Assembly: GCA_015489175.1 (NCBI GenBank)
Contig: WGAI01000059.1
Span: forward strand, 22,286 to 86,285
Source of the DNA: Caldifarciminota bacterium
GTDB taxonomy: Bacteria > Hydrothermota > Hydrothermia > B15-G9
DNA: 64,000 nucleotides
Reading direction: 5' to 3'
The stretch's first letter is position 1. Each line of letters opens with the position of its first letter. The notes under the pieces are model-generated. The model did no database searches, had not been told where the DNA came from, and saw only the letters and a list, made by a program, of their open reading frames with translations. Position numbers and translations under genes: made by a program. Below are positions 1 to 64,000 of this stretch, in pieces.

Positions 1-365
1 ACACCGCAGACGCCGAGGCAGGATGTCGTTTCAAGTGTGAAAAGGCCGTCTGGAGTGGTTTCCCCTTCGGAGATGCCAAGTAGCGATTTTAGCTCCTCAA
101 GCACGGTGGTGGCTCCCATCAATTGACATGCCGGTGAATCGCAGACCTGTATGATGTGCATACCCTTGGGGACAACCCTCAACGCAGAGCAGTAACTTGC
201 CACTCCATACACCCGCGCATAGGACATGTGCAGGTATTTTGCCACTTTCCTGAGGTCATCTGGCGTGAGATAGCCCTCTGGACGGGTCTCCTGAACCTCC
301 TTGAGTATTGGCAGGAGGTTCTCCGGCAGGGGTTCAAATTTCTTGAGGACATTATCGATTGACAT
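1..365 (-). CDS. NADH dehydrogenase/hydrogenase 24-kDa [2Fe-2S] subunit, NuoE/HndA-like (C-terminus beyond window edge)
   Basis: My reverse translation from ATG (cat at 363-365): MSIDNVLKKFEPLPENLLPILKEVQETRPEGYLTPDDLRKVAKYLHMSYARVYGVASYCSALR...QVCDSPACQLMGA...TTSCLGVCG; CxxxxC and CxxxC ligand motifs of NuoE. Confidence 0.88.
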   Translation of the reverse strand, partial: MSIDNVLKKFEPLPENLLPILKEVQETRPEGYLTPDDLRKVAKYLHMSYARVYGVASYCSALRVVPKGMHIIQVCDSPACQLMGATTVLEELKSLLGISEGETTPDGLFTLETTSCLGVCG

Positions 366-369
366 GGCG

Positions 370-690
370 TTAACTCCCCTGCGGCTCATCATGCACATCG
401 ATGAGCCAGTCGATTATCGGGGTTCCTCCAATGATGTGGTATTCGACAACCGTTTTGACCGTTTCAGGCGTCATGTTTCCATAAGCGAATGTCCTGCCGC
501 CGTGATGAACCTCAATAATCGGCTCGGATGATGCCACGCCCTTTTCGCCGGTTTTCTTCAAGACGACATTCAGCCCTCGCTGTTCGATTTCGGACTTCAG
601 CGCTTCAAAAACGCTCATGGCACCAGCAGCAACTGCCGTCGTGCCGGTGCTAACCGTAATCACAATCTCCTTTTTATCAAGCTCTCCCAT
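370..690 (-). CDS. (2Fe-2S) ferredoxin/thioredoxin-like subunit, HndB / NuoF-N-terminal-like, lacking all cysteines
   Basis: VSTGTTAVAAGAMSVFEALKSEI...TGEKGVASSEPIIEV...GNMTPETVKTVVEYHIIGG matches the fold pattern of the TRX-like [2Fe-2S] domain; adjacent to a NuoE-like gene; SD aggagg upstream. Confidence 0.72.
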   Translation of the reverse strand: MGELDKKEIVITVSTGTTAVAAGAMSVFEALKSEIEQRGLNVVLKKTGEKGVASSEPIIEVHHGGRTFAYGNMTPETVKTVVEYHIIGGTPIIDWLIDVHDEPQGS

Positions 691-797
691 AAAAATGAGC
701 CTCCTTTTGCATGCCTCAAAATGTTCTAAGTCCCGAAGGATTAACCTATATGACTATTCTTTCCAATTTTAAACCCACGAATTTTGGACAGCAAATC

Positions 798-2462
798 TCA
801 ATCAAAAACTGCGCCTCTCAGCCGATTGAGTGCGGTGGAGATCTCGAAGCTGCGGGGCAGGGTAAGGAAGCCGTCCGTTGCTCTCAGCACCGAAAAGCCC
901 TCCGTGATGACATCTGAAAGCCCTTCTTCTATCATCTCCCTGACGGTCAGATCGCCGTATTTGTCAATCGCATAGAGCATTAGTTTGCCGATTGCGCGCG
1001 TCTGCTCCCTCTCGACTATCTGTTCAACCGCAGACAGGTCTATGAGATTGCTGCCGAAAAGGATGGTGTGTTTGCTTTTTGCGTCCACTTTTATCTTCCT
1101 GCCTCTGTATGGGCTCACGCTGTTTCGCCTCAACCTCCTTGCCGATGGTGAACGGAACGCCGGCACATCGGGCACGCGGTAAGGCCGCCTCTGAGCTATC
1201 TCTTTTGCCCTCTGTGTGGCGCATATCGGCTGATATTCTTCCATTAAAATGACAGTGTCCGCCACGCTCAGGTAGTCGCCTGCTCCGCCGACAACAATTA
1301 TGCTTGAAATGCCCAACCTGCTGTAAAGTTCTCTGGCGCGGTCGATATACGGGACAATGGGCTCTTTCCTTATCAATTCGCGCATCAGCTCGTCGCGAAT
1401 CATGAAGTTCGTTGCGGATGTGTCCTCGTCGATCAGGAACAAAGTTGCGCCCATCTCGATCGCTTCAATGATGTTAGCCGCCTGAGATGTCGAGCCCGAA
1501 GCGTCCTCTGTGGAAAAGTGTTTCGTGTCGATCGATGATGGTAAGTCCCTTATAAAAGCGGAGATATCGACATTACTTATGTATCGGCCGTCCTCGGCCC
1601 TGATCTTGACCGCCGCAGGGACTGTGACGGCGAGCTCCCTGCCATCGCCTGGAATGTGGTCGTAAACGCCAAACTGGATGGCCTCAAGCAGCGTCGATTT
1701 GCCGTGAAATCCCCCACCGGCTATCAATGTCACGCCTTCGGGTATGCCCATGCCTTTGATCCGCCGTCCTGAAGGCAACTTGAAGCTGATGACAAGCTCA
1801 GCTGACGGGTTAAATGGAACAGCCCCGTCGAGCGGCCTGTTATCAACGCCGCTGGCACGCGGCAGGATAGCCCCCTCGGCGATGAAGGCCACAAGCCCCT
1901 TTTCTTTAAGTTTTTGCCTTATGAAGCTGGCGTCTAAGGCGGTCTCTACATGCTTTTTTAGCTCTGCATCGTGGCGCTGTTGGGGGAATATGGACTGGAT
2001 AATGGTCGGCAGCTCCTCGATGAGCATCTTGATAGCGATCCGTCCATTGATGCGTCTGCCGTCAGCCGGCAACCCGATGCCGAACCTGATCGTCAGGGCT
2101 TTCGCGCCTATCTCGACGCCTGATCTCTGGATGATCTCCTGTCCCGGACGCGCGAAAGCGTAAAGTCCGCTGTTGCCGCTGCCCCTTTTCCTTAAGAATT
2201 TGCGCGATACATCGTGCAGCCTGCGAAGCAGCCAGTCAGCGGTCGCCGTTCTGCTGACTTCGTCCTCCAGTGCCCATGATGGAAGCCTAAGGATGGAAAG
2301 CGAAACCTCGGCTTCAAATCTGCCAGGAGGCGCAAAAGGATCGGACTGCACATGTTTGACATGGAGCTTGAAAGTCCGATAATCGTATGTCCCGGTTATG
2401 TCTTTATAAGCTCCGTATCCCTTGCGATCTATGCGAGCCAGAATTCTTTTCAATCTATCCAT
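798..2462 (-). CDS. Predicted ATPase of the ABC class (ABC_ATPase family)
   Basis: GVTLIAGGGFHGKSTLLEAIQFGVYDHIPGDGRE Walker A, FSTEDASGSTSQAANIIEAIEMGATLFLIDEDTSATNFMIRD signature/Walker B. Confidence 0.9.
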   Translation of the reverse strand: MDRLKRILARIDRKGYGAYKDITGTYDYRTFKLHVKHVQSDPFAPPGRFEAEVSLSILRLPSWALEDEVSRTATADWLLRRLHDVSRKFLRKRGSGNSGLYAFARPGQEIIQRSGVEIGAKALTIRFGIGLPADGRRINGRIAIKMLIEELPTIIQSIFPQQRHDAELKKHVETALDASFIRQKLKEKGLVAFIAEGAILPRASGVDNRPLDGAVPFNPSAELVISFKLPSGRRIKGMGIPEGVTLIAGGGFHGKSTLLEAIQFGVYDHIPGDGRELAVTVPAAVKIRAEDGRYISNVDISAFIRDLPSSIDTKHFSTEDASGSTSQAANIIEAIEMGATLFLIDEDTSATNFMIRDELMRELIRKEPIVPYIDRARELYSRLGISSIIVVGGAGDYLSVADTVILMEEYQPICATQRAKEIAQRRPYRVPDVPAFRSPSARRLRRNSVSPYRGRKIKVDAKSKHTILFGSNLIDLSAVEQIVEREQTRAIGKLMLYAIDKYGDLTVREMIEEGLSDVITEGFSVLRATDGFLTLPRSFEISTALNRLRGAVFD

Positions 2463-4056
2463 TTTGTTTCATTGCTGCGCGTACGAGGCCGACGAAAAGT
2501 GGATGTGGCGATAGTGGCCTCGATTTGAACTCAGGGTGGAATTGCGATGCTATGAAAAACGGATGATCTTTTATCTCAACCACTTCAACAAGTCCGCTGT
2601 CAACTGCTTCGCCTGATACGGTGAGGCCGGCGTCCTCCAGCTGCTGACGATACGCGCGGTTGACCTCATACCTGTGGCGATGGCGCTCGTGGATTATCTC
2701 CTGCCGATAAAGGTTGTAAACGAGTGTATCCCTGAAAAGCCTCACTGCCGATGAGCCGAGCCGCATCGTGCCACCGTAAATCTCAAATCCGACCTCGTCC
2801 GGGAGTAAATCGATAACGGGGTGGGGTGTTGAGGGGTCGAATTCCGTCGAATTGGCATTTTCAAGTCCCACGACATGTCGCGCAAACTCCACGACGGTGA
2901 GTTGCAGGCCGAGACAGATGCCAAGGAACGGGATTTTGTTCTCGCGCGCGTATTTGATGGCCATTATCTTGCCTTCTGTCCCGCGCTTGCCAAACCCGCC
3001 GGGTATGATCAGCCCATCAATGCCATCCAGCATGCTCTCAGCGCCATTTTTCTCGACATCTGTGGAGCTTATCAGAACCGGTTCTACTTTTATGTCGTTT
3101 GCTGCGCCTGCATGAACGAGCGCCTCAAAAATGCTTTTGTATGAATCCCTTATGTGCACATATTTGCCGCAAAGCCCGATCCTGACAGTGCCACGAGAGG
3201 GGTTTTTGACCCGTCTCAAAAAATTCTCCCAGTCCGTCAGATCAGGGGATTCCGCGAAAGGTAATCCGAATTGCGTAAGAATTTCGCGATCAACATTAGC
3301 CTTTCTCAAAAGGAGCGGGATGTCGTAGATGGTTGGCATCACGGAGGCGCGAACCACTCGTTTCGGCGGCAGATTTGCGAAAAGCGCTATCTTCCGCACT
3401 GCATCCCATGTGATTTCCTTTTCTGCCCTGCATATCAGCATATCCGGTTGGATGCCTATCTCCCTTAGCTTCTGCACGCTGTGCTGTGTGGGTTTCGTCT
3501 TAAGTTCGCCAGCTGCAGACAGATATGGCAGAAGCGTCAGGTGGATTGAGAATGTCCCCGACGGCGGTTCCTCAAGCCTTAGTTGCCGTATGGCTTCGAG
3601 GAACGGCAGGCTCTCGATATCTCCCACGGTGCCGCCGACTTCGACGATGACTATGTCGCTGTCAACACCGAGCTGCCTGATTCTCGACTTGATCTCATTG
3701 GTGAGGTGCGGCACAACCTGAACGGTCTGTCCCAAAAATTCGCCCTTCCGCTCCTTCTCGATCAAGGTGGCATACACCTGACCTGTGGTGAAGTTGTTTT
3801 CCCGTTTCAGAGATTGGTTAAGGAACCGCTCGTAATGGCCGATGTCGAGGTCGGTCTCCGCCCCATCGTCGGTGACGAAGACCTCTCCGTGCTGAAACGG
3901 GTTCATCGTGCCGGGATCGACATTGATGTAAGGGTCAATCTTGAGGAGTTTCACACGGTAGCCGTTCCTTTTGAGGAGCAAGCCGATAGATGCGGTGATG
4001 ACGCCCTTGCCGAGGGATGACACAACGCCGCCTGTTACAAAAATGTATTTAGCCAT
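2455..4056 (-). CDS. pyrG: CTP synthase
   Basis: MAKYIFVTGGVVSSLGKGVITASIGLLLKRNGYRV...; glutaminase GICLGLQ; full-length 533 aa. Confidence 0.98.
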   Translation of the reverse strand: MAKYIFVTGGVVSSLGKGVITASIGLLLKRNGYRVKLLKIDPYINVDPGTMNPFQHGEVFVTDDGAETDLDIGHYERFLNQSLKRENNFTTGQVYATLIEKERKGEFLGQTVQVVPHLTNEIKSRIRQLGVDSDIVIVEVGGTVGDIESLPFLEAIRQLRLEEPPSGTFSIHLTLLPYLSAAGELKTKPTQHSVQKLREIGIQPDMLICRAEKEITWDAVRKIALFANLPPKRVVRASVMPTIYDIPLLLRKANVDREILTQFGLPFAESPDLTDWENFLRRVKNPSRGTVRIGLCGKYVHIRDSYKSIFEALVHAGAANDIKVEPVLISSTDVEKNGAESMLDGIDGLIIPGGFGKRGTEGKIMAIKYARENKIPFLGICLGLQLTVVEFARHVVGLENANSTEFDPSTPHPVIDLLPDEVGFEIYGGTMRLGSSAVRLFRDTLVYNLYRQEIIHERHRHRYEVNRAYRQQLEDAGLTVSGEAVDSGLVEVVEIKDHPFFIASQFHPEFKSRPLSPHPLFVGLVRAAMKQNG

Positions 4057-4111
4057 AACACAACCCCTTTTGGGACTTGATTATAAAGGCCGAATTTTGT
4101 CTCGGGCTCCG

Positions 4112-5236
4112 TTAACCTACTAAATCGACCACTGTCCTGTGCAGTTTCAGCCTGAAATCCCTGATTTTGCGCGCATCGCGTCCGTAAAAGACGCGATTGG
4201 TGAGGGCTACAACGACGAGCTCCCTATCGGGATCGATGTAAAGCGATGTGCCCGTGAAGCCTGTATGTCCGAATGTGTTAGGACCGAGTGGGTTGGATGG
4301 CGATGTTTCGGCGGGCGACCAAAGAGCCCAACCGAGCCCGCGCCTGGTGGTGCCCTTTTCGGCCTGAAGCGAAACCGCCTCTTGAGCCAGATGACTTTCT
4401 ATCAGGACAGAATCTCCGAGCACCGAATGGAGCCACAAACGCCCAAATTCCGCCACATCTTTGACATTACCGAAAAGCCCGGCGTGCCCCGACACGCCGC
4501 CAAGCGCCCACGCATTTTCGTCGTGCACCTCTCCCTGCATCCTTTTTCCGCGCCATGGGCAATACTCGGTGGCCGCCGCAGTGTTGGCGGGAACAGGGCC
4601 GTAGGTTATCGAGGCTAACTGATACGGGGCTGTCAGATACCTTGAAACAGCCAGATTTAAAGGCATATCCGTGAGCTTTTCGATCGTCCAGCCGAGAACC
4701 ATGAAGCCGAGATCCGAATAAACCACATTCGTTCCGGGTAGGTATGCGAAATCCGTATGAAACACCGCATCCCTGATCTTATCAGGCGAGCCCAATTTAT
4801 AAAGTGGCTTCCAGCCGGGCAGGCCAGAAGTATGGGTCAGGAGGTGTCGAAAGGTGACATCTCGTGCGTCAACTGTGCCGCCGCTCGATACCTCGATGTA
4901 TTTACCGGGGGCAAGCGGGTTCTCGAAAGGTGCAATCTCCCTCGTGCCAGAGAATTCGCTGAGTATCGAGCTGACAGGCTCATCAAGTGAGACGAACTCG
5001 TCCTCAACAAGCCTCAAAAACACCGTGGTGGTGAACAATTTTGTCAGTGACGCAAGGTCAAACAGTGTGTCCTCGGTCGCAGGTGTGCTGCCAAGCTCAG
5101 GGTTTAACACGCCCGCAGCATGTTCAAAAACAACCTCATCCCGTTTGACGACAGCGACAGCAGCGGCAGTGCAGCAATCCCCGATGCCGTTTTCTACTAT
5201 GTCTCTCAGCAAGTTGATGTCACTTTGAGCCATCAA
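4112..5236 (-). CDS. Beta-lactamase-fold serine hydrolase (class C-like)
   Basis: DLASLTKLFTTT (SxxK), YSDLGFM (Yxx), HTGFTG motifs. Confidence 0.92.
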   Translation of the reverse strand: MMAQSDINLLRDIVENGIGDCCTAAAVAVVKRDEVVFEHAAGVLNPELGSTPATEDTLFDLASLTKLFTTTVFLRLVEDEFVSLDEPVSSILSEFSGTREIAPFENPLAPGKYIEVSSGGTVDARDVTFRHLLTHTSGLPGWKPLYKLGSPDKIRDAVFHTDFAYLPGTNVVYSDLGFMVLGWTIEKLTDMPLNLAVSRYLTAPYQLASITYGPVPANTAAATEYCPWRGKRMQGEVHDENAWALGGVSGHAGLFGNVKDVAEFGRLWLHSVLGDSVLIESHLAQEAVSLQAEKGTTRRGLGWALWSPAETSPSNPLGPNTFGHTGFTGTSLYIDPDRELVVVALTNRVFYGRDARKIRDFRLKLHRTVVDLVG

Positions 5237-5696
5237 GGTATTTCACATAGTAGATACCGTGCACGCCGGGTTTGTAGAAATCGTATTTCGCACACTCAGG
5301 GAAATACCCGCACTTGAGGTAGAAGATGTTAGCCTGAAGGTTATCCGAACCTGTATCGACATAGATCTTCCTGACGCCGTTCTCCTTGCCATACTTTTCC
5401 ATCGCCGCCATCAACTTTTTGCCGATACCTTTGCCCTGCTGACCCTCTCGGACACCGATCATGCCGATGTAGCCGACCATGTTCCATTTGGTGAACCAGA
5501 AAGTGGAGTAACCGACGACCTCCTCCCCATCGACAGCGACAAAAACGCGCCCGGTAGGCATGTTCAACACATTGTCCAGGTCTGCCACCGCATCCTCTCT
5601 TGGGGTGTGCATGACATGCTCATAGATGTAAAGCACACCTTCTCTGTGTTTATCCTGATATTCGATTATCTCAACCATACTTTGATTTTGTATCAA
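5220..5696 (-). CDS. GNAT family N-acetyltransferase
   Basis: IGVREGQQGKGIGKKLMAAMEKYGKENGVRKIYVDTGSDNLQANIFYLKCGY; true start may be 5678. Confidence 0.9.
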   Translation of the reverse strand: MIQNQSMVEIIEYQDKHREGVLYIYEHVMHTPREDAVADLDNVLNMPTGRVFVAVDGEEVVGYSTFWFTKWNMVGYIGMIGVREGQQGKGIGKKLMAAMEKYGKENGVRKIYVDTGSDNLQANIFYLKCGYFPECAKYDFYKPGVHGIYYVKYLDGSK

Positions 5697-5874
5697 CGCA
5701 TAAAAATTTGCAACGCTAAAGGAAATGGACGATTTGTAGCCACAATTTCTCGAAATTTTTCACCAGGGATCGCTCGAATGAGCTGTTTAAACGGATCGAT
5801 TTGTGGTGTCCGCGATGAAATATTACAATCATAGCGCTTATCTGAGAGCTTCATGCCCAAAGGAGCACAACGAC

Positions 5875-6777
5875 ATGAAAAGGATTTTGGTAATAGGTTC
5901 GCCCGTAATAGACGAAATCCACACATTCAGCGGAGAAGTTTACAAAAAATGGGGAGGAATATCCTACACGATAGCGGCAGCTGCAACGCTTCTGCCCGAT
6001 TACCAGATTGTGCCGGCGACATGGGTTGGGGAGGAAGAACAGGCAGCTTTCCTCAAATTCATCTCCCAATATCCCAATGTGTCCGATGAACTTCTGCTTT
6101 TCGACAGAGGACTTACAAACAAGAACCAATTGGTTTACCGAGACGAGGAGGAAAGGGATGAGTTTTTTGAGCTCAATACCCGTCCCGTCCCGCTTGAACA
6201 CCTGCGTCCTAATCTTGACACTTTCGAGGCCATAATGGTGAACTTCATCACCCCGCGCGATATAGAGATGGAAACGCTAAAAAGCATATCCATGTCATTC
6301 AAAAATTTGATGTTCGGGGACATCCATAGCCTTTTGAGGCGGCCGTCGAAGAATGGGAAGTTTGAACTGGTCAGATCGCTGCCAAACTGGAACATCTGGG
6401 CATCCTGTTTCGACATAATTCAGTTAAACCATCTGGAACTGCCGTCGTTTACAGGTTTTGACATCCGTGACGAGGCGGAGTATCGCATGGCCGCCGCAAT
6501 GGTCTTGATGGCGGGGCCGCGCTGCCTCAATGTCACCCGTGGGAAAAGCGGGTCATTGCTGGCTTACAGGGAAAACGGCGAGGTGTTTTTTAAGGTTTAC
6601 ACAAATCCCCCACATACACCCGTTGATCCCACAGGCTGTGGTGACATATTCGGTGCGGCCTTCGTCTCCGTGATGCTTGGAGGTGGAGATTTCCGTTCAG
6701 CTGCGGAATTTGCCAACAGGAAAGCTATGGAGAAAGCTATCGGAGAATTGGATATCGGTTCGCTTGATGTAGATTGA
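5875..6777 (+). CDS. PfkB-family carbohydrate kinase
   Basis: Internal start MKRILVIGSPVIDEIHTFSGEVYKKWGG with upstream aaggagc; PVDPTGCGDIFGAAFV PfkB signature. Confidence 0.88.
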   Translation: MKRILVIGSPVIDEIHTFSGEVYKKWGGISYTIAAAATLLPDYQIVPATWVGEEEQAAFLKFISQYPNVSDELLLFDRGLTNKNQLVYRDEEERDEFFELNTRPVPLEHLRPNLDTFEAIMVNFITPRDIEMETLKSISMSFKNLMFGDIHSLLRRPSKNGKFELVRSLPNWNIWASCFDIIQLNHLELPSFTGFDIRDEAEYRMAAAMVLMAGPRCLNVTRGKSGSLLAYRENGEVFFKVYTNPPHTPVDPTGCGDIFGAAFVSVMLGGGDFRSAAEFANRKAMEKAIGELDIGSLDVD

Positions 6778-6778
6778 T

Positions 6779-6809
6779 TGTGCGGCCGCGCCGAAGGCGC
6801 GGCCGCACA
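6779..6809. terminator. Bidirectional hairpin between convergent genes
   Basis: TGTGCGGCCGCGCC-GAA-GGCGCGGCCGCACA perfect inverted repeat. Confidence 0.85.
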
Positions 6810-6815
6810 CCGTAA

Positions 6816-7886
6816 TCAGGCCAATAAGCCTTTCAGCCTATCCACATTGCTGACGAAATTCATAACGAGCTTTAGGCTCGCATCGTAGTCGGAGAAATAC
6901 ATCAGGCTGACAGGCGAGTGAATGTATCTCGCAGGCACAGCGATGACGCCATACACAGCGCCTTTGCCCGATGTGTGAATTACCCCGGCGTTCGTCCCGC
7001 CGAAGCCGGGAAGTTTATACTGGAACGGGACGCCCGCCTCGCGCGCAGCATCTTCAAGAGCCATGATCATCTTCCTCGGGACGACGATTGTCTTGTCAGC
7101 TATGGTGATGACGGGGCCCTTGCCGAGCGAAGTAACCTGCTTGCGTTCAGGCACGCCGGGCATGTCGGCTCCGATTGTTCCTTCAAGCGACAACCCGATA
7201 TCCGGTTGGACGGATGCCGCCACCGTCCGAGCCCCTCTAAGTCCGATTTCCTCGCCCATTGTGAAGGCGAGATAAAGGTCAAACGGCAGCTTATCTTTAA
7301 GGTTGCGCGCGATTTCTATCATCATGGCGCAGCCAACACGGTTGTCGAATGCCTTGCCGACGAGCACACCGTCATGGATTTCCCTTGCAGGGTAGTGGAT
7401 AACAACGGGATCGCCCTCATGCACGCCCCTCTGGATTACTTCATCCCTGCTTGCTGCTCCGATGTCGATGAAAAGCTCATCGATGGGGATTACTTCGCGG
7501 CGCTCAGCTTGCGTCAGGATGTGAGGCGGTTTCGCCCCGATGACACCCTGCACGATGTCGCCGCTCCTCGTCTTGATCTCCACTAAATGAGCAAGGATGA
7601 TGCGAGGATCCCAGCCGCCGAGCGGCACGAACCGTATGAAGCCGTTTCTTTCGATGCTGGACACGATAAAGCCTACTTCATCCATGTGTGCATCTAACAT
7701 CAATTTGAATTCACCGCCGCCTCTTTTGACGGCTATCAGGTTGCCCAGCGGATCGGTTGTGAGCTCATCGACAAATGGCTCAATCTCAGTCTTTATGAAC
7801 TCCCTGACATCATCTTCAAATCCGGCAACTCCGTGGATGTCAGAGAGTTTAAGTATTAGCTCTTTATCGGCCATTTCATCCTCCAT
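6816..7886 (-). CDS. M42 family metallopeptidase (glutamyl aminopeptidase/endoglucanase-like)
   Basis: LSDIHGVAGFEDDVREF, MLDAHMDEVGFIVSSI, KAFDNRVGCAMMIEI, FTMGEEIGLRGA, GGTNAGVIH. Confidence 0.94.
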   Translation of the reverse strand: MEDEMADKELILKLSDIHGVAGFEDDVREFIKTEIEPFVDELTTDPLGNLIAVKRGGGEFKLMLDAHMDEVGFIVSSIERNGFIRFVPLGGWDPRIILAHLVEIKTRSGDIVQGVIGAKPPHILTQAERREVIPIDELFIDIGAASRDEVIQRGVHEGDPVVIHYPAREIHDGVLVGKAFDNRVGCAMMIEIARNLKDKLPFDLYLAFTMGEEIGLRGARTVAASVQPDIGLSLEGTIGADMPGVPERKQVTSLGKGPVITIADKTIVVPRKMIMALEDAAREAGVPFQYKLPGFGGTNAGVIHTSGKGAVYGVIAVPARYIHSPVSLMYFSDYDASLKLVMNFVSNVDRLKGLLA

Positions 7887-9019
7887 TAGCTTGATATTTC
7901 CTCACCTTTGAAAATGATTTTTGCAGGTTTGGATGGAAGCACAAACGGGTCATCTTCCCAGATGAGGAAGTTGGCTTCCTTGCCCTTCTCGATAGTGCCC
8001 ATATCGTCGTCGATGTCGAGATTTTTGGCTGCGATGGAGGTTATGGAAGCCAGAGCTTTGACCTTTGAAAATCCCGTCAACAGGAAATAACGGAGCTGGA
8101 GCAACAGGTTCCTCTGGAGCACAACGGGATGATCGGTCATCAAGGCAAAATCAAGCCCGACTTCTTTCATGGTCTGCAGGTTTTTCCATGTGTCGAACCT
8201 GAGCTCATACTTGTAGGCGAATGCGTCTATCGGCCCGTAGTTGAACGGGACTTCTCGTTTGGCGATCTCCTCGAAGATCTCGATGTTGTGCAAGTTACTG
8301 CCGTGCTCGATCGTATATTTGAATCCGTATTCGTCAGCGAACCTGAAAAGGGCGGCCAAATCCGCCTCAGTGTGCACATGAATCCTGAGCCTGAGCTCCC
8401 CACGCAGGACCTTAAGCCACTTCAAATCGACTGGATCTATCTCCTCCTCGACTTTTTTGCCGCTCTCAAGCTGTTTTTCTATCTGCCTGGCCTTTTCAAG
8501 GGATTTCCTGAGCACGCCGAATACACCAAGCCTTGTCGTGGGACGCTGACCTTTGTTATTTCCCGCATATTTCGGGTTTTCGCCAAGCGCTCCTTTGAGT
8601 CCACCGCTTTTGATGTAACGGTCAGCTTTCAATTTGCCCGGAACATACAGAACCGCTCCTTCGCCGCCTATAAGGTTACCGCTTCCCGGAAGGATACAAG
8701 TCACAAGGACGCCAAATTCGACGGAGTCGGAGAGCGCCGGATCCTCGTGATCGAAAGCGTCAAATGCATCTATCAACGGGTTGGTAAAATCGATGTAATC
8801 GTTAACATCGCCTCCGTTTGACGGCTCCCCCCACCTCGCAAGGCCTATGTGGGAGTGAACATCGATGAAGCCGGGCGTCATGATCTCGACGGTGTCATAG
8901 GGAAGATTGGGATTTGACTGAGTTACTTCCTCAATTCTGCCCTCATCGTTGACCACCACGAAGGTATCGGTTTTTAGTCCCTTCCCATCATATAAGTGTT
9001 TGACAAGGTAAGCCTTCAT
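7886..9019 (-). CDS. Amidohydrolase family protein
   Basis: TPGFIDVHSHIGLARWGEP, LRIHVHTEADL, TIEHGSN, LMTDHPVV; ORF runs to 9082 but MKAYLVKHLYDGKGLKTD start at 9019 preferred (SD ggagaaggtg). Confidence 0.9.
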   Translation of the reverse strand: MKAYLVKHLYDGKGLKTDTFVVVNDEGRIEEVTQSNPNLPYDTVEIMTPGFIDVHSHIGLARWGEPSNGGDVNDYIDFTNPLIDAFDAFDHEDPALSDSVEFGVLVTCILPGSGNLIGGEGAVLYVPGKLKADRYIKSGGLKGALGENPKYAGNNKGQRPTTRLGVFGVLRKSLEKARQIEKQLESGKKVEEEIDPVDLKWLKVLRGELRLRIHVHTEADLAALFRFADEYGFKYTIEHGSNLHNIEIFEEIAKREVPFNYGPIDAFAYKYELRFDTWKNLQTMKEVGLDFALMTDHPVVLQRNLLLQLRYFLLTGFSKVKALASITSIAAKNLDIDDDMGTIEKGKEANFLIWEDDPFVLPSKPAKIIFKGEEISS

Positions 9020-9115
9020 CGCACCTTCTCCTGTTTTGTTGCAGGTTATTATACTCAAATTCGGGTCAGAAGTGGAAAACAATTATGCACTTTATGGCTT
9101 TATCATACTCAGTTG

Positions 9116-10312
9116 ATGAGATGCCTGATCGTCACACATAATTTTCCACGATGGTATGGAGATATCTCTGGCAATTTTATATTTGAGCTGGTATCGCGGT
9201 TCACACGCACAGATGTAAATGTGCTTGCGCCGTGGAGCCGTGGTGCAGAAGTTACCAAGCAATATCGACTGCCATCATCTAATAAGTTGAAGGTCAGCAG
9301 GTTCAAGTATGGAGCACCTCCCTTGCCCGAAATAGCTTACATGGGCAACATGCAAAAAGTGATACTGCGCTCGCCGCTGCACCTGACATCGTTCGCATCG
9401 TTTTTAATCTCCATGACATCAGCCGCTGCCAGACTTTCGAGATTGGTGGATGTGATAAACGCCCATTGGCTGATTCCCGGCGGATTTTCTGCCTCGCTCG
9501 GATCCATTTACCACAGGAAGCCGATGGTCATTACCATGCACGGCACGGATAGCGTGCTGTTCATGAAATTCCGCCGATACCTCAGGTTTGACCTCCCAAT
9601 CTTCAGAAATTTGAAGGCGATTACGGTTGTGTCATCCTTCATAGCGGATACCGTGAGACCATTTGTTCCGCCTCATGTTCGCATTGAGGTCATCCCTATG
9701 CCTGTAAACGAAAAGGCGTTTCGCCCGGAGCTCAGGAAGTCCGTCAAACAGGAGTTTGACATTATCTATGTCGGTAGGCTGACCGCACAGAAAAACCTGA
9801 GCAACCTGTTGAAAGCCATTGCTATTCTGAGAGATAGGTTTAAATTTGAGGCAAAGGTGTTGATAGTCGGCGATGGCCCTGAGTTGCACAACCTCAAGGA
9901 ATTGGCTCGAAATTACAGGATAGGTGAGCTTGTGCACTTCGCGGGCAGTGTCCCGCCGTCACAGGTGCCTAATCAGATGGTGCGCGCACGGGTCATAGCG
10001 ATGCTTTCAGTTCGCGAAGGGTTTGGTATGAGCATACTTGAAGGCATGAGGATGGGACTTCCCCAAGTGGCGTCGAACGACGGGGGGATGAAGGACATCG
10101 TGGTGGATGGGGTAACTGGTTACCTTGTGCCGCCCGATGACGCAGACATGACGGCCGCCGCTATTTACAAAATCCTAAGTGATCCCGCCCTCTATCAAAA
10201 AATGGGCCATCTGTCCACAAAAAGGGCAGAGGAGATGTTCTCATCCGAAAAATTGGCCAGAAAGTTCGAAGATGTCCTGTTGTGGGCCGCAAAACAGTCA
10301 AATGAAGCTTAG
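9116..10312 (+). CDS. Glycosyltransferase family 4 (GT-B)
   Basis: MRCLIVTHNFPRWYGDISGNFIFEL...IYVGRLTAQKNLSNLLKAIAIL...LIVGDGPEL...SVREGFGMSILEGMRMGLPQVASNDGGMKDIV. Confidence 0.93.
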   Translation: MRCLIVTHNFPRWYGDISGNFIFELVSRFTRTDVNVLAPWSRGAEVTKQYRLPSSNKLKVSRFKYGAPPLPEIAYMGNMQKVILRSPLHLTSFASFLISMTSAAARLSRLVDVINAHWLIPGGFSASLGSIYHRKPMVITMHGTDSVLFMKFRRYLRFDLPIFRNLKAITVVSSFIADTVRPFVPPHVRIEVIPMPVNEKAFRPELRKSVKQEFDIIYVGRLTAQKNLSNLLKAIAILRDRFKFEAKVLIVGDGPELHNLKELARNYRIGELVHFAGSVPPSQVPNQMVRARVIAMLSVREGFGMSILEGMRMGLPQVASNDGGMKDIVVDGVTGYLVPPDDADMTAAAIYKILSDPALYQKMGHLSTKRAEEMFSSEKLARKFEDVLLWAAKQSNEA

Positions 10313-10917
10313 AAGAACAGCCTGAACATGAATTTAAACACGGTGCTGATTGGCACATAGATTACCCATGGTATTAAGTAGATGGCCACGATCAGAAAGA
10401 TGATTGTAAAAGGCAACATGTATTCGAGGGACGGATGATCCTTCCAGAAATACTCCACCACACGCCATCCATCTAACGGAGGCAGAGGGAAGAGATTAAA
10501 AACGCCGAATGCTACATTTATGTAGCTGAACGAATAGAGCAATACATTGAGTGCCGAGAAGTTTACGCCTGAAATCACAAAGATCTTCATGAGCATAAGG
10601 CCGACCAGAGCAGACAGGAAGTTGGAGAACGGCCCAGCAAGTGCGACCAAAAGTGCGTCTCGCCTTGGATTTCTCAAATTTGCAGAGTTGATCGGAACGG
10701 GCCTGGCCCAGCCGATATGGGCGAATATAAGCGCAAGGAACCCGAACCAGTCTATGTGCTTGAGCGGGTCGAGAGTGAGCCGCCCCGCACGGACAGGTGT
10801 CGGATCACCTAACTTGTAGGCGACATAACCGTGCGAGAACTCATGAAATGACATCGCCCATAGCATGCCAGGCAGAAAAAGCAGGAAATCGACGAATTTC
10901 GAGATCAAATTTTCCAC
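10309..10917 (-). CDS. Site-2 protease family (M50) membrane metalloprotease
   Basis: MSFHEFSHGYVAYKLGDPTPVRAGRLTLDPLKHID (HExxH variant) and NLFPLPPLDGWRV. Confidence 0.95.
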   Translation of the reverse strand: MENLISKFVDFLLFLPGMLWAMSFHEFSHGYVAYKLGDPTPVRAGRLTLDPLKHIDWFGFLALIFAHIGWARPVPINSANLRNPRRDALLVALAGPFSNFLSALVGLMLMKIFVISGVNFSALNVLLYSFSYINVAFGVFNLFPLPPLDGWRVVEYFWKDHPSLEYMLPFTIIFLIVAIYLIPWVIYVPISTVFKFMFRLFF

Positions 10918-10943
10918 ATCTACCTCCCTTGTTTTATAAGACT

Positions 10944-10972
10944 ACAAAGCCGACCGAAACGGTCGGCTTTGT
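10944..10972. terminator. Hairpin between speE stop and M50 gene
   Basis: ACAAAGCCGACC-GAAA-CGGTCGGCTTTGT inverted repeat with GAAA loop. Confidence 0.85.
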
Positions 10973-11005
10973 GTATCGAGATTATTAGCCCAAAGCTATA
11001 CTCTC

Positions 11006-11917
11006 TCAAGCTTCCCATATAAACGGGCGGCTGTCCGTGAGGATCTCTCCGCCCTTTTCGAAATCTAACATCAGATAGACGGGCAGTGCGAACATTGCGC
11101 CGAGCTGCTCAGGAGAGAGGAACTTCAGGCCGTGGAGTCCGCGTTCCTGCATCAGTTCTCTGATAGCTTCGGAGGATGGAAGCTCCAGTTCTTCGGATTT
11201 CGATGCAAGAGTGAATGCCCAGTCCAGGTTGAAGGAGAAGATGTAGGTGTGATAAGGCAGAACCGTCGGGAATACGGCCTTAAGCGTGGTCGCAATATCC
11301 ACCCAGAACCTGTGATAGTATATGTCAGCGCTTCCAGACTGGATAGCGATTATGCCGTCGTCAGTGAGCACATCGTAAACCCTGCTGTATAGCTCCTTTG
11401 TGAACAAGAAACGAGATGGGCCACCTTCTATCGGCTCCGTGAGATCTGAGATCACGACATCGAACTTCTCATCCGTTTCCTCGAGATATTTCCTTGAGTC
11501 GCCGATAACCAATTCCGCCCTTGGATCGTCAAATGCGCCATCTGCCCACTCAGGAAGTTTTTCCTTACATACCTCGACAAGCTCTCCGTCGATGTCCACC
11601 ATCACGGCCCGCTTAACAGTTTTGTGTTTCAGCACCTCTCTAAGGGTCGCACCTTCCCCTCCGCCAAGAATGATCACGCTTTTCGGTTCGGGATGAAGCA
11701 GCATGGCAGGATGAACCAGCGCCTCGTGGTAAACGAACTCGTCGATTTCCGCTGACTGCATCTTGCCATCAAGGAAAAGGGTCTTGCCGTAAGCTTCCAG
11801 CTCGAGTATGTCAACAGACTGGAATTTTGTTTGTCCCTGATGCAACACCTTCTTAGCTTTGTAGAGGAATTGCAGGTTATCGGTAAATTTCTCAGCTACC
11901 CAGAGGCCATCACGCAT
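11006..11917 (-). CDS. speE: Polyamine aminopropyltransferase (spermidine synthase-like)
   Basis: LFLDGKMQSAEIDEFVYHEALVHPAML...VIILGGGEGATLREVLKH...DVVISDLTEP. Confidence 0.95.
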   Translation of the reverse strand: MRDGLWVAEKFTDNLQFLYKAKKVLHQGQTKFQSVDILELEAYGKTLFLDGKMQSAEIDEFVYHEALVHPAMLLHPEPKSVIILGGGEGATLREVLKHKTVKRAVMVDIDGELVEVCKEKLPEWADGAFDDPRAELVIGDSRKYLEETDEKFDVVISDLTEPIEGGPSRFLFTKELYSRVYDVLTDDGIIAIQSGSADIYYHRFWVDIATTLKAVFPTVLPYHTYIFSFNLDWAFTLASKSEELELPSSEAIRELMQERGLHGLKFLSPEQLGAMFALPVYLMLDFEKGGEILTDSRPFIWEA

Positions 11918-11929
11918 CTAATTCTCCTT

Positions 11930-12355
11930 TTAGTTTGCAATGGTGGCTTCTGCCAATTCCGGTTGTTTTTCTTTTTCGGCGCCGAACATGGGCAGATTGA
12001 GCTCTGGCAGCACTCCTCTCTTGACCTCGAATGTCGTGATGCTGTCAGGCTTGAACTCCTCGACAAGGACGCTTATGGCCCTTTCCACATCCACATCTTC
12101 GCTGCAATAGAATAGGTCAACGGCAGCGAAACCATGTTCGGGCCATGTATGGATTGTGAAATGGGATTCTTCTATTATGACAGCCCCTGAGACACCGAAA
12201 GGCTGGAATTGATGGAAGTAGGTGGCAACTATGTGAGCTTTTGCTTCTTCTGCGGCTCTTATCAAAACCTTTCCGACATACTCTTTATCCTTCAAGGTAG
12301 AAGGATTACAACCAAACATCTCGACCAGCACATGGGTTCCCAATGCCTTTTTCAC
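11930..12355 (-). CDS. speD: S-adenosylmethionine decarboxylase proenzyme
   Basis: AVIIEESHFTIHTWPEHGFAAVDLFYCSEDV; E-S processing site. Confidence 0.96.
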   Translation of the reverse strand: MKKALGTHVLVEMFGCNPSTLKDKEYVGKVLIRAAEEAKAHIVATYFHQFQPFGVSGAVIIEESHFTIHTWPEHGFAAVDLFYCSEDVDVERAISVLVEEFKPDSITTFEVKRGVLPELNLPMFGAEKEKQPELAEATIAN

Positions 12356-12543
12356 TTCCTCTTACCTCCTTTTTTGTTTCATGCCCCATCACCAATTATC
12401 GACGAAAAGGAGCCCGACACATGTTCTGGTACATCGGTCTCCGTCATGCATAAATTACACCTCCCTAATGTTTTGGTGCAAAATCAGCTATCTCTATGTG
12501 GCGCCATATTATATTTTCGCAAAAGTCCGCTGTCAATCGCACT

Positions 12544-13240
12544 TTATCACTCATTTAGAATGTTACCGAAATGAAGGCGTTCTATGATCAAAAATCTACC
12601 TATAAACTTCTCGGAAAGAAACAAATACTTGCTCCTGATGAAATCTTGTTACAAGAAGGCTTTTAAGAAAGAAAAAAATATATCCTTATTGATGAAATGC
12701 AGAAAGTCACAGGGCTCCACCGTAAATCAATCATACAACTGATGAATGACCCTTCTCTCACCACTGAGTCCAAAAAACTCGCCCTCGTGAAAGAAGCCCG
12801 GTCTATGGTGCGATGATATTAAAGATGCTGTCCTCGTGACAGTCTAAGCTCTCGGTTACACAGCTGCAAAACGACTGAAACACTATCCTTTCCACAGCTC
12901 GCTATCTCGCAAGCTTCGGGAAACTTGAACTTACCTAAGAGCTGATGGAAAAGCTGGATAAAATCGGTTTTTCCCGCTCAGGCGCATGCTTGCTTCCATC
13001 CTGAGGGATAAACCTCGCCCAAAAGCTCCTAATCGCGGCAACAAAAAGATTCTCCTGATAAAAATACCGATAGAACGCATATCATGGGATCAGCAAGAGC
13101 CCGGATATTTTGAGGCTGATCTTGTGCATCACTCTGGTTCAACGACATCTGAAGAATATATCCACACCTTCTCCCTTTCCCAATCGGAACTACTCTCTGT
13201 TCGGTGCGGTTTAGTAACGAAATCAAATGGAGGTTAACAT
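12544..13240 (+). pseudogene. Decayed transposase with integrase/DDE-type core, with IS end
   Basis: IS-end repeat TTATCACTCATTTAGAATGTTACCG, then broken frames MKAFYDQKSTYKLLGKKQILAPDEILLQEGF*ERKKYILIDEMQKVTGLHRKSIIQLMNDPSLTTESKKLALVKEARSM...ISWDQQEPGYFEADLVHHSGSTTSEEYIHTF. Confidence 0.75.
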
Positions 13241-13572
13241 TTTTCATTTGACTTGATACGGTGGGTCTGTTTTTCGAACAGCCTTATGATTCTGGAGGTT
13301 TAATGCTTTAATGTTCGCTGAGAAAATGCATGGCCTTCTTTGGCTACGGATTATCAATAGAACCTTGAATTGGTTAGGGGCGCGAACCCTAAAAGTTTCC
13401 CATGTCAGAATGAACTGATAGAGTCAATGAAATTTTTTTATTGACGCCTTTGCTAACGCCTGTTCAAGGAAAATAAAGCACCCAATACCAAAATATCCAG
13501 CGAAGAATACATTATAAAAACATAACTGAGTTAGTCCCTTAAGATCAAGTCACCCCTTCAGCAAGTTTACCC

Positions 13573-14844
13573 TTACCACTCCCCTATATCTTCCAGTATT
13601 TTATTAACCCCCTCTGTGGCCCTTTCGCATGCCGTTTTAGCGTCCACCTGTCCGATCCACGCCTTGTCGAACTCGCGAGTCACAAGATCCGTCCATTCTC
13701 CAAATCTGGGTGTGAACGGCAAAGGATGTGCGAATTCAAAGGATTTCAATATGACATTTGCATCGACGCCGAAGCTGTCGCACACGGCCTTGTAAACATC
13801 GCCATAAGCGACGCTTTTGAGTGCGGGAACAGATGTGCCTGTTCTGGCAAGCACTTCCTGAGCGTGTTTTGAGGAGAAGAACCGCACGAGGAGCCATGCG
13901 GCCTCTTTATTCTTTGTGTTCACATATATGGAGTTACCTGTCCCATTGGAGAAAGCCGCTCTGACTTTTCCCTTAGGCAGCAGCGTTATCCCGTAATCTA
14001 CCTCAGGGACATTGTAATACCTGAAGTTCCACGAGCCCGTGGTGACCATAGCCACCCTACCGGTCAGAAACGGATCTGCCTGACCTGCAAGCTGAATGGA
14101 CGAGGGGGCACTGGAATCAACCAGCATCATGTCTATGAGGAACTGGATCGCTTCAACAGCTTCAGGCCTGTTCAAAGTGCATTTCCTTTTATCTTCACTC
14201 AACACGCTTCCACCGTTCTGCATAACGAAGTCGCCCCAACATAGCTCCATATCATTTTGAACGAGAAAACCATATTGATCCTTTATTCCGTCATTGTTGA
14301 AATCGATAGTGAGCTTCTTCGCCACTTCGCGAAGCTTTTTCCAGTCCCATGTTGTATCTGGATAAGGAACTCCCGCCTTATCGAACAGCTTTTTATTGTA
14401 GAAAAGCACTATCACATTGTAGTCTCTCGGAAGGGCATAATGCTTTCCCTTGTAGGTAAAAAGCTGGTAAGGAATCTCGAAGAAGTCGGTCGTGTCGATG
14501 TCGGATGTGTCCATGAATTCGGTAAGGTCAAGCAGCAGCCCTTTGCGCGCGAAATCGTAGAAATACCTGCCTGATATCATGAAGACATCGGGAGCATTCC
14601 CCGCCACAAACTGAGCCTGAAGTTTATCCCAGTATTCGCTCCATGGAGCGTACTCGAATTTGACTTCGATGTCGGGATGAAGCTTTTCAAACTCTGCAAT
14701 CAGCTCCTGAGTAGCAGCGACTTCCGCCGGATCAGCCCATCTGAAGTATCTTATCCTGACTTTGCTTCCACTCTCTCCCTTTTTGCATCCTGCCACGATG
14801 AGAGTCACGAATATCGGCACCAACAAAAGCCTAAATCTGTTCAT
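13573..14844 (-). CDS. Sugar ABC transporter extracellular substrate-binding lipoprotein (family 1)
   Basis: Lipobox LIVAGCKKG; FEKLHPDIEVKFEYAPWSEYWDKLQAQFVAGNAPDVFMI. Confidence 0.94.
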   Translation of the reverse strand: MNRFRLLLVPIFVTLIVAGCKKGESGSKVRIRYFRWADPAEVAATQELIAEFEKLHPDIEVKFEYAPWSEYWDKLQAQFVAGNAPDVFMISGRYFYDFARKGLLLDLTEFMDTSDIDTTDFFEIPYQLFTYKGKHYALPRDYNVIVLFYNKKLFDKAGVPYPDTTWDWKKLREVAKKLTIDFNNDGIKDQYGFLVQNDMELCWGDFVMQNGGSVLSEDKRKCTLNRPEAVEAIQFLIDMMLVDSSAPSSIQLAGQADPFLTGRVAMVTTGSWNFRYYNVPEVDYGITLLPKGKVRAAFSNGTGNSIYVNTKNKEAAWLLVRFFSSKHAQEVLARTGTSVPALKSVAYGDVYKAVCDSFGVDANVILKSFEFAHPLPFTPRFGEWTDLVTREFDKAWIGQVDAKTACERATEGVNKILEDIGEW

Positions 14845-14968
14845 TTTGTGCCTCCTGTGATTTGTTCAAAAGAGGATATTGTCAGAATCTCCATGTTTTC
14901 AATCATTAAAGAAAATCGAGTTAAAACTGGACCAATTCCCTCAATAACAGGATTTCTAAATTGCCAGA

Positions 14969-15655
14969 TTATTGCAGCTTAAAATGGCTCATGATCCCTT
15001 CGGTTTTCAGTCTATTGCCGTGAGACGGCCAGAAATTCTCAACGCCTCTATCTATCAGCTTTCTAAGGCTTTGTTTGACCTCCAACATGTTCTCAAGGAA
15101 AGCTGGGAGAGGGCTCGACCGGCACCAGTCTTTCCTATCCATGACAAGGTCGCCCACGATCGCATCGCGTTCGGACACAAGGGAAAGTGAACCAATAGTA
15201 TGGCCCGGCGTATGAACGACCTGCCAGTCAAAACCCCATTCCTTCAGGTCAAGCCCATTCGCATCCAGAATTATGTCCTTTTCATTGGGGACATAAGGCT
15301 CGTAGCTGAAGTTCAGAAACACTGAGAGTTTGACGGCCAGTTTAAGGCACCAGTTTCGCCCCTTCGGCATCTTCATCTTGCCATCTTTGATGTAGCCAAC
15401 CTCGGATTTATGCACGATCAACCTTGCGTCAGGCAACAAGCGCATCATGGCGGCGAGATTCCCGACATGATCATGATGGTGATGTGTTATTAGGAGAAAC
15501 ATGACCTCTTCCAGACTGACCCCGATATTTTTCAGGCGTTCTCCAATGTAATTCACATCAGTGCGAGGGCCGGTATCGACCATCAGCCAGCCCTCACGCC
15601 CTTCGATCAGATAGACATTGGTGTATCTGACCTTAATCTTTTTAAAATTTTCCAC
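14969..15655 (-). CDS. MBL-fold metallo-hydrolase
   Basis: LITHHHHDHVGN, VHTPGHTIGSLSL, PSHGN. Confidence 0.94.
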   Translation of the reverse strand: MENFKKIKVRYTNVYLIEGREGWLMVDTGPRTDVNYIGERLKNIGVSLEEVMFLLITHHHHDHVGNLAAMMRLLPDARLIVHKSEVGYIKDGKMKMPKGRNWCLKLAVKLSVFLNFSYEPYVPNEKDIILDANGLDLKEWGFDWQVVHTPGHTIGSLSLVSERDAIVGDLVMDRKDWCRSSPLPAFLENMLEVKQSLRKLIDRGVENFWPSHGNRLKTEGIMSHFKLQ

Positions 15656-16433
15656 ACTTCCATCCGTCCTCTTCGATCTCTATATTTGTGTGCTTATCGA
15701 TCCTCATATTGACTTTTTCGTTGTATTCACCGCCAAGTTTTATGCACTTCCCCACCGGAACTCTGCCAGTCCCTGTCCACTTGAAAACCATTATAGCCAG
15801 CTCAGGTTTTGGATCAACAAAGTCTTCATCAAATCTAAAATCCTTCGCAGAATAGGTGATCTTGAATTCCTGGGAGTCAGGAGTTATCCATCTCCAGCCC
15901 AGAAAATCATTTTTGCTAATTTTGTCTAATTCATAAAGATAAATGACATAGCATCCTGGTGCCCTGTCAATATCGAATTTCCCCTCCACCGAATATTTCT
16001 TACCTTCAGCGGGGAGGGGATCTATTCCAATTTGAATGGATTTGTGCCCGGTTTTATTCATGTAGCTGTCAATAAGCTTCAAAAATTCAGGAGCTTTTGC
16101 GTCGAGTTCCCTGGCTTTTATTTCCTTTTGATCTTGAGGTGATTCTTCCTTCAATTCAGCAAGACTTCCCATACCTATCCGAAAGTAAGGATCTCCGGAA
16201 ACTGTTTTTAAGTTGATTATGTATTCCGCACCTCGAACAGCATCAGGCGGAATATCAACGCTTCTCACTCCATCATGCGTCAGTCTTCCATAAATTTTGT
16301 CTTTGGGTGTGAACAATCTCAGCTTTTCCTTCAGAATTTCATACTCTTTGTCAGGGATAGTGCCGAGCACCCTGCACTCAGTTACACCTTTGGCATGCAT
16401 TGGATCGGGCAACACGATAATGCGGACACTCAT
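15642..16433 (-). CDS. Hypothetical protein (263 aa)
   Basis: Long ORF in tight register between the MBL hydrolase and the HAD phosphatase; no family recognised. Confidence 0.75.
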   Translation of the reverse strand: MSVRIIVLPDPMHAKGVTECRVLGTIPDKEYEILKEKLRLFTPKDKIYGRLTHDGVRSVDIPPDAVRGAEYIINLKTVSGDPYFRIGMGSLAELKEESPQDQKEIKARELDAKAPEFLKLIDSYMNKTGHKSIQIGIDPLPAEGKKYSVEGKFDIDRAPGCYVIYLYELDKISKNDFLGWRWITPDSQEFKITYSAKDFRFDEDFVDPKPELAIMVFKWTGTGRVPVGKCIKLGGEYNEKVNMRIDKHTNIEIEEDGWKCGKF

Positions 16434-16438
16434 CGAAA

Positions 16439-17191
16439 TTACCTCCTTTTAAAATTTGTCTCTATAAAGTCAACAGCTGCTGCGACATCCGCAGTCGCAA
16501 CAGCTTCTTTATAATCAAGCCCACCCACAACAATTGCAAGATCCACAACATCAAACATCGGCACATCGTTTTCCCCATCCCCAACTGCCACGGAGAAGAC
16601 CTCATCCAGCCGTTTATGCAGCTCAATCACGGTTCTGGCAGCCTTCCCCTTATCGGTTTTGCCCGTGACCGTTATAAATCGGCTGCCTTTCATGACTGTC
16701 AGCCCTCTATCTCGCAAGATCTCGATAAATCCCGTTGAGCAATAGCTGAAAATCGTCTCAGAAAAATGCCGCATAGCTGCAAGTCTCGCAAGGTAAATCG
16801 GCAACCCAGTGAACCTCACGACCTCCTCCAAAGTGGAATTGCCATAGTATTTGAGGCAGAATTCGTCCGCAATCTGATCAAGCTCACGCCTGATCAGGGA
16901 ATAATCCAGTCCGAGCTTCAAAACCCCGTATTTTCCTTCCCGTTCATTGACAAATTGGCTAACGGGATCGTCCTTGGGGATAAAAATGCCGCCTCCGTTT
17001 TCCACAATCATTATGGGGTTTATTTTTAGCTTATTCGCGTAAAATTCCTGTTCCGCAAGGGATTTGGACGAATTAAAAACGATTTTGAAGCCTATCGATT
17101 GCAACTTCTCGATGATAGGAAGAGCGGGCGATGGGGTGTAGTCTTCACCGATTAGCGTCTTATCGAGATCGAGGAATATCAATCTCACCAT
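16439..17191 (-). CDS. mpgP: Mannosyl-3-phosphoglycerate phosphatase (HAD)
   Basis: [51 protein letters not shown]...ENGGGIFIP...KTDKGKA...[18 protein letters not shown] overlap with mpgS stop. Confidence 0.88.
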
Positions 17192-18369
17192 GGCTTCAAT
17201 TCCAGCAACGAATCCGAATGTGCTCGAACGCCGTCGAACCACTTCTGCGCATCAATATGGCCTATCGGAGGCATGACCAGCGGTTTTGGAGGTTCGCCGT
17301 CGTCAAGAACGCCGTAACTTTTGAGCTCATCCTTTATGCGCTTCCGTATGGTTTCATTGCTTATCGAGGAGTGGTAGATGGTGGACAGGGACATCAAAAT
17401 CATGTCTTTGATGTGTTCATCCCCTTTCTCCTCGTGGATGTGCGGGTTCAATGTCTCGATCTGGAACACCTCGATGCCGCTATCGTAAACATGTTGCAGC
17501 CCCTCAGGCACAGATTCGCCTCCGAATTTTTCAAGAAGATAGACAAGCTGATACGGCTCAATGGAATACCCTGTTGAGAATTCCATGATCTCGGCAAGGC
17601 CGATGCTCATTGCGTGCTCGCCTGCGTTGCCTGTAACCACGATATTGGTCTCAAATCCCGTCTTTGCGCCTATCAACATGTTCATAAACCTGTTTGTTAT
17701 CTCGCTGACACGGCCCCACTTCTTGAAATAAAGTCCCTGGCCGGTGACCTTTGGTTTGTGGCGCCAGCTCAAGCGCACCATGGAGTAATCGCTTTGTGAC
17801 ATCAGAAACCCTGCGGCGTAATCTTTGACATACTCGTTCACTGAACCCGGAATGTAGTTATCGGCATCGACAAAGCCGACGTATCTGGCCCCTATGGCCC
17901 TTGCTATCATTATGCCTATCAACATGCCCTCACCTTTACCGCGCTTCACAAGTCCATCTTCGTCGAGGATAGCCGTATACCCGGCGTTTGCGAACTCATC
18001 GGCTATGGCGGCATCGCGTTGATGCACCATAATGATGCGGGAGTGCGTGAACTGGTAAAAATGTTTGATGAGCTCAACTTCCAGCTTATATCTGTTGGGG
18101 CCTTCCTTTTTGCTTCCGGAAACTATGATGATCGGGCACTTATGTGGTATTGCCTTGAGCACACCATCGATGAGCTGGAGCTTCTCGTCCTTCATAGGCA
18201 CCACGATCGCCATCTGGCCGAGCGTGGCGTAAATCTGATCCCGATCGATGTTCTGAATAAGATGGCTCTTAACCAGCTCGGTCTCCGTGTCGAGTTTCAG
18301 GACCCTCTGCACCTCATGAAACATAACAGCCCCCAAAAGTTCCTTGTAAACTGCGGCTTCAAGCAGCAT
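17185..18369 (-). CDS. mpgS: Mannosyl-3-phosphoglycerate synthase
   Basis: [67 protein letters not shown]...[45 protein letters not shown]; adjacent phosphatase. Confidence 0.93.
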
Positions 18370-18451
18370 ATTTTCGCCTCCTTGTTGAAAAAGTTTCGCA
18401 ATTTCAGGCCAAATATAAGACGGAATTTATGATTGTGCAAGCAACTGGAGG

Positions 18452-18580
18452 TTATTTGTCGTTTTGTTTGTGTCCGAAATTCTTTCTAAAATTTAACCCC
18501 TGTTTTGGGGGTATTAGAATGTATCCAACCCAACAGGAGGTAAAAATGAACATAACAATATCTTTCAATGCCAAACTCAA
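18452..18580 (+). repeat. Copy 1 of a dispersed leader repeat (hairpin + SD + MNITIS start)
   Basis: TTATTTGTCGTTTTGTTTGTGTCCGAAATTC...AATTTAACCCCTGTTTTGGGGG...AACAGGAGGTAAAAATGAACATAACAATATCTTTCAATGCCAAA; similar to 51822-51949. Confidence 0.75.
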
Positions 18581-18763
18581 CTTTGACACGGGGTAATTAT
18601 ATTATTGCGCTACAATGTGTTAAATGAACCAACAATGGGCAGGTGTATTGCTATAAATTCATATTACATCTTGTGCCACAATAATTTAAATATTGGGTGA
18701 GTGCTACAAGGTGAACACCATGTGACCTTGTTATCTTTTGAGGTTTAACGGCTGTTGGTGAAA

Positions 18764-19441
18764 TCATTCGAGATCAAAGGACCAGTAGTATGCGATTCTG
18801 AGTTCCTCCAACTTGTCTTGCATCTCAGGAGTGAAATCGTGCGCTACAACCACCGGGAAAACCTTTATCCCTTCATGTCTCTCTATCTTCCTAATTCTCT
18901 TGAGGAATGTGTTCAACTCCCTGTTTGACATTCTAACCTTGCACTCACCTACGATCATCAGACGCTCATCGCCTCTGAGCCCATAGCCGAATATGTTGAC
19001 CTGCATCCTTTTGCCGCCAACATCCAGATACCGTCGCCTCAATCTGCCGTCCACCTCGATGTTGAAATCACGCTTCAAAATTGAAGACAGGTATTTGTAG
19101 ATCTGGTTTTCGAGGCCATATCCGACAGAGTTAGAGAGACCTTCGAGCCGTTCCTCTACAAAAGCCATCCTCTGGGCAAGTTTACGCAGCTCTTCTTCTG
19201 TCCTCTTCTGCGCCTCAGCAAGTTCATGTATGACAGCCCACACCCTGTTGAAGTTCTCATTGGTCTGCTCGACGAACCTCAAAAAATCCTCCCTTTTCAC
19301 GCTCTCGCCAGTGATGCGTTTAACCTCATCGATGAGATCGAGAAAGGCCTCTCTTATCTGAGGATCGAGATTTGATATCTTTCGTATGAAATCCGTGCTC
19401 ACCATCTCCATCACCTCATAGGCCATTAGGAATGATAACAA
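18764..19441 (-). CDS. DUF3782-like coiled-coil protein with C-terminal PD-(D/E)XK nuclease-like domain
   Basis: Coiled coil then GLENQIYKYLSSILKRDFNIEVDGRLRRRYLDVGGKRMQVNIFGYGLRGDERLMIVGECKVRMSNREL (GECK motif). Confidence 0.75.
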   Translation of the reverse strand: MLSFLMAYEVMEMVSTDFIRKISNLDPQIREAFLDLIDEVKRITGESVKREDFLRFVEQTNENFNRVWAVIHELAEAQKRTEEELRKLAQRMAFVEERLEGLSNSVGYGLENQIYKYLSSILKRDFNIEVDGRLRRRYLDVGGKRMQVNIFGYGLRGDERLMIVGECKVRMSNRELNTFLKRIRKIERHEGIKVFPVVVAHDFTPEMQDKLEELRIAYYWSFDLE

Positions 19442-19642
19442 AAACCAACTGATCGTTCAGGGACTTATTGATTCTTGTTTTAGAAGAAAACATGTCGGCT
19501 GTTCAGATTGCCTGGCTGCCTCCTTCTGTCCTTAGGCAATTTCATCAGCTTAAAGTGTTCGTTGAACTCTATGCCCTTGTGGGTTCAGGCAAGACAGGAA
19601 GCGCCTTAACTCGTGGCTTTGAGTATAGTTGAAAGCTACAAC

Positions 19643-20929
19643 TTACTTCATTCTTGGCTTCATTTCTCGATGTGTTACCATCTCATAGATCCATTCGAGC
19701 ACAAAACTGATTGTTGTAAGGATAACCAGAACGACAAGTGTGGCAACAGAGTGAAGATAGAGGTAATAGACCAGCACGGAAAACGAGACGATGTTCCCAA
19801 GTATTGAAATAATTATCAACAGAGGGTTACCCTTTGTCTCCTTGATCAGTTTGAGATGCCCTATGTTTACCCCTGTGTAGATTATCAGGAAAGCAGCGCT
19901 TCCCAGCATAGCTATTTTACTCAGATCTAACAGATTTGCGAAAATTATCACGAGTGTCGCTGTTATGATTAATCCTTCCGTGCCTCTCCCCCATATTTTT
20001 CTATCAAAGTCTTCGGGCAGTTCTCCATCTCTTGCCATCATGTAGCTTACATTTGCACCGCCATATAGGGTGGCGTTTATGGCAGATGCTGTCGAGAACA
20101 GGGCCGCAATTGCTATCACCTTGAACCCAGCAATCCCAAGGAACGGTTTGGCAGCTTCAGCAAGTGCATAATCTTTAGCTTTCACTATCTGTGGCAGAGG
20201 TAGGTTCCCTACAACCGCGAGGGAAACAGTTACATAGATTAAAATCACGATGAGCACGCTCAGATAAAGGGCGCGAGGCAGTAATTTTGGGGGGTTGTTC
20301 ATGTCCTCGGCGGCGTTGGTGATGAGTCCGAAACCTTCATAAGCAAGAAAAACTATCGCGGAGGCGAAAAAGATGTTTTTAGGTGCTGGAAATCTGGAAG
20401 GGCTTAATAGCTCAGGTTTTATGAAAAACAATCCTATGAGCGCGAACAATATCAAAATTCCCACTTTTATTGAAACTATAAACAACTCTGATTCACCGAC
20501 AGCTTTTGCACCAATAAAATTGATAGCGGCAAATACAACGATTATCAAAGTTGCAACGATATTGGTCCAAAAAGCGGGGAAGTTTGGGAAGAAGGTCATG
20601 GCGTAGGCTGCAAATGCCCTGGCATAAAGGGATAAAGCTATTATGTAACCGAGCCAGAGCATTAAGTTAAATCCTCCACTAATTACCCCACTTCCAAAGC
20701 TCTGAACGAGAAATTCAACAGGCCCTCCAGCAGAAGGATATCTCACTCCCAATTTAGCGTAAGAGTATGTGTTGAAAAGAGCGACTATGCCGGCAATCAC
20801 GAACGAGATATAGACAGCGTTACCGCCTATCTGGCAGGCAGTTCCGAGTATTGAAAATATGCCTGCTCCAACCATACCGCCTATTCCTATTGAGATAGCG
20901 CTCCATAACCCGATACTTTTCCTTGACAT
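19643..20929 (-). CDS. APC family amino acid permease
   Basis: SIGIGGMVGAGIFSILGTACQIGGNAVYISFVIAGIVALFNTYSYAKLGVRYPSAGGPVEFL, multiple TM segments. Confidence 0.94.
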   Translation of the reverse strand: MSRKSIGLWSAISIGIGGMVGAGIFSILGTACQIGGNAVYISFVIAGIVALFNTYSYAKLGVRYPSAGGPVEFLVQSFGSGVISGGFNLMLWLGYIIALSLYARAFAAYAMTFFPNFPAFWTNIVATLIIVVFAAINFIGAKAVGESELFIVSIKVGILILFALIGLFFIKPELLSPSRFPAPKNIFFASAIVFLAYEGFGLITNAAEDMNNPPKLLPRALYLSVLIVILIYVTVSLAVVGNLPLPQIVKAKDYALAEAAKPFLGIAGFKVIAIAALFSTASAINATLYGGANVSYMMARDGELPEDFDRKIWGRGTEGLIITATLVIIFANLLDLSKIAMLGSAAFLIIYTGVNIGHLKLIKETKGNPLLIIISILGNIVSFSVLVYYLYLHSVATLVVLVILTTISFVLEWIYEMVTHREMKPRMK

Positions 20930-20996
20930 CTGCTCTCTCCTTTGACGGTTATTTTGTTGTATTATGCGGTGGATTTCAAAAGGCGGTCATAACGAA

Positions 20997-21023
20997 GGGC
21001 GGGGCGGCGAAGCCGCCCCGCCC
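20997..21023. terminator. Hairpin downstream of atpB (minus strand)
   Basis: GGGCGGGGCGGC-GAA-GCCGCCCCGCCC. Confidence 0.85.
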
Positions 21024-21045
21024 GATTTTGTCTCTCCAGTTCGAC

Positions 21046-22497
21046 CTACTGCTTGCTTTCAGGATGTTCCTTAAGCCACCTCTCGCGGAACTTGTTGTAG
21101 TATTTGTCGATATACTCATCGCGGATACGCTTCAGTTCGGCGCGTGGGAACATCGCCAAAAGCTCCCATCCGAGATCGAGCGTCTTTTCTATCGGCCTGT
21201 CCTCGTATTCGCCCTGCCCGATATACCTCTCCTCGAATAGCTCAGCGAACTTGAAATAGAGTTTGTCTATATCCGAAAGTGCGGCCTCACCAAGGATCAC
21301 GGCAAGCTCCTGCACCTCTTTACCACGCGCATAAGCTGCAAAGAGCTGATTGAACAGGTTGGCGTGATCTTCACGCGTTTTCCCTTTCCCAATTCCTTTG
21401 TCCTTCAAACGCGAAAGGGATGCCATGACATCGACCGGCGGATAGATCTTCTTGCGGTGTAGAGACCTCGAAAGGATTATCTGCCCCTCTGTGATGTAAC
21501 CTGTGAGGTCAGGGATTGGATGTGTTTTGTCATCCTCGGGCATAGTGAGGATCGGAATCATGGTAATGGATCCCTTCTTACCCTTTATTCGTCCTGCCCT
21601 TTCGTAGATCGTGGACAGGTCGGTGTAAAGGTAGCCCGGATAGCCGCGGCGACCTGGCACCTCTTTACGGGCAGCGGAAACCTCACGCAGAGCTTCGCAG
21701 TAGTTGGTCATGTCCGTCAAAATCACAAGCACATGGTAATCCTTATCGAAAGCGAGGAATTCGGCTGTTGTGAGTGCTACACGCGGCGTGGCGAGACGCT
21801 CGATTGCAGGGTCATCTGCAAGATTGAGGAACAGAACAGCGCGCTCAATGGCTCCCGTCTCTTTGAAATCGTTGATGAAGAACTGTGCTTCCTCGAAAGT
21901 GATGCCCATGGCCGCGAACACCACGGCGAACTCTTCCGCTTTACCGAGCACTTTTGCCTGACGGGCGATCTGTGCGGCCATCCTGTTGTGCGGCAAGCCT
22001 GATCCTGAAAAGATCGGCAGTTTCTGGCCGCGAACGAGCGTGTTAAGCCCGTCTATCGCTGAAATCCCAGTCTGGATGAACTCGTTGGGGTAGTCCCTTG
22101 CATAAGGGTTTATCGGTGCACCGTTGATGTCACGCCTCTCCTCCGGGATTATGTCAGGGCCGTTGTCGATAGGGCGGCCAAGTCCATCGAAAACGCGCCC
22201 CAACATGTCGGCTGAAAGCGGCATTTCAATTCCGCGAGCGAGAAACCTGACCTTCGTCTTATCGATGTCAATTCCCTGTGTGCCTTCAAAGACCTGAATG
22301 AGTGCCTTGTCGCCTTCCACCATCAGCACCTGACCCGTGCGTTTGGTGCCGTCCGGGAGTGAAATCTCAACGAGCTCAGCGTATTTCGCCCCATCGACGC
22401 CCTCTACAAAGAGCAACGGACCGGATATGTCCGTCACAGTGTTGTATTCGGTAAACCTCTTAGGATCAAGCTGTAAGCTTTTTGAACTCATCATCAA
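21046..22497 (-). CDS. atpB: V-type ATP synthase subunit B
   Basis: [29 protein letters not shown]...[22 protein letters not shown]...[35 protein letters not shown]-type sequence. Confidence 0.98.
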
Positions 22498-24247
22498 TCT
22501 CCTTCCTCAATGCCTCAAATTTTTCGACGAATTTGCCTTCACGGTCTTCTTCGATGAATTTCATTCTGGCCACTTTCTCCCATGAACCGAGTTTCCGCAT
22601 CTCCTGTACAGAAACCCCTTTGTTTAGCGCCTGCTTTGCATTGTCGTAGAGATGGAATATAGTCTTCAACATCTGATGCTGTTTTATCAGTGAGCTGTAA
22701 GTATCGATCGGATCAAATGCGTTCTGGTGGAGGTAATCCTCACGGATTGACCTTGCTATCTCCATGAGCAGCTGGTCGGATTGTGAAAGGTAATCGAGAC
22801 CGACGAGCCTCACGATCTCCTGAAGCTCAGCCTCCTTTTCGAGGATTGTCATTGCCTCTTTTGACATGGTGTAGAAATCTTCACCGATCTCTTTGTCCAG
22901 ATATGGTTTCACACCTTCAAGGTAAAGGGAATAGCTGCGAAGCCAGTGGATGGCAGGGAAATGTCTCTGATAGGCCAGCTGTGCGTCGAGGCTCCAGAAC
23001 ACCTTTACAACCCTGAGTGTGGCCTGAACAACCGGGTCTGCGAGGTCACCGCCGGGCGGCGAGACAGCGCCTATTGCCGTGAGTGCACCCTCCCGTTCCT
23101 CCTGACCGAGTGTCTTGACGCGTCCAGCACGCTCGTAGAAGGACGCGACGCGGGTTGCCAGATATGCGGGATACCCCTCTTCGCCGGGCATCTCTTCAAG
23201 TCGGCCGGATATCTCGCGCATCGCCTCAGCCCATCTCGATGTTGAGTCGGCCATGAGCGCCACCGTGTAGCCCATGTCGCGGAAATATTCAGCTATCGTT
23301 ATACCCGTATAGACCGACGCCTCACGCGCCGCGACAGGCATGTTGGATGTGTTTGCTATCAGGATGGTTCTCTGCATCAAAGGGAGGCCTGAACGGGGGT
23401 CTTCGAGCTCAGGGAACTCTATCAACACATCTGTCATCTCGTTTCCACGCTCACCGCAACCGATATACACAACTATGTCAGCATCAGACCATTTTGCGAG
23501 CTGGTGCTGGATGACTGTTTTGCCTGAACCGAACGGCCCCGGCACGCAAGCTGTGCCACCCTTCGCAACCGGAAAGAAGGTATCGATTATGCGCTGTCCC
23601 GTAACCATCGGGATGTCAGGAAATAGCCTCTCTTTTACCGGTCTTGGCACACGCACAGGCCATTTGTGATAAAGCTTAACTTCGTAACTATCACCGTCTT
23701 CAGTTTTGACGACTGCAACGACATCTTCAACTGTGAATTCTCCTTCTTCGATTTTCTCTATTTTGCCAGGTTTTGCGTTTGGTGGAATCAAAATCTTGTG
23801 GTTTACAAGCTCGGTTTCCTTGACTTCTCCAATGACATCACCGGGTTCAACATGATCCCCTGCTTTTTTGACCGGTTTGAAATGCCACTTTTTATCTCTT
23901 GGCAGCGCAGGGACATGAATGCCACGAGTAATGAAATGGCCGGCCTTTTCGGATATGACATCGAGAGGTCTCTGGATTCCGTCGAAGATGGATGATATGA
24001 GTCCGGGGCCAAGCTCTACCGAAAGGGGTTCGCCTGTTGGATAAACCGGCTCTCCCGGGCCAATTCCTGTGGTATCTTCATATACCTGTATGGAGGCTCT
24101 GTCACCTTTTAACTCAATTATTTCGCCTATCAGCCTGTGGTCGCTGACATACACGACATCATACATCTTTGAACCAAGCATATTTTTGGCGACCACCAAT
24201 GGCCCGGCGACCTTAACTATCTCGCCTACCTGTTTTGTTTCAGCCAT
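22466..24247 (-). CDS. atpA: V-type ATP synthase subunit A
   Basis: [23 protein letters not shown]...[45 protein letters not shown]; start 24247 preceded by aaaaggag (ORF extension to 24334 rejected). Confidence 0.98.
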
Positions 24248-24325
24248 CCACAAATCTCCTTTTTCGCAAATGATTTTGAAGAGGTTGATAATTCTAAACT
24301 TTTCTGCCCCTTGATGTCCAGAATG

Positions 24326-24352
24326 CGTTATCACTCATTTAAAATGTTACCG
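24326..24352. repeat. IS-end repeat, solo copy
   Basis: CGTTATCACTCATTTAAAATGTTACCG; exact reverse complement of 52430-52456. Confidence 0.85.
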
Positions 24353-24988
24353 AGGAGATGTTAGTCCACATTTGATTTTGTTACTACACCTCACCGAAAA
24401 GAGAGTAATTCTCCCGTTATATAATCGATGTAGTGAGAGTGAGTTACGGCTTCAACAGGTGGGGAAGTTACAAAGTTGGGGTATATTTGCGGTTAGATGC
24501 GGAGCCACGGATAAGATGGCGTGGATTGCTGATGTGATGGCGACGGGGCGGGATGAGTTATGCTCAGTTATGCAAAGAGATTAAGGAACATCTTTCTAAC
24601 AATGCTTCGGTTATATACAGCACAACAAAGTAAACGGCATATAGCCGCGCTGGAAAGGGTTCTGGTCGTTATTTAAGGGCAGGCAATTTGCACCTAAACC
24701 ATTGCATCATAACAGGGGCTCTGACACAAAATAGCGTCACAACCTGACCGCAGTTTCACTTCACAACATTGTCCTTTGACTGACTTTATACCCAACACAT
24801 TTTGGGCATTTAAAATCGCCTCACGCCGTAATGGGAAGTAACATAGTGATTTCTAAAAGGTTATTTTTTATTCGCGGCGGAACTTTGAAAGCAGATGTAA
24901 GGTTATGGCCTTATAATTTTGCAACCACAAGTTTAGCGAGTATTGAACTCCTGATTTTGCCATCAAAAATCCATTCAAGGAGGTTTTT

Positions 24989-27900
24989 ATGCACAAATGG
25001 ATTATCCCCATGCTGCTGGTGGTCTCTATCTCAGCCTCTCAAGCCGGAACGATAAGCAAGAAGCTGCAGGAAAGGTTGAGTAAGGCCACCCCAGATGACC
25101 ACATAAAGGTATTGGTCTGGATGTCAGAGCAGGCTGATATGAGCACCCTGAAAGGTGCGGACTACGCCACGAAGGCGGAGTATCTGAGGGATCTCGCGGA
25201 GAGAACCCAGAGGCCGATCCTCACAACGCTGGCCTCAAAAGGCAGAGAAGTGCTTGATGTGAGAAGTTTCTGGCTTGTAAACATGATTTACATGGAAGCC
25301 ACGCCTGAGGTTATACGGGAAGTTGCACAACGGAACGATGTTGCGTTTGTTGACATCTCAAGGGTCAGACACATCATAGAGCCGCATCCGAGCACGAAGC
25401 CTGTCCCACATACCAAAACCGTCGAGTGGAACATAGACAAGATCAAAGCGGACTCCGTGTGGGCCGAATACGGGCTTTCAGGCGACGGCGTCATAGTTGG
25501 CACAATGGACACAGGTATCGATCCGTCACATCCAGCGTTGCAGGGCAACTTTTCCGGCCATTTCTTCGATGCAGTAAACGGTCAGAGCGCGCCTTATGAC
25601 GATCACGGCCACGGCACGCATGTCGCCGGAACGATCGCAGGTGGCGACGGACCGGGCCCGTTCGACCACGATATAGGAATCGCTTACAACGCACAGATCG
25701 TGTCCGCCAAAGCCTTCAACGCAGGCGGCAGCGGCAGCGATCCCGACATCATCGCATGCTTCCAGTATTTCGTCACGCTGAAGGCCGATTCTGGAGTTGA
25801 CATCAAAGTCGTGTCGAACTCCTGGGGCAGCACCGATAACACGGATACCACATTCCTGCCGTATGTGCGTGCATGGCATGAGTTTGACATCATACCTGTG
25901 TTCGCCAGTGGAAACTCAGGCCCATCTTCGGGAAGTGCGGGAACACCCGGCAACTTCCCCAATGTCATCGGGGTGGGAGCGACGACATCTTCTGACAACA
26001 TCGCATCATTCAGCTCGCGTGGCCCTGCACCAAACCAGTATCCGTGGAACGACACCACCCTGTGGTCCCGTCCGGACTGGAACTTCATAAAGCCTGACAT
26101 CTCGGCACCGGGTCAAGGCGTGACATCGAGCGTGCCGGGCGGCGGATACGCCACATGGGACGGGACTTCGATGGCCACACCGCATATCACCGGTGTGATA
26201 GCACTCATGTTCGAGAAAAATCCGGGCCTCGATTACAGCCTCGTTTACGACATATTGACCAACTACGCAGTTGACCACCCGTCGCAGGGCGCACCCTATC
26301 CAAACAATGACTATGGATGGGGCCGTGTGAACGCTCTGCTCGCAGTGGAAAACACCCCATCCCTCGATTCGCCGTATCTCAGAGTTCTCTCACCGCTCGT
26401 TGACGACGCTTCCGGTAACAACAACGGTATTCCTGATCCCGGAGAGACAGTCACGATGTATGTTCCACTCAGGAACATCGGTCTTAATGTGTTCAATGTG
26501 ACTGCTACCCTTACGAGCGACGACCCTGACATCACGATATCGGATAACACGGCGAACTACGGCGATGTTTACTCCGATAGCACTGCTCAGGGAGATGGCT
26601 TTGAGTTCACATCAAACCCTGAGCGCAGGCCTGGCCTTCCGACAACATTTGTGATATCTATCTCAGGAACCGACTCCGCAGGCGCACCTTACACCAAAGT
26701 CGATACATTCAACCTTCAAATAGGCGTGCCCGAATACTATCCATGGTTCGCAGACGATTTTGAGAGCGGTCTCGGCCAGTGGATAACCGGTGGCACAAGC
26801 GATTGGGGGATTACAGAGGAGTCAAGTCACAGTGCGTCCCATAGCGCCACAGACTCTCCGAACGCCCAATATGGCAACAACGAGCACAAATACCTCATGA
26901 TAGCAGAACCTATCGACCTGTCAGACGCCTACTTCGCAAGGATTCACCTGTGGCAGAAGTATTCTCTCGAGAACGGATTTGACTACGGATACATTCAGGT
27001 CTCCACGGACTCTTCCGATGCAGGCGAGTGGACGAATGTCGCGACCGTGAACGGTGATCAGGACGACTGGCAGGAGAGTTATTACGACATATCCGGCTTT
27101 GCCGGTCAGCAGGTTTACATAAGGTTCTTGTTGGAAACCGACGGCTCCGTGACGCGCGACGGATGGTATATCGATGATGTTTCAGTCGAATTAGATATTC
27201 CTTTAGAGGGTGTCATCATCTCACTTCGCGGCGTGGATGTGCTCGACGATGGTGGAAACGGCATCATCGACCCTGGCGAGTCGGGTTATCTGTTCGTGCA
27301 CATCTTCAACATGGGCAGCGATACAGGCATAAATGTCAGCGCTTTGCTTAGCAGCGCAGACGATTACATCACGATAAACGACTCCACAGCAAGTAATGCG
27401 TTAATACTGCCCGGACAGGAACTTATCGATACATTCCAGATAACGGCTGCTGAAAACGCGCCAAGGGAACATGTTGCAGTGTTTGCTCTCCACATTTCTG
27501 GTGATAATTTCACATCCGATAAGGAATTCGCACTTATTATCGGCCAGAAGACAGTCGCTGACCCGTCCGGCCCTGACAGTTATGGCTATTATGCCTTTGA
27601 GGACACGGATACCTCTTACAACGATCACCCAACATTCGAATGGGTTGAAATAGCGCCGTCGGCAGGTGGTCCCGGTACCCATCTGAACCTCGGCGATGAT
27701 GACAACCATGTCCTGACAATTCCGTTCACATTCAACTACTATGGGACCACATACAGCAACCTGACGATATGTTCAAACGGGTGGATCGCAATGGGTTCGG
27801 TTTCGGAAACCGATTTCAGCAACTCTGAAATTCCTAACAGCGATGGGCCACCGGCAATGATAGCCCCGATGTGGGATGACCTCAATCCAAATGAGGGCGG

Positions 27901-28510
27901 AGAAGTGGCTTATTACATCGATAACGACAATCATCGCGTGATCGTGGAGTGGAAAGATCTGCCACACTACGGAAGCTCATCTGACCGCGAGAATTTTGAG
28001 GCGATACTTTATGACCCTGCTTACTATCCTACTGTGACAGGTGACGGTGTGATTCTGTTCCAGTATCTGACAGACCCTGCACAGGACGACTTTACCACAG
28101 GAATTGAAGATCCGACCGAGACAATCGGACTTCAGTTTTACTTTGATGGCACCCTGGACCGTCTTGCAACTCCCATAACCGCAGGCAAAGCCATAAAGTT
28201 CACAACAGGCAGCACATCAGGCGTTCAGGAACCTGTGCCTCAGCCTATAAACAAGCTGGCTTTCGGCATTTCACCCAATGTCATAACAGGTAGAGCTGTG
28301 ATAACGCTCGCGCTCCCATCCCGCCAGTATGTTGACATCAAGGTCTATGATCTCAGCGGCAGGGTTGTAAGCACGGTGTTCAGGGGGCAGAAGAAGGCTG
28401 GCATCTACCGGTTCAACTGGAATCCTGCGGAGCTACCGAACGGTGTGTATTTCGTATCGCTTACAGCAGGCAAAACGCAGTTCACCCGCAAAGCATTGAT
28501 AATAAGGTAA
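24989..28510 (+). CDS. Secreted subtilisin-like S8 peptidase, multidomain, type-IX-like C-terminal sorting tail
   Basis: Signal peptide; catalytic VGTMDTGIDPSHPAL, DDHGHGTHVAGTIAG, DGTSMATPHITGVIAL; C-term YDLSGRVVSTVFRGQKKAGIYRFNWNPAELPNGVYFVSLTAGKTQFTRKALIIR. Confidence 0.96.
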   Translation: MHKWIIPMLLVVSISASQAGTISKKLQERLSKATPDDHIKVLVWMSEQADMSTLKGADYATKAEYLRDLAERTQRPILTTLASKGREVLDVRSFWLVNMIYMEATPEVIREVAQRNDVAFVDISRVRHIIEPHPSTKPVPHTKTVEWNIDKIKADSVWAEYGLSGDGVIVGTMDTGIDPSHPALQGNFSGHFFDAVNGQSAPYDDHGHGTHVAGTIAGGDGPGPFDHDIGIAYNAQIVSAKAFNAGGSGSDPDIIACFQYFVTLKADSGVDIKVVSNSWGSTDNTDTTFLPYVRAWHEFDIIPVFASGNSGPSSGSAGTPGNFPNVIGVGATTSSDNIASFSSRGPAPNQYPWNDTTLWSRPDWNFIKPDISAPGQGVTSSVPGGGYATWDGTSMATPHITGVIALMFEKNPGLDYSLVYDILTNYAVDHPSQGAPYPNNDYGWGRVNALLAVENTPSLDSPYLRVLSPLVDDASGNNNGIPDPGETVTMYVPLRNIGLNVFNVTATLTSDDPDITISDNTANYGDVYSDSTAQGDGFEFTSNPERRPGLPTTFVISISGTDSAGAPYTKVDTFNLQIGVPEYYPWFADDFESGLGQWITGGTSDWGITEESSHSASHSATDSPNAQYGNNEHKYLMIAEPIDLSDAYFARIHLWQKYSLENGFDYGYIQVSTDSSDAGEWTNVATVNGDQDDWQESYYDISGFAGQQVYIRFLLETDGSVTRDGWYIDDVSVELDIPLEGVIISLRGVDVLDDGGNGIIDPGESGYLFVHIFNMGSDTGINVSALLSSADDYITINDSTASNALILPGQELIDTFQITAAENAPREHVAVFALHISGDNFTSDKEFALIIGQKTVADPSGPDSYGYYAFEDTDTSYNDHPTFEWVEIAPSAGGPGTHLNLGDDDNHVLTIPFTFNYYGTTYSNLTICSNGWIAMGSVSETDFSNSEIPNSDGPPAMIAPMWDDLNPNEGGEVAYYIDNDNHRVIVEWKDLPHYGSSSDRENFEAILYDPAYYPTVTGDGVILFQYLTDPAQDDFTTGIEDPTETIGLQFYFDGTLDRLATPITAGKAIKFTTGSTSGVQEPVPQPINKLAFGISPNVITGRAVITLALPSRQYVDIKVYDLSGRVVSTVFRGQKKAGIYRFNWNPAELPNGVYFVSLTAGKTQFTRKALIIR

Positions 28511-28899
28511 TGAAAACAGGGGCGGCCATTACCCTTCTGACCGTTGCTATTGTCAGCTGTCACAGTAAAGTGGTGGAAGGGTGGCCGCCCTTTCAAATAT
28601 CAAATTGCCATAAAATTTTGAATCCTGACTCACTTCCTGTGCCAATCGCCAGAAAATTGAAACAAAAGGCTTATACAGTTAATCTAATGGCATATACAAA
28701 AGAGATGTTCCCAAGTTTAGCGTTCAAAGGTGTTCCTAAGTTCACATTTGCGGCTGTTTGCGATGGCTCTTATGCATTGAGGTATTTATGGATAATCGAC
28801 GGAGACAGGGTCTTTGCTGGCGTGCAGATCTGGGTCATTGTTGATCCATCTTCAGGGTCTATAACAAAAATTTACATGGAGAGGTTGCCCTATGAGTAA
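28510..28899 (+). CDS. Hypothetical lipoprotein (129 aa)
   Basis: TAATG overlap with the protease stop; lipobox-like TVAIVSCHSK. Confidence 0.6.
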   Translation: MKTGAAITLLTVAIVSCHSKVVEGWPPFQISNCHKILNPDSLPVPIARKLKQKAYTVNLMAYTKEMFPSLAFKGVPKFTFAAVCDGSYALRYLWIIDGDRVFAGVQIWVIVDPSSGSITKIYMERLPYE

Positions 28900-29593
28900 T
28901 TGTCCACCTGCAGTTGTTCAAAGAAGGATAATAAGGTTCGAGGCGGGAACGGTTGAGGAACGCCTCGATGACCTTTTGATTGAATCCACAATAAAAGTTT
29001 TGTGGAACGGAAAACGGATTTACTCCGGTTTGGTGACGAGGTGTAATCTGGTCGATTTCGTTGTTGGTCACCTCATCAGCGAAGGATTTATTTGCGATGA
29101 TTCGGATGTTTTTGAGATATCCATTAAAGGAGACCGTATTGAGGTGACCGGGCGTGATAACCCATGCAACACCCCATCCCGTGAGCTGAAAGAGGCGGAA
29201 GTCAAGGCGTGGAAACTCATCAAGTACGCAAACATCGTCCGTGGAATGGGCTGGATTTACAAGGAGACCGGAAGCACACACACGGGTGGCATATTCGTGG
29301 AAGGAACTTTGAAAATCTTCCATGAGGACATATCCAGATGGAATGTAGCAGACAAACTTGTTGGAACGGCTTTCAGGCAAAACATACATCCTGATATCGT
29401 GATAGTTTCCAGCAGGATGGTGTCGCCGCTTGTCAAAAAGCTGGCTCATTTAGGAGCTCCGATCATAGCATCGGTGTCAGCCCCGACGGAAAAGGCGGTC
29501 GAAACAGCGGAGGAATACGGGCTCACACTTGTGGGTTTCCTGAGAGGGAACAGGTTTAACATATACTCAAATGAGTGGAGGATCATCTACTGA
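28892..29593 (+). CDS. FdhD-family formate dehydrogenase accessory protein, divergent (no CxxC loop)
   Basis: TGSTHTGGIFV, HEDISRWNVADKLVGTAF, VSSRMVSPLVKKLAHLGAPIIASVSAPTEKAVETAEEYGLTLVGFLRGNRFNIYS. Confidence 0.88.
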   Translation: MSNCPPAVVQRRIIRFEAGTVEERLDDLLIESTIKVLWNGKRIYSGLVTRCNLVDFVVGHLISEGFICDDSDVFEISIKGDRIEVTGRDNPCNTPSRELKEAEVKAWKLIKYANIVRGMGWIYKETGSTHTGGIFVEGTLKIFHEDISRWNVADKLVGTAFRQNIHPDIVIVSSRMVSPLVKKLAHLGAPIIASVSAPTEKAVETAEEYGLTLVGFLRGNRFNIYSNEWRIIY

Positions 29594-29951
29594 TTGCCTG
29601 TTCGTGGTGTCGTTGAGCTGGAAAACACGCGTTTACCTGAAAGCTATGCTGATGGAGGAACTCAGCGGATGGCGGATTTTTTCGGTCATCTCCGTGCGCG
29701 ATGTCCGATCGACGGTCGATCAATGCAAAGATGTTGTCCTGATTCTGGAATTTCCACTTGAAATGAGCGAGTTTGAAAGGGAATGGCTAAAATTCGTGTC
29801 GGACAGGGTCCCCACCGTCGTGCTGGGGCATTCACCTGAGTGGCTTCGCCACAAGCTGCACTTCGACTACCCGATAACCATAGGTGAAATTGTCGAGAAG
29901 TTAAAGGGTTTCCTCGTCTCACATGAGAAAGACGAGCTTAAACAGGCGTGA
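29571..29951 (+). CDS. Hypothetical protein, possibly a degenerate receiver-like fold
   Basis: Short ORF overlapping the FdhD stop; alternating beta/alpha pattern. Confidence 0.5.
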   Translation: MSGGSSTDCLFVVSLSWKTRVYLKAMLMEELSGWRIFSVISVRDVRSTVDQCKDVVLILEFPLEMSEFEREWLKFVSDRVPTVVLGHSPEWLRHKLHFDYPITIGEIVEKLKGFLVSHEKDELKQA

Positions 29952-30635
29952 CCACCTGATTTTCTTCCATATCGGCCAGAGCGGCCTGTAAGGGTCCCAT
30001 GAGAAGTAGATGATGAGCGGCATCCCCTTCAACTTTTTCAATGGCACCGGCCCAAAAAATCGCGAATCGAATGAGTTATCGCGGTTATCACCCATTACGA
30101 AGATGTGCCCTTCGGGCACCACAACAGGGCCGAAATTGTCCCGAACGGACGGGAGCCCGCCGTTTACCCCCTCCATAAACTCGCCGTTAAGCCAATTTTC
30201 CTGAAATATCTGCCTTTCAAGCTCAGTTTTGGTGGGCATAAGCGGTGGGTAGATGTTGGGATCTCTGTGAACCACATACGGCTCATCGAGCCGCTTCCCG
30301 TTGACATAAACGACCTTGTTTACTATCTGAACTGTATCGCCTCCAAGCGCTATGCACCTTTTGACCAGATCTTTTCCCTTTTCCGTGATCGATGAGAATA
30401 TGACGATTTCCTGTCTGTGCGGTTTTTTAAGCGGCAACACCCTCGTGTCGGTGAATGGGATACTCAATCCATAGACAAATTTCGCGGCAAGAAGGAAATC
30501 GCCGACGAGCAAAGTATCTTCCATTGAGCTCGACGGTATGTGGTAGGCTTGAACCACCCATTCGCGCAGGGCAAGAACCACAAGTATGACCCACAACCAC
30601 GATCTGATTTCGGCTATTACCTTTCTCCTATCCAT
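29919..30635 (-). CDS. lepB: Signal peptidase I
   Basis: VQAYHIPSSSMEDTLLVGDFLLAAKFVYG; KDLVKRCIALGGDTV; FVMGDNRDNSFDSRFFGPV. Confidence 0.97.
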   Translation of the reverse strand: MDRRKVIAEIRSWLWVILVVLALREWVVQAYHIPSSSMEDTLLVGDFLLAAKFVYGLSIPFTDTRVLPLKKPHRQEIVIFSSITEKGKDLVKRCIALGGDTVQIVNKVVYVNGKRLDEPYVVHRDPNIYPPLMPTKTELERQIFQENWLNGEFMEGVNGGLPSVRDNFGPVVVPEGHIFVMGDNRDNSFDSRFFGPVPLKKLKGMPLIIYFSWDPYRPLWPIWKKIRWSRLFKLVFLM

Positions 30636-30857
30636 GACGGCAGTTGATTATAATTCCCACATTTACATTCCTCAACAAAAATGCCTTAATTAGCCAGTTT
30701 GAAGGCACATTGCGGTTACGCCGATGCGATAAAACGTCCATTTTCCACAAGTCCGTAGGGTCAAAGCACGCCCACCAGGATGTGAGAGACGCTGAACTAT
30801 ATCACGGAGTTCGGGAAGTTGATGCCTCTAATGTGGTTCCTTGGTCGATGAGTTTGC

Positions 30858-32453
30858 TCAGCCTATGAAAAGTTTAAAAAATCCTATGGCTATTCCACTC
30901 AATCCCTCACCGCCGAGGAATCCGGCAGCGATAGCGGTTCCTGTCCCCACATCCCATTTTTTCTTTTCCACGAACCATCGTGTTAACCCTCCAATGGCAA
31001 CAGGGATTGATAACACCATGGGAAGATACACCCCCACACCTATTACAATTGCAGGTATTGAGATAAGCTGTAACAGGAAGCCAAGCCCCAATCCTGCCCA
31101 AAATGCCATCGGATTTTTCAAGCCGAGAATCATGGATTTAACAGCGAACGCTTGCGGCGCAGGAAAACCTGTTCCAGGCCCCATCTGACCATATACCCTA
31201 TGAAGGATGAAAATTCCTATCACAGCTGCAATGCCTCCGAATATGGCACCGACAAATTCTGCAACAAGCTGATTTTCCGGCCTCGTCCCGAGTATATAGC
31301 CCGCTTTCATGTCCTGGAGCGCGTCACCAGCGAGCCCGGCAACAATAGCAACGAAAGCAGCAACAAGGAAGAAAACGGCGATGGCCTGCGGATGCCATAT
31401 AAGTTTAAGGGCAAGAACAACCAATATCGCCAGCACCTCCATAGGAACGATGCCCGTCATGCCGTCAACGCTGCCCGCTACAAACGCTATCACAAGCGCA
31501 AGCACGATAAGCACGAGCGACACGGTTATTGGCATCACACCAGTAATAGGAACGATCATCAGGCCGATTATAGCAAGTATTAGAGCAAATTTGCACTGCC
31601 ACGGCCAGTCAATTTGCACCTTTTTGGTCTTACCTTTGCCAAATGCCACTAAAAGAACGGCAATTCCACCACCTATGATCATGCCTATTCCCAGCATCTT
31701 GACAAAGTCAAGTGCCCAGTGGACAGGCTGTCCCATTACATTCGTGAGTATCGGGACGATCAGCACATAGGAGAGGATGGACCCGCCAAACCATGCAAGC
31801 GTGTATAACGGGCCAATTATGTATCCTATGCCGAGCGCCATCGGATAAAGAGCCATCCCTACAAATAAGTTCCTTTTTTGTAGGGACTTCCATGATATTA
31901 CAGATGGTATTTTACCGCTCCAGTCCCGAATAGCGGCAAAAATGGCCGCGAACACAAACGACCAGAACAACGACTTTCCCCTGCTGCCACCTCTAAAACT
32001 GGAGATCAGGGTCTCTGCCGCCGCTATGCCAAGTGGAAATCTCAGGCGGGCCTCTTCGATCAGGTATCTCCGAATCATCCCCGTAAATACGACACCAAAT
32101 ATCGCTCCACTTATGGTTATCCACATGACCTGATAGGTCGAAACGCTTTCTCCAAGCCCACTCATCCAGATGCCAGGTATTGTAAATGCAAGACCGCCAG
32201 CCACAAGGCCACCGGCCGACATGGCGGTGTGCGCCACATTCACTTCGTTTATTGACACATCACCCATAAGCTTGAGGACAGCGAACGAGGTCAACGCCAC
32301 GAAGACCGTTGGCCACGGCAAAGCCCCCATCTTCAGCGCAATGTATGTGGAACTCAGCCCGACGACTATCGATCCTATCGCTCCAACAATGACTGCCCTT
32401 ATGGTTAGTTCTTTACGCATAGGCGAACACTCCTGAACAATCACGGTGAGCAA
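30858..32453 (-). CDS. OPT family oligopeptide/metal transporter
   Basis: MRKELTIRAVIVGAIGSIVVGLSSTYIALKMGALPWPTVFVALTSF...; many TMs; start possibly 32420 (MRKELT). Confidence 0.9.
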   Translation of the reverse strand: MLTVIVQECSPMRKELTIRAVIVGAIGSIVVGLSSTYIALKMGALPWPTVFVALTSFAVLKLMGDVSINEVNVAHTAMSAGGLVAGGLAFTIPGIWMSGLGESVSTYQVMWITISGAIFGVVFTGMIRRYLIEEARLRFPLGIAAAETLISSFRGGSRGKSLFWSFVFAAIFAAIRDWSGKIPSVISWKSLQKRNLFVGMALYPMALGIGYIIGPLYTLAWFGGSILSYVLIVPILTNVMGQPVHWALDFVKMLGIGMIIGGGIAVLLVAFGKGKTKKVQIDWPWQCKFALILAIIGLMIVPITGVMPITVSLVLIVLALVIAFVAGSVDGMTGIVPMEVLAILVVLALKLIWHPQAIAVFFLVAAFVAIVAGLAGDALQDMKAGYILGTRPENQLVAEFVGAIFGGIAAVIGIFILHRVYGQMGPGTGFPAPQAFAVKSMILGLKNPMAFWAGLGLGFLLQLISIPAIVIGVGVYLPMVLSIPVAIGGLTRWFVEKKKWDVGTGTAIAAGFLGGEGLSGIAIGFFKLFIG

Positions 32454-32587
32454 TGATGTCCTGCGTTTATTTTATTGCAAAAAGCACTCAATTTTTAGCA
32501 GTGAGACAAAATCCCACAATGACATATTGATTTTTAAAAAATCAAGTGCTATCTTAAGCGACATACTCTGGCGAGGGAGGCGGCACG

Positions 32588-32788
32588 ATGAACCCTTTAA
32601 ACAGTCTGGATGGCATCCTGGCTAACATTGATCGTATAGAGCGTGAGTTGCTGAAATCCATATCGAAAATGCAATACGACCGTTTGGGCATGGTGGATAA
32701 ATTCATGATACTGCGCAAAAGGAGGCGCTTCCTGAGCGTCCTGAGGCTTATGCTGCAAAAACACAGCAAAAACGAGAAGCGTAAATAG
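32588..32788 (+). CDS. Small hypothetical helical protein (66 aa)
   Basis: SD-like gagggaggc before ATG; coding-like composition. Confidence 0.45.
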   Translation: MNPLNSLDGILANIDRIERELLKSISKMQYDRLGMVDKFMILRKRRRFLSVLRLMLQKHSKNEKRK

Positions 32789-32876
32789 TGGACTGTATGA
32801 GTCTGGCCAGGAAATAGCCCGCGTATATGCTTGGCAGTAAGGGGGGGGATTGACCATCAAATCCACATCTTCTGAC

Positions 32877-32901
32877 TCCCCTAATATGGAGGGGATTTTT
32901 T
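32877..32901 (+). terminator. Intrinsic terminator
   Basis: TCCCCTAATATGGAGGGGA followed by TTTTTT. Confidence 0.85.
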
Positions 32902-33022
32902 GTGTTCATCAAAAGCATGACTTATTGCGCTTATTTAACTTTATGTCTGCCTGACTAATGTATCGTGGTAGTTGCTTTTCCGCTTCAATTTGGTTCCAGT
33001 TGACAGTATAATTTCCAGCGAT

Positions 33023-35089
33023 ATGGCAAGAAAACTTTTGATAGAGATTGGAACAGAGGAACTTCCAGCATCGATGGTAAATACGGGCGCTGAGCAGTTA
33101 TTGAATGGCATCTTGAAGGCGCTCGACGACGCACATGTGAGACATGGAGAGGGAAAATGGCTTGCGACACCGAGAAGACTGGCCACCATCATCCATGATG
33201 TGGCCGAAAAACAGGACATCATCGAAAAGGAACTCGTTGGCCCACCTGCAAAAGTGGCTTTTGACGACAGTGGCGCCCCAACAAAAGCGGCCATCGGGTT
33301 TGCGAGGTCGGCCGGAGTTGATATATCGGAGCTCTACACTGTGGAAAAGGGCAAAAAACGCTATGTGGCAGCTAAAGTTAAAGAAGGCGGGCTGGATACG
33401 ATCGAGCTCCTGAAGCAGATCCTGCCTCAAGTCATCGGTTCCATAAAATTCCCCAAGTCTATGCGATGGGCCAATTCTTTCCGTTTCGCACGCCCGATAA
33501 GGTGGATTGTTGCGCTGTTCGGGGAAACCGTTATTCCGTTCGAGATAGCCGGCGTCCACTCCTCTAACATCACCCGTGGGCACAGGCTTATCGACAACAG
33601 GGAGATCAAACTCAATTCGCCTGACGAATACGAAAAGGTGCTTATGGATGCGCATGTCATCGTCGATTTTCGCAAAAGGCGGGAGGCAGTCATCGAGACC
33701 GTCACGAAAGCGGCTGCCGGTGTCAGCGGGCACCCTGTTGAGGACGATGAGCTTGTGGATGAAGTAACGAACCTCGTCGAGTGGCCGAGCGGCGTCCTCG
33801 GCACTTTCGACAGCAAGTATCTGAAGCTGCCCGATGTAGTCGTGATCACGGCCATGAAACAGCATCAGCGCTATTTCGCTGTGGTCGATAGCGAAGGCAA
33901 GCTGATGAACTACTTTGTCGCTGTCACCAACAACCTCGCCGATTATACTGACCTCATGCGTCCCGGGCTTGAAAAGGTGCTCAGAGCAAGGCTTGAAGAC
34001 GCAAGGTTCTACTACGAAGAGGACCTCAAGAAAAGACTTGAGGAACGGGTGGACGAACTCAAGGACATCGTGTGGCGCGAGGGTCTCGGCTCCGTTTACG
34101 ACAAGGTCATGAGGATAAAAGAGCTCGCTTTGAAACTCGCCGCTGACGATCCCGATGTGGACAGAGTTGCACTTGAGGAAGGTGCACTCCTGTCAAAGAC
34201 CGATCTCACAACGGAAATGATAAGAGACGGCAAAGAGTTTACGAAGTTAGAAGGCAAAATCGGCATGGAATACGCTCTGGCACAGGGGAAACCCGAAAAG
34301 ATAGCTCGAATTATCTACGAACACCATCTTCCGCGGTTTGCAGGCGATGCACTGCCCGAACTCAGGGAGGCGGCATGGCTCTCTGTTGCGGACAGGCTGG
34401 ACACCATAGCTGGCATTTTGTCCACGGGCTATGAGGTAAGCGGTTCGCAGGATCCGCTTGGGCTGCGGAGATTTGCCTATGGCCTTATCGATGTCATACT
34501 CGGAGCAAATCTGAGACTGAAATTGCGTGAGGCTGCCCAAATGGCGGCTGAGCCGTTCGGTGGCGGTGAAACTGCCGAAAAAACGCTCAACTTCATACTC
34601 GGAAGGTTTGAAAACTATCTGGAGGAGCGAGATGGGATAAGGTATGACATTGTCGATGCGGTAATAGCGTCAGGTGAAACCGACCTCGTTAACCTCAGGA
34701 AGCGCGCCTTCGCCCTCAAAAAACTCATGGAAGAAGAACCCGATGTCTTTGAAGATGTGGTTATTGGTCAGAAGCGTGTGGCCAACATCCTCTCAAAGAT
34801 TGCCGATCTGCCGAAACTTGATCCCGGACTGTTTGAGAAAGATCAAGAAAGGCGACTATACGAGGAAGCCGTTGAAATCAGGCCTATTGTTCAGGATGCG
34901 GTCGAAAGAGAGGATTTCGAGAAAGCGTTGCGGACGCTTCTCGAGATTAGATCGCCGATTGATGAGTTTTTTGACAATGTTTTTGTGATGGTTGACGATG
35001 AAAAGTTGAGGCTCAATAGATTGGCGCTCCTCAACATGGTCCGCTCTATCTTCAAACTCTATGGTGATTTTTCGCGTATAGCCATGTGA
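33023..35089 (+). CDS. glyS: Glycyl-tRNA synthetase beta subunit
   Basis: MARKLLIEIGTEELPASMVNTGAEQL...MRWANSFRFARPIRWIVALFGETVIPFEIAGV...; start chosen inside ORF 32972. Confidence 0.97.
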   Translation: MARKLLIEIGTEELPASMVNTGAEQLLNGILKALDDAHVRHGEGKWLATPRRLATIIHDVAEKQDIIEKELVGPPAKVAFDDSGAPTKAAIGFARSAGVDISELYTVEKGKKRYVAAKVKEGGLDTIELLKQILPQVIGSIKFPKSMRWANSFRFARPIRWIVALFGETVIPFEIAGVHSSNITRGHRLIDNREIKLNSPDEYEKVLMDAHVIVDFRKRREAVIETVTKAAAGVSGHPVEDDELVDEVTNLVEWPSGVLGTFDSKYLKLPDVVVITAMKQHQRYFAVVDSEGKLMNYFVAVTNNLADYTDLMRPGLEKVLRARLEDARFYYEEDLKKRLEERVDELKDIVWREGLGSVYDKVMRIKELALKLAADDPDVDRVALEEGALLSKTDLTTEMIRDGKEFTKLEGKIGMEYALAQGKPEKIARIIYEHHLPRFAGDALPELREAAWLSVADRLDTIAGILSTGYEVSGSQDPLGLRRFAYGLIDVILGANLRLKLREAAQMAAEPFGGGETAEKTLNFILGRFENYLEERDGIRYDIVDAVIASGETDLVNLRKRAFALKKLMEEEPDVFEDVVIGQKRVANILSKIADLPKLDPGLFEKDQERRLYEEAVEIRPIVQDAVEREDFEKALRTLLEIRSPIDEFFDNVFVMVDDEKLRLNRLALLNMVRSIFKLYGDFSRIAM

Positions 35090-35114
35090 TGGAGCGCACT
35101 GAAGGAGGATAAAA

Positions 35115-36389
35115 ATGCTTGATATAGCTTATTTGAGAAGCAAAAGAGGGGAGCTCATCGAGGCACTCAGAAAAAGGGGATATGATGTCTCGATAGTTGA
35201 CAAACTTGTCGAACTCGATGAGCGGCGAAGGAAACTGGTCAAAGAAGGCGATGACCTCAGAAAACTGCGGAACGAGAAAAGCGAAGAGGTAGCCAGAATC
35301 AAAAAATCCGGCGGCGATGCTTCGGAACTTATCGCAGAACTCAAAAAAGTCAGCCGTCGCATCAAAGAACTCGAAGAAGAACAGAAAAGGGTCGAGGCCG
35401 AATTTCGTGAGCTTTGGCTCCAAATCCCAAACATCCCGCACGAATCCGTGCCTGTTGGGAAAGACGAGACCGAGAATGTGGTTGTGCGTTACGAGGGAGA
35501 AAAGCCTGAGTTTAGCTTTGAACCCAAACCACATTGGGACATCGGAGAGGCGCTCGGCATAATCGACTTCAAAACCGCCGGCAAGATGTCCGGCTCCCGT
35601 TTCTTCATCCTCAAAGGCTACGGCGCACTTTTAGAGAGGGCGCTTATAAACTTCTTCCTCGACATCAACACTCGTGAACACGGCTATTTTGAGGTCATGC
35701 CGCCTGTGCTTGTCAAAGAGGAGGCCGCTTACGCATCCGGTCACCTGCCGAAGTTCAGAGAGGAGATGTATTACATCGACGAAGACGGGCTTTTCCTCGT
35801 CCCGACTGCCGAGATGGCACTCGCAAATCTACATCGCGACCAAATCCTGGATGAATCCATCCTCCCACTTAACTATGTGGCTTACACCCCCTGCTTCAGG
35901 CGCGAGGCCGGCTCATACGGCAAGGATGTCAGGGGCATGATAAGGGTTCACCAGTTCAACAAGGTCGAGCTTTTCAAATACACAAAACCGGAAAACTCTT
36001 ATAAGGAATTGGAAAACATGCTTGAGAATGTCGGGCACATCCTGAAATTGCTGAAGCTCCCTTACAGAGTGGTTCAGCTGTGTTCTGGCGACTTGGGCTT
36101 TGCAGCCTCCGTAACTTACGACTTTGAGGTTTGGGCTCCCGGCCTCGGCAGATGGCTTGAGGTCTCCTCCGTGTCGAACACGGAGGACTTTCAGGCAAGG
36201 CGCGCAAATGTCAGGTTCAGACGAAAATCCACCGGGAAACTGGAATTCGTCCACACTCTCAACGGCTCAGGATTGGCCACTCCAAGGGTGTTCATCGCAA
36301 TACTCGAAAACTATCAACAGGAAGATGGCTCGGTCGTCATACCGGAAGTCTTGCGACCCTACATGGGCATCGATGTCATAAAGGCGTGA
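35115..36389 (+). CDS. serS: Seryl-tRNA synthetase
   Basis: MLDIAYLRSKRGELIEALRKRG coiled-coil; TAEMALANLHRDQIL; FRREAGSYGKDVRGMIRVHQFNKVELF. Confidence 0.98.
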   Translation: MLDIAYLRSKRGELIEALRKRGYDVSIVDKLVELDERRRKLVKEGDDLRKLRNEKSEEVARIKKSGGDASELIAELKKVSRRIKELEEEQKRVEAEFRELWLQIPNIPHESVPVGKDETENVVVRYEGEKPEFSFEPKPHWDIGEALGIIDFKTAGKMSGSRFFILKGYGALLERALINFFLDINTREHGYFEVMPPVLVKEEAAYASGHLPKFREEMYYIDEDGLFLVPTAEMALANLHRDQILDESILPLNYVAYTPCFRREAGSYGKDVRGMIRVHQFNKVELFKYTKPENSYKELENMLENVGHILKLLKLPYRVVQLCSGDLGFAASVTYDFEVWAPGLGRWLEVSSVSNTEDFQARRANVRFRRKSTGKLEFVHTLNGSGLATPRVFIAILENYQQEDGSVVIPEVLRPYMGIDVIKA

Positions 36390-36393
36390 AACA

Positions 36394-37287
36394 TTGGACT
36401 TTTTCTCGGCTCTTTTGATCGTTTCGGCTCTTTCTGGTAACATTTCGGCCTCTCAAGCTGAGATTCTCATCCGTGGTGGTCAAAAATTCTTCGTGCTCAA
36501 GGATGTAGTCGTTAAAACTCGAAATGTCGAGATCCATTCGGACAGCGGATATTACGACGAGGCTCATCGCAAAGCCGTGCTGTGGGGAAATCTGATCATG
36601 CACGGCACCGATTACAAGATTATTTCAGATACCATGATCTATGTCGAGCTGCCTGAATCGCTGATCTTCTCTCAAAACGCTGTGCTTGAGGACACAGTTT
36701 ATCTGCTCCGCTCCGATCGAGTGATTGATACCCGCGATTCGGCGTTTGCAGTCGGAAATATCTATCTCAAAAACAAGAAGAACGGCCTTTTTTTTACAGG
36801 TGATTCAGGCGTGTATGTGCCTGACATCCGCAAAGGCATCGTTATCGGGGACGCCTTTGTCGAGATCGGTAGAGATACCTCGAAAATCGAGGTCAGAGCT
36901 GACATGATAGCGTTCACGGAGGACACCTTTTTCGCCTACAACCATGTGAAAACGACCTCACGCAACATGAGCACAACCTCGGATTCCGCTTATTTCGTCC
37001 AGTCCGATTCAACCGCGTTTCTCTGGAGCTGTGTCGAGGTGGACTGGGAGAAAGGGACCGCAAAAGCCGACACGGCTGTTATAAAATTCTCGGCGTCAAG
37101 GTTTAAATCGATGCATCTTCTGGGAAACGCCACCCTCATGGTGAAAGATACCACTGGAAGCGTGACCCTCACGGGGCCTGAAATCCTCATCTCTGCGGCT
37201 GATTCGTCCGATTTCGTCGTCGAAGGGATTGGCGATACAAAGGGACAATACCTGCCCGTCGCCACGAAAAGTGAGGAAAAACCATGA
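36394..37287 (+). CDS. LptA/OstA-like periplasmic protein
   Basis: TTG start; DVVVKTRNVEIHSDSGYYDEAHRKAVLWGNLIMHGTDYKIISDTMIYVE repeated beta pattern. Confidence 0.75.
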   Translation: MDFFSALLIVSALSGNISASQAEILIRGGQKFFVLKDVVVKTRNVEIHSDSGYYDEAHRKAVLWGNLIMHGTDYKIISDTMIYVELPESLIFSQNAVLEDTVYLLRSDRVIDTRDSAFAVGNIYLKNKKNGLFFTGDSGVYVPDIRKGIVIGDAFVEIGRDTSKIEVRADMIAFTEDTFFAYNHVKTTSRNMSTTSDSAYFVQSDSTAFLWSCVEVDWEKGTAKADTAVIKFSASRFKSMHLLGNATLMVKDTTGSVTLTGPEILISAADSSDFVVEGIGDTKGQYLPVATKSEEKP

Positions 37288-38270
37288 CATTGTTGGTAGT
37301 GCTGCTGTTCCTTTCAATCCTTTTGTCGATTTTTTTGGCCATCGTGCTGCTCTCAGGGCTTAAGAGGCGCGAAGCCGGGCACGAGCTTGAGGAGAAAGTG
37401 AACGCCATCTCAAACGAGATTGAGATAATCAAATCCATTCTGTCCGAGCGCATTTCAGACCTACACTCGCGCCTTGATGTGCATCTCGGTCAGACCGGTG
37501 CAGTGATGGGAGATGTGAAGCAGAGCCTTGGCCGAATTGAGGAGATGGCTCGCTCTGTTCGCGAACTCGCATCCAGCATTGTGTCCCTACAGGATCTCCT
37601 GAAACCGCCATCCGTCAGAGGTGGACTTGGCGAAACCATGCTTGAGAGAATTATCGAAGAGGTTTTGCCAGTGGGATTTTACAGCTTTCAACAGAGGCTC
37701 CCAAACGGGATGCGTGTCGATGCCGCCATCTTCATAAACAACAGGATTCTACCGCTCGACGCCAAGTTTCCGCTCGAAAATTTAAGAAAGATGCTCGGTT
37801 CAGATGGGGCCGAAAGGGAAAAATTCAAGCGTATGTTCCTGACGGACATAAGGAAACACATCGACGACATCCACAGACGGTATGTGCACCCTGATATAGG
37901 CACATTCGATTTTGCCATCATGTATGTGCCAGCAGAAAGCGTTTATTACGAAGCCTTTATCGTCAATCAAGCGGTTTATGATTACGCCATCAGCAAAAAG
38001 GTCATCCCCGTGTCGCCGGGCACATTTTATGCCTACCTTCAGGCCATCCTGTATGGCATAAAAGGCATTCAGATAGAAAAACATATCGAGAAAGTGCTTT
38101 CTGAAATGGAAGGCCTGACTAACTCGCTCATCTCCCTCCAGAAAGAGCTCGACACGCTGGGGGAGCATATCAGGAGGAGCTACAACAAATACGAATCCGT
38201 CCGCAGAAATTATGTAGATGTGCTGGATAAGGCTCAGAAGTTGAACAAAAGAGGAGGTGAAAGTTTATGA
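37284..38270 (+). CDS. rmuC: DNA recombination protein RmuC
   Basis: GGLGETMLERIIEEVLP...VDAAIFINNRILPLDAKFPLENLRKM...IMYVPAESVYYEAF. Confidence 0.93.
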   Translation: MTLLVVLLFLSILLSIFLAIVLLSGLKRREAGHELEEKVNAISNEIEIIKSILSERISDLHSRLDVHLGQTGAVMGDVKQSLGRIEEMARSVRELASSIVSLQDLLKPPSVRGGLGETMLERIIEEVLPVGFYSFQQRLPNGMRVDAAIFINNRILPLDAKFPLENLRKMLGSDGAEREKFKRMFLTDIRKHIDDIHRRYVHPDIGTFDFAIMYVPAESVYYEAFIVNQAVYDYAISKKVIPVSPGTFYAYLQAILYGIKGIQIEKHIEKVLSEMEGLTNSLISLQKELDTLGEHIRRSYNKYESVRRNYVDVLDKAQKLNKRGGESL

Positions 38271-38827
38271 AAAAGGTGATTCAGGGCCTGCCCAAAAGCT
38301 ATTTCAATTACCCGATGCCCGTTGCAGTGGTCGGGATTAAGAGAGAAGATACCCGAAACCTCATCCCTCTTGTCTGGCATGTGCAGCTGTCCTTCGATCC
38401 TCCCCTTTACGGAATTTCCATCTCGCCCAAGCGATTCTCGCACGATCTGGTCATGGAAGCGGGCGAATTCAGCGTCAACTTCCTGCCGTTTGAGAAGGTA
38501 GAGCTCATAAACAAGATCGGTAGCCTTTCCGGACGAGAGGTTGACAAAATCAAAGAGCTCGGTGTGGAAATCGAGGAGGCCACTGCTATCGACGGCTTTG
38601 TCCTTAAAGATGCCTATGCGGCCTTTGAGTGCGAACTCATCGAGCACACCGCATTTGACGGCGACCACACATTTTTCGTAGGTCTCGTTGTCGCAACACA
38701 TTATGAGACAAACTTCTACGACGAAAAGACCATTATAAAAGTCGATAGGGTTAAGCCGACACTTTACATAGGCAAGTATCGATACCTTACGGTCGATCCA
38801 GAAAGCTTAAAGGATTTCGGGAAGTGA
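38267..38827 (+). CDS. Flavin reductase-like, FMN-binding protein
   Basis: YFNYPMPVAVVGIKREDTRNLIPLVWHVQLSFDPPLYGISISPKRFSHDLVMEAGEFSVNFLP. Confidence 0.88.
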   Translation: MKKVIQGLPKSYFNYPMPVAVVGIKREDTRNLIPLVWHVQLSFDPPLYGISISPKRFSHDLVMEAGEFSVNFLPFEKVELINKIGSLSGREVDKIKELGVEIEEATAIDGFVLKDAYAAFECELIEHTAFDGDHTFFVGLVVATHYETNFYDEKTIIKVDRVKPTLYIGKYRYLTVDPESLKDFGK

Positions 38828-38832
38828 GCTGA

Positions 38833-40164
38833 ATGAGGATAGGGCTTCACAAGTATCCTGCGCTGTTGCCCTTCATCTTCCTCGCTTCAGGTATCGCCCT
38901 CCATCAAAGCCGTGCAGGGATTGCCATCGCCGTAATTGCGGCGTTATTGGGTATTTTTCTCATCCGAACGGTCTTTTATGCGCTTGTTTTTGTGCCAGTC
39001 GGTTTTTTGATCGCATTTTTGCACACACGGAGGCCAATGGAGCTGTTTGTGGGGAAGCGTGTCCGTGTAGCCATGACCGTTATCTCGCCTTCGATCGCCC
39101 GTGTTGACTCACTGATGACCGACAGTGGGATGGTCGAATACCACGCCCTCGTCGGCGTATGGCCACCAGCATTCGAGAAAGGCACGAAAATTGATGCCAT
39201 CGGGTTCGTCGCCCAGACAGACAACGATTACCTCATTGGAAACGGCGTATTTCACACCTTCGATGTGGAGCGCCTGCACAGAATTACGCCTCCGTCCTCT
39301 CTCGACGCAAACATCAGGAGGGTCATCGGGTCAGACCTCCATGAGAACATCAGCGATTCACTCGCAAGAGGGGTGCTGCTGGCATTCACGATTGGGGAGC
39401 GGCGCAGTGTCCCATTTCTGCTCAAAGAGAACTTCAAAAAGGCGGGCATATACCATCTTTTTGCCATTTCCGGGTTGCATATCGGTATCCTTTTCACAAT
39501 TTTTCTGTTGATCCTGCGGTTTTTGAGGGTGGGCAAATCGGCAGCGTCGGTGATTTCCGGTATCCTGCTGCTCGGCTATGGGCATGTCGCCGGCTATACG
39601 CCTTCGATCCTCAGAGCTGTTGTGATGGCATGGGCTTTCATTCTGGCCTATGTCTCCGGCAGGCGATCATATCCGATCAATACGCTGGCACTCGCCGGCC
39701 TTATCACGCTTTTCATCAACCCGTTCTACCTGTTTAACATCGGGTTTCAACTCTCTTACCTTGCCACATTCGGGATACTCCTATTTTATCCGCTTTACAA
39801 GAATTTGCCTTTCAGGTGGTTGACAGTGCCGTTAATGGCGTCTTTTGCGGCAATGGCATACACAGCGCCACTTCTGTCCCTGAAAATGGGATACTTTTCA
39901 ACGGTGTCCCCAATAACGAGTTATATCGGTGGATGGCTGCTCTGGTTCGCACTGGCCGAGACAATAGCCGCACTGGCAACAGGCATAACGCCGTTCTACC
40001 GAGTTGCGGAACTGGCGGCATCGCTGCTCATACTCACAGCAAACCTGTTCGCAAAGCTTCCATTCAGCACAGTGAGCCTTAACCCTGTTGTTTCAGGTGT
40101 GATTTTGTGGTATGTCCTGATCACAGCCCTCGGCATGGCTTTGAGGATATGGATAAGGGGCTGA
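38833..40164 (+). CDS. ComEC/Rec2 competence-type membrane protein (no C-terminal MBL domain)
   Basis: AGIYHLFAISGLHIGILFTIFLLILRFL...YTPSILRAVVMAWAFILAY...FNIGFQLSYLATFGILLFYPL. Confidence 0.92.
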   Translation: MRIGLHKYPALLPFIFLASGIALHQSRAGIAIAVIAALLGIFLIRTVFYALVFVPVGFLIAFLHTRRPMELFVGKRVRVAMTVISPSIARVDSLMTDSGMVEYHALVGVWPPAFEKGTKIDAIGFVAQTDNDYLIGNGVFHTFDVERLHRITPPSSLDANIRRVIGSDLHENISDSLARGVLLAFTIGERRSVPFLLKENFKKAGIYHLFAISGLHIGILFTIFLLILRFLRVGKSAASVISGILLLGYGHVAGYTPSILRAVVMAWAFILAYVSGRRSYPINTLALAGLITLFINPFYLFNIGFQLSYLATFGILLFYPLYKNLPFRWLTVPLMASFAAMAYTAPLLSLKMGYFSTVSPITSYIGGWLLWFALAETIAALATGITPFYRVAELAASLLILTANLFAKLPFSTVSLNPVVSGVILWYVLITALGMALRIWIRG

Positions 40165-40254
40165 TGTGCAGTGACAAAGTTGGAATTTCGATTAGCTGGC
40201 TATATGATTATCTGGGCAATAATTTTGGTTCGAAATAAAAGGGGGAGGGAAAAT

Positions 40255-40626
40255 ATGGAATCGATTGAGCAAAAGGTAAAGGCGATACTGGCTGGAATTG
40301 TGAGAGATGTCGAGGGTATAGAAGGGGCGTTGCTTGTGGATAACAATGGTTTTGTTCTTTCGTCCAGTGGCATAGTTGCTCAAAGTGATCTTGATCTTAT
40401 CGGGGGTATCCTCACATCCCTTGCGAATGTTGCCATAAAGGTTGGAGAGGAGCTTGATACCGGGGGAATCAATGGATTAATAGTTGAAGGGGGCAAAAAA
40501 CAGATCTATATGAGGAAGATAGGCAATTATAAAACTTTGATAATCATATCCAAGCGTGAAACTCCTATCGGCATGGTGACCTACATAGCAAGAAAATCCG
40601 AGCCGATGATAAACGAAGTGCTCTAA
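40255..40626 (+). CDS. Roadblock/LC7 domain protein
   Basis: [69 protein letters not shown] ggggagg upstream. Confidence 0.88.
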   Translation: MESIEQKVKAILAGIVRDVEGIEGALLVDNNGFVLSSSGIVAQSDLDLIGGILTSLANVAIKVGEELDTGGINGLIVEGGKKQIYMRKIGNYKTLIIISKRETPIGMVTYIARKSEPMINEVL

Positions 40627-40642
40627 CAGGGAGGGAGCTAAA

Positions 40643-41146
40643 ATGGGAATTGAGGAAAAGGTTAAGGAGAGGCAACTAAAGGCGACCAACATTTTCATAG
40701 CTTCATTTATCGCGGGTCTTAATGAGATGGGACTCCTGAACCAGGCGAATGTGCTATGGGCGTCACGGCGGGCAGGCCGGTCCCTGAGTGAATGCGCAAG
40801 GATCAGGGGATTTGTGGATCAGGCTCCCGCTGATGTTTACGAGAAGGCCAAATTTTTCCTCGAAAAGCTTGTCGAGATGCTCGATTTGGCCGTTCGCAAG
40901 GAGATAAAGCTTGAAGGTAACATACTTAGCATAAAAATCTACAAAAACACATGTAAATTCTGTCCCAAGGGAGTTGGTGGGGCACAGCTTGAAGGCACAC
41001 TTTGTCCGTATCCAGGTATGATGCACGAGTATCTAAAAAAGTTGCTTGAGGGGCAGGCTACTGTGGAAATGGTGACCCATGAAAGGGCGCCTATGGTTCA
41101 GGACAATGAGGGGTGCCACATAGCGTTCAAGATAATACCTGCCTGA
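40643..41146 (+). CDS. V4R-like cysteine-containing protein (partner of Roadblock gene)
   Basis: KNTCKFCPKGVGGAQLEGTLCPYPGMMHEYLKKLLEGQATVEMVTHERAPMVQDNEGCHIAFKI resembles the V4R C-terminal Cys pattern. Confidence 0.6.
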   Translation: MGIEEKVKERQLKATNIFIASFIAGLNEMGLLNQANVLWASRRAGRSLSECARIRGFVDQAPADVYEKAKFFLEKLVEMLDLAVRKEIKLEGNILSIKIYKNTCKFCPKGVGGAQLEGTLCPYPGMMHEYLKKLLEGQATVEMVTHERAPMVQDNEGCHIAFKIIPA

Positions 41147-41150
41147 TTTC

Positions 41151-41175
41151 AAAGGGCGGCCGAAGGCCGCCCTTT
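41151..41175. terminator. Bidirectional hairpin between convergent genes
   Basis: AAAGGGCGGCC-GAA-GGCCGCCCTTT. Confidence 0.88.
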
Positions 41176-41183
41176 CGCCATCC

Positions 41184-42098
41184 TTAGCCTTTCAGCTTTT
41201 CCATCATCATTGGAATGACCTCGAACAAATCCCCGACTATGCCGTAATCGGCGTATTGAAATATTGGAGCTTGCGGGTCTTTGTTGATAGCGATTATCGT
41301 CTTCGACGAGTTCATACCAGCGATATGCTGCATGGCACCTGAAATGCCGCACGCAATGTAAACTGAGGGCGACACTACCTTTCCGGTCTGGCCCACCTGA
41401 TGTGAATGGTCGATCCATCCCTCATCCACAGCGGCACGGCTTGCACCGATCGCAACGCTCCCGTAACCCAGTTCGTTGAGCAAAGCGGCGAACTTGCGCA
41501 AAAGCTTAAACCCTTCAGGGCCGCCGACACCTCGACCACCAGCCACGATAATGTCGGCTTCGGTTATATCGACCTCGTTGCCCTCCCTTGGGATGGTCTC
41601 TGTGAGCTCAACACCTTCGTTCGCAAGAATTTCTATTTTTTCCACATTGACTTTGCCAGAGAGCTCGCCCCCGTATTCAAAACTTTTAGGACGCACAGTC
41701 GCAACTACGGGGGAGACAACCGGTTTAAAGAGCGCCCTTATCTTGTTGCTCAGAATCTCGCGCTTAAATCCGTTATCTTCTAAATCAACGATGTTAGCGA
41801 AAAATGCGCCGTTGAGTGCAGCCGCAAGAGAGGCTCCCAGCCAATTGCCCCATTTTGTCCCCGGTAAAAAGACGATGTCAAATTTATTCTCTGTTATGAA
41901 ATCTGCTATAGCCTCGAATTTTGGCGGGAAATGCGGGGTATTCATGAGGTGGAGCTTGCCGCCGAAATCGGCCGATGCGGGCTCATCGAATGCAGCGAAT
42001 TCCACATCCTGCGTAACCTTGAGCGCTGCTCCAATCGCATCATAGCTGGCGGATCTGATGTTTCCGTCTCGAATTTCAAGGAAAACGAGCGCTTTCAC
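41184..42098 (-). CDS. etfA: Electron transfer flavoprotein alpha subunit
   Basis: GGRGVGGPEGFKLLRKFAALL...GASRAAVDEGWIDHSHQVGQTGKVVSPSVYIACGISGAMQHIAGM. Confidence 0.96.
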   Translation of the reverse strand: MKALVFLEIRDGNIRSASYDAIGAALKVTQDVEFAAFDEPASADFGGKLHLMNTPHFPPKFEAIADFITENKFDIVFLPGTKWGNWLGASLAAALNGAFFANIVDLEDNGFKREILSNKIRALFKPVVSPVVATVRPKSFEYGGELSGKVNVEKIEILANEGVELTETIPREGNEVDITEADIIVAGGRGVGGPEGFKLLRKFAALLNELGYGSVAIGASRAAVDEGWIDHSHQVGQTGKVVSPSVYIACGISGAMQHIAGMNSSKTIIAINKDPQAPIFQYADYGIVGDLFEVIPMMMEKLKG

Positions 42099-42853
42099 AG
42101 CACACCTCCTTTCTTGAGTGCCTCGAAGAACGGCTCAAAATCATCAAAGATCTGCCTCTGGCGGCTTCTCGCATATTTTTCCACCCTGACTACTTCGGCC
42201 TCGCCCGAATGCAGCTCAGAAGGCTCTATCACCTCAAGTTTGGCCCGTTTTGCCTTCATGACACCCCTGAACGACGGCAGTCTCGGCTGATTTAGCCCCT
42301 TATCGCAGCTTAGCAAAGCGGGAAGGGTCACTTTGTAACTGCTCTTGCCCCAATCCTCTTCCCTCTCAACAAAGGCAACACCATCATCGACCGAAAGGCC
42401 GGTTATGGATGGGACGAACGGAATGCCCAGCATGGCTGAAAGGTAGGCCGTGACACCGCCCCTTTGCATGTCCGTTGATATGTTCCCCGCAAGAATTAGG
42501 TCGAACTTACGCTCACTTAGCACATCCGCAAGATGACGGGCTATCCCCATCGCACCGAGCCAGAAATAGTCGCTGCGTTTGATCATGATACCGTGATCGA
42601 CACCCATTGCAATGGCGTTCCTCAACGCCTGTTCCGCGTGCTTATCGCCCACCGATATGGCTGTCACATTGCCTCCAAACTTTTCTTTCAGCTGAAGGCC
42701 TGCCTCTATCGCGAACTCATCGAACGGATTGGTTATGAACATCACATTTTCAAGGTTGACCTTCCCATCAGTAACGGTAATGCTCTCTCCGGTATCAACA
42801 CCGCCACGAACCAGCACAAAGATGTCCATCTTTTCCTCCTTGTTTGGTTGCAA
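42095..42853 (-). CDS. etfB: Electron transfer flavoprotein beta subunit
   Basis: NPFDEFAIEAGLQLKEKFGGNVTAISVGDKHAEQALRNAIAMGVDHGIMI; GNISTDMQRGGVTAYLSAMLGIPFV; start probably 42829 (MDIFVLVRGG). Confidence 0.95.
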   Translation of the reverse strand: MQPNKEEKMDIFVLVRGGVDTGESITVTDGKVNLENVMFITNPFDEFAIEAGLQLKEKFGGNVTAISVGDKHAEQALRNAIAMGVDHGIMIKRSDYFWLGAMGIARHLADVLSERKFDLILAGNISTDMQRGGVTAYLSAMLGIPFVPSITGLSVDDGVAFVEREEDWGKSSYKVTLPALLSCDKGLNQPRLPSFRGVMKAKRAKLEVIEPSELHSGEAEVVRVEKYARSRQRQIFDDFEPFFEALKKGGVL

Positions 42854-43036
42854 ATTTTCATGACAATGCCCTTACCTGGCAACTACATGCGAAAAGATTT
42901 GCACTTGACCTCTCTTTTATCCAAATTTGTTCGCGGAATAAAACATGTGAACAGTAGAACAGAGAAATTTCATTGCATGATAAGACTTTATCGGTCATAT
43001 TTTTAAAGTGCTATTATCATACTTGCAGGTTTGCAA

Positions 43037-43420
43037 CTACTCACAATCGGGTTTACCCTTTGAAAGCTTTTTGAGTTCCTTATGGATCTCGGTTATTTTC
43101 CATTCGATAGAGGAAAGTATCCAGAGCTCGAAATGATTGGCTCTCATAAGCTGATGGACGATGTATATTATCTTGAATGAAATTATGCCTATGGCAAGGT
43201 CTATGACAGCGAACCTGAGTCCATCTTCGACAAATATTGATATGACAAGGGAGATTATGACGAGGATTGTGAACAGGATGTTTGCGAACCGGGAATTAAA
43301 ACTCGGCACGCCGCCTATGCGTCCTACAATCGAGCGCACTCGTTCCTTCTCCTTTTTGAATGCCTCGATCTCTTCAAGGAGCTCCTGCAATTCCTTGTCC
43401 AATTTAGACTTGTCCATCAA
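43037..43420 (-). CDS. Small coiled-coil plus two-TM hypothetical protein
   Basis: N-terminal ELQELLEEIEAFKKEKERV and two hydrophobic segments. Confidence 0.65.
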   Translation of the reverse strand: MMDKSKLDKELQELLEEIEAFKKEKERVRSIVGRIGGVPSFNSRFANILFTILVIISLVISIFVEDGLRFAVIDLAIGIISFKIIYIVHQLMRANHFELWILSSIEWKITEIHKELKKLSKGKPDCE

Positions 43421-43489
43421 ATCACCTCCATTGGAGGACGAGGATATGACAGAAAACGACTTTATTCAAGATTTAAAAGGGGTGTAATC

Positions 43490-46400
43490 ATGAGGAAATT
43501 CATATTCGGTGCAATAATGGCTCTGGCAGTCGCAGGGCAAGCCGCGGCAGATGACGCGGTGTATGTGATAATCGTTCCTGATTCGTTGGTGGAACAGGTC
43601 AGGCCTCTCGCAGAGTGGAAGATGAAGAAGGGGCTTCCGACAAGGATAGTCCCGCTATCTGAGTGTGGCAGCAGTCCATCCAGCATAAGAAACTATTTGG
43701 TAGAAGCTTACTCGTCATGGACTCCACAACCGCGCTATGTGCTTCTTGTAGGCGACCCTGACATAATACCGTTCGGCAATGTGGATGGAATAAACACGGA
43801 CAGCTACTACGCAAATGTGAGAGGCGATTTCAAAAACGAACTGATAGTGGGTCGATTCTCAGTAGCCACAGCTCAACAAGCGGCATACATGGTGTATAAA
43901 ACCGTCATGTATGAAAGTGCTCCTTTTATGGACGACACGCTGTGGTTTATGAAGGGCATGACGATTGTCCGAGAGGACGGCGATCAGGACGATTCGCTTT
44001 ACTACTGGTATGACGCTCGGATGGCGCACAGGTTATGGCGGGATCGGGGCTTTGTGCACATAGATTCGCTCTCGAGGTTTCGTGGGAACAACGCCAACGA
44101 CATCCTCAATGGGCTGAATGACGGCAGAAGCATAGTGATATTCAGGGGACAGTCTGTGGGGCACTGGTGGAGCCCATTCGATGTCAATGTTGACAACATG
44201 CAGCCGAGCTACAAATGGCCATTCGTTATAGGAGCCACATGCAGGACTATCTCGCTCGGCGGCGAGCACAATATGGACAAGGAATTCACTCTGGCAGGTA
44301 ATATCGACAATCCTAAAGGAGCGATAGGGTATTTTGGCACAACCACTGTGACCAGTCATGGCGCATGGCGAAGGAGCTATGTCACAAGAGGTTTTTTGCT
44401 TGCTATGTATGGTATGGATGAACCCAAAACACTTGGGGAGGCCGCAGAGGCAGGCAGGATGTATCTGTATCAGCAGACAGGCACACTTCAGGACTATTAC
44501 GGGTTCCAGCTTATCGGAGATCCAGAGTTGAATCTGTGGACGCACACGCCCATGAGGCCCATCCTAAGCTATCCATCTGTCGTCAGGTTCAACATGGATG
44601 ACACGGTCACTGTAGCGGTCCATTATCCTGACGGCACACCTGTCACAGCCGCTCTTGTCTCAATTCACACAAGGGACAATTCAGATGTTTACGAATTCGG
44701 CTACACGGATAACAACGGCAGAATCTCACTTGTCATTCATCCCCATACAATCGACACGCTTGAGCTCGCAGTCTCCGGTAAAAACCTCATGCCAACATTC
44801 AAGAACATATTGGTCATCACGGAAGGGCCATACTTGACATTGCAGGACGATAGTGTATCCGAGAATTACGGCAACCTTGACGGCTATCTGAACCCCGGAG
44901 AGAGAGCTATTCTTGCAGTTAAATTCAGGAATGTGGGGATGGATACCGCAAGAGGGATCAACTTTAGGTTAACCACAGAAGACACAGGCTATGTGACCTT
45001 AATAGATAGTCTGGAGTATGTGCCTCAAATCGGGCCCGATGAGATAGTGGAGATAGATTCTGCGTTCTTGTTTGAAGTTAGCAGCTCATTACACAAATCG
45101 GCTGACCTCCACTTTATGCTAACGGCGACTGACGGCAGTGGCGACACATGGCGCATGGATCTGCCTCCCGTTCATGTCTATACGCCGATGGCTGATATCG
45201 AGACCATCGTGATAAATGACTCCGCACAGGGGAACGGTGATGGGAGGTTAAGCCCCTTAGAGCATTTCAACCTGTTACTGAATATCCGCAACGCCTCACC
45301 GACGGGGGTTGATAGCCTTACAGGCAGCGTTCTGTATGAGGGCAACGAGATAATCCCCGTCACAAACACGGCATGGTTCGGCAGGTTTGAAGGAGATACT
45401 TCCGTCTGGGGAACCCCTGTTGAGATGATAGTTTCTAACACGGCAAGCGCAGGTGACACTGTTACGATCAGAATTGAGCTGATAGGTGAGGGGGTTACCT
45501 ATTCCTATGTGGACACGGTGGAGTTAACCCTTGTCATCGGCACAACGCACGATCCATACGGGCCGGATCAATACGGTTATTGGGCATACGACAACACCGA
45601 CAGCTCTTCCATGCTCGCCCCACAGTTCCAGTGGTTCGAGATTGCGCCATCGGCGGGTGGGCCTGGCGAGATAGTGAGTGAAATAACCAACGAGGACGCC
45701 GATACTGTGACCGTAGCGCTGCCGTTCAGGTTCAAGTTTTACGGCCTGACTTACGACTCTATTGGACTGTGTTCCAACGGGTTCATGGAGTTCCAGCGCT
45801 CATCTTACAGGTTCGGAGATAACGCTCAGATACCCAATACAGGGCCGCCGCGCAGGATGCTGGCTCCTTTCTGGGACGACCTCGATCCTTCGCTTGCGGG
45901 TGACATCTACCAGTATTACGATGCGGAAAACCATCGCTGGATCGTTGAATTTTACCAGGTCGCACATTACGGCATGAGTAACATCAGGGAGACATTTCAG
46001 GTTCAGCTTCTGGATCCAGCTTATTATCCGACACCGACAGGCGATGGAATCATTTTGTTCCTCTACGACCATGTGAGTGATGCAAGTTCTGCCACGATCG
46101 GCATCGAGGACCACACAAACACGCGTGGCATACAGTATGTGTTCAACAACGACTACCACATCTCGTCCGCACCGATCGAGGACGGGCGAGCAATCATGTT
46201 CTCGACGCAGCTTCCGGCTTACTATCCAATGCCAAACATCAACCTCCTTGAAGTCAATGTGAGCGACACCGTCAACGGGAATGGAAACGGGCTGCTTGAG
46301 CCGGGCGAAACCTTTGCGATCACGGTTCTTCTGGCAAATGTGGGTGGGATAACTGTCCACGATATTATCGGATCGTTGACGAGCGACGATCCTGATATCT

Positions 46401-46882
46401 CAATCTTAATGGGAACAGCGAATTTTGGTGATATCGACTCCCTTGGAGGCATCACATCGAACGAAACGCCGTTTATCGCACGGCTACGGGATACGGTATC
46501 AGACACAACTATAACGATGTTACTTCACATCACATCTTCTGACCCCGCCTATGAAAATGACTTTACGATAGAGCTGAGCAATCTGCTTCAAGGCATATCC
46601 GAGGATGGTGCAGAAGCGGTCAAATTTATGGCACCACGCATTGAAAACGGCGTAGCTCAAAATCTTCTGTTGATAAGTTTCTCCATACCAAAGAGCTCGA
46701 AGGTAGGCGTTGAACTCTTTGACGCATCGGGAAGGCGAGTTATGGCGACGAAACGGCAGCTTTATTCCCGCGGCAGTCACACGATTTCAGTACCTGTAGC
46801 GGGATTTAGATCAGGCGTCTATTTTGCGGTGGTGCAGATAGGCGATATGCGGTTCTCACGCAAATTTGTAGTCTTGAGGTAG
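43490..46882 (+). CDS. Secreted C25 (gingipain-like) peptidase with type-IX-like C-terminal sorting tail
   Basis: VYVIIVPDSLVEQVRPLAEWKMKKGLPTRIVPLSE...YVLLVGDPDIIPFGNVDGINTDSYYANV...IGATCRTISLGGEHNMDKEFTLAG...GYFGTTTVTSHG; C-term LFDASGRRVMATKRQLYSRGSHTISVPVAGFRSGVYFAVVQIGDMRFSRKFVVLR. Confidence 0.93.
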   Translation: MRKFIFGAIMALAVAGQAAADDAVYVIIVPDSLVEQVRPLAEWKMKKGLPTRIVPLSECGSSPSSIRNYLVEAYSSWTPQPRYVLLVGDPDIIPFGNVDGINTDSYYANVRGDFKNELIVGRFSVATAQQAAYMVYKTVMYESAPFMDDTLWFMKGMTIVREDGDQDDSLYYWYDARMAHRLWRDRGFVHIDSLSRFRGNNANDILNGLNDGRSIVIFRGQSVGHWWSPFDVNVDNMQPSYKWPFVIGATCRTISLGGEHNMDKEFTLAGNIDNPKGAIGYFGTTTVTSHGAWRRSYVTRGFLLAMYGMDEPKTLGEAAEAGRMYLYQQTGTLQDYYGFQLIGDPELNLWTHTPMRPILSYPSVVRFNMDDTVTVAVHYPDGTPVTAALVSIHTRDNSDVYEFGYTDNNGRISLVIHPHTIDTLELAVSGKNLMPTFKNILVITEGPYLTLQDDSVSENYGNLDGYLNPGERAILAVKFRNVGMDTARGINFRLTTEDTGYVTLIDSLEYVPQIGPDEIVEIDSAFLFEVSSSLHKSADLHFMLTATDGSGDTWRMDLPPVHVYTPMADIETIVINDSAQGNGDGRLSPLEHFNLLLNIRNASPTGVDSLTGSVLYEGNEIIPVTNTAWFGRFEGDTSVWGTPVEMIVSNTASAGDTVTIRIELIGEGVTYSYVDTVELTLVIGTTHDPYGPDQYGYWAYDNTDSSSMLAPQFQWFEIAPSAGGPGEIVSEITNEDADTVTVALPFRFKFYGLTYDSIGLCSNGFMEFQRSSYRFGDNAQIPNTGPPRRMLAPFWDDLDPSLAGDIYQYYDAENHRWIVEFYQVAHYGMSNIRETFQVQLLDPAYYPTPTGDGIILFLYDHVSDASSATIGIEDHTNTRGIQYVFNNDYHISSAPIEDGRAIMFSTQLPAYYPMPNINLLEVNVSDTVNGNGNGLLEPGETFAITVLLANVGGITVHDIIGSLTSDDPDISILMGTANFGDIDSLGGITSNETPFIARLRDTVSDTTITMLLHITSSDPAYENDFTIELSNLLQGISEDGAEAVKFMAPRIENGVAQNLLLISFSIPKSSKVGVELFDASGRRVMATKRQLYSRGSHTISVPVAGFRSGVYFAVVQIGDMRFSRKFVVLR

Positions 46883-46889
46883 TGGGGGT

Positions 46890-46918
46890 TTCGGGCGGGA
46901 GCGAAGCTCCCGCCCGAA
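46890..46918. terminator. Bidirectional hairpin between convergent genes
   Basis: TTCGGGCGGGAGC-GAA-GCTCCCGCCCGAA. Confidence 0.88.
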
Positions 46919-46919
46919 C

Positions 46920-47498
46920 TCAATTTGCCGGCACCCAGCTGTTTATGAGCTGTATTGCCCGATCGGTCTGGCCATCAAGGTAGAGTTTTAATCCATCGTA
47001 GGCTGTCGGAAAACCTGCCCGCAAAGTCTCAAACTCATCGTCCGTGAATTCCGACAGCACATAGTCCCTCAAGCTCATCCCCTGTGGCGGTGCTCCTATG
47101 CCCAGACGGAGGCGGGGGACTCTATAATCGCCGAGGTGATAGAGCACAGATTTAAGACCGTTGTGGCCGCCGTCACTGCCTTTTAACCTGAATCGCATTT
47201 TGCCCAGAGGCAAGTTGACATCGTCCAGAATTATTACCAGCTCGCTGAGGTCAGAGATACCATAAAGTTCGATTATCTGGACAGCTGCCACACCGGAATT
47301 GTTCATGTATGTGGTGGGTTTTAAGATGGCAAATTTTGAGTGTTCCCCCTCTGCGATCCAGAAATCGCCCTTGCCGGGCCTGAACTTAAGCCTTTCCCGA
47401 TACGCAATGTAATCGGCGAGCATCCAGCCTGCGTTGTGACGGGTAAACGCATATTCATCTCCGGGATTGCCGAGCGCCAGCAAAAAGAGGTGTTCCAT
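46920..47498 (-). CDS. pth: Peptidyl-tRNA hydrolase
   Basis: LFLLALGNPGDEYAFTRHNAGWMLAD; KPTTYMNNSGVAA; GSDGGHNGLKSV. Confidence 0.97.
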   Translation of the reverse strand: MEHLFLLALGNPGDEYAFTRHNAGWMLADYIAYRERLKFRPGKGDFWIAEGEHSKFAILKPTTYMNNSGVAAVQIIELYGISDLSELVIILDDVNLPLGKMRFRLKGSDGGHNGLKSVLYHLGDYRVPRLRLGIGAPPQGMSLRDYVLSEFTDDEFETLRAGFPTAYDGLKLYLDGQTDRAIQLINSWVPAN

Positions 47499-47500
47499 AG

Positions 47501-47998
47501 CTATTTGGTTGATGGAACTACATACATCGTATCGATATCTATATTCGTGAGGTCTTCTCCGCTCACAACAATGGAATCAGGAACAGTCACTATGATGGAA
47601 TCGGCTATCGTGTCGGGATGACCAAACCAGCCAATTGGGTCAGCAGGATCAGGCATCAGGTTGTTGTTCGTGTCCGCTATGGCGAACAGGTAGTAAACCC
47701 CGTTTTCCACTCTGTAAATCGTGTAGTTGCCATTTTGATCAACTATCATCCCGTTGGCGATGTCTATTCCACCTGTATCAGAAGGCGATGTCATAAGAAA
47801 TACAAATGTGTGCGGATATGTATGTTGCCCATCATAAGTGACTTTACCTGATACCGTCACTCCACCTATTACCTCCCGTAGGTCGCATGAGCTCACCATC
47901 AGGCTCATTGCAATTAGCACCGTTATTACAGCAAATTTTTTCATTTTATCCCTCCTTTCGGTTTGGTTGATAAATGTCCCTCTGGGAATCCCCACCAC
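47501..47998 (-). CDS. Lipoprotein with carboxypeptidase-regulatory-like/transthyretin-like beta domain
   Basis: Lipobox LMVSSCD; VSGKVTYDGQHTYPHTFVFLMTSP...GNYTIYRVENGVYYLFAIADTNNNLMPDPADPIGWFG; start likely 47944 (MKKFAV). Confidence 0.75.
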   Translation of the reverse strand: MVGIPRGTFINQTERRDKMKKFAVITVLIAMSLMVSSCDLREVIGGVTVSGKVTYDGQHTYPHTFVFLMTSPSDTGGIDIANGMIVDQNGNYTIYRVENGVYYLFAIADTNNNLMPDPADPIGWFGHPDTIADSIIVTVPDSIVVSGEDLTNIDIDTMYVVPSTK

Positions 47999-48138
47999 AC
48001 AGCTGCAACGAACGGCATAAACAACGGTGAAAGAATTATACTATACAGGCTCAACGAAAATAAACGGCCAGAGCTTCACATTTGGCGGCTCTGATACAGT
48101 TCGTTATCCAGCAATTCGATCAAAAACAAGGAGGGAAG

Positions 48139-48801
48139 ATGGAGATCAGATACATCCTCTTTTCCGAGAACCCGCCGGATTGGAACATGGCAGCCGACGA
48201 ATACCTTTTCAGGCAATTTATGGACGGTAAGGGGTTGCCATCTGTTAGGTTCTACGGATTTAAACCTGTGTCCGTGACTCTCGGTTACCATCAGAAAAGG
48301 GTGCCGGGGATATTCAAGAAGTATCCAGCCGTCAGACGCCCAACTGGCGGCCGTGCGGTGCTGCACAACGGGGATCTGGTGTATTCCGTTGTGGGTTCAC
48401 ATCAAGACGGCTATTTTGCAGGCTCCATTTTCGAGACATACAGAAAAATTGCCACCCTGCTTGTGAGAGCGTTCAGGAAACACGGCTACCCGGTTGAACT
48501 TGCGCCCGGCTCGCCACAGACGCACACCGAACTGTGTTTTGACTCGACAACGCGCTATGAAATTACGCTCAACAGGAAGAAAATCGTCGGCGCCGCTCAG
48601 GTGAGACGCAAGCATGCGTTTCTCGAACAGGGATCCATACAGTTTTTTGAGATCGATCGCACGGTGCTGTCACAATCAATCATCCATGAATTTGAAGAAG
48701 AGGGCTTCAGGATAATCGAGCGTCCTTTTTCGGACGCGGAGATCGAGGAAATACGAAAGCTGTTGCCTCTTTACCCGGTCATAGAGCCCGTTTTCGAGTA
48801 A
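48139..48801 (+). CDS. lplA: Lipoate-protein ligase A family
   Basis: MEIRYILFSENPPDWNMAADEYLF; VRRPTGGRAVLHNGDLVYSVV; GAAQVRRKHAFLEQGSIQF. Confidence 0.93.
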   Translation: MEIRYILFSENPPDWNMAADEYLFRQFMDGKGLPSVRFYGFKPVSVTLGYHQKRVPGIFKKYPAVRRPTGGRAVLHNGDLVYSVVGSHQDGYFAGSIFETYRKIATLLVRAFRKHGYPVELAPGSPQTHTELCFDSTTRYEITLNRKKIVGAAQVRRKHAFLEQGSIQFFEIDRTVLSQSIIHEFEEEGFRIIERPFSDAEIEEIRKLLPLYPVIEPVFE

Positions 48802-48812
48802 CTAAAAGCAAA

Positions 48813-49421
48813 TCAGTCAGTGCCAGCTGCCCATTCGTTAAAAGCTGCTAAGATTAACAACACCAAACTCAGAATTAGCAGATACACTTCAGATTTTGTC
48901 AATTTCAATTCCTTGAGGCGCATTACTTTGCGAAATCTTGTGCCTCGCCATCTATCTGCATAAAACATGGTAAGCCCGACAGTGGCTGCACATGCAAGGA
49001 TGTAGCTGGAAAACTCCAAAAATCCGATTTTCAGAAACATCGTCCATCCGTAAGTTGTTCGTGATGAAATGGAGCCGCTAAAGGAGTTTGAACCTGCCAT
49101 CAGCCCCATAATTGCCGTGTTAGCCCAGATAGGCAAATAGCCGAATGGCAGGGATCGAACGCGAAACATATTGGCAACGATTATCATCGAAACGAGCATG
49201 AGGTTGAAAGCTATCGTTTTTAAAACCTGCGTGACAAAAGTATGTTCTTTCCCCAAAGCAACATTGGCCACGAGGGGAAAATCTTTTAAAGCCCCCTCTG
49301 GCAGCACATATAATCCGAAAATGTATGTCACGGACAACAGAACGACAAAAACTGCATAAGAGCTCAAAATTCTGACAGCGAGATTGTGGTCTGTTAATGG
49401 ACTCGTGGCAAAATAGTTCAT
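48813..49421 (-). CDS. Membrane protein, possibly SpoIIM-like
   Basis: Multiple TMs; SMIIVANMFRVRSLPFGYLPIWANTAIMGLMAGSNSF. Confidence 0.6.
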   Translation of the reverse strand: MNYFATSPLTDHNLAVRILSSYAVFVVLLSVTYIFGLYVLPEGALKDFPLVANVALGKEHTFVTQVLKTIAFNLMLVSMIIVANMFRVRSLPFGYLPIWANTAIMGLMAGSNSFSGSISSRTTYGWTMFLKIGFLEFSSYILACAATVGLTMFYADRWRGTRFRKVMRLKELKLTKSEVYLLILSLVLLILAAFNEWAAGTD

Positions 49422-49442
49422 TTTAAGCTGATGAACAGGATT

Positions 49443-50456
49443 TCAGCATATTCTTGGCAGTGCTTCGCCGATAGGTTTCGTTATGATTTTCGTGGTGCCA
49501 AGCGATGTATTCATAACCACCTTGTCACCATGTTCTTGAGTAACCTGTCCGATTATTGCAGCATCCTTGCCGAGGGGATGGCTCCTCATCTTTTTCAGAA
49601 TTCTCTCAGCTGAATCGGGTTTCACGACCATCAGCACTTTGCCCTCGTTGGCTACCTCGATAGGCTCAATGCCGAGCAGTTCAGACACGGTTGCCACCTC
49701 AGGTGTTATCGGGATATCGGATTCGTTTATTTCAACTCCAAACCCGGTCGCGACTGCGATCTCGTTTAGAGTCATGGCAAGCCCGCCGCGCGTCGGGTCG
49801 CGCATGAACTTGATGTCGGGCGAAAGAACAGAGCTTATGAGATCCCATAGGGGTGCCACATCGGATGCAATCTCACCTTCAAACTGGAGCCCTTCCCTTT
49901 GAAGCATCACCGCAAAACCGTGCAGTCCAATCGGCCCGTTGATGAGCAGGAGGTCACCGGGCTCAATCCGATCCATCGAGGGCGCAGGCTCCGTCTCAAT
50001 GATCCCGATTCCGGACATGGAGATGTAGATCTTCTCGGCTTTTCCCCGCTCAACCACCTTTGTGTCGGCGGTCACAAGTGGGACGCCAACTTCGTTGAGC
50101 GTCGAAGCCATTGACTCCACAATCAACTCAAGTTCGTCAAAGGACAGCCCCTCTTCAATTATGAACGCTGCAGATAGTGACATGGGACGCGCGCCCATTA
50201 CGGAAAGGTCGTTCACCGTGCCGCTCACAGCCAGTCGTCCTATGTCGCCGCCGCTGAAAAAAATTGGCTTTACCACAAAACTATCCGTCGTGAACGCAAA
50301 TTTTCTGTTTGTTATATTCAGAATTGCGGAATCGTCCATGCTATCAAGGTAAGGATTTGAAAAATGCCTGCGAAAAACCTTCTCGATCAACTCTTCCGTT
50401 CGCCTGCCGCCTCCACCATGGGAAAGCAGCACTCTATCTGTATTTGAAATACGCAT
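49443..50456 (-). CDS. hypE: [NiFe] hydrogenase maturation protein HypE
   Basis: DRVLLSHGGGGRRTEELI; GDIGRLAVSGTVNDLSVMGA; DPTRGGLAMTLNEIA; C-terminal PRIC. Confidence 0.98.
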   Translation of the reverse strand: MRISNTDRVLLSHGGGGRRTEELIEKVFRRHFSNPYLDSMDDSAILNITNRKFAFTTDSFVVKPIFFSGGDIGRLAVSGTVNDLSVMGARPMSLSAAFIIEEGLSFDELELIVESMASTLNEVGVPLVTADTKVVERGKAEKIYISMSGIGIIETEPAPSMDRIEPGDLLLINGPIGLHGFAVMLQREGLQFEGEIASDVAPLWDLISSVLSPDIKFMRDPTRGGLAMTLNEIAVATGFGVEINESDIPITPEVATVSELLGIEPIEVANEGKVLMVVKPDSAERILKKMRSHPLGKDAAIIGQVTQEHGDKVVMNTSLGTTKIITKPIGEALPRIC

Positions 50457-51504
50457 GACAGCTTCCCTCCGATGAGATCATACACGGCCCAATTGGATTG
50501 TCCGGTGTGCAAAGGTTTCCGAAAAGTGGACATTCGTCCGGCTTCAACTTGCCCTGCAGCACATCCCCGCACCGGCAGGCAGGATGTTCCCGCGGCGGTG
50601 GTGGTGTAACATCTACCACATTGCGGATATCCCTGTGAGCATATTTATCCCTCAGCTTCAAGCCGCTCAGCGGTATCGTACCAAGCCCTCGCCATGCCAC
50701 ATCCTCAGGCTCAAAAACTTCGTCTATAAGCTCAAGCGCCTTGAGGTTTCCCTCATCGGTCACCACACGCCTGTATTCGTTGGCAAGTATAAACACACCG
50801 TCCCTGATGGCAGTTACAAGGCGAGCGATACCTTTGAGTATGTCAATGGGTTCAAATCCGGTCACGACACCGGGGACATTGTAATGTTCGAGCACCTCTC
50901 TGTAAGCGTTCACCCCGATGATAGCCGATACATGGCCGGGCAGTATGAATCCAGAAATATCGTTTTCGGCACTCAAAAGTGCTCTGATTGCAGGAATTAT
51001 GAGTTTGTGGCCTGTTAAAATGTAGAAATTGTTGATTTTCAGCTTCTCGGCTGAGATAATCGTAGCCGCTATCGTGGGCACAGTGGTTTCAAATCCGACG
51101 GCCAGAAATACGACCTTCTTGTCCGGGTTGTCCTTTGCTATCTCGAGGGAGTCAAGCGGAGAATATACCACCCGGACATCACCTCCGCGCGAATGAACCA
51201 TCTCAAGGCTCTCGTATGAGCCGGGCACACGCATCATGTCGCCAAAAGTTGTGATGATCACATCGTCGAGCCGTGCAAGTTCTATCGCATAATCTATGTA
51301 TGAGTTATCGGTGACGCAGACAGGGCATCCGGGACCCGAGAGGAGGTCGAGGTTGGTCGGCAGGATGGTATGTATTCCGTATCGCCTTATGTTCATGGTG
51401 TGAGTGCCACATACTTCCATGATCTTGGTCTCTTTCTCGAACTCAAACGCCTTGAGCCTATTTGCAAGCTGTTTGAACAAAACGGGGTCTCGGAAATCTC
51501 TCAC
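50434..51504 (-). CDS. hypD: [NiFe] hydrogenase maturation protein HypD
   Basis: MEVCGTHTMNIRRYGI; LLSGPGCPVCVT; GFETTVPT; C-terminal Cys cluster. Confidence 0.98.
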   Translation of the reverse strand: MRDFRDPVLFKQLANRLKAFEFEKETKIMEVCGTHTMNIRRYGIHTILPTNLDLLSGPGCPVCVTDNSYIDYAIELARLDDVIITTFGDMMRVPGSYESLEMVHSRGGDVRVVYSPLDSLEIAKDNPDKKVVFLAVGFETTVPTIAATIISAEKLKINNFYILTGHKLIIPAIRALLSAENDISGFILPGHVSAIIGVNAYREVLEHYNVPGVVTGFEPIDILKGIARLVTAIRDGVFILANEYRRVVTDEGNLKALELIDEVFEPEDVAWRGLGTIPLSGLKLRDKYAHRDIRNVVDVTPPPPREHPACRCGDVLQGKLKPDECPLFGNLCTPDNPIGPCMISSEGSCHAYFKYR

Positions 51505-51746
51505 TTTTCCTCTCCCGATGAGACATCTCCAAGCGAAGCAGCACCTTCCGATATGAGTTTCAAGGTTTCCATTGCATCTTCGGGTTTTATCTTCTCGATG
51601 GCAAAACCGGCATGCACGATGACCCAGTCGCCAACTTTTGCCCCGTCTATCAGCATTAACCCCACTTTGCGCTTAATCCCGCCCGATTCGACGATACCTA
51701 CATCTCCATCTACTTCAACGATCCGCATGGGTATTCCAAGACACAT
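51501..51746 (-). CDS. hypC: [NiFe] hydrogenase maturation chaperone HypC
   Basis: MCLGIPMRIVEVDGDVGIVESGGIKRKVGLMLIDGAKVGDWVIVHAGFAIEKI. Confidence 0.98.
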   Translation of the reverse strand: MCLGIPMRIVEVDGDVGIVESGGIKRKVGLMLIDGAKVGDWVIVHAGFAIEKIKPEDAMETLKLISEGAASLGDVSSGEEK

Positions 51747-51821
51747 AATTTATCTCCATAGGTTTTTATGTTATGATGTGCATTTTAACGAATACTGCTA
51801 AGCCGTGTCAATAAAACGTGG

Positions 51822-51949
51822 GCTATTTGCCGTTTTGTTTGTGATCGAGATCTTTTAAAAATTTACCCCCCTGTTGGGGCACCTAGCGGTAGTCCACTCA
51901 ACATGAGGCGAAAAAAATGAACATTACAATTTCTTCCGATGCAAAAATT
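51822..51949 (+). repeat. Copy 2 of the dispersed leader repeat (hairpin + MNITIS start)
   Basis: CTATTTGCCGTTTTGTTTGTGATCGAGATC...AAATTTACCCCCCTGTTGGGGC...ATGAACATTACAATTTCTTCCGATGCAAAA; similar to 18452-18580. Confidence 0.75.
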
Positions 51950-52184
51950 AAAATACCAATCTACCCACATTGCAAGGCAAAGATGCACATCCACAAACGC
52001 TCCCCTGAAACCAAATGCCTTATTGCACTTGTGAATGATCGCCCTTTCCATGCCTTTTGCAAACCCTTTGCTTCATCTGTCCCTCGATTCCTCTCGCGTC
52101 TGGCTCTCTTTTATCCTTAGGTTTCGCCACGGGCAGTGTGTAAATTTCATTTATAAACTTGTAGATTTCCCCTGGAGACCCAAC

Positions 52185-52456
52185 GGGTTTTTGAGATCAG
52201 TGGTGAGAGAAGGGTCATTCATCAGTTGTATGATTGATTTACGGTGGAGCCCCGTGACTTTCTGCATTTCATCAATAAGGATATGTTTTTTTCTTTCTTA
52301 AAAGCCTTCTTGTAACAAGATTTCATCAGGAGCAAGTATTTGTTTCTTTCCGAGAAGTTTATAGGTAGCTTTTTGATCATAGAACACCTCCATTTTTGTA
52401 ACATTATCATTCGGTGAGCGATTTCATCCCGGTAACATTTTAAATGAGTGATAACG
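52185..52456 (-). pseudogene. Decayed transposase 5' fragment with IS end (inverted copy of the 12.5-kb element)
   Basis: Frame MIKKLPINFSERNKYLLLMKSCYKKAFKKEKNISLLMKCRKSRGSTVNQSYN is near-identical at DNA level to 12583-12745; IS end CGGTAACATTTTAAATGAGTGATAACG at 52430-52456. Confidence 0.8.
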
Positions 52457-52553
52457 GCTCCTTGTCAAGAAGTATAACCAATCCTTATACTTAAGCCCCA
52501 AAACAGGCGCGGTTGCGCCCCTGAGGTAAGCTCAGGCCCAACAAGGAGGTAGA

Positions 52554-52844
52554 TTGATGAGAGAATATGAGATGATGGTGATAATCGACCCGGATATCGG
52601 AGAAGAGGCAATCTCTGCGTCGATAGATAAACTCAAACAGATCATACTGGACAACAACGGAGAGATTGAAGACATCGATGAGTGGGGTAAACGCACTCTC
52701 GCCTATGAGATAAGGCACAAAAAGGAAGGGTATTATGTGGTGTATCAGTTTAAAGCTGATCCCACCGTGCCCGACAAATTGAGGCGTGAACTCCGCCTCA
52801 ACCGCAATTTTATGCGGGGAATGATAATCAGAAGGGGGGATTGA
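52554..52844 (+). CDS. rpsF: 30S ribosomal protein S6
   Basis: MREYEMMVIIDPDIGEEAISASIDKLKQII...DEWGKRTLAYEIRHKKEGYYVVYQF. Confidence 0.98.
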   Translation: MMREYEMMVIIDPDIGEEAISASIDKLKQIILDNNGEIEDIDEWGKRTLAYEIRHKKEGYYVVYQFKADPTVPDKLRRELRLNRNFMRGMIIRRGD

Positions 52845-53290
52845 CCTTGGATATAAGGTTTCCCGAACTAAATATAGTCGTTCTTTCAGGGCGGCTCACT
52901 CGTGACCCTGATCTCAGATACACTCCGAGTGGGCGCGCTGTGGCCAGGATGAGACTGGCCTCGTCTCGCAGGTATAAATCGGCTACTGGTGATTGGGTTG
53001 ACGACACCCTGTTTATCGACCTTGTGGCATGGGGAGACCTTGCAGAAAGGTGCAAAGAGAGGCTTCAGAAGGGCAGCCCTGTGATAGTTCAGGGCAGGCT
53101 TCGCTCAAGGGAGTGGACTACCGAAAGCGGCCAGAAGCGTGTGGCGTTTGAGGTTGTCGCCAACAGGATTCAGTTCTTGGAAAAGGCTGGAACCGCAATC
53201 GAAGAGGTGCCGCCTGATGAGATCCCGTCTGTGGACGAACAGATACCGGATTATGAGGAGCCTGTCCCTGACGAGGATCTTCCATTCTAA
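52841..53290 (+). CDS. ssb: Single-stranded DNA-binding protein
   Basis: TTG start; LNIVVLSGRLTRDPDLRYTPSGRAVARMRLASSRRYK; C-terminal PDEDLPF. Confidence 0.97.
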   Translation: MTLDIRFPELNIVVLSGRLTRDPDLRYTPSGRAVARMRLASSRRYKSATGDWVDDTLFIDLVAWGDLAERCKERLQKGSPVIVQGRLRSREWTTESGQKRVAFEVVANRIQFLEKAGTAIEEVPPDEIPSVDEQIPDYEEPVPDEDLPF

Positions 53291-53333
53291 TAGATCTGCT
53301 TAAAGATCTAAAATAAGAAAAGGAGGGATAAAA

Positions 53334-53549
53334 ATGGCAAGGAAAAGGTGCGAATTTTGCCGCGAAGGCATTGATGAGATAGATTACAAGGATGTCGAGA
53401 GACTGAGGAAATACCTGACCCAGAGAGGTAAGATTTTGTCGAGGCGTGTGACTGGCACATGCGCTTACCATCAGAGGAAGCTTGCTAAGGCCATTAAGAG
53501 GGCACGCCAGATGGCGCTTTTACCTTTCGTCGAGTCTTATTATCTCTAA
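53334..53549 (+). CDS. rpsR: 30S ribosomal protein S18
   Basis: [61 protein letters not shown]. Confidence 0.98.
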
Positions 53550-53566
53550 AACGGAGAGCTTATAGC

Positions 53567-54016
53567 ATGAAAATAATCCTGCTTGATAAGGTGGATAAGC
53601 TTGGAAATAAGGGCGATATAGTTGAAGTCGCTGACGGATATGCAAGGAACTACCTGATACCTAAGAAATTGGCGGTCGCTGCCACTCCTTCCAATCTTAA
53701 AGCTTGGGAGGCTCAGCAGAGGCTCCTTAAGAGCAAAGAGGAGAAAGCCAAAGCGAAGGCCGAAAAGATAGCGCGCAGAATTAACAAGACCACGGTGACG
53801 ATAAAAGTCAAAGTCGGCGAAGAAGGGAAGCTTTTCGGCGCTGTCAGCTCGATCGACATACTCAACGCCCTGAGAGATAAAGGGATTGAGGTTGAAAAGG
53901 GCATGATTAGGCTTGAGGAAGCTCTGCGTCAGACTGGCACATTTAAGGTGCCGATAAAACTCCATCCGGAAGTCGAGGCCTCTCTCAAGGTTGTGGTGGC
54001 ACCAGAAGAAGATTAA
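53567..54016 (+). CDS. rplI: 50S ribosomal protein L9
   Basis: MKIILLDKVDKLGNKGDIVEVADGYARNYLIPKKLAVAAT. Confidence 0.98.
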   Translation: MKIILLDKVDKLGNKGDIVEVADGYARNYLIPKKLAVAATPSNLKAWEAQQRLLKSKEEKAKAKAEKIARRINKTTVTIKVKVGEEGKLFGAVSSIDILNALRDKGIEVEKGMIRLEEALRQTGTFKVPIKLHPEVEASLKVVVAPEED

Positions 54017-54019
54017 AAT

Positions 54020-54430
54020 GTGACTAAAAAACTTGTAAAAGTTTATGTCCATTCGGTAATCACGGATGTAAACTACAGCGAGCAAATTGTCATCTTGCGC
54101 GAGGTCAATGGCACCCGAGTGCTCCCTATATGGATTGGACCAATGGAAGCAGCAGCCATATCGCTCGCGCTTAACAATGAGAAATCTGCTCGGCCTTTGA
54201 CACATGAGACACTTTACAGGATTGTCAAAGGATTGGGCGGCGAGGTGGAGAAGGTAGCCATAACAAAACTTGAACACAATGTTTTTTTCGGAAGGCTGAT
54301 CATCAAAAAAGGCGAAAATGAGGTTCTCACTGTCGATATTCGGCCTTCTGACGCTATAGCTATCGCTCTCCTTGCAAACGCTCCGATTTTTGTGGCAGAT
54401 GATGTGATGGCGAAAGGGCAACTTGAATGA
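54020..54430 (+). CDS. Bifunctional nuclease family (BFN, DUF151)
   Basis: GTG start; VILREVNGTRVLPIWIGPMEAAAISLAL...DIRPSDAIAIALLANAPIFVADDVM. Confidence 0.94.
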   Translation: MTKKLVKVYVHSVITDVNYSEQIVILREVNGTRVLPIWIGPMEAAAISLALNNEKSARPLTHETLYRIVKGLGGEVEKVAITKLEHNVFFGRLIIKKGENEVLTVDIRPSDAIAIALLANAPIFVADDVMAKGQLE

Positions 54431-54452
54431 GAATTAAACAAGGAGGTCAAAA

Positions 54453-54689
54453 ATGAAAAAGGCGTTGACATGGATAGTAATAGTAATCCTTGTGCTTGTG
54501 GTAATTTACGCCATAGCCAGGGGAGGCAGGGAAACGGAGACCACAACTCCTCCGACAACTGCCGATACCACTGTTGTTGAGACCACTAAGGTCGAAACAA
54601 CTGCCGTGGAGAGCACTGCGGTTGAGAGCACTGCTGTGGAATCCACTGCGGTCGATTCTGCTGCTCAGCAGGACACTGTTGGTCAGTAA
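54453..54689 (+). CDS. Small membrane-anchored Thr/Glu/Val-rich repeat protein
   Basis: N-terminal TM then TTVVETTKVETTAVESTAVESTAVESTAVDS; SD aaggagg. Confidence 0.7.
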   Translation: MKKALTWIVIVILVLVVIYAIARGGRETETTTPPTTADTTVVETTKVETTAVESTAVESTAVESTAVDSAAQQDTVGQ

Positions 54690-54698
54690 ACCGAACAG

Positions 54699-54725
54699 GG
54701 GCGGCCGAAGGCCGCCCTTTTTGTC
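54699..54725 (+). terminator. Intrinsic terminator
   Basis: GGGCGGCC-GAA-GGCCGCCC followed by TTTTTGTCTTT. Confidence 0.88.
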
Positions 54726-54734
54726 TTTCATGCC

Positions 54735-55109
54735 ATGAACACCAGAGGCGTTGTCCTCGAAAAAAGAGGTTCTCAATACCTCATATCCATTGAAAACCCT
54801 GCCGATAAATGCAAGGATTGTGCCCTTGCAGCTCTCTGCAAGGCTCAGAGGGCAAATGTGGTGGTGGCCACATCCTATTTTGACCTCAAGGTCGGCCAGA
54901 CTGTTGAGTTAAAGTATTCCGAGGCTTCGCTGATTGCCATTTATGCGACGATTTTCCTTGTTCCTATCACCGTTATGATACTCTTACTAGCCGTATTCAA
55001 CTCGGCGCTCATTGCGGCGATAGGCACAGCGCTGGCCTTTGTCGCCCTTAAGCTTTCTGACAAATGGCTTGCTGAACATTTGGCGAAGCCAATCGCCATT
55101 CCTGCATAA
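54735..55109 (+). CDS. RseC/MucC-family protein
   Basis: GVVLEKRGSQYLISIENPADKCKDCALAALCKAQ + two TMs. Confidence 0.85.
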   Translation: MNTRGVVLEKRGSQYLISIENPADKCKDCALAALCKAQRANVVVATSYFDLKVGQTVELKYSEASLIAIYATIFLVPITVMILLLAVFNSALIAAIGTALAFVALKLSDKWLAEHLAKPIAIPA

Positions 55110-55175
55110 TTTGACTGCGAAATTCTTCCTTCTGCATTAAAATTCCATCTGTTCACAAAATCCGGAGGTAAGAAA

Positions 55176-56555
55176 ATGAAAGTGCCAAAGAACATCTTTA
55201 GACAATACGACATCCGCGGGATCGTCGGCAGTGAGATTACAACTGATCTGGCATACATGCTTGGCAAGGCCTATGGCACGGTGCTGCGCGATCACGGCGG
55301 CAGTGTGGCAAGCATTGGGCATGATGTAAGGCCTTCATCGCCTGATCTCACTGATGCGTTGATAGACGGAATCAGGTCAGTAGGTATAAGTGTCATTCAC
55401 ATCGGCACGGTGCCTACCCCGATCGTCTATTTTTCGCTGTTCCACCTACCCGTGCATGGCGGAATCGCCGTTACAGCAAGCCACAATCCTCGGGAATACA
55501 ATGGGTTCAAAATAAATCTCGGACACGATGTAGTATGGGGCGACGGGATACAGAAACTGCGTGAGATCATTGAAAAAGAGACATTCGCACGCACATTCCA
55601 GAAAGGTAAGCTTGAGTCAAAGTCGATAACTGGCGATTACATCGAAAGGCTTGTAAACGATGTGAAGATTGAGGGCGAGCTGCGCGTTGCGGTGGATGCT
55701 GGAAACGGGACGGCAGGGCCGGTCATCGAGGAGCTGTATCCAGCTGTTGGCGTGAAGTATGAGGGGCTTTACCTTGAGCCGGACGGCACATTCCCCAACC
55801 ATCTGCCGGATCCCACGGTCGAGAAATACATGCAGGATCTAATGGAAATGGTGAGGAAAGGCGGATTTGACCTCGGCGTTGGGTTCGACGGAGATTCGGA
55901 CAGGATCGGCGCTATTGATGAGGAAGGCAGAATCATATTCGGCGATAAGCTACTCGGCATATTCGCAAAGTCTGTGCTTCAGGAGTTCCCGGGCTCGATG
56001 ATCATATTCGATGTCAAGTGCTCGAAGGGACTTGTGGAATACATCGAAAAACTTGGCGGCAAGCCTTTGATGTGGAAGACCGGCCACTCGCTGCTCAAGG
56101 CGAAGCTGAGGGAGACAGATGCTCCGCTCGCAGGAGAGATGTCAGGTCACATCTTCTTCAACGACAGGTATTACGGCTATGACGATGCCATCTATGCCAG
56201 CTTGAGACTGTTCGAGATACTGACTCGCGATAAGAAAAAGCTGTCCGAGCTTGTGGCCGAAATTCCGCACTACTACTCGACCCCGGAGATCAGAGTCGGA
56301 TGTCCTGATGATCGTAAATTCCAGATAGTTGCTGAACTTGTAAAATATTTCAAGTCTCAGAACCTCAATGTGATAGATATCGATGGGGCACGGATAGAAT
56401 TCGACGATGGATTTGGCCTTGTGAGGGCATCGAACACTCAACCTGTGCTCGTCCTTAGATTTGAAGCGCGGACGCCAGAGCGGCTTGAGGAGATCAAGAA
56501 GATAATCATCTCCAAACTCAGGGAATATCCAGAAGTGGAACTGGGCAATCTTTGA
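55176..56555 (+). CDS. Phosphomannomutase/phosphoglucomutase
   Basis: FRQYDIRGIVG; GIAVTASHNPREYNGFKI; GVGFDGDSDRIGAID; AGEMSGHIFF. Confidence 0.97.
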   Translation: MKVPKNIFRQYDIRGIVGSEITTDLAYMLGKAYGTVLRDHGGSVASIGHDVRPSSPDLTDALIDGIRSVGISVIHIGTVPTPIVYFSLFHLPVHGGIAVTASHNPREYNGFKINLGHDVVWGDGIQKLREIIEKETFARTFQKGKLESKSITGDYIERLVNDVKIEGELRVAVDAGNGTAGPVIEELYPAVGVKYEGLYLEPDGTFPNHLPDPTVEKYMQDLMEMVRKGGFDLGVGFDGDSDRIGAIDEEGRIIFGDKLLGIFAKSVLQEFPGSMIIFDVKCSKGLVEYIEKLGGKPLMWKTGHSLLKAKLRETDAPLAGEMSGHIFFNDRYYGYDDAIYASLRLFEILTRDKKKLSELVAEIPHYYSTPEIRVGCPDDRKFQIVAELVKYFKSQNLNVIDIDGARIEFDDGFGLVRASNTQPVLVLRFEARTPERLEEIKKIIISKLREYPEVELGNL

Positions 56556-56561
56556 TTCGAG

Positions 56562-56590
56562 GCGGGAGGTGCATGCCTCCCGCTTTTTTT
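56562..56590 (+). terminator. Intrinsic terminator
   Basis: GCGGGAGGTGCATGCCTCCCGC followed by TTTTTTT. Confidence 0.92.
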
Positions 56591-56632
56591 ATTTTGTCCG
56601 TATCATTGTAGCTTGTCCTAAAAAGGAGGTGC

Positions 56633-59600
56633 TTGATTATGCAGTTGTTGTTTGTGTTTTTGCTCTCATTCGCAAAGGGGCCTAGGGCGGCCACACCTCA
56701 CCATCAGCTTGATGACATCTCGAATTCAGCAGCGGCAGCTATTGGGCGGGTTTTGTCGGTCGGGGATTCCGTTTTTGGGCTGGATGTGCAGCAGATAACT
56801 GGGGATAACCAGATTCTTGGTGTGGAATTTGTTGGGGGTTATTTCTTTCTGTCCGGCGGCAATTCACTCGCAAATCCGAACAAGATTTATAAAGTTGCAA
56901 TCGATGGGACGCTTATCGGGAGTTATGATCAGCCAACGACTTCATCGTGGGGCTTCAGGGATCTCGCCTCAGACGGCGATTACATCTACGGAACCGATGA
57001 TGACGGAAAGATTTATCAGATAAATGCTTCAACGGTCACGCCAACTGGCGTTGTGATAAACGGGCCGTTGTCTGTGAATAGGGCGCTCGCCTACGATCCG
57101 GCGCATGACAGGTTCTGGACGGCCAACTTTAGGTCAGACATCTATGAATTTGACAGGAACGGAAATGTGGTTAACATCTACCCCAATCAGCACTATGTTT
57201 ACGGTATGGCGTGGGACGACATCTCGCCCGGCGGACCATGGCTGTGGGTCGCAACGCAGGACTACAGTGGGGGATATTACAATGTTATTTACAAATTTGA
57301 CCCGCGCACCGGCACATACACAGGTGATGGGATGGTAATCTCTTACGGGTTCTCAGGTGGACACGCAGGCGGGCTGGCTTTCACGACCGATCTTGTCATG
57401 GGAAAGGCCGTGCTGGTTGAGATCATTCAGGAGAACGATGCATCTTCGCCCAATCATGACATCCTCGTGGCAATTGAAATCGCCGACATGGGGCCGCCCC
57501 GTACCCCGATGCCACCGGAGGGGATAACGGCTTATTCCGACTGCTACATGCCGAATTCAATGCTTCTTAGATGGAACGATCCCACCCATTACACCGACGG
57601 GACGCGGCTTCGCAACTTCGAGATCGAAATTCTGGACACGGATTCCAACCTTGTTTCCACTGTCCCCTCAGGTGTCGAATCGACGATCATCGAGGGGTTG
57701 ACCGATGGCGTTGAGTATCAATTTCTTTTGCGTGCTGTTGACAGTGCGGGGGCGATGAGCGTGCTGGTGCCGTCGCCGTGGTGGTATGCTGGCGGGTCGC
57801 CGTGGCCTGCACCGCCCACCAATTTGGCGTGGCATTATGTGAACGACTCGACCGTGACAGTCACATGGCATGACCCGACAACCCAGTCCGATGGCACGCC
57901 TTTAGACGACTTGTTGGGGATCTACATCTACCTTGACGACACGCTTTACGATTCCGCTTATGCCGGGTACGAACACCGCACGATGACGGTGGTGCCCGGA
58001 GCACATACCGTGTATCTCAGGGCGTTCGATGCTGAGCCTGAGCGACATCTGTCCATCCCCTCTGACACGATCAGAATTTTTACGACAGGACATCGCGTTG
58101 GGCCTGATGCATTTGGCTATCACCTACTCGACTCATACATCGAGGATAGCCTCCAATTTGAGTGGACGGAAATCAGCTCTTACGGCCAGCGTCTCGATCT
58201 TGGTGATGACGACATGGTGATGGTCTCACTGCCGTTCATGTTGCCGTTTTACGATACCGCCTTCACGGAAATCTTTGTGAATTCAAACGGCGGCATAACC
58301 TTCTCGCCCTCGGATACGCTTTCGCCCTCCAACCAGCAGATTCCATCAGATGGGCTGCCTGTGTGTGTGGTGCCGTTGTGGACGGATTTAAACCCTGAAG
58401 ATGCGCCTCAGGATGGCGGTGTCTTCGTTGCGCAGGCAGGCAGCGATTTCGTGATTGAGTGGAAGGATGTCCCTTTGTATCAGGGTGATGGGAGATACAC
58501 ATTCGAGATCGTCATCCATCCGAACGGCTGGTTCGACTTTCATTACCTCTCCGTCCCGCGCGATTTCACTTCTGAGTTCACGATAGGCATGTTCGCTTCC
58601 GCCGAAAATCGTTATCTGCGGTATTCTTTCAACGGTGAGCCGATAGTGCCTGAGGATTCGCTCTCGGTCAGAATTATCAGACCGCCGTTCCACGATGTCG
58701 GAGTGGCCACTATATCGCCGTCCGACACGACCTTGTGGCCCGGCGTGCCGGTTTCGCCTGAGGTCTCGGTCGTGAATTTCTCCGAGAACACGGAGACCGT
58801 CTCGGTGAGCGTTTCGGTGCTCAGAAATAGCACGGTCGTGTTCTCCGATACGACATCGGTTGAGATCCAGCCTTATGCGTCGGCAGATGGTGTTTTCGGG
58901 GAGTGGATACCATCGCCTCAGTATCAGGATGTTGACTACGAAATCGAGGCAGAGGTTCTGACCCCGGACTCCAACCTGTCGAACAACTCTTCGAGTGCGA
59001 TCGTGCATGTAGCGCCTGCATCGCATGATTCCGTCGCTGTGCCGCTTGCGCTGACCACGCCCGTGATAGACGGCCAGATCTCATCGGCCGAATGGGAGGA
59101 TGCGACGCAAATTCAACTCACGGATGGCGGGACGAACGGCGCAACGGTTCACCTGAAACACGACGATGCCAACCTCTACATTGCTGTCGATGTGTCTTTT
59201 GACACGACGCAGGATGCGAACGATAAGTTTGCATTTTTTGTTGACGATAACGGCGATTTCCTGTGGCCGACATCGGCCTCAGATACCTCCGAGGGTGGAA
59301 ATTCCATATCGATTGGCTGGCAGTGGGCCACAAGGCCGATGACTTTCCAGCAGTTTTACGATTGGGGCTATCCACGCAACGATATGGCAGGCAATTACTT
59401 CATTTCCTACAACACAGGCCATTATCAGGCTGAGCTCAGGGTGCCGATCAACCTCTACGAGCCCGATCCAGCTCATATAGCGCCTGCATTGGATTCCACC
59501 TTCAACATCATGTTTGAATACCTCGATCATGACTCGGTCGTTGGATGGTGGCCTCACGGGTTGCGGATGGATCTGCGCGAATATCCGATAACTTACGGAC

Positions 59601-59899
59601 GCGTCGTGCTCATGCCGTTCAATCCGGGCATTAACGAAGGGGATAGCCGTTCCGGCCTTGACATCTCCATCAACACGATGAACGGGCCTATCCCATATCT
59701 CGTCGTCAAGAGCTCGAATGAGATCGCGGCTGAATTGAGCATCATCGATGTGGCTGGCAGGGTGCTGAAAGCCCGCACGCTGAGGCTGCAGGACGGCGTC
59801 ACGAGGATCGGGCTAAGCGATCTGGCCGACGGGATTTACTTTGTTGAGCTCAGGGCTGGCTCAATGAGGGTAAACAGGAAGATTATGGTGGTCAGGTAG
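56633..59899 (+). CDS. Giant secreted multidomain protein (propeller-like N-term, FN3, nidogen-like module, CARDB-like, CBM9-like) with type-IX-like sorting tail
   Basis: Signal peptide; PPTNLAWHYVNDSTVTVTWHDPT (FN3); VIDGQISSAEWEDATQIQL...DDANLYIAVDVSFD (CBM9-like); IIDVAGRVLKARTLRLQDGVTRIGLSDLADGIYFVELRAGSMRVNRKIMVVR. Confidence 0.9.
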   Translation: MIMQLLFVFLLSFAKGPRAATPHHQLDDISNSAAAAIGRVLSVGDSVFGLDVQQITGDNQILGVEFVGGYFFLSGGNSLANPNKIYKVAIDGTLIGSYDQPTTSSWGFRDLASDGDYIYGTDDDGKIYQINASTVTPTGVVINGPLSVNRALAYDPAHDRFWTANFRSDIYEFDRNGNVVNIYPNQHYVYGMAWDDISPGGPWLWVATQDYSGGYYNVIYKFDPRTGTYTGDGMVISYGFSGGHAGGLAFTTDLVMGKAVLVEIIQENDASSPNHDILVAIEIADMGPPRTPMPPEGITAYSDCYMPNSMLLRWNDPTHYTDGTRLRNFEIEILDTDSNLVSTVPSGVESTIIEGLTDGVEYQFLLRAVDSAGAMSVLVPSPWWYAGGSPWPAPPTNLAWHYVNDSTVTVTWHDPTTQSDGTPLDDLLGIYIYLDDTLYDSAYAGYEHRTMTVVPGAHTVYLRAFDAEPERHLSIPSDTIRIFTTGHRVGPDAFGYHLLDSYIEDSLQFEWTEISSYGQRLDLGDDDMVMVSLPFMLPFYDTAFTEIFVNSNGGITFSPSDTLSPSNQQIPSDGLPVCVVPLWTDLNPEDAPQDGGVFVAQAGSDFVIEWKDVPLYQGDGRYTFEIVIHPNGWFDFHYLSVPRDFTSEFTIGMFASAENRYLRYSFNGEPIVPEDSLSVRIIRPPFHDVGVATISPSDTTLWPGVPVSPEVSVVNFSENTETVSVSVSVLRNSTVVFSDTTSVEIQPYASADGVFGEWIPSPQYQDVDYEIEAEVLTPDSNLSNNSSSAIVHVAPASHDSVAVPLALTTPVIDGQISSAEWEDATQIQLTDGGTNGATVHLKHDDANLYIAVDVSFDTTQDANDKFAFFVDDNGDFLWPTSASDTSEGGNSISIGWQWATRPMTFQQFYDWGYPRNDMAGNYFISYNTGHYQAELRVPINLYEPDPAHIAPALDSTFNIMFEYLDHDSVVGWWPHGLRMDLREYPITYGRVVLMPFNPGINEGDSRSGLDISINTMNGPIPYLVVKSSNEIAAELSIIDVAGRVLKARTLRLQDGVTRIGLSDLADGIYFVELRAGSMRVNRKIMVVR

Positions 59900-59904
59900 G
59901 GAAA

Positions 59905-59926
59905 GAGGCGGGCGTTTGCCCGCCTC
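59905..59926. terminator. Bidirectional hairpin
   Basis: GAGGCGGGCGTTTGCCCGCCTC. Confidence 0.88.
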
Positions 59927-59932
59927 GATTTA

Positions 59933-60535
59933 TTATCCTTTTTCCTTGAACGCCTCGACGATCTCCATGAAGATTTCCGGCACGGTGAAATCGTCGGTCA
60001 GCTCCGGATGGAAGGTTGAGGCAAGCAGGTTGCCCTGACGGACAAGCACAGGATCGCCGTTCTCAAGTTTCCCGATAACTTCCACGCCATCGCTCAATTC
60101 CACTATTTTGGGTGCCCTTATGAACACGCCCGTGATTTTCTTCTGTTTCCCGTTCCAGTTTATCTCGATTTCGCTTTCGAAGCTCTCCCTTTGCCTCCCG
60201 TAAGCGTTTCTGGCTATGGTGATGTCCATCATGCCGAGCGAGAAGTTTTCAGGGGCGTCGATGACATTTTTCGCGAGCAATATTGCACCGGCACATGTGC
60301 CAAACACAGGTATATCCCGCTTTTTCAAGCCCTCAAATGCTTCTCTCAAGCCGTATGTGTTGATCAGGCGCGACATCGTCGGGCTTTCACCGCCCGGAAG
60401 CACAAGCCCATCGATCCCTTCAAATTCTTCTGGCAGTTTTACATAGAACACTTCTGCGCCAAGTCCGTCGAACACCTCGTAGTGTTTCTCGAAATCGCCC
60501 TGAATGGCGAAGATTCCTATTTTTGGTTTATCCAT
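59933..60535 (-). CDS. pdxT: Pyridoxal 5'-phosphate synthase glutaminase subunit
   Basis: MDKPKIGIFAIQGDFEKHYEVF; LVLPGGESPTMSRL; PVFGTCAGAILLA; STFHPELTDD. Confidence 0.97.
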   Translation of the reverse strand: MDKPKIGIFAIQGDFEKHYEVFDGLGAEVFYVKLPEEFEGIDGLVLPGGESPTMSRLINTYGLREAFEGLKKRDIPVFGTCAGAILLAKNVIDAPENFSLGMMDITIARNAYGRQRESFESEIEINWNGKQKKITGVFIRAPKIVELSDGVEVIGKLENGDPVLVRQGNLLASTFHPELTDDFTVPEIFMEIVEAFKEKG

Positions 60536-60536
60536 A

Positions 60537-61424
60537 TCACCATCCTCTGTTTTGCAGGAGTTCATCCTCCGCAAGTTTTGAGACATCAATGCCTTTCATG
60601 GGCTCGCCAAGTCCTCTTGAGACCCGCGCGAGGACGCTGGGGTTGTCGTAGTAAGCAACGGCTTCAACGATGGCGCGGGCTCTCTTTGCAGGGTCCTCGG
60701 ATTTGAATATTCCTGAGCCAACGAACACGGATTCGGCGCCGAGCTGCATCATCAATGCGGCGTCAGCAGGTGTAGCTATGCCGCCTGCCGCAAAGTTGGG
60801 CACAGGCAGTTTGCCGTGCTCTGCGACCCATTTCACAAGCTCGTAAGGAGCCTGAAGTTTCTTGGCCTCAGCGTAAAGTTCCTCCGGACGCTTCACCGTG
60901 AGATCGGCTATCTCCTTGTTTATGCGTCTCATGTGGCGGACGGCCTCAACGATGTTGCCGGTGCCTGCCTCGCCCTTGGTTCTGATGAGCGCAGCACCTT
61001 CAGCTATGCGCCTCAACGCCTCGCCGAGGTTTCTCGCACCACAGACGAATGGCACCTTGAACTGATGCTTGTCGATGTGGTTCTCCTCGTCGGCAGGCGT
61101 CAGCACCTCGCTTTCGTCGATGAAATCGACACCGAGCTCCTCAAGGATCTGCGCCTCGGCAAAATGGCCTATCCGCACCTTAGCCATCACAGGGATGGAA
61201 ACCGCATCCATTATCCGCAGTATGATCTCGGGATCCGCCATTCGGGCAACTCCGCCCTCTTTCCGTATGTCTGCGGGGACGCGCTCAAGCGCCATAACCG
61301 CCACAGCTCCGGCTTCCTCGGCAATCTTCGCCTGCTCAGGGGTGGTAACATCCATGATGACACCACCCTTAAGCATCTCGGAAAATCCGACCTTTAACCT
61401 CCATGTCCCTGTCAGCATGATCAT
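60537..61424 (-). CDS. pdxS: Pyridoxal 5'-phosphate synthase synthase subunit
   Basis: [76 protein letters not shown]. Confidence 0.98.
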
Positions 61425-61665
61425 TTTCTAATCACCTCCATGAGGCAGAAATTTTAATTCTCACAGTGGAGGTAAACAACCTGACAGGAGGTCTCTCCAT
61501 TCCGCTTGTGAGATTCAAAAATTTGGGCAAACTGCGCCCGTCACGGCGAAAGGTCTAAGGGGCGAGAAGGAATTTAACGGCGAGCGGTTTTTGCGCCCAC
61601 GAGTTCGAGAGAGGCTGTTCTTTTGAAGGAGTTCACATCTAACGGGAGATGTGACAAAACTACAA

Positions 61666-64000
61666 TTATTTTTTCTTCTGTTTCTCCCTTGAAAGGCAAA
61701 CGGCAAACTCTATCATGTTGAGGATAAACATCATGATAACAATAATCAGCCCGAAAAGGAATGCTCTTTGTTTTCCGGATAGTCTCTCAAACGGCCCAAA
61801 TTTCAGAACAGCACCTCCTGTTAAGATTGCGATTATGAATTCACGAGTCCATTCCTTGATCTCTTTCAGGATATTGGGGAAAGTCTCCTTGAGACATCTT
61901 TTGACTGGTGTTTCCGTAAGCGACTCTTTCCACCAACCGATGAACGCCTCAACCGATTTCCGACACCTCAAAATGGCAAGCTTCTTTAAAAAAGCGTATA
62001 GGGATGGAAGCTTGACTTGCTTGATTTTCAGGATTTTCCTCATGAACTTGCCCAATTTTGAATGTTGCAATTTGTAATTCAGCTTTTGTTTCCATTCTTG
62101 ACCAGCCCATATTTGGATGGCCTTTTCAATGACTTCGGGTTCATCGCTTAATTCATAGAGCGCCAGCTCTGCCTCATATCGAACCCACGGATCCTCATCT
62201 TCCAGTTTCTCAACAATTTTCATGGCCACATCCCTATCCTTGATGCCGAGCTTACCGAGCGCATACACTGCCGCCTCTCTAACATCCGAATCCTCATCTT
62301 CCAGCCTCTCAGCAATTTTCATCACCACTTCCCTATCCTTGATGCCGAGCGAACCGAATACACGCACCGCCGCATATCGAACATCCGAATCCTTATGTTC
62401 CAGTTTCTCAACAATCTTCATGGCCACATCCCTATCCCTGATGCCTAACTTACCGAGCGCACGCACTGCCGCCCTTCGAACATCCGAATCCTTATCTTCC
62501 AGCCTCTCAAGGATCTTCATGGCCACATCCCTATCCCTGATGCCGAGCTTACCGAGCGCTTCCACTGCCGCATATCGAACACCCGAATCCTCATCTTCCA
62601 GCCTCTCAGCAATTTTCATCACCACATCAGTATCTCTGATGCCAAGCTCACCGAGCGCATACACTGCCTCCCTTCGAACATCCGAATTCTCATGCTCCAG
62701 CTTATCAACAATCTTCATGGCCACATCTCTATCCTTGATGCCGAGCGAACTGAGCGCTTCCACTGCCGCCCTCCGAACCCACGAATTACAATCTTCCAGC
62801 TTATCAACAATTTTCATCGCCACATCCCTATCCCTGATGCCGAGCGAACCGAGCGCATACACTGCCTCCCTTCGAACCCGCGAATCCCAATCTTCCAGCT
62901 TATCAACAACTTTCATGGCCACATCCCTATCCTTGATGCCGAGCTCAACGAGCACCAACACTGCCACCCTTCGAACCCACGGATGCTTATTTTCCAGCTT
63001 ATCAACAATCCTTATCACTATACCCTTGTCCCTGATGCCGAGCGAACCGAGCGCTTCTGCTGCATCATGTCGAACATCCGCATCCTCATTTTCCAATGCC
63101 TCAACCAGATCGGATAAAACGCTTAGGGGATATCCCATGGTGATAACTGCATCACGCCAGAGATCACTCCATAGATGCCATTCCCATTTTATATAATCTC
63201 TTTCCCCGGCCCACCTCCAACCTGGCATCTTCGAGATGATTTCGTCCCTGAGCCTGCCTTTGTAGCCCGTTTCGCCTGCGATGAGGCCAGCCATCAAAAG
63301 GTCACGGTGGAAAAGGAATTCATAATCGCTACCTGCATGCATGACCCTCCTGATGAAATCTTCGAGTTCTCTGCCTTTCAGCGAGCCGGCGAGCAGGAGG
63401 ATCGGTTCGCGCATGTCGGGACTGTGAAGGCAGTTACGGAGATAGCGCCATGCGACCCTTTTGTTCTCACGCCATCTGTCGAGAAGCCATTGCGAAAAGG
63501 AGTATTCGAGGAATGTTTTGTGCATGAAATAGAGGTCGCCGCCGACCTCGCCCACAACGCCCATGTCCTTCCGCAGGAACTCGATCCCCGCATGCGGCCT
63601 GACCTTCAGCCTGTTGCCCAAATCTTTCTCAAAGTCCGACAGGGATTTATTGAGCTTATCGACCGCGGAAAGTTTATTGGCTTCGTCTCTTGCGATTCTG
63701 CCACCGTGCTGGAACATCTCGACCGAAAGCGCCCTGAGCGCATCCATCACAGCGGAAAGCAGGTTTTTGACTCTATCTTTAAGCAGTGCATCGGCAGGCG
63801 TATGAACGAACTTGAACCCTTCGCCCGTCCAATTGACCCTTTCGATTTCGAGCGCGCCGAGCCGTTCGAGCGCCCTGAAAAACAGCCTTTTGACATGGAA
63901 TTCGTAAAAGTTCGACCGTGAACCCGCGTTTTTGAGGGTCTCAATCCCGCCAAAGAACGCCATCTCGATTGCCATCTTGAGCATCAACGGGTTCTCCAGC
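61666..64000 (-). CDS. NACHT-like STAND NTPase C-terminal part with ~10 HEAT repeats and C-terminal TM (N-terminus beyond window edge)
   Basis: Frame open through the edge: LENPLMLKMAIEMAFFGG; YFMHKTFLEYSFSQWLLDRW NACHT-associated motif; ten ~33-aa repeats VAMKIVDKLEDxxSxVRRxAVxALGxLGIRDRD; C-term AFLFGLIIVIMMFILNMIEFAVCL. Confidence 0.85.
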   Translation of the reverse strand, partial: LENPLMLKMAIEMAFFGGIETLKNAGSRSNFYEFHVKRLFFRALERLGALEIERVNWTGEGFKFVHTPADALLKDRVKNLLSAVMDALRALSVEMFQHGGRIARDEANKLSAVDKLNKSLSDFEKDLGNRLKVRPHAGIEFLRKDMGVVGEVGGDLYFMHKTFLEYSFSQWLLDRWRENKRVAWRYLRNCLHSPDMREPILLLAGSLKGRELEDFIRRVMHAGSDYEFLFHRDLLMAGLIAGETGYKGRLRDEIISKMPGWRWAGERDYIKWEWHLWSDLWRDAVITMGYPLSVLSDLVEALENEDADVRHDAAEALGSLGIRDKGIVIRIVDKLENKHPWVRRVAVLVLVELGIKDRDVAMKVVDKLEDWDSRVRREAVYALGSLGIRDRDVAMKIVDKLEDCNSWVRRAAVEALSSLGIKDRDVAMKIVDKLEHENSDVRREAVYALGELGIRDTDVVMKIAERLEDEDSGVRYAAVEALGKLGIRDRDVAMKILERLEDKDSDVRRAAVRALGKLGIRDRDVAMKIVEKLEHKDSDVRYAAVRVFGSLGIKDREVVMKIAERLEDEDSDVREAAVYALGKLGIKDRDVAMKIVEKLEDEDPWVRYEAELALYELSDEPEVIEKAIQIWAGQEWKQKLNYKLQHSKLGKFMRKILKIKQVKLPSLYAFLKKLAILRCRKSVEAFIGWWKESLTETPVKRCLKETFPNILKEIKEWTREFIIAILTGGAVLKFGPFERLSGKQRAFLFGLIIVIMMFILNMIEFAVCLSREKQKKK
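62120..63110 (-). repeat. 99-bp tandem coding repeats (HEAT units)
   Basis: Recurring catggccacatccctatccntgatgccgagc about every 99 bp. Confidence 0.9.

Follow-up and report, generated by a model that had tools for sequence, protein, structure and literature searches.

TRAPP is a eukaryotic vesicle-tethering complex in which subunits of the Bet3/V4R fold are coupled with longin-type subunits related to Roadblock proteins, the two types binding each other as well as a Rab GTPase. Bet3 has been proposed to descend from a prokaryotic V4R ancestor (PMC2253512). V4R, ATC hydrolase, HNOB and MetOD1 have been grouped as related, with a shared cysteine cluster (PMC5847659). On the Roadblock side, 328 of 749 MglB homologues were not linked to MglA in one survey (PMC4316618). 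In Asgard archaea (PMC10933270), GTPase genes are generally not in operons with Roadblock, longin or TRAPPC3 genes, and the published account, so far as it was available to us, describes no Roadblock–TRAPPC3 operon. A literature search for V4R with Roadblock, mainly among freely accessible papers, found no V4R–Roadblock operon either.

Here we describe a pair of genes from an uncultured WOR-3 bacterium (Caldifarciminota), known from a metagenome-assembled genome. The pair shares with the Asgard repertoire the presence of both folds in one prokaryote; unlike that repertoire, as far as it is set out in the available part of the account, the Roadblock gene and the TRAPP-fold-like gene here form a conserved bicistron.

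Layout and conservation of the gene pair

The analysed stretch of DNA, referred to as the window, is 64,000 nucleotides long. The features of the locus are as follows.

40180..40208, forward strand: putative sigma-70-type promoter, TTGGAA-N17-TATGAT (from sequence; alone not above shuffle expectation)
40241..40249, forward strand: purine-rich ribosome-binding site of the Roadblock gene (from sequence)
40255..40626, forward strand: Roadblock/LC7 protein, 123 aa (Pfam, PDB and structural matches, given below)
40629..40637, forward strand: ribosome-binding site of the second gene (from sequence)
40643..41146, forward strand: 167-aa protein, remotely V4R/ATC-hydrolase/TRAPP-fold-like (AF2 model, Foldseek and profile comparisons)
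41151..41175, forward strand: perfect 11-bp hairpin separating the pair from the convergent ETF genes (z −2.7; without a long T run)

Both reading frames are thus as an earlier note on this DNA had placed them, separated by a gap of 16 nt. The Roadblock gene probably starts at the ATG at 40255, because a purine-rich ribosome-binding site precedes this codon and because the longer, GTG-initiated frame (40171) covers the promoter-like element. That element reads TTGGAA-N17-TATGAT in the locus of the closest species (L004) and TTGAAA-N16-TATGAT in a third (L005), despite the different upstream gene there, such that a TTGRAA-N16/17-TATGAT element and a hairpin stand at corresponding places in all three loci. 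The hairpins of L004 (z −4.1) and L005 (z −3.7) differ from that of the window in stem or loop. A search after the pair for an intrinsic terminator and its T run found only the conserved hairpin, which is the probable transcription boundary of the pair.

Beyond the hairpin lie convergent genes for ETF alpha and ETF beta, and the gene 5′ of the pair is ComEC, except in L005, where we read the sequence as a tRNA nucleotidyltransferase-like protein replacing it. As ETF alpha is kept downstream in L005 despite this exchange, the pair has moved or stayed as one unit. Elsewhere in the window (43490–46882) a Peptidase C25 (gingipain-type) protein is encoded; it is 1130 aa long and has a Por secretion tail that scores below threshold.

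The second gene, which we call the partner gene, was found in 3 of 147 genomes of the phylum by profile search and in 3 of 100 by sequence search, all of one genus, and it directly follows the same Roadblock gene in each of the three. An all-genome scan with the partner, reaching close relatives only, returned just two related MAGs. Between the window and L004, dN is 0.03 for the Roadblock gene and 0.02 for the partner, with dS ∼1.0 and changes mostly at third positions. By these sequence comparisons both genes are under purifying selection. The two form a bicistronic unit, and their pairing is conserved.

Sequence and predicted fold of the partner protein

No sequence family or entry of Pfam, NCBIfam or PDB matches the 167-aa partner, and a plasmid search and a BFVD viral fold search with it were also empty. 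Even at E 10 no relevant Pfam or NCBIfam model (V4R, TRAPP or other) was returned; PF02830 (V4R) gave no match up to that value for any of the three orthologues, and PF14196 (ATC_hydrolase) gave no match either. A Val_tRNA-synt_C match (E 0.05) was rejected since it spans just 26 residues of one helix.

The AF2 model, built from an alignment of 3 sequences, has a pLDDT of 80.8 and a pTM of 0.79, with the elements in the order H-H-H-H-E-E-H-E-E-E, one helix being four residues long. Its best V4R/TRAPP-type Foldseek matches have probabilities of 0.94–0.99, TM scores of ∼0.40–0.51 and E-values of ∼1e-2. They include Thor-TRAPPC3 (7yh3; prob 0.99, TM 0.51/0.54), fly TRAPP (7b6d; prob 0.99, TM 0.51) and the sensor domains of MopR, DmpR and PoxR (best prob 0.95–0.97), all at E ∼1e-2. 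Four designed proteins outrank the V4R/TRAPP entries in the same list, and BcsD is also present in it. The partner profile scored 21.0 against 30 V4R proteins of the same phylum, compared with a permuted maximum of 17.7 (n = 60). With small V4R alignments, one per group, no profile signal was seen, as the query consists of three sequences; a pooled alignment and a second family were required.

This second family (P0003) was found through another pair in the same genome (L010:1453-2296, G000:C49), where a Roadblock gene is followed by one for a 147-aa protein. Homologues of the latter occur in six genomes from three WOR-3 families, the studied genome included, and directly follow a Roadblock gene in all six. 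The P0003 and partner profiles align in register from end to end (score 28.7, a value reached by none of 100 permutations), and the two combined score 30.0 against ATC_hydrolase-type proteins, with a permuted maximum of 17.2 (n = 100). In two proteins (G048:C48, G072:C195), PF02830 and PF14196 match the same ORF.

The resemblance of the partner to V4R/TRAPPC3 (Bet3), PoxR/MopR and Thor-TRAPPC3 lies in a predicted alpha-rich N-terminal half and a small sheet with a cysteine cluster, at TM ∼0.5. It differs from V4R/TRAPPC3 in being unrecognised by PF02830, in standing alone at 167 aa, in being confined to one genus, and in its incomplete glycine doublets. Such doublets in helices 2 and 5 are typical of Bet3/V4R (PMC2253512), and in the partner they are half present (G45xxxS49, G125xxxE129). 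The earlier suggestion of a V4R-like C-terminal half holds as a remote V4R/TRAPP-type match, detected by both structure and profile comparison; the likeness is invisible to Pfam, NCBIfam and PDB sequence searches. Remote membership of the V4R/ATC-hydrolase/TRAPP-fold superfamily is, on the modelled fold and the profile–profile comparisons, supported but not proven.

It could be argued that the fold call is wrong, and that the partner is a lineage-specific, small, cysteine-rich metal protein of another fold, co-transcribed by chance with an orphan Roadblock gene. The lack of any sequence family match and the weak Foldseek E-values favour this, but several unrelated V4R/TRAPP entries are among the best structural matches and the profile links to V4R and ATC proteins are permutation-controlled; we consider such an error rather improbable.

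Another view of the same matches would make the partner an ATC-hydrolase-type enzyme (a C–S bond hydrolase) that is linked with Roadblock through its expression or its assembly. The combined profile does match ATC-type proteins, and ATC_hydrolase is the best Pfam match of two P0003-family members, L112 and L113 (E 0.055 and 0.066), as well as matching the ATC-like protein of L133, described below (E 1.4e-4). However, every ATC_hydrolase match is below the curated cut-off, the partner's relatives scoring 14.5–23.3 bits against a gathering score of 28.1, and the cysteines have been lost in several P0003-family members. An enzyme of this type thus seems very unlikely. The partner seems to have the cysteine cluster in common with ATC_hydrolase (PF14196) and MetOD1 (PF18546) and is linked to them by profile through P0003; what separates it is that its family stays below the cut-off, and no enzyme activity is implied.

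The cysteine-containing sequence quoted in the earlier note is exact. C51, C104, C107, C121 and C158 are invariant in all three species, the last four lying in the C-terminal half. Zn-binding cysteines in the corresponding region of Thor-TRAPPC3 and PoxR fasten the sheet to a helix, around a cavity for ligand (PMC10933270), and by analogy a metal or ligand site formed by C104, C107, C121 and C158 is plausible. Within the P0003 family, L112 has four cysteines in its C-terminal half, one of them within the same CPY motif as in the partner, and L108–L111 have none there. Several family members being without cysteines, a metal is therefore not universal.

The Roadblock protein and the small GTPases

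The Roadblock protein passes the PF03259 gathering score (40.3 vs 23 bits, E 2.7e-10), and in the PDB its sequence matches archaeal Roadblock and MglB. Its AF2 model (pLDDT 74) has the alpha-beta Roadblock fold and matches MglB in Foldseek with E 1.6e-8 and a TM of up to 0.76. The protein misses the NCBIfam equivalog cut-off for MglB (34.8 vs 200 bits), the sole NCBIfam MglB model that it matches being apparently of Thermus type. By inference from its family, the 123-aa protein probably homodimerises.

There are five Roadblock matches in the genome, and an MglA GTPase gene follows only the copy on contig C33. By the usage of PMC4316618, the copy studied here (C59) counts as an orphan MglB-like Roadblock. 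It resembles other orphan MglB/Roadblock-LC7 proteins in its Robl_LC7 domain and MglB-like model, and differs from them in that the gene after it is V4R-like and not mglA.

The genome encodes two MglA-like GTPases elsewhere, one on C33 with its own MglB and a second, orphan one on C24 (L103:1468-2055). The latter is flanked by a PCC-domain gene and a DUF4388-like gene, with no Roadblock neighbour, and no link between it and the studied pair was found. The existence of these GTPases bears on the possibility that the pair is a TRAPP-like regulator. An MglA-like GTPase would then be bound by the Roadblock dimer, and its exchange or hydrolysis would be modulated by the V4R-like subunit, much as Bet3-type subunits flank longin subunits in TRAPP. 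The closeness of the Roadblock model to MglB and the Foldseek matches of the partner to TRAPP subunits point the same way. Against it, the Roadblock protein is far under the MglB cut-off, and no small GTPase gene adjoins the studied pair or the related pairs inspected. We regard a GTPase regulator of this kind as unlikely. The more specific form, in which the two proteins make a stable heteromer regulating an MglA-like GTPase, as a prokaryotic TRAPP-like core, is quite improbable; if true, such a core would predate or parallel the eukaryotic one.

Related loci and the proposed function

Apart from these pairs, 46 loci were defined by V4R/ATC proteins, with Roadblock playing no part in their choice. 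Three of them have a Roadblock gene just upstream, where 0.05 would be expected by density; for any Roadblock gene in the flanks the expectation is 0.34 in 46, and as the count is post hoc the P values are to be read loosely. The three are arranged as follows.

L043: Roadblock, then a V4R gene, with a 4-nt overlap
L047: Roadblock, cysteine protein, V4R, V4R
L133 (G087:C106): response regulator-DUF4388, Roadblock, ATC-like protein, [NiFe]-hydrogenase small and large subunit genes

Direct profile matches of the partner to the Roadblock-linked cysteine proteins of L133 and L047 (L047:578-1066) were not significant. L133 is a possible hydrogenase-linked Roadblock sensor, judging from its gene order, and a search for Roadblock with hydrogenase, mainly among freely accessible papers, found no paper. 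In L112, L113 and L133 Roadblock either comes after a response regulator with DUF4388 or is part of a fusion with one; in L113 (L113:1933-3057) a response regulator-DUF4388-Roadblock fusion is followed by a V4R-like partner gene.

Other V4R proteins have different architectures. In L011 (G000:C37), and also in L056, L059 and L050, the C-terminal half of a V4R domain protein reads as a GGDEF domain. L048, L051–L053 and L057 encode proteins of 400–420 aa with an N-terminal V4R domain and a similar-looking second half, present in several copies per genome in one WOR-3 family.

Recurrence of related pairs across the phylum makes it probable that the pairing is functional. The context of the relatives (response regulators and DUF4388, with a [NiFe]-hydrogenase in one case) suggests that the module serves signalling or sensing and not vesicle tethering. 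Thus, of the proposal that the pair is a counterpart of a TRAPP/Roadblock unit, the fold-level resemblance and the recurrent pairing stand; a TRAPP-like signalling unit with a GTPase is conjectural.

The explanation that we favour, with a probability of about 0.5, is a V4R-like sensory subunit acting through a Roadblock dimer. The divergent V4R/TRAPP-fold protein would probably bind Zn or another metal through C104, C107, C121 and C158, and the cluster would shape a hydrophobic pocket for a ligand, the pattern seen in PoxR and Thor-TRAPPC3. The subunit may then sense a small hydrophobic or redox-related ligand and dock on the Roadblock dimer, altering what the dimer binds. In the relatives the likely target would be the response-regulator/DUF4388 protein; in the studied genome it may be one of the two MglA-like GTPases encoded elsewhere.

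A recurrent bacterial pair offers a small system for testing direct V4R–Roadblock interaction, and it suggests what some of the numerous orphan Roadblock proteins of bacteria may be partnered with.
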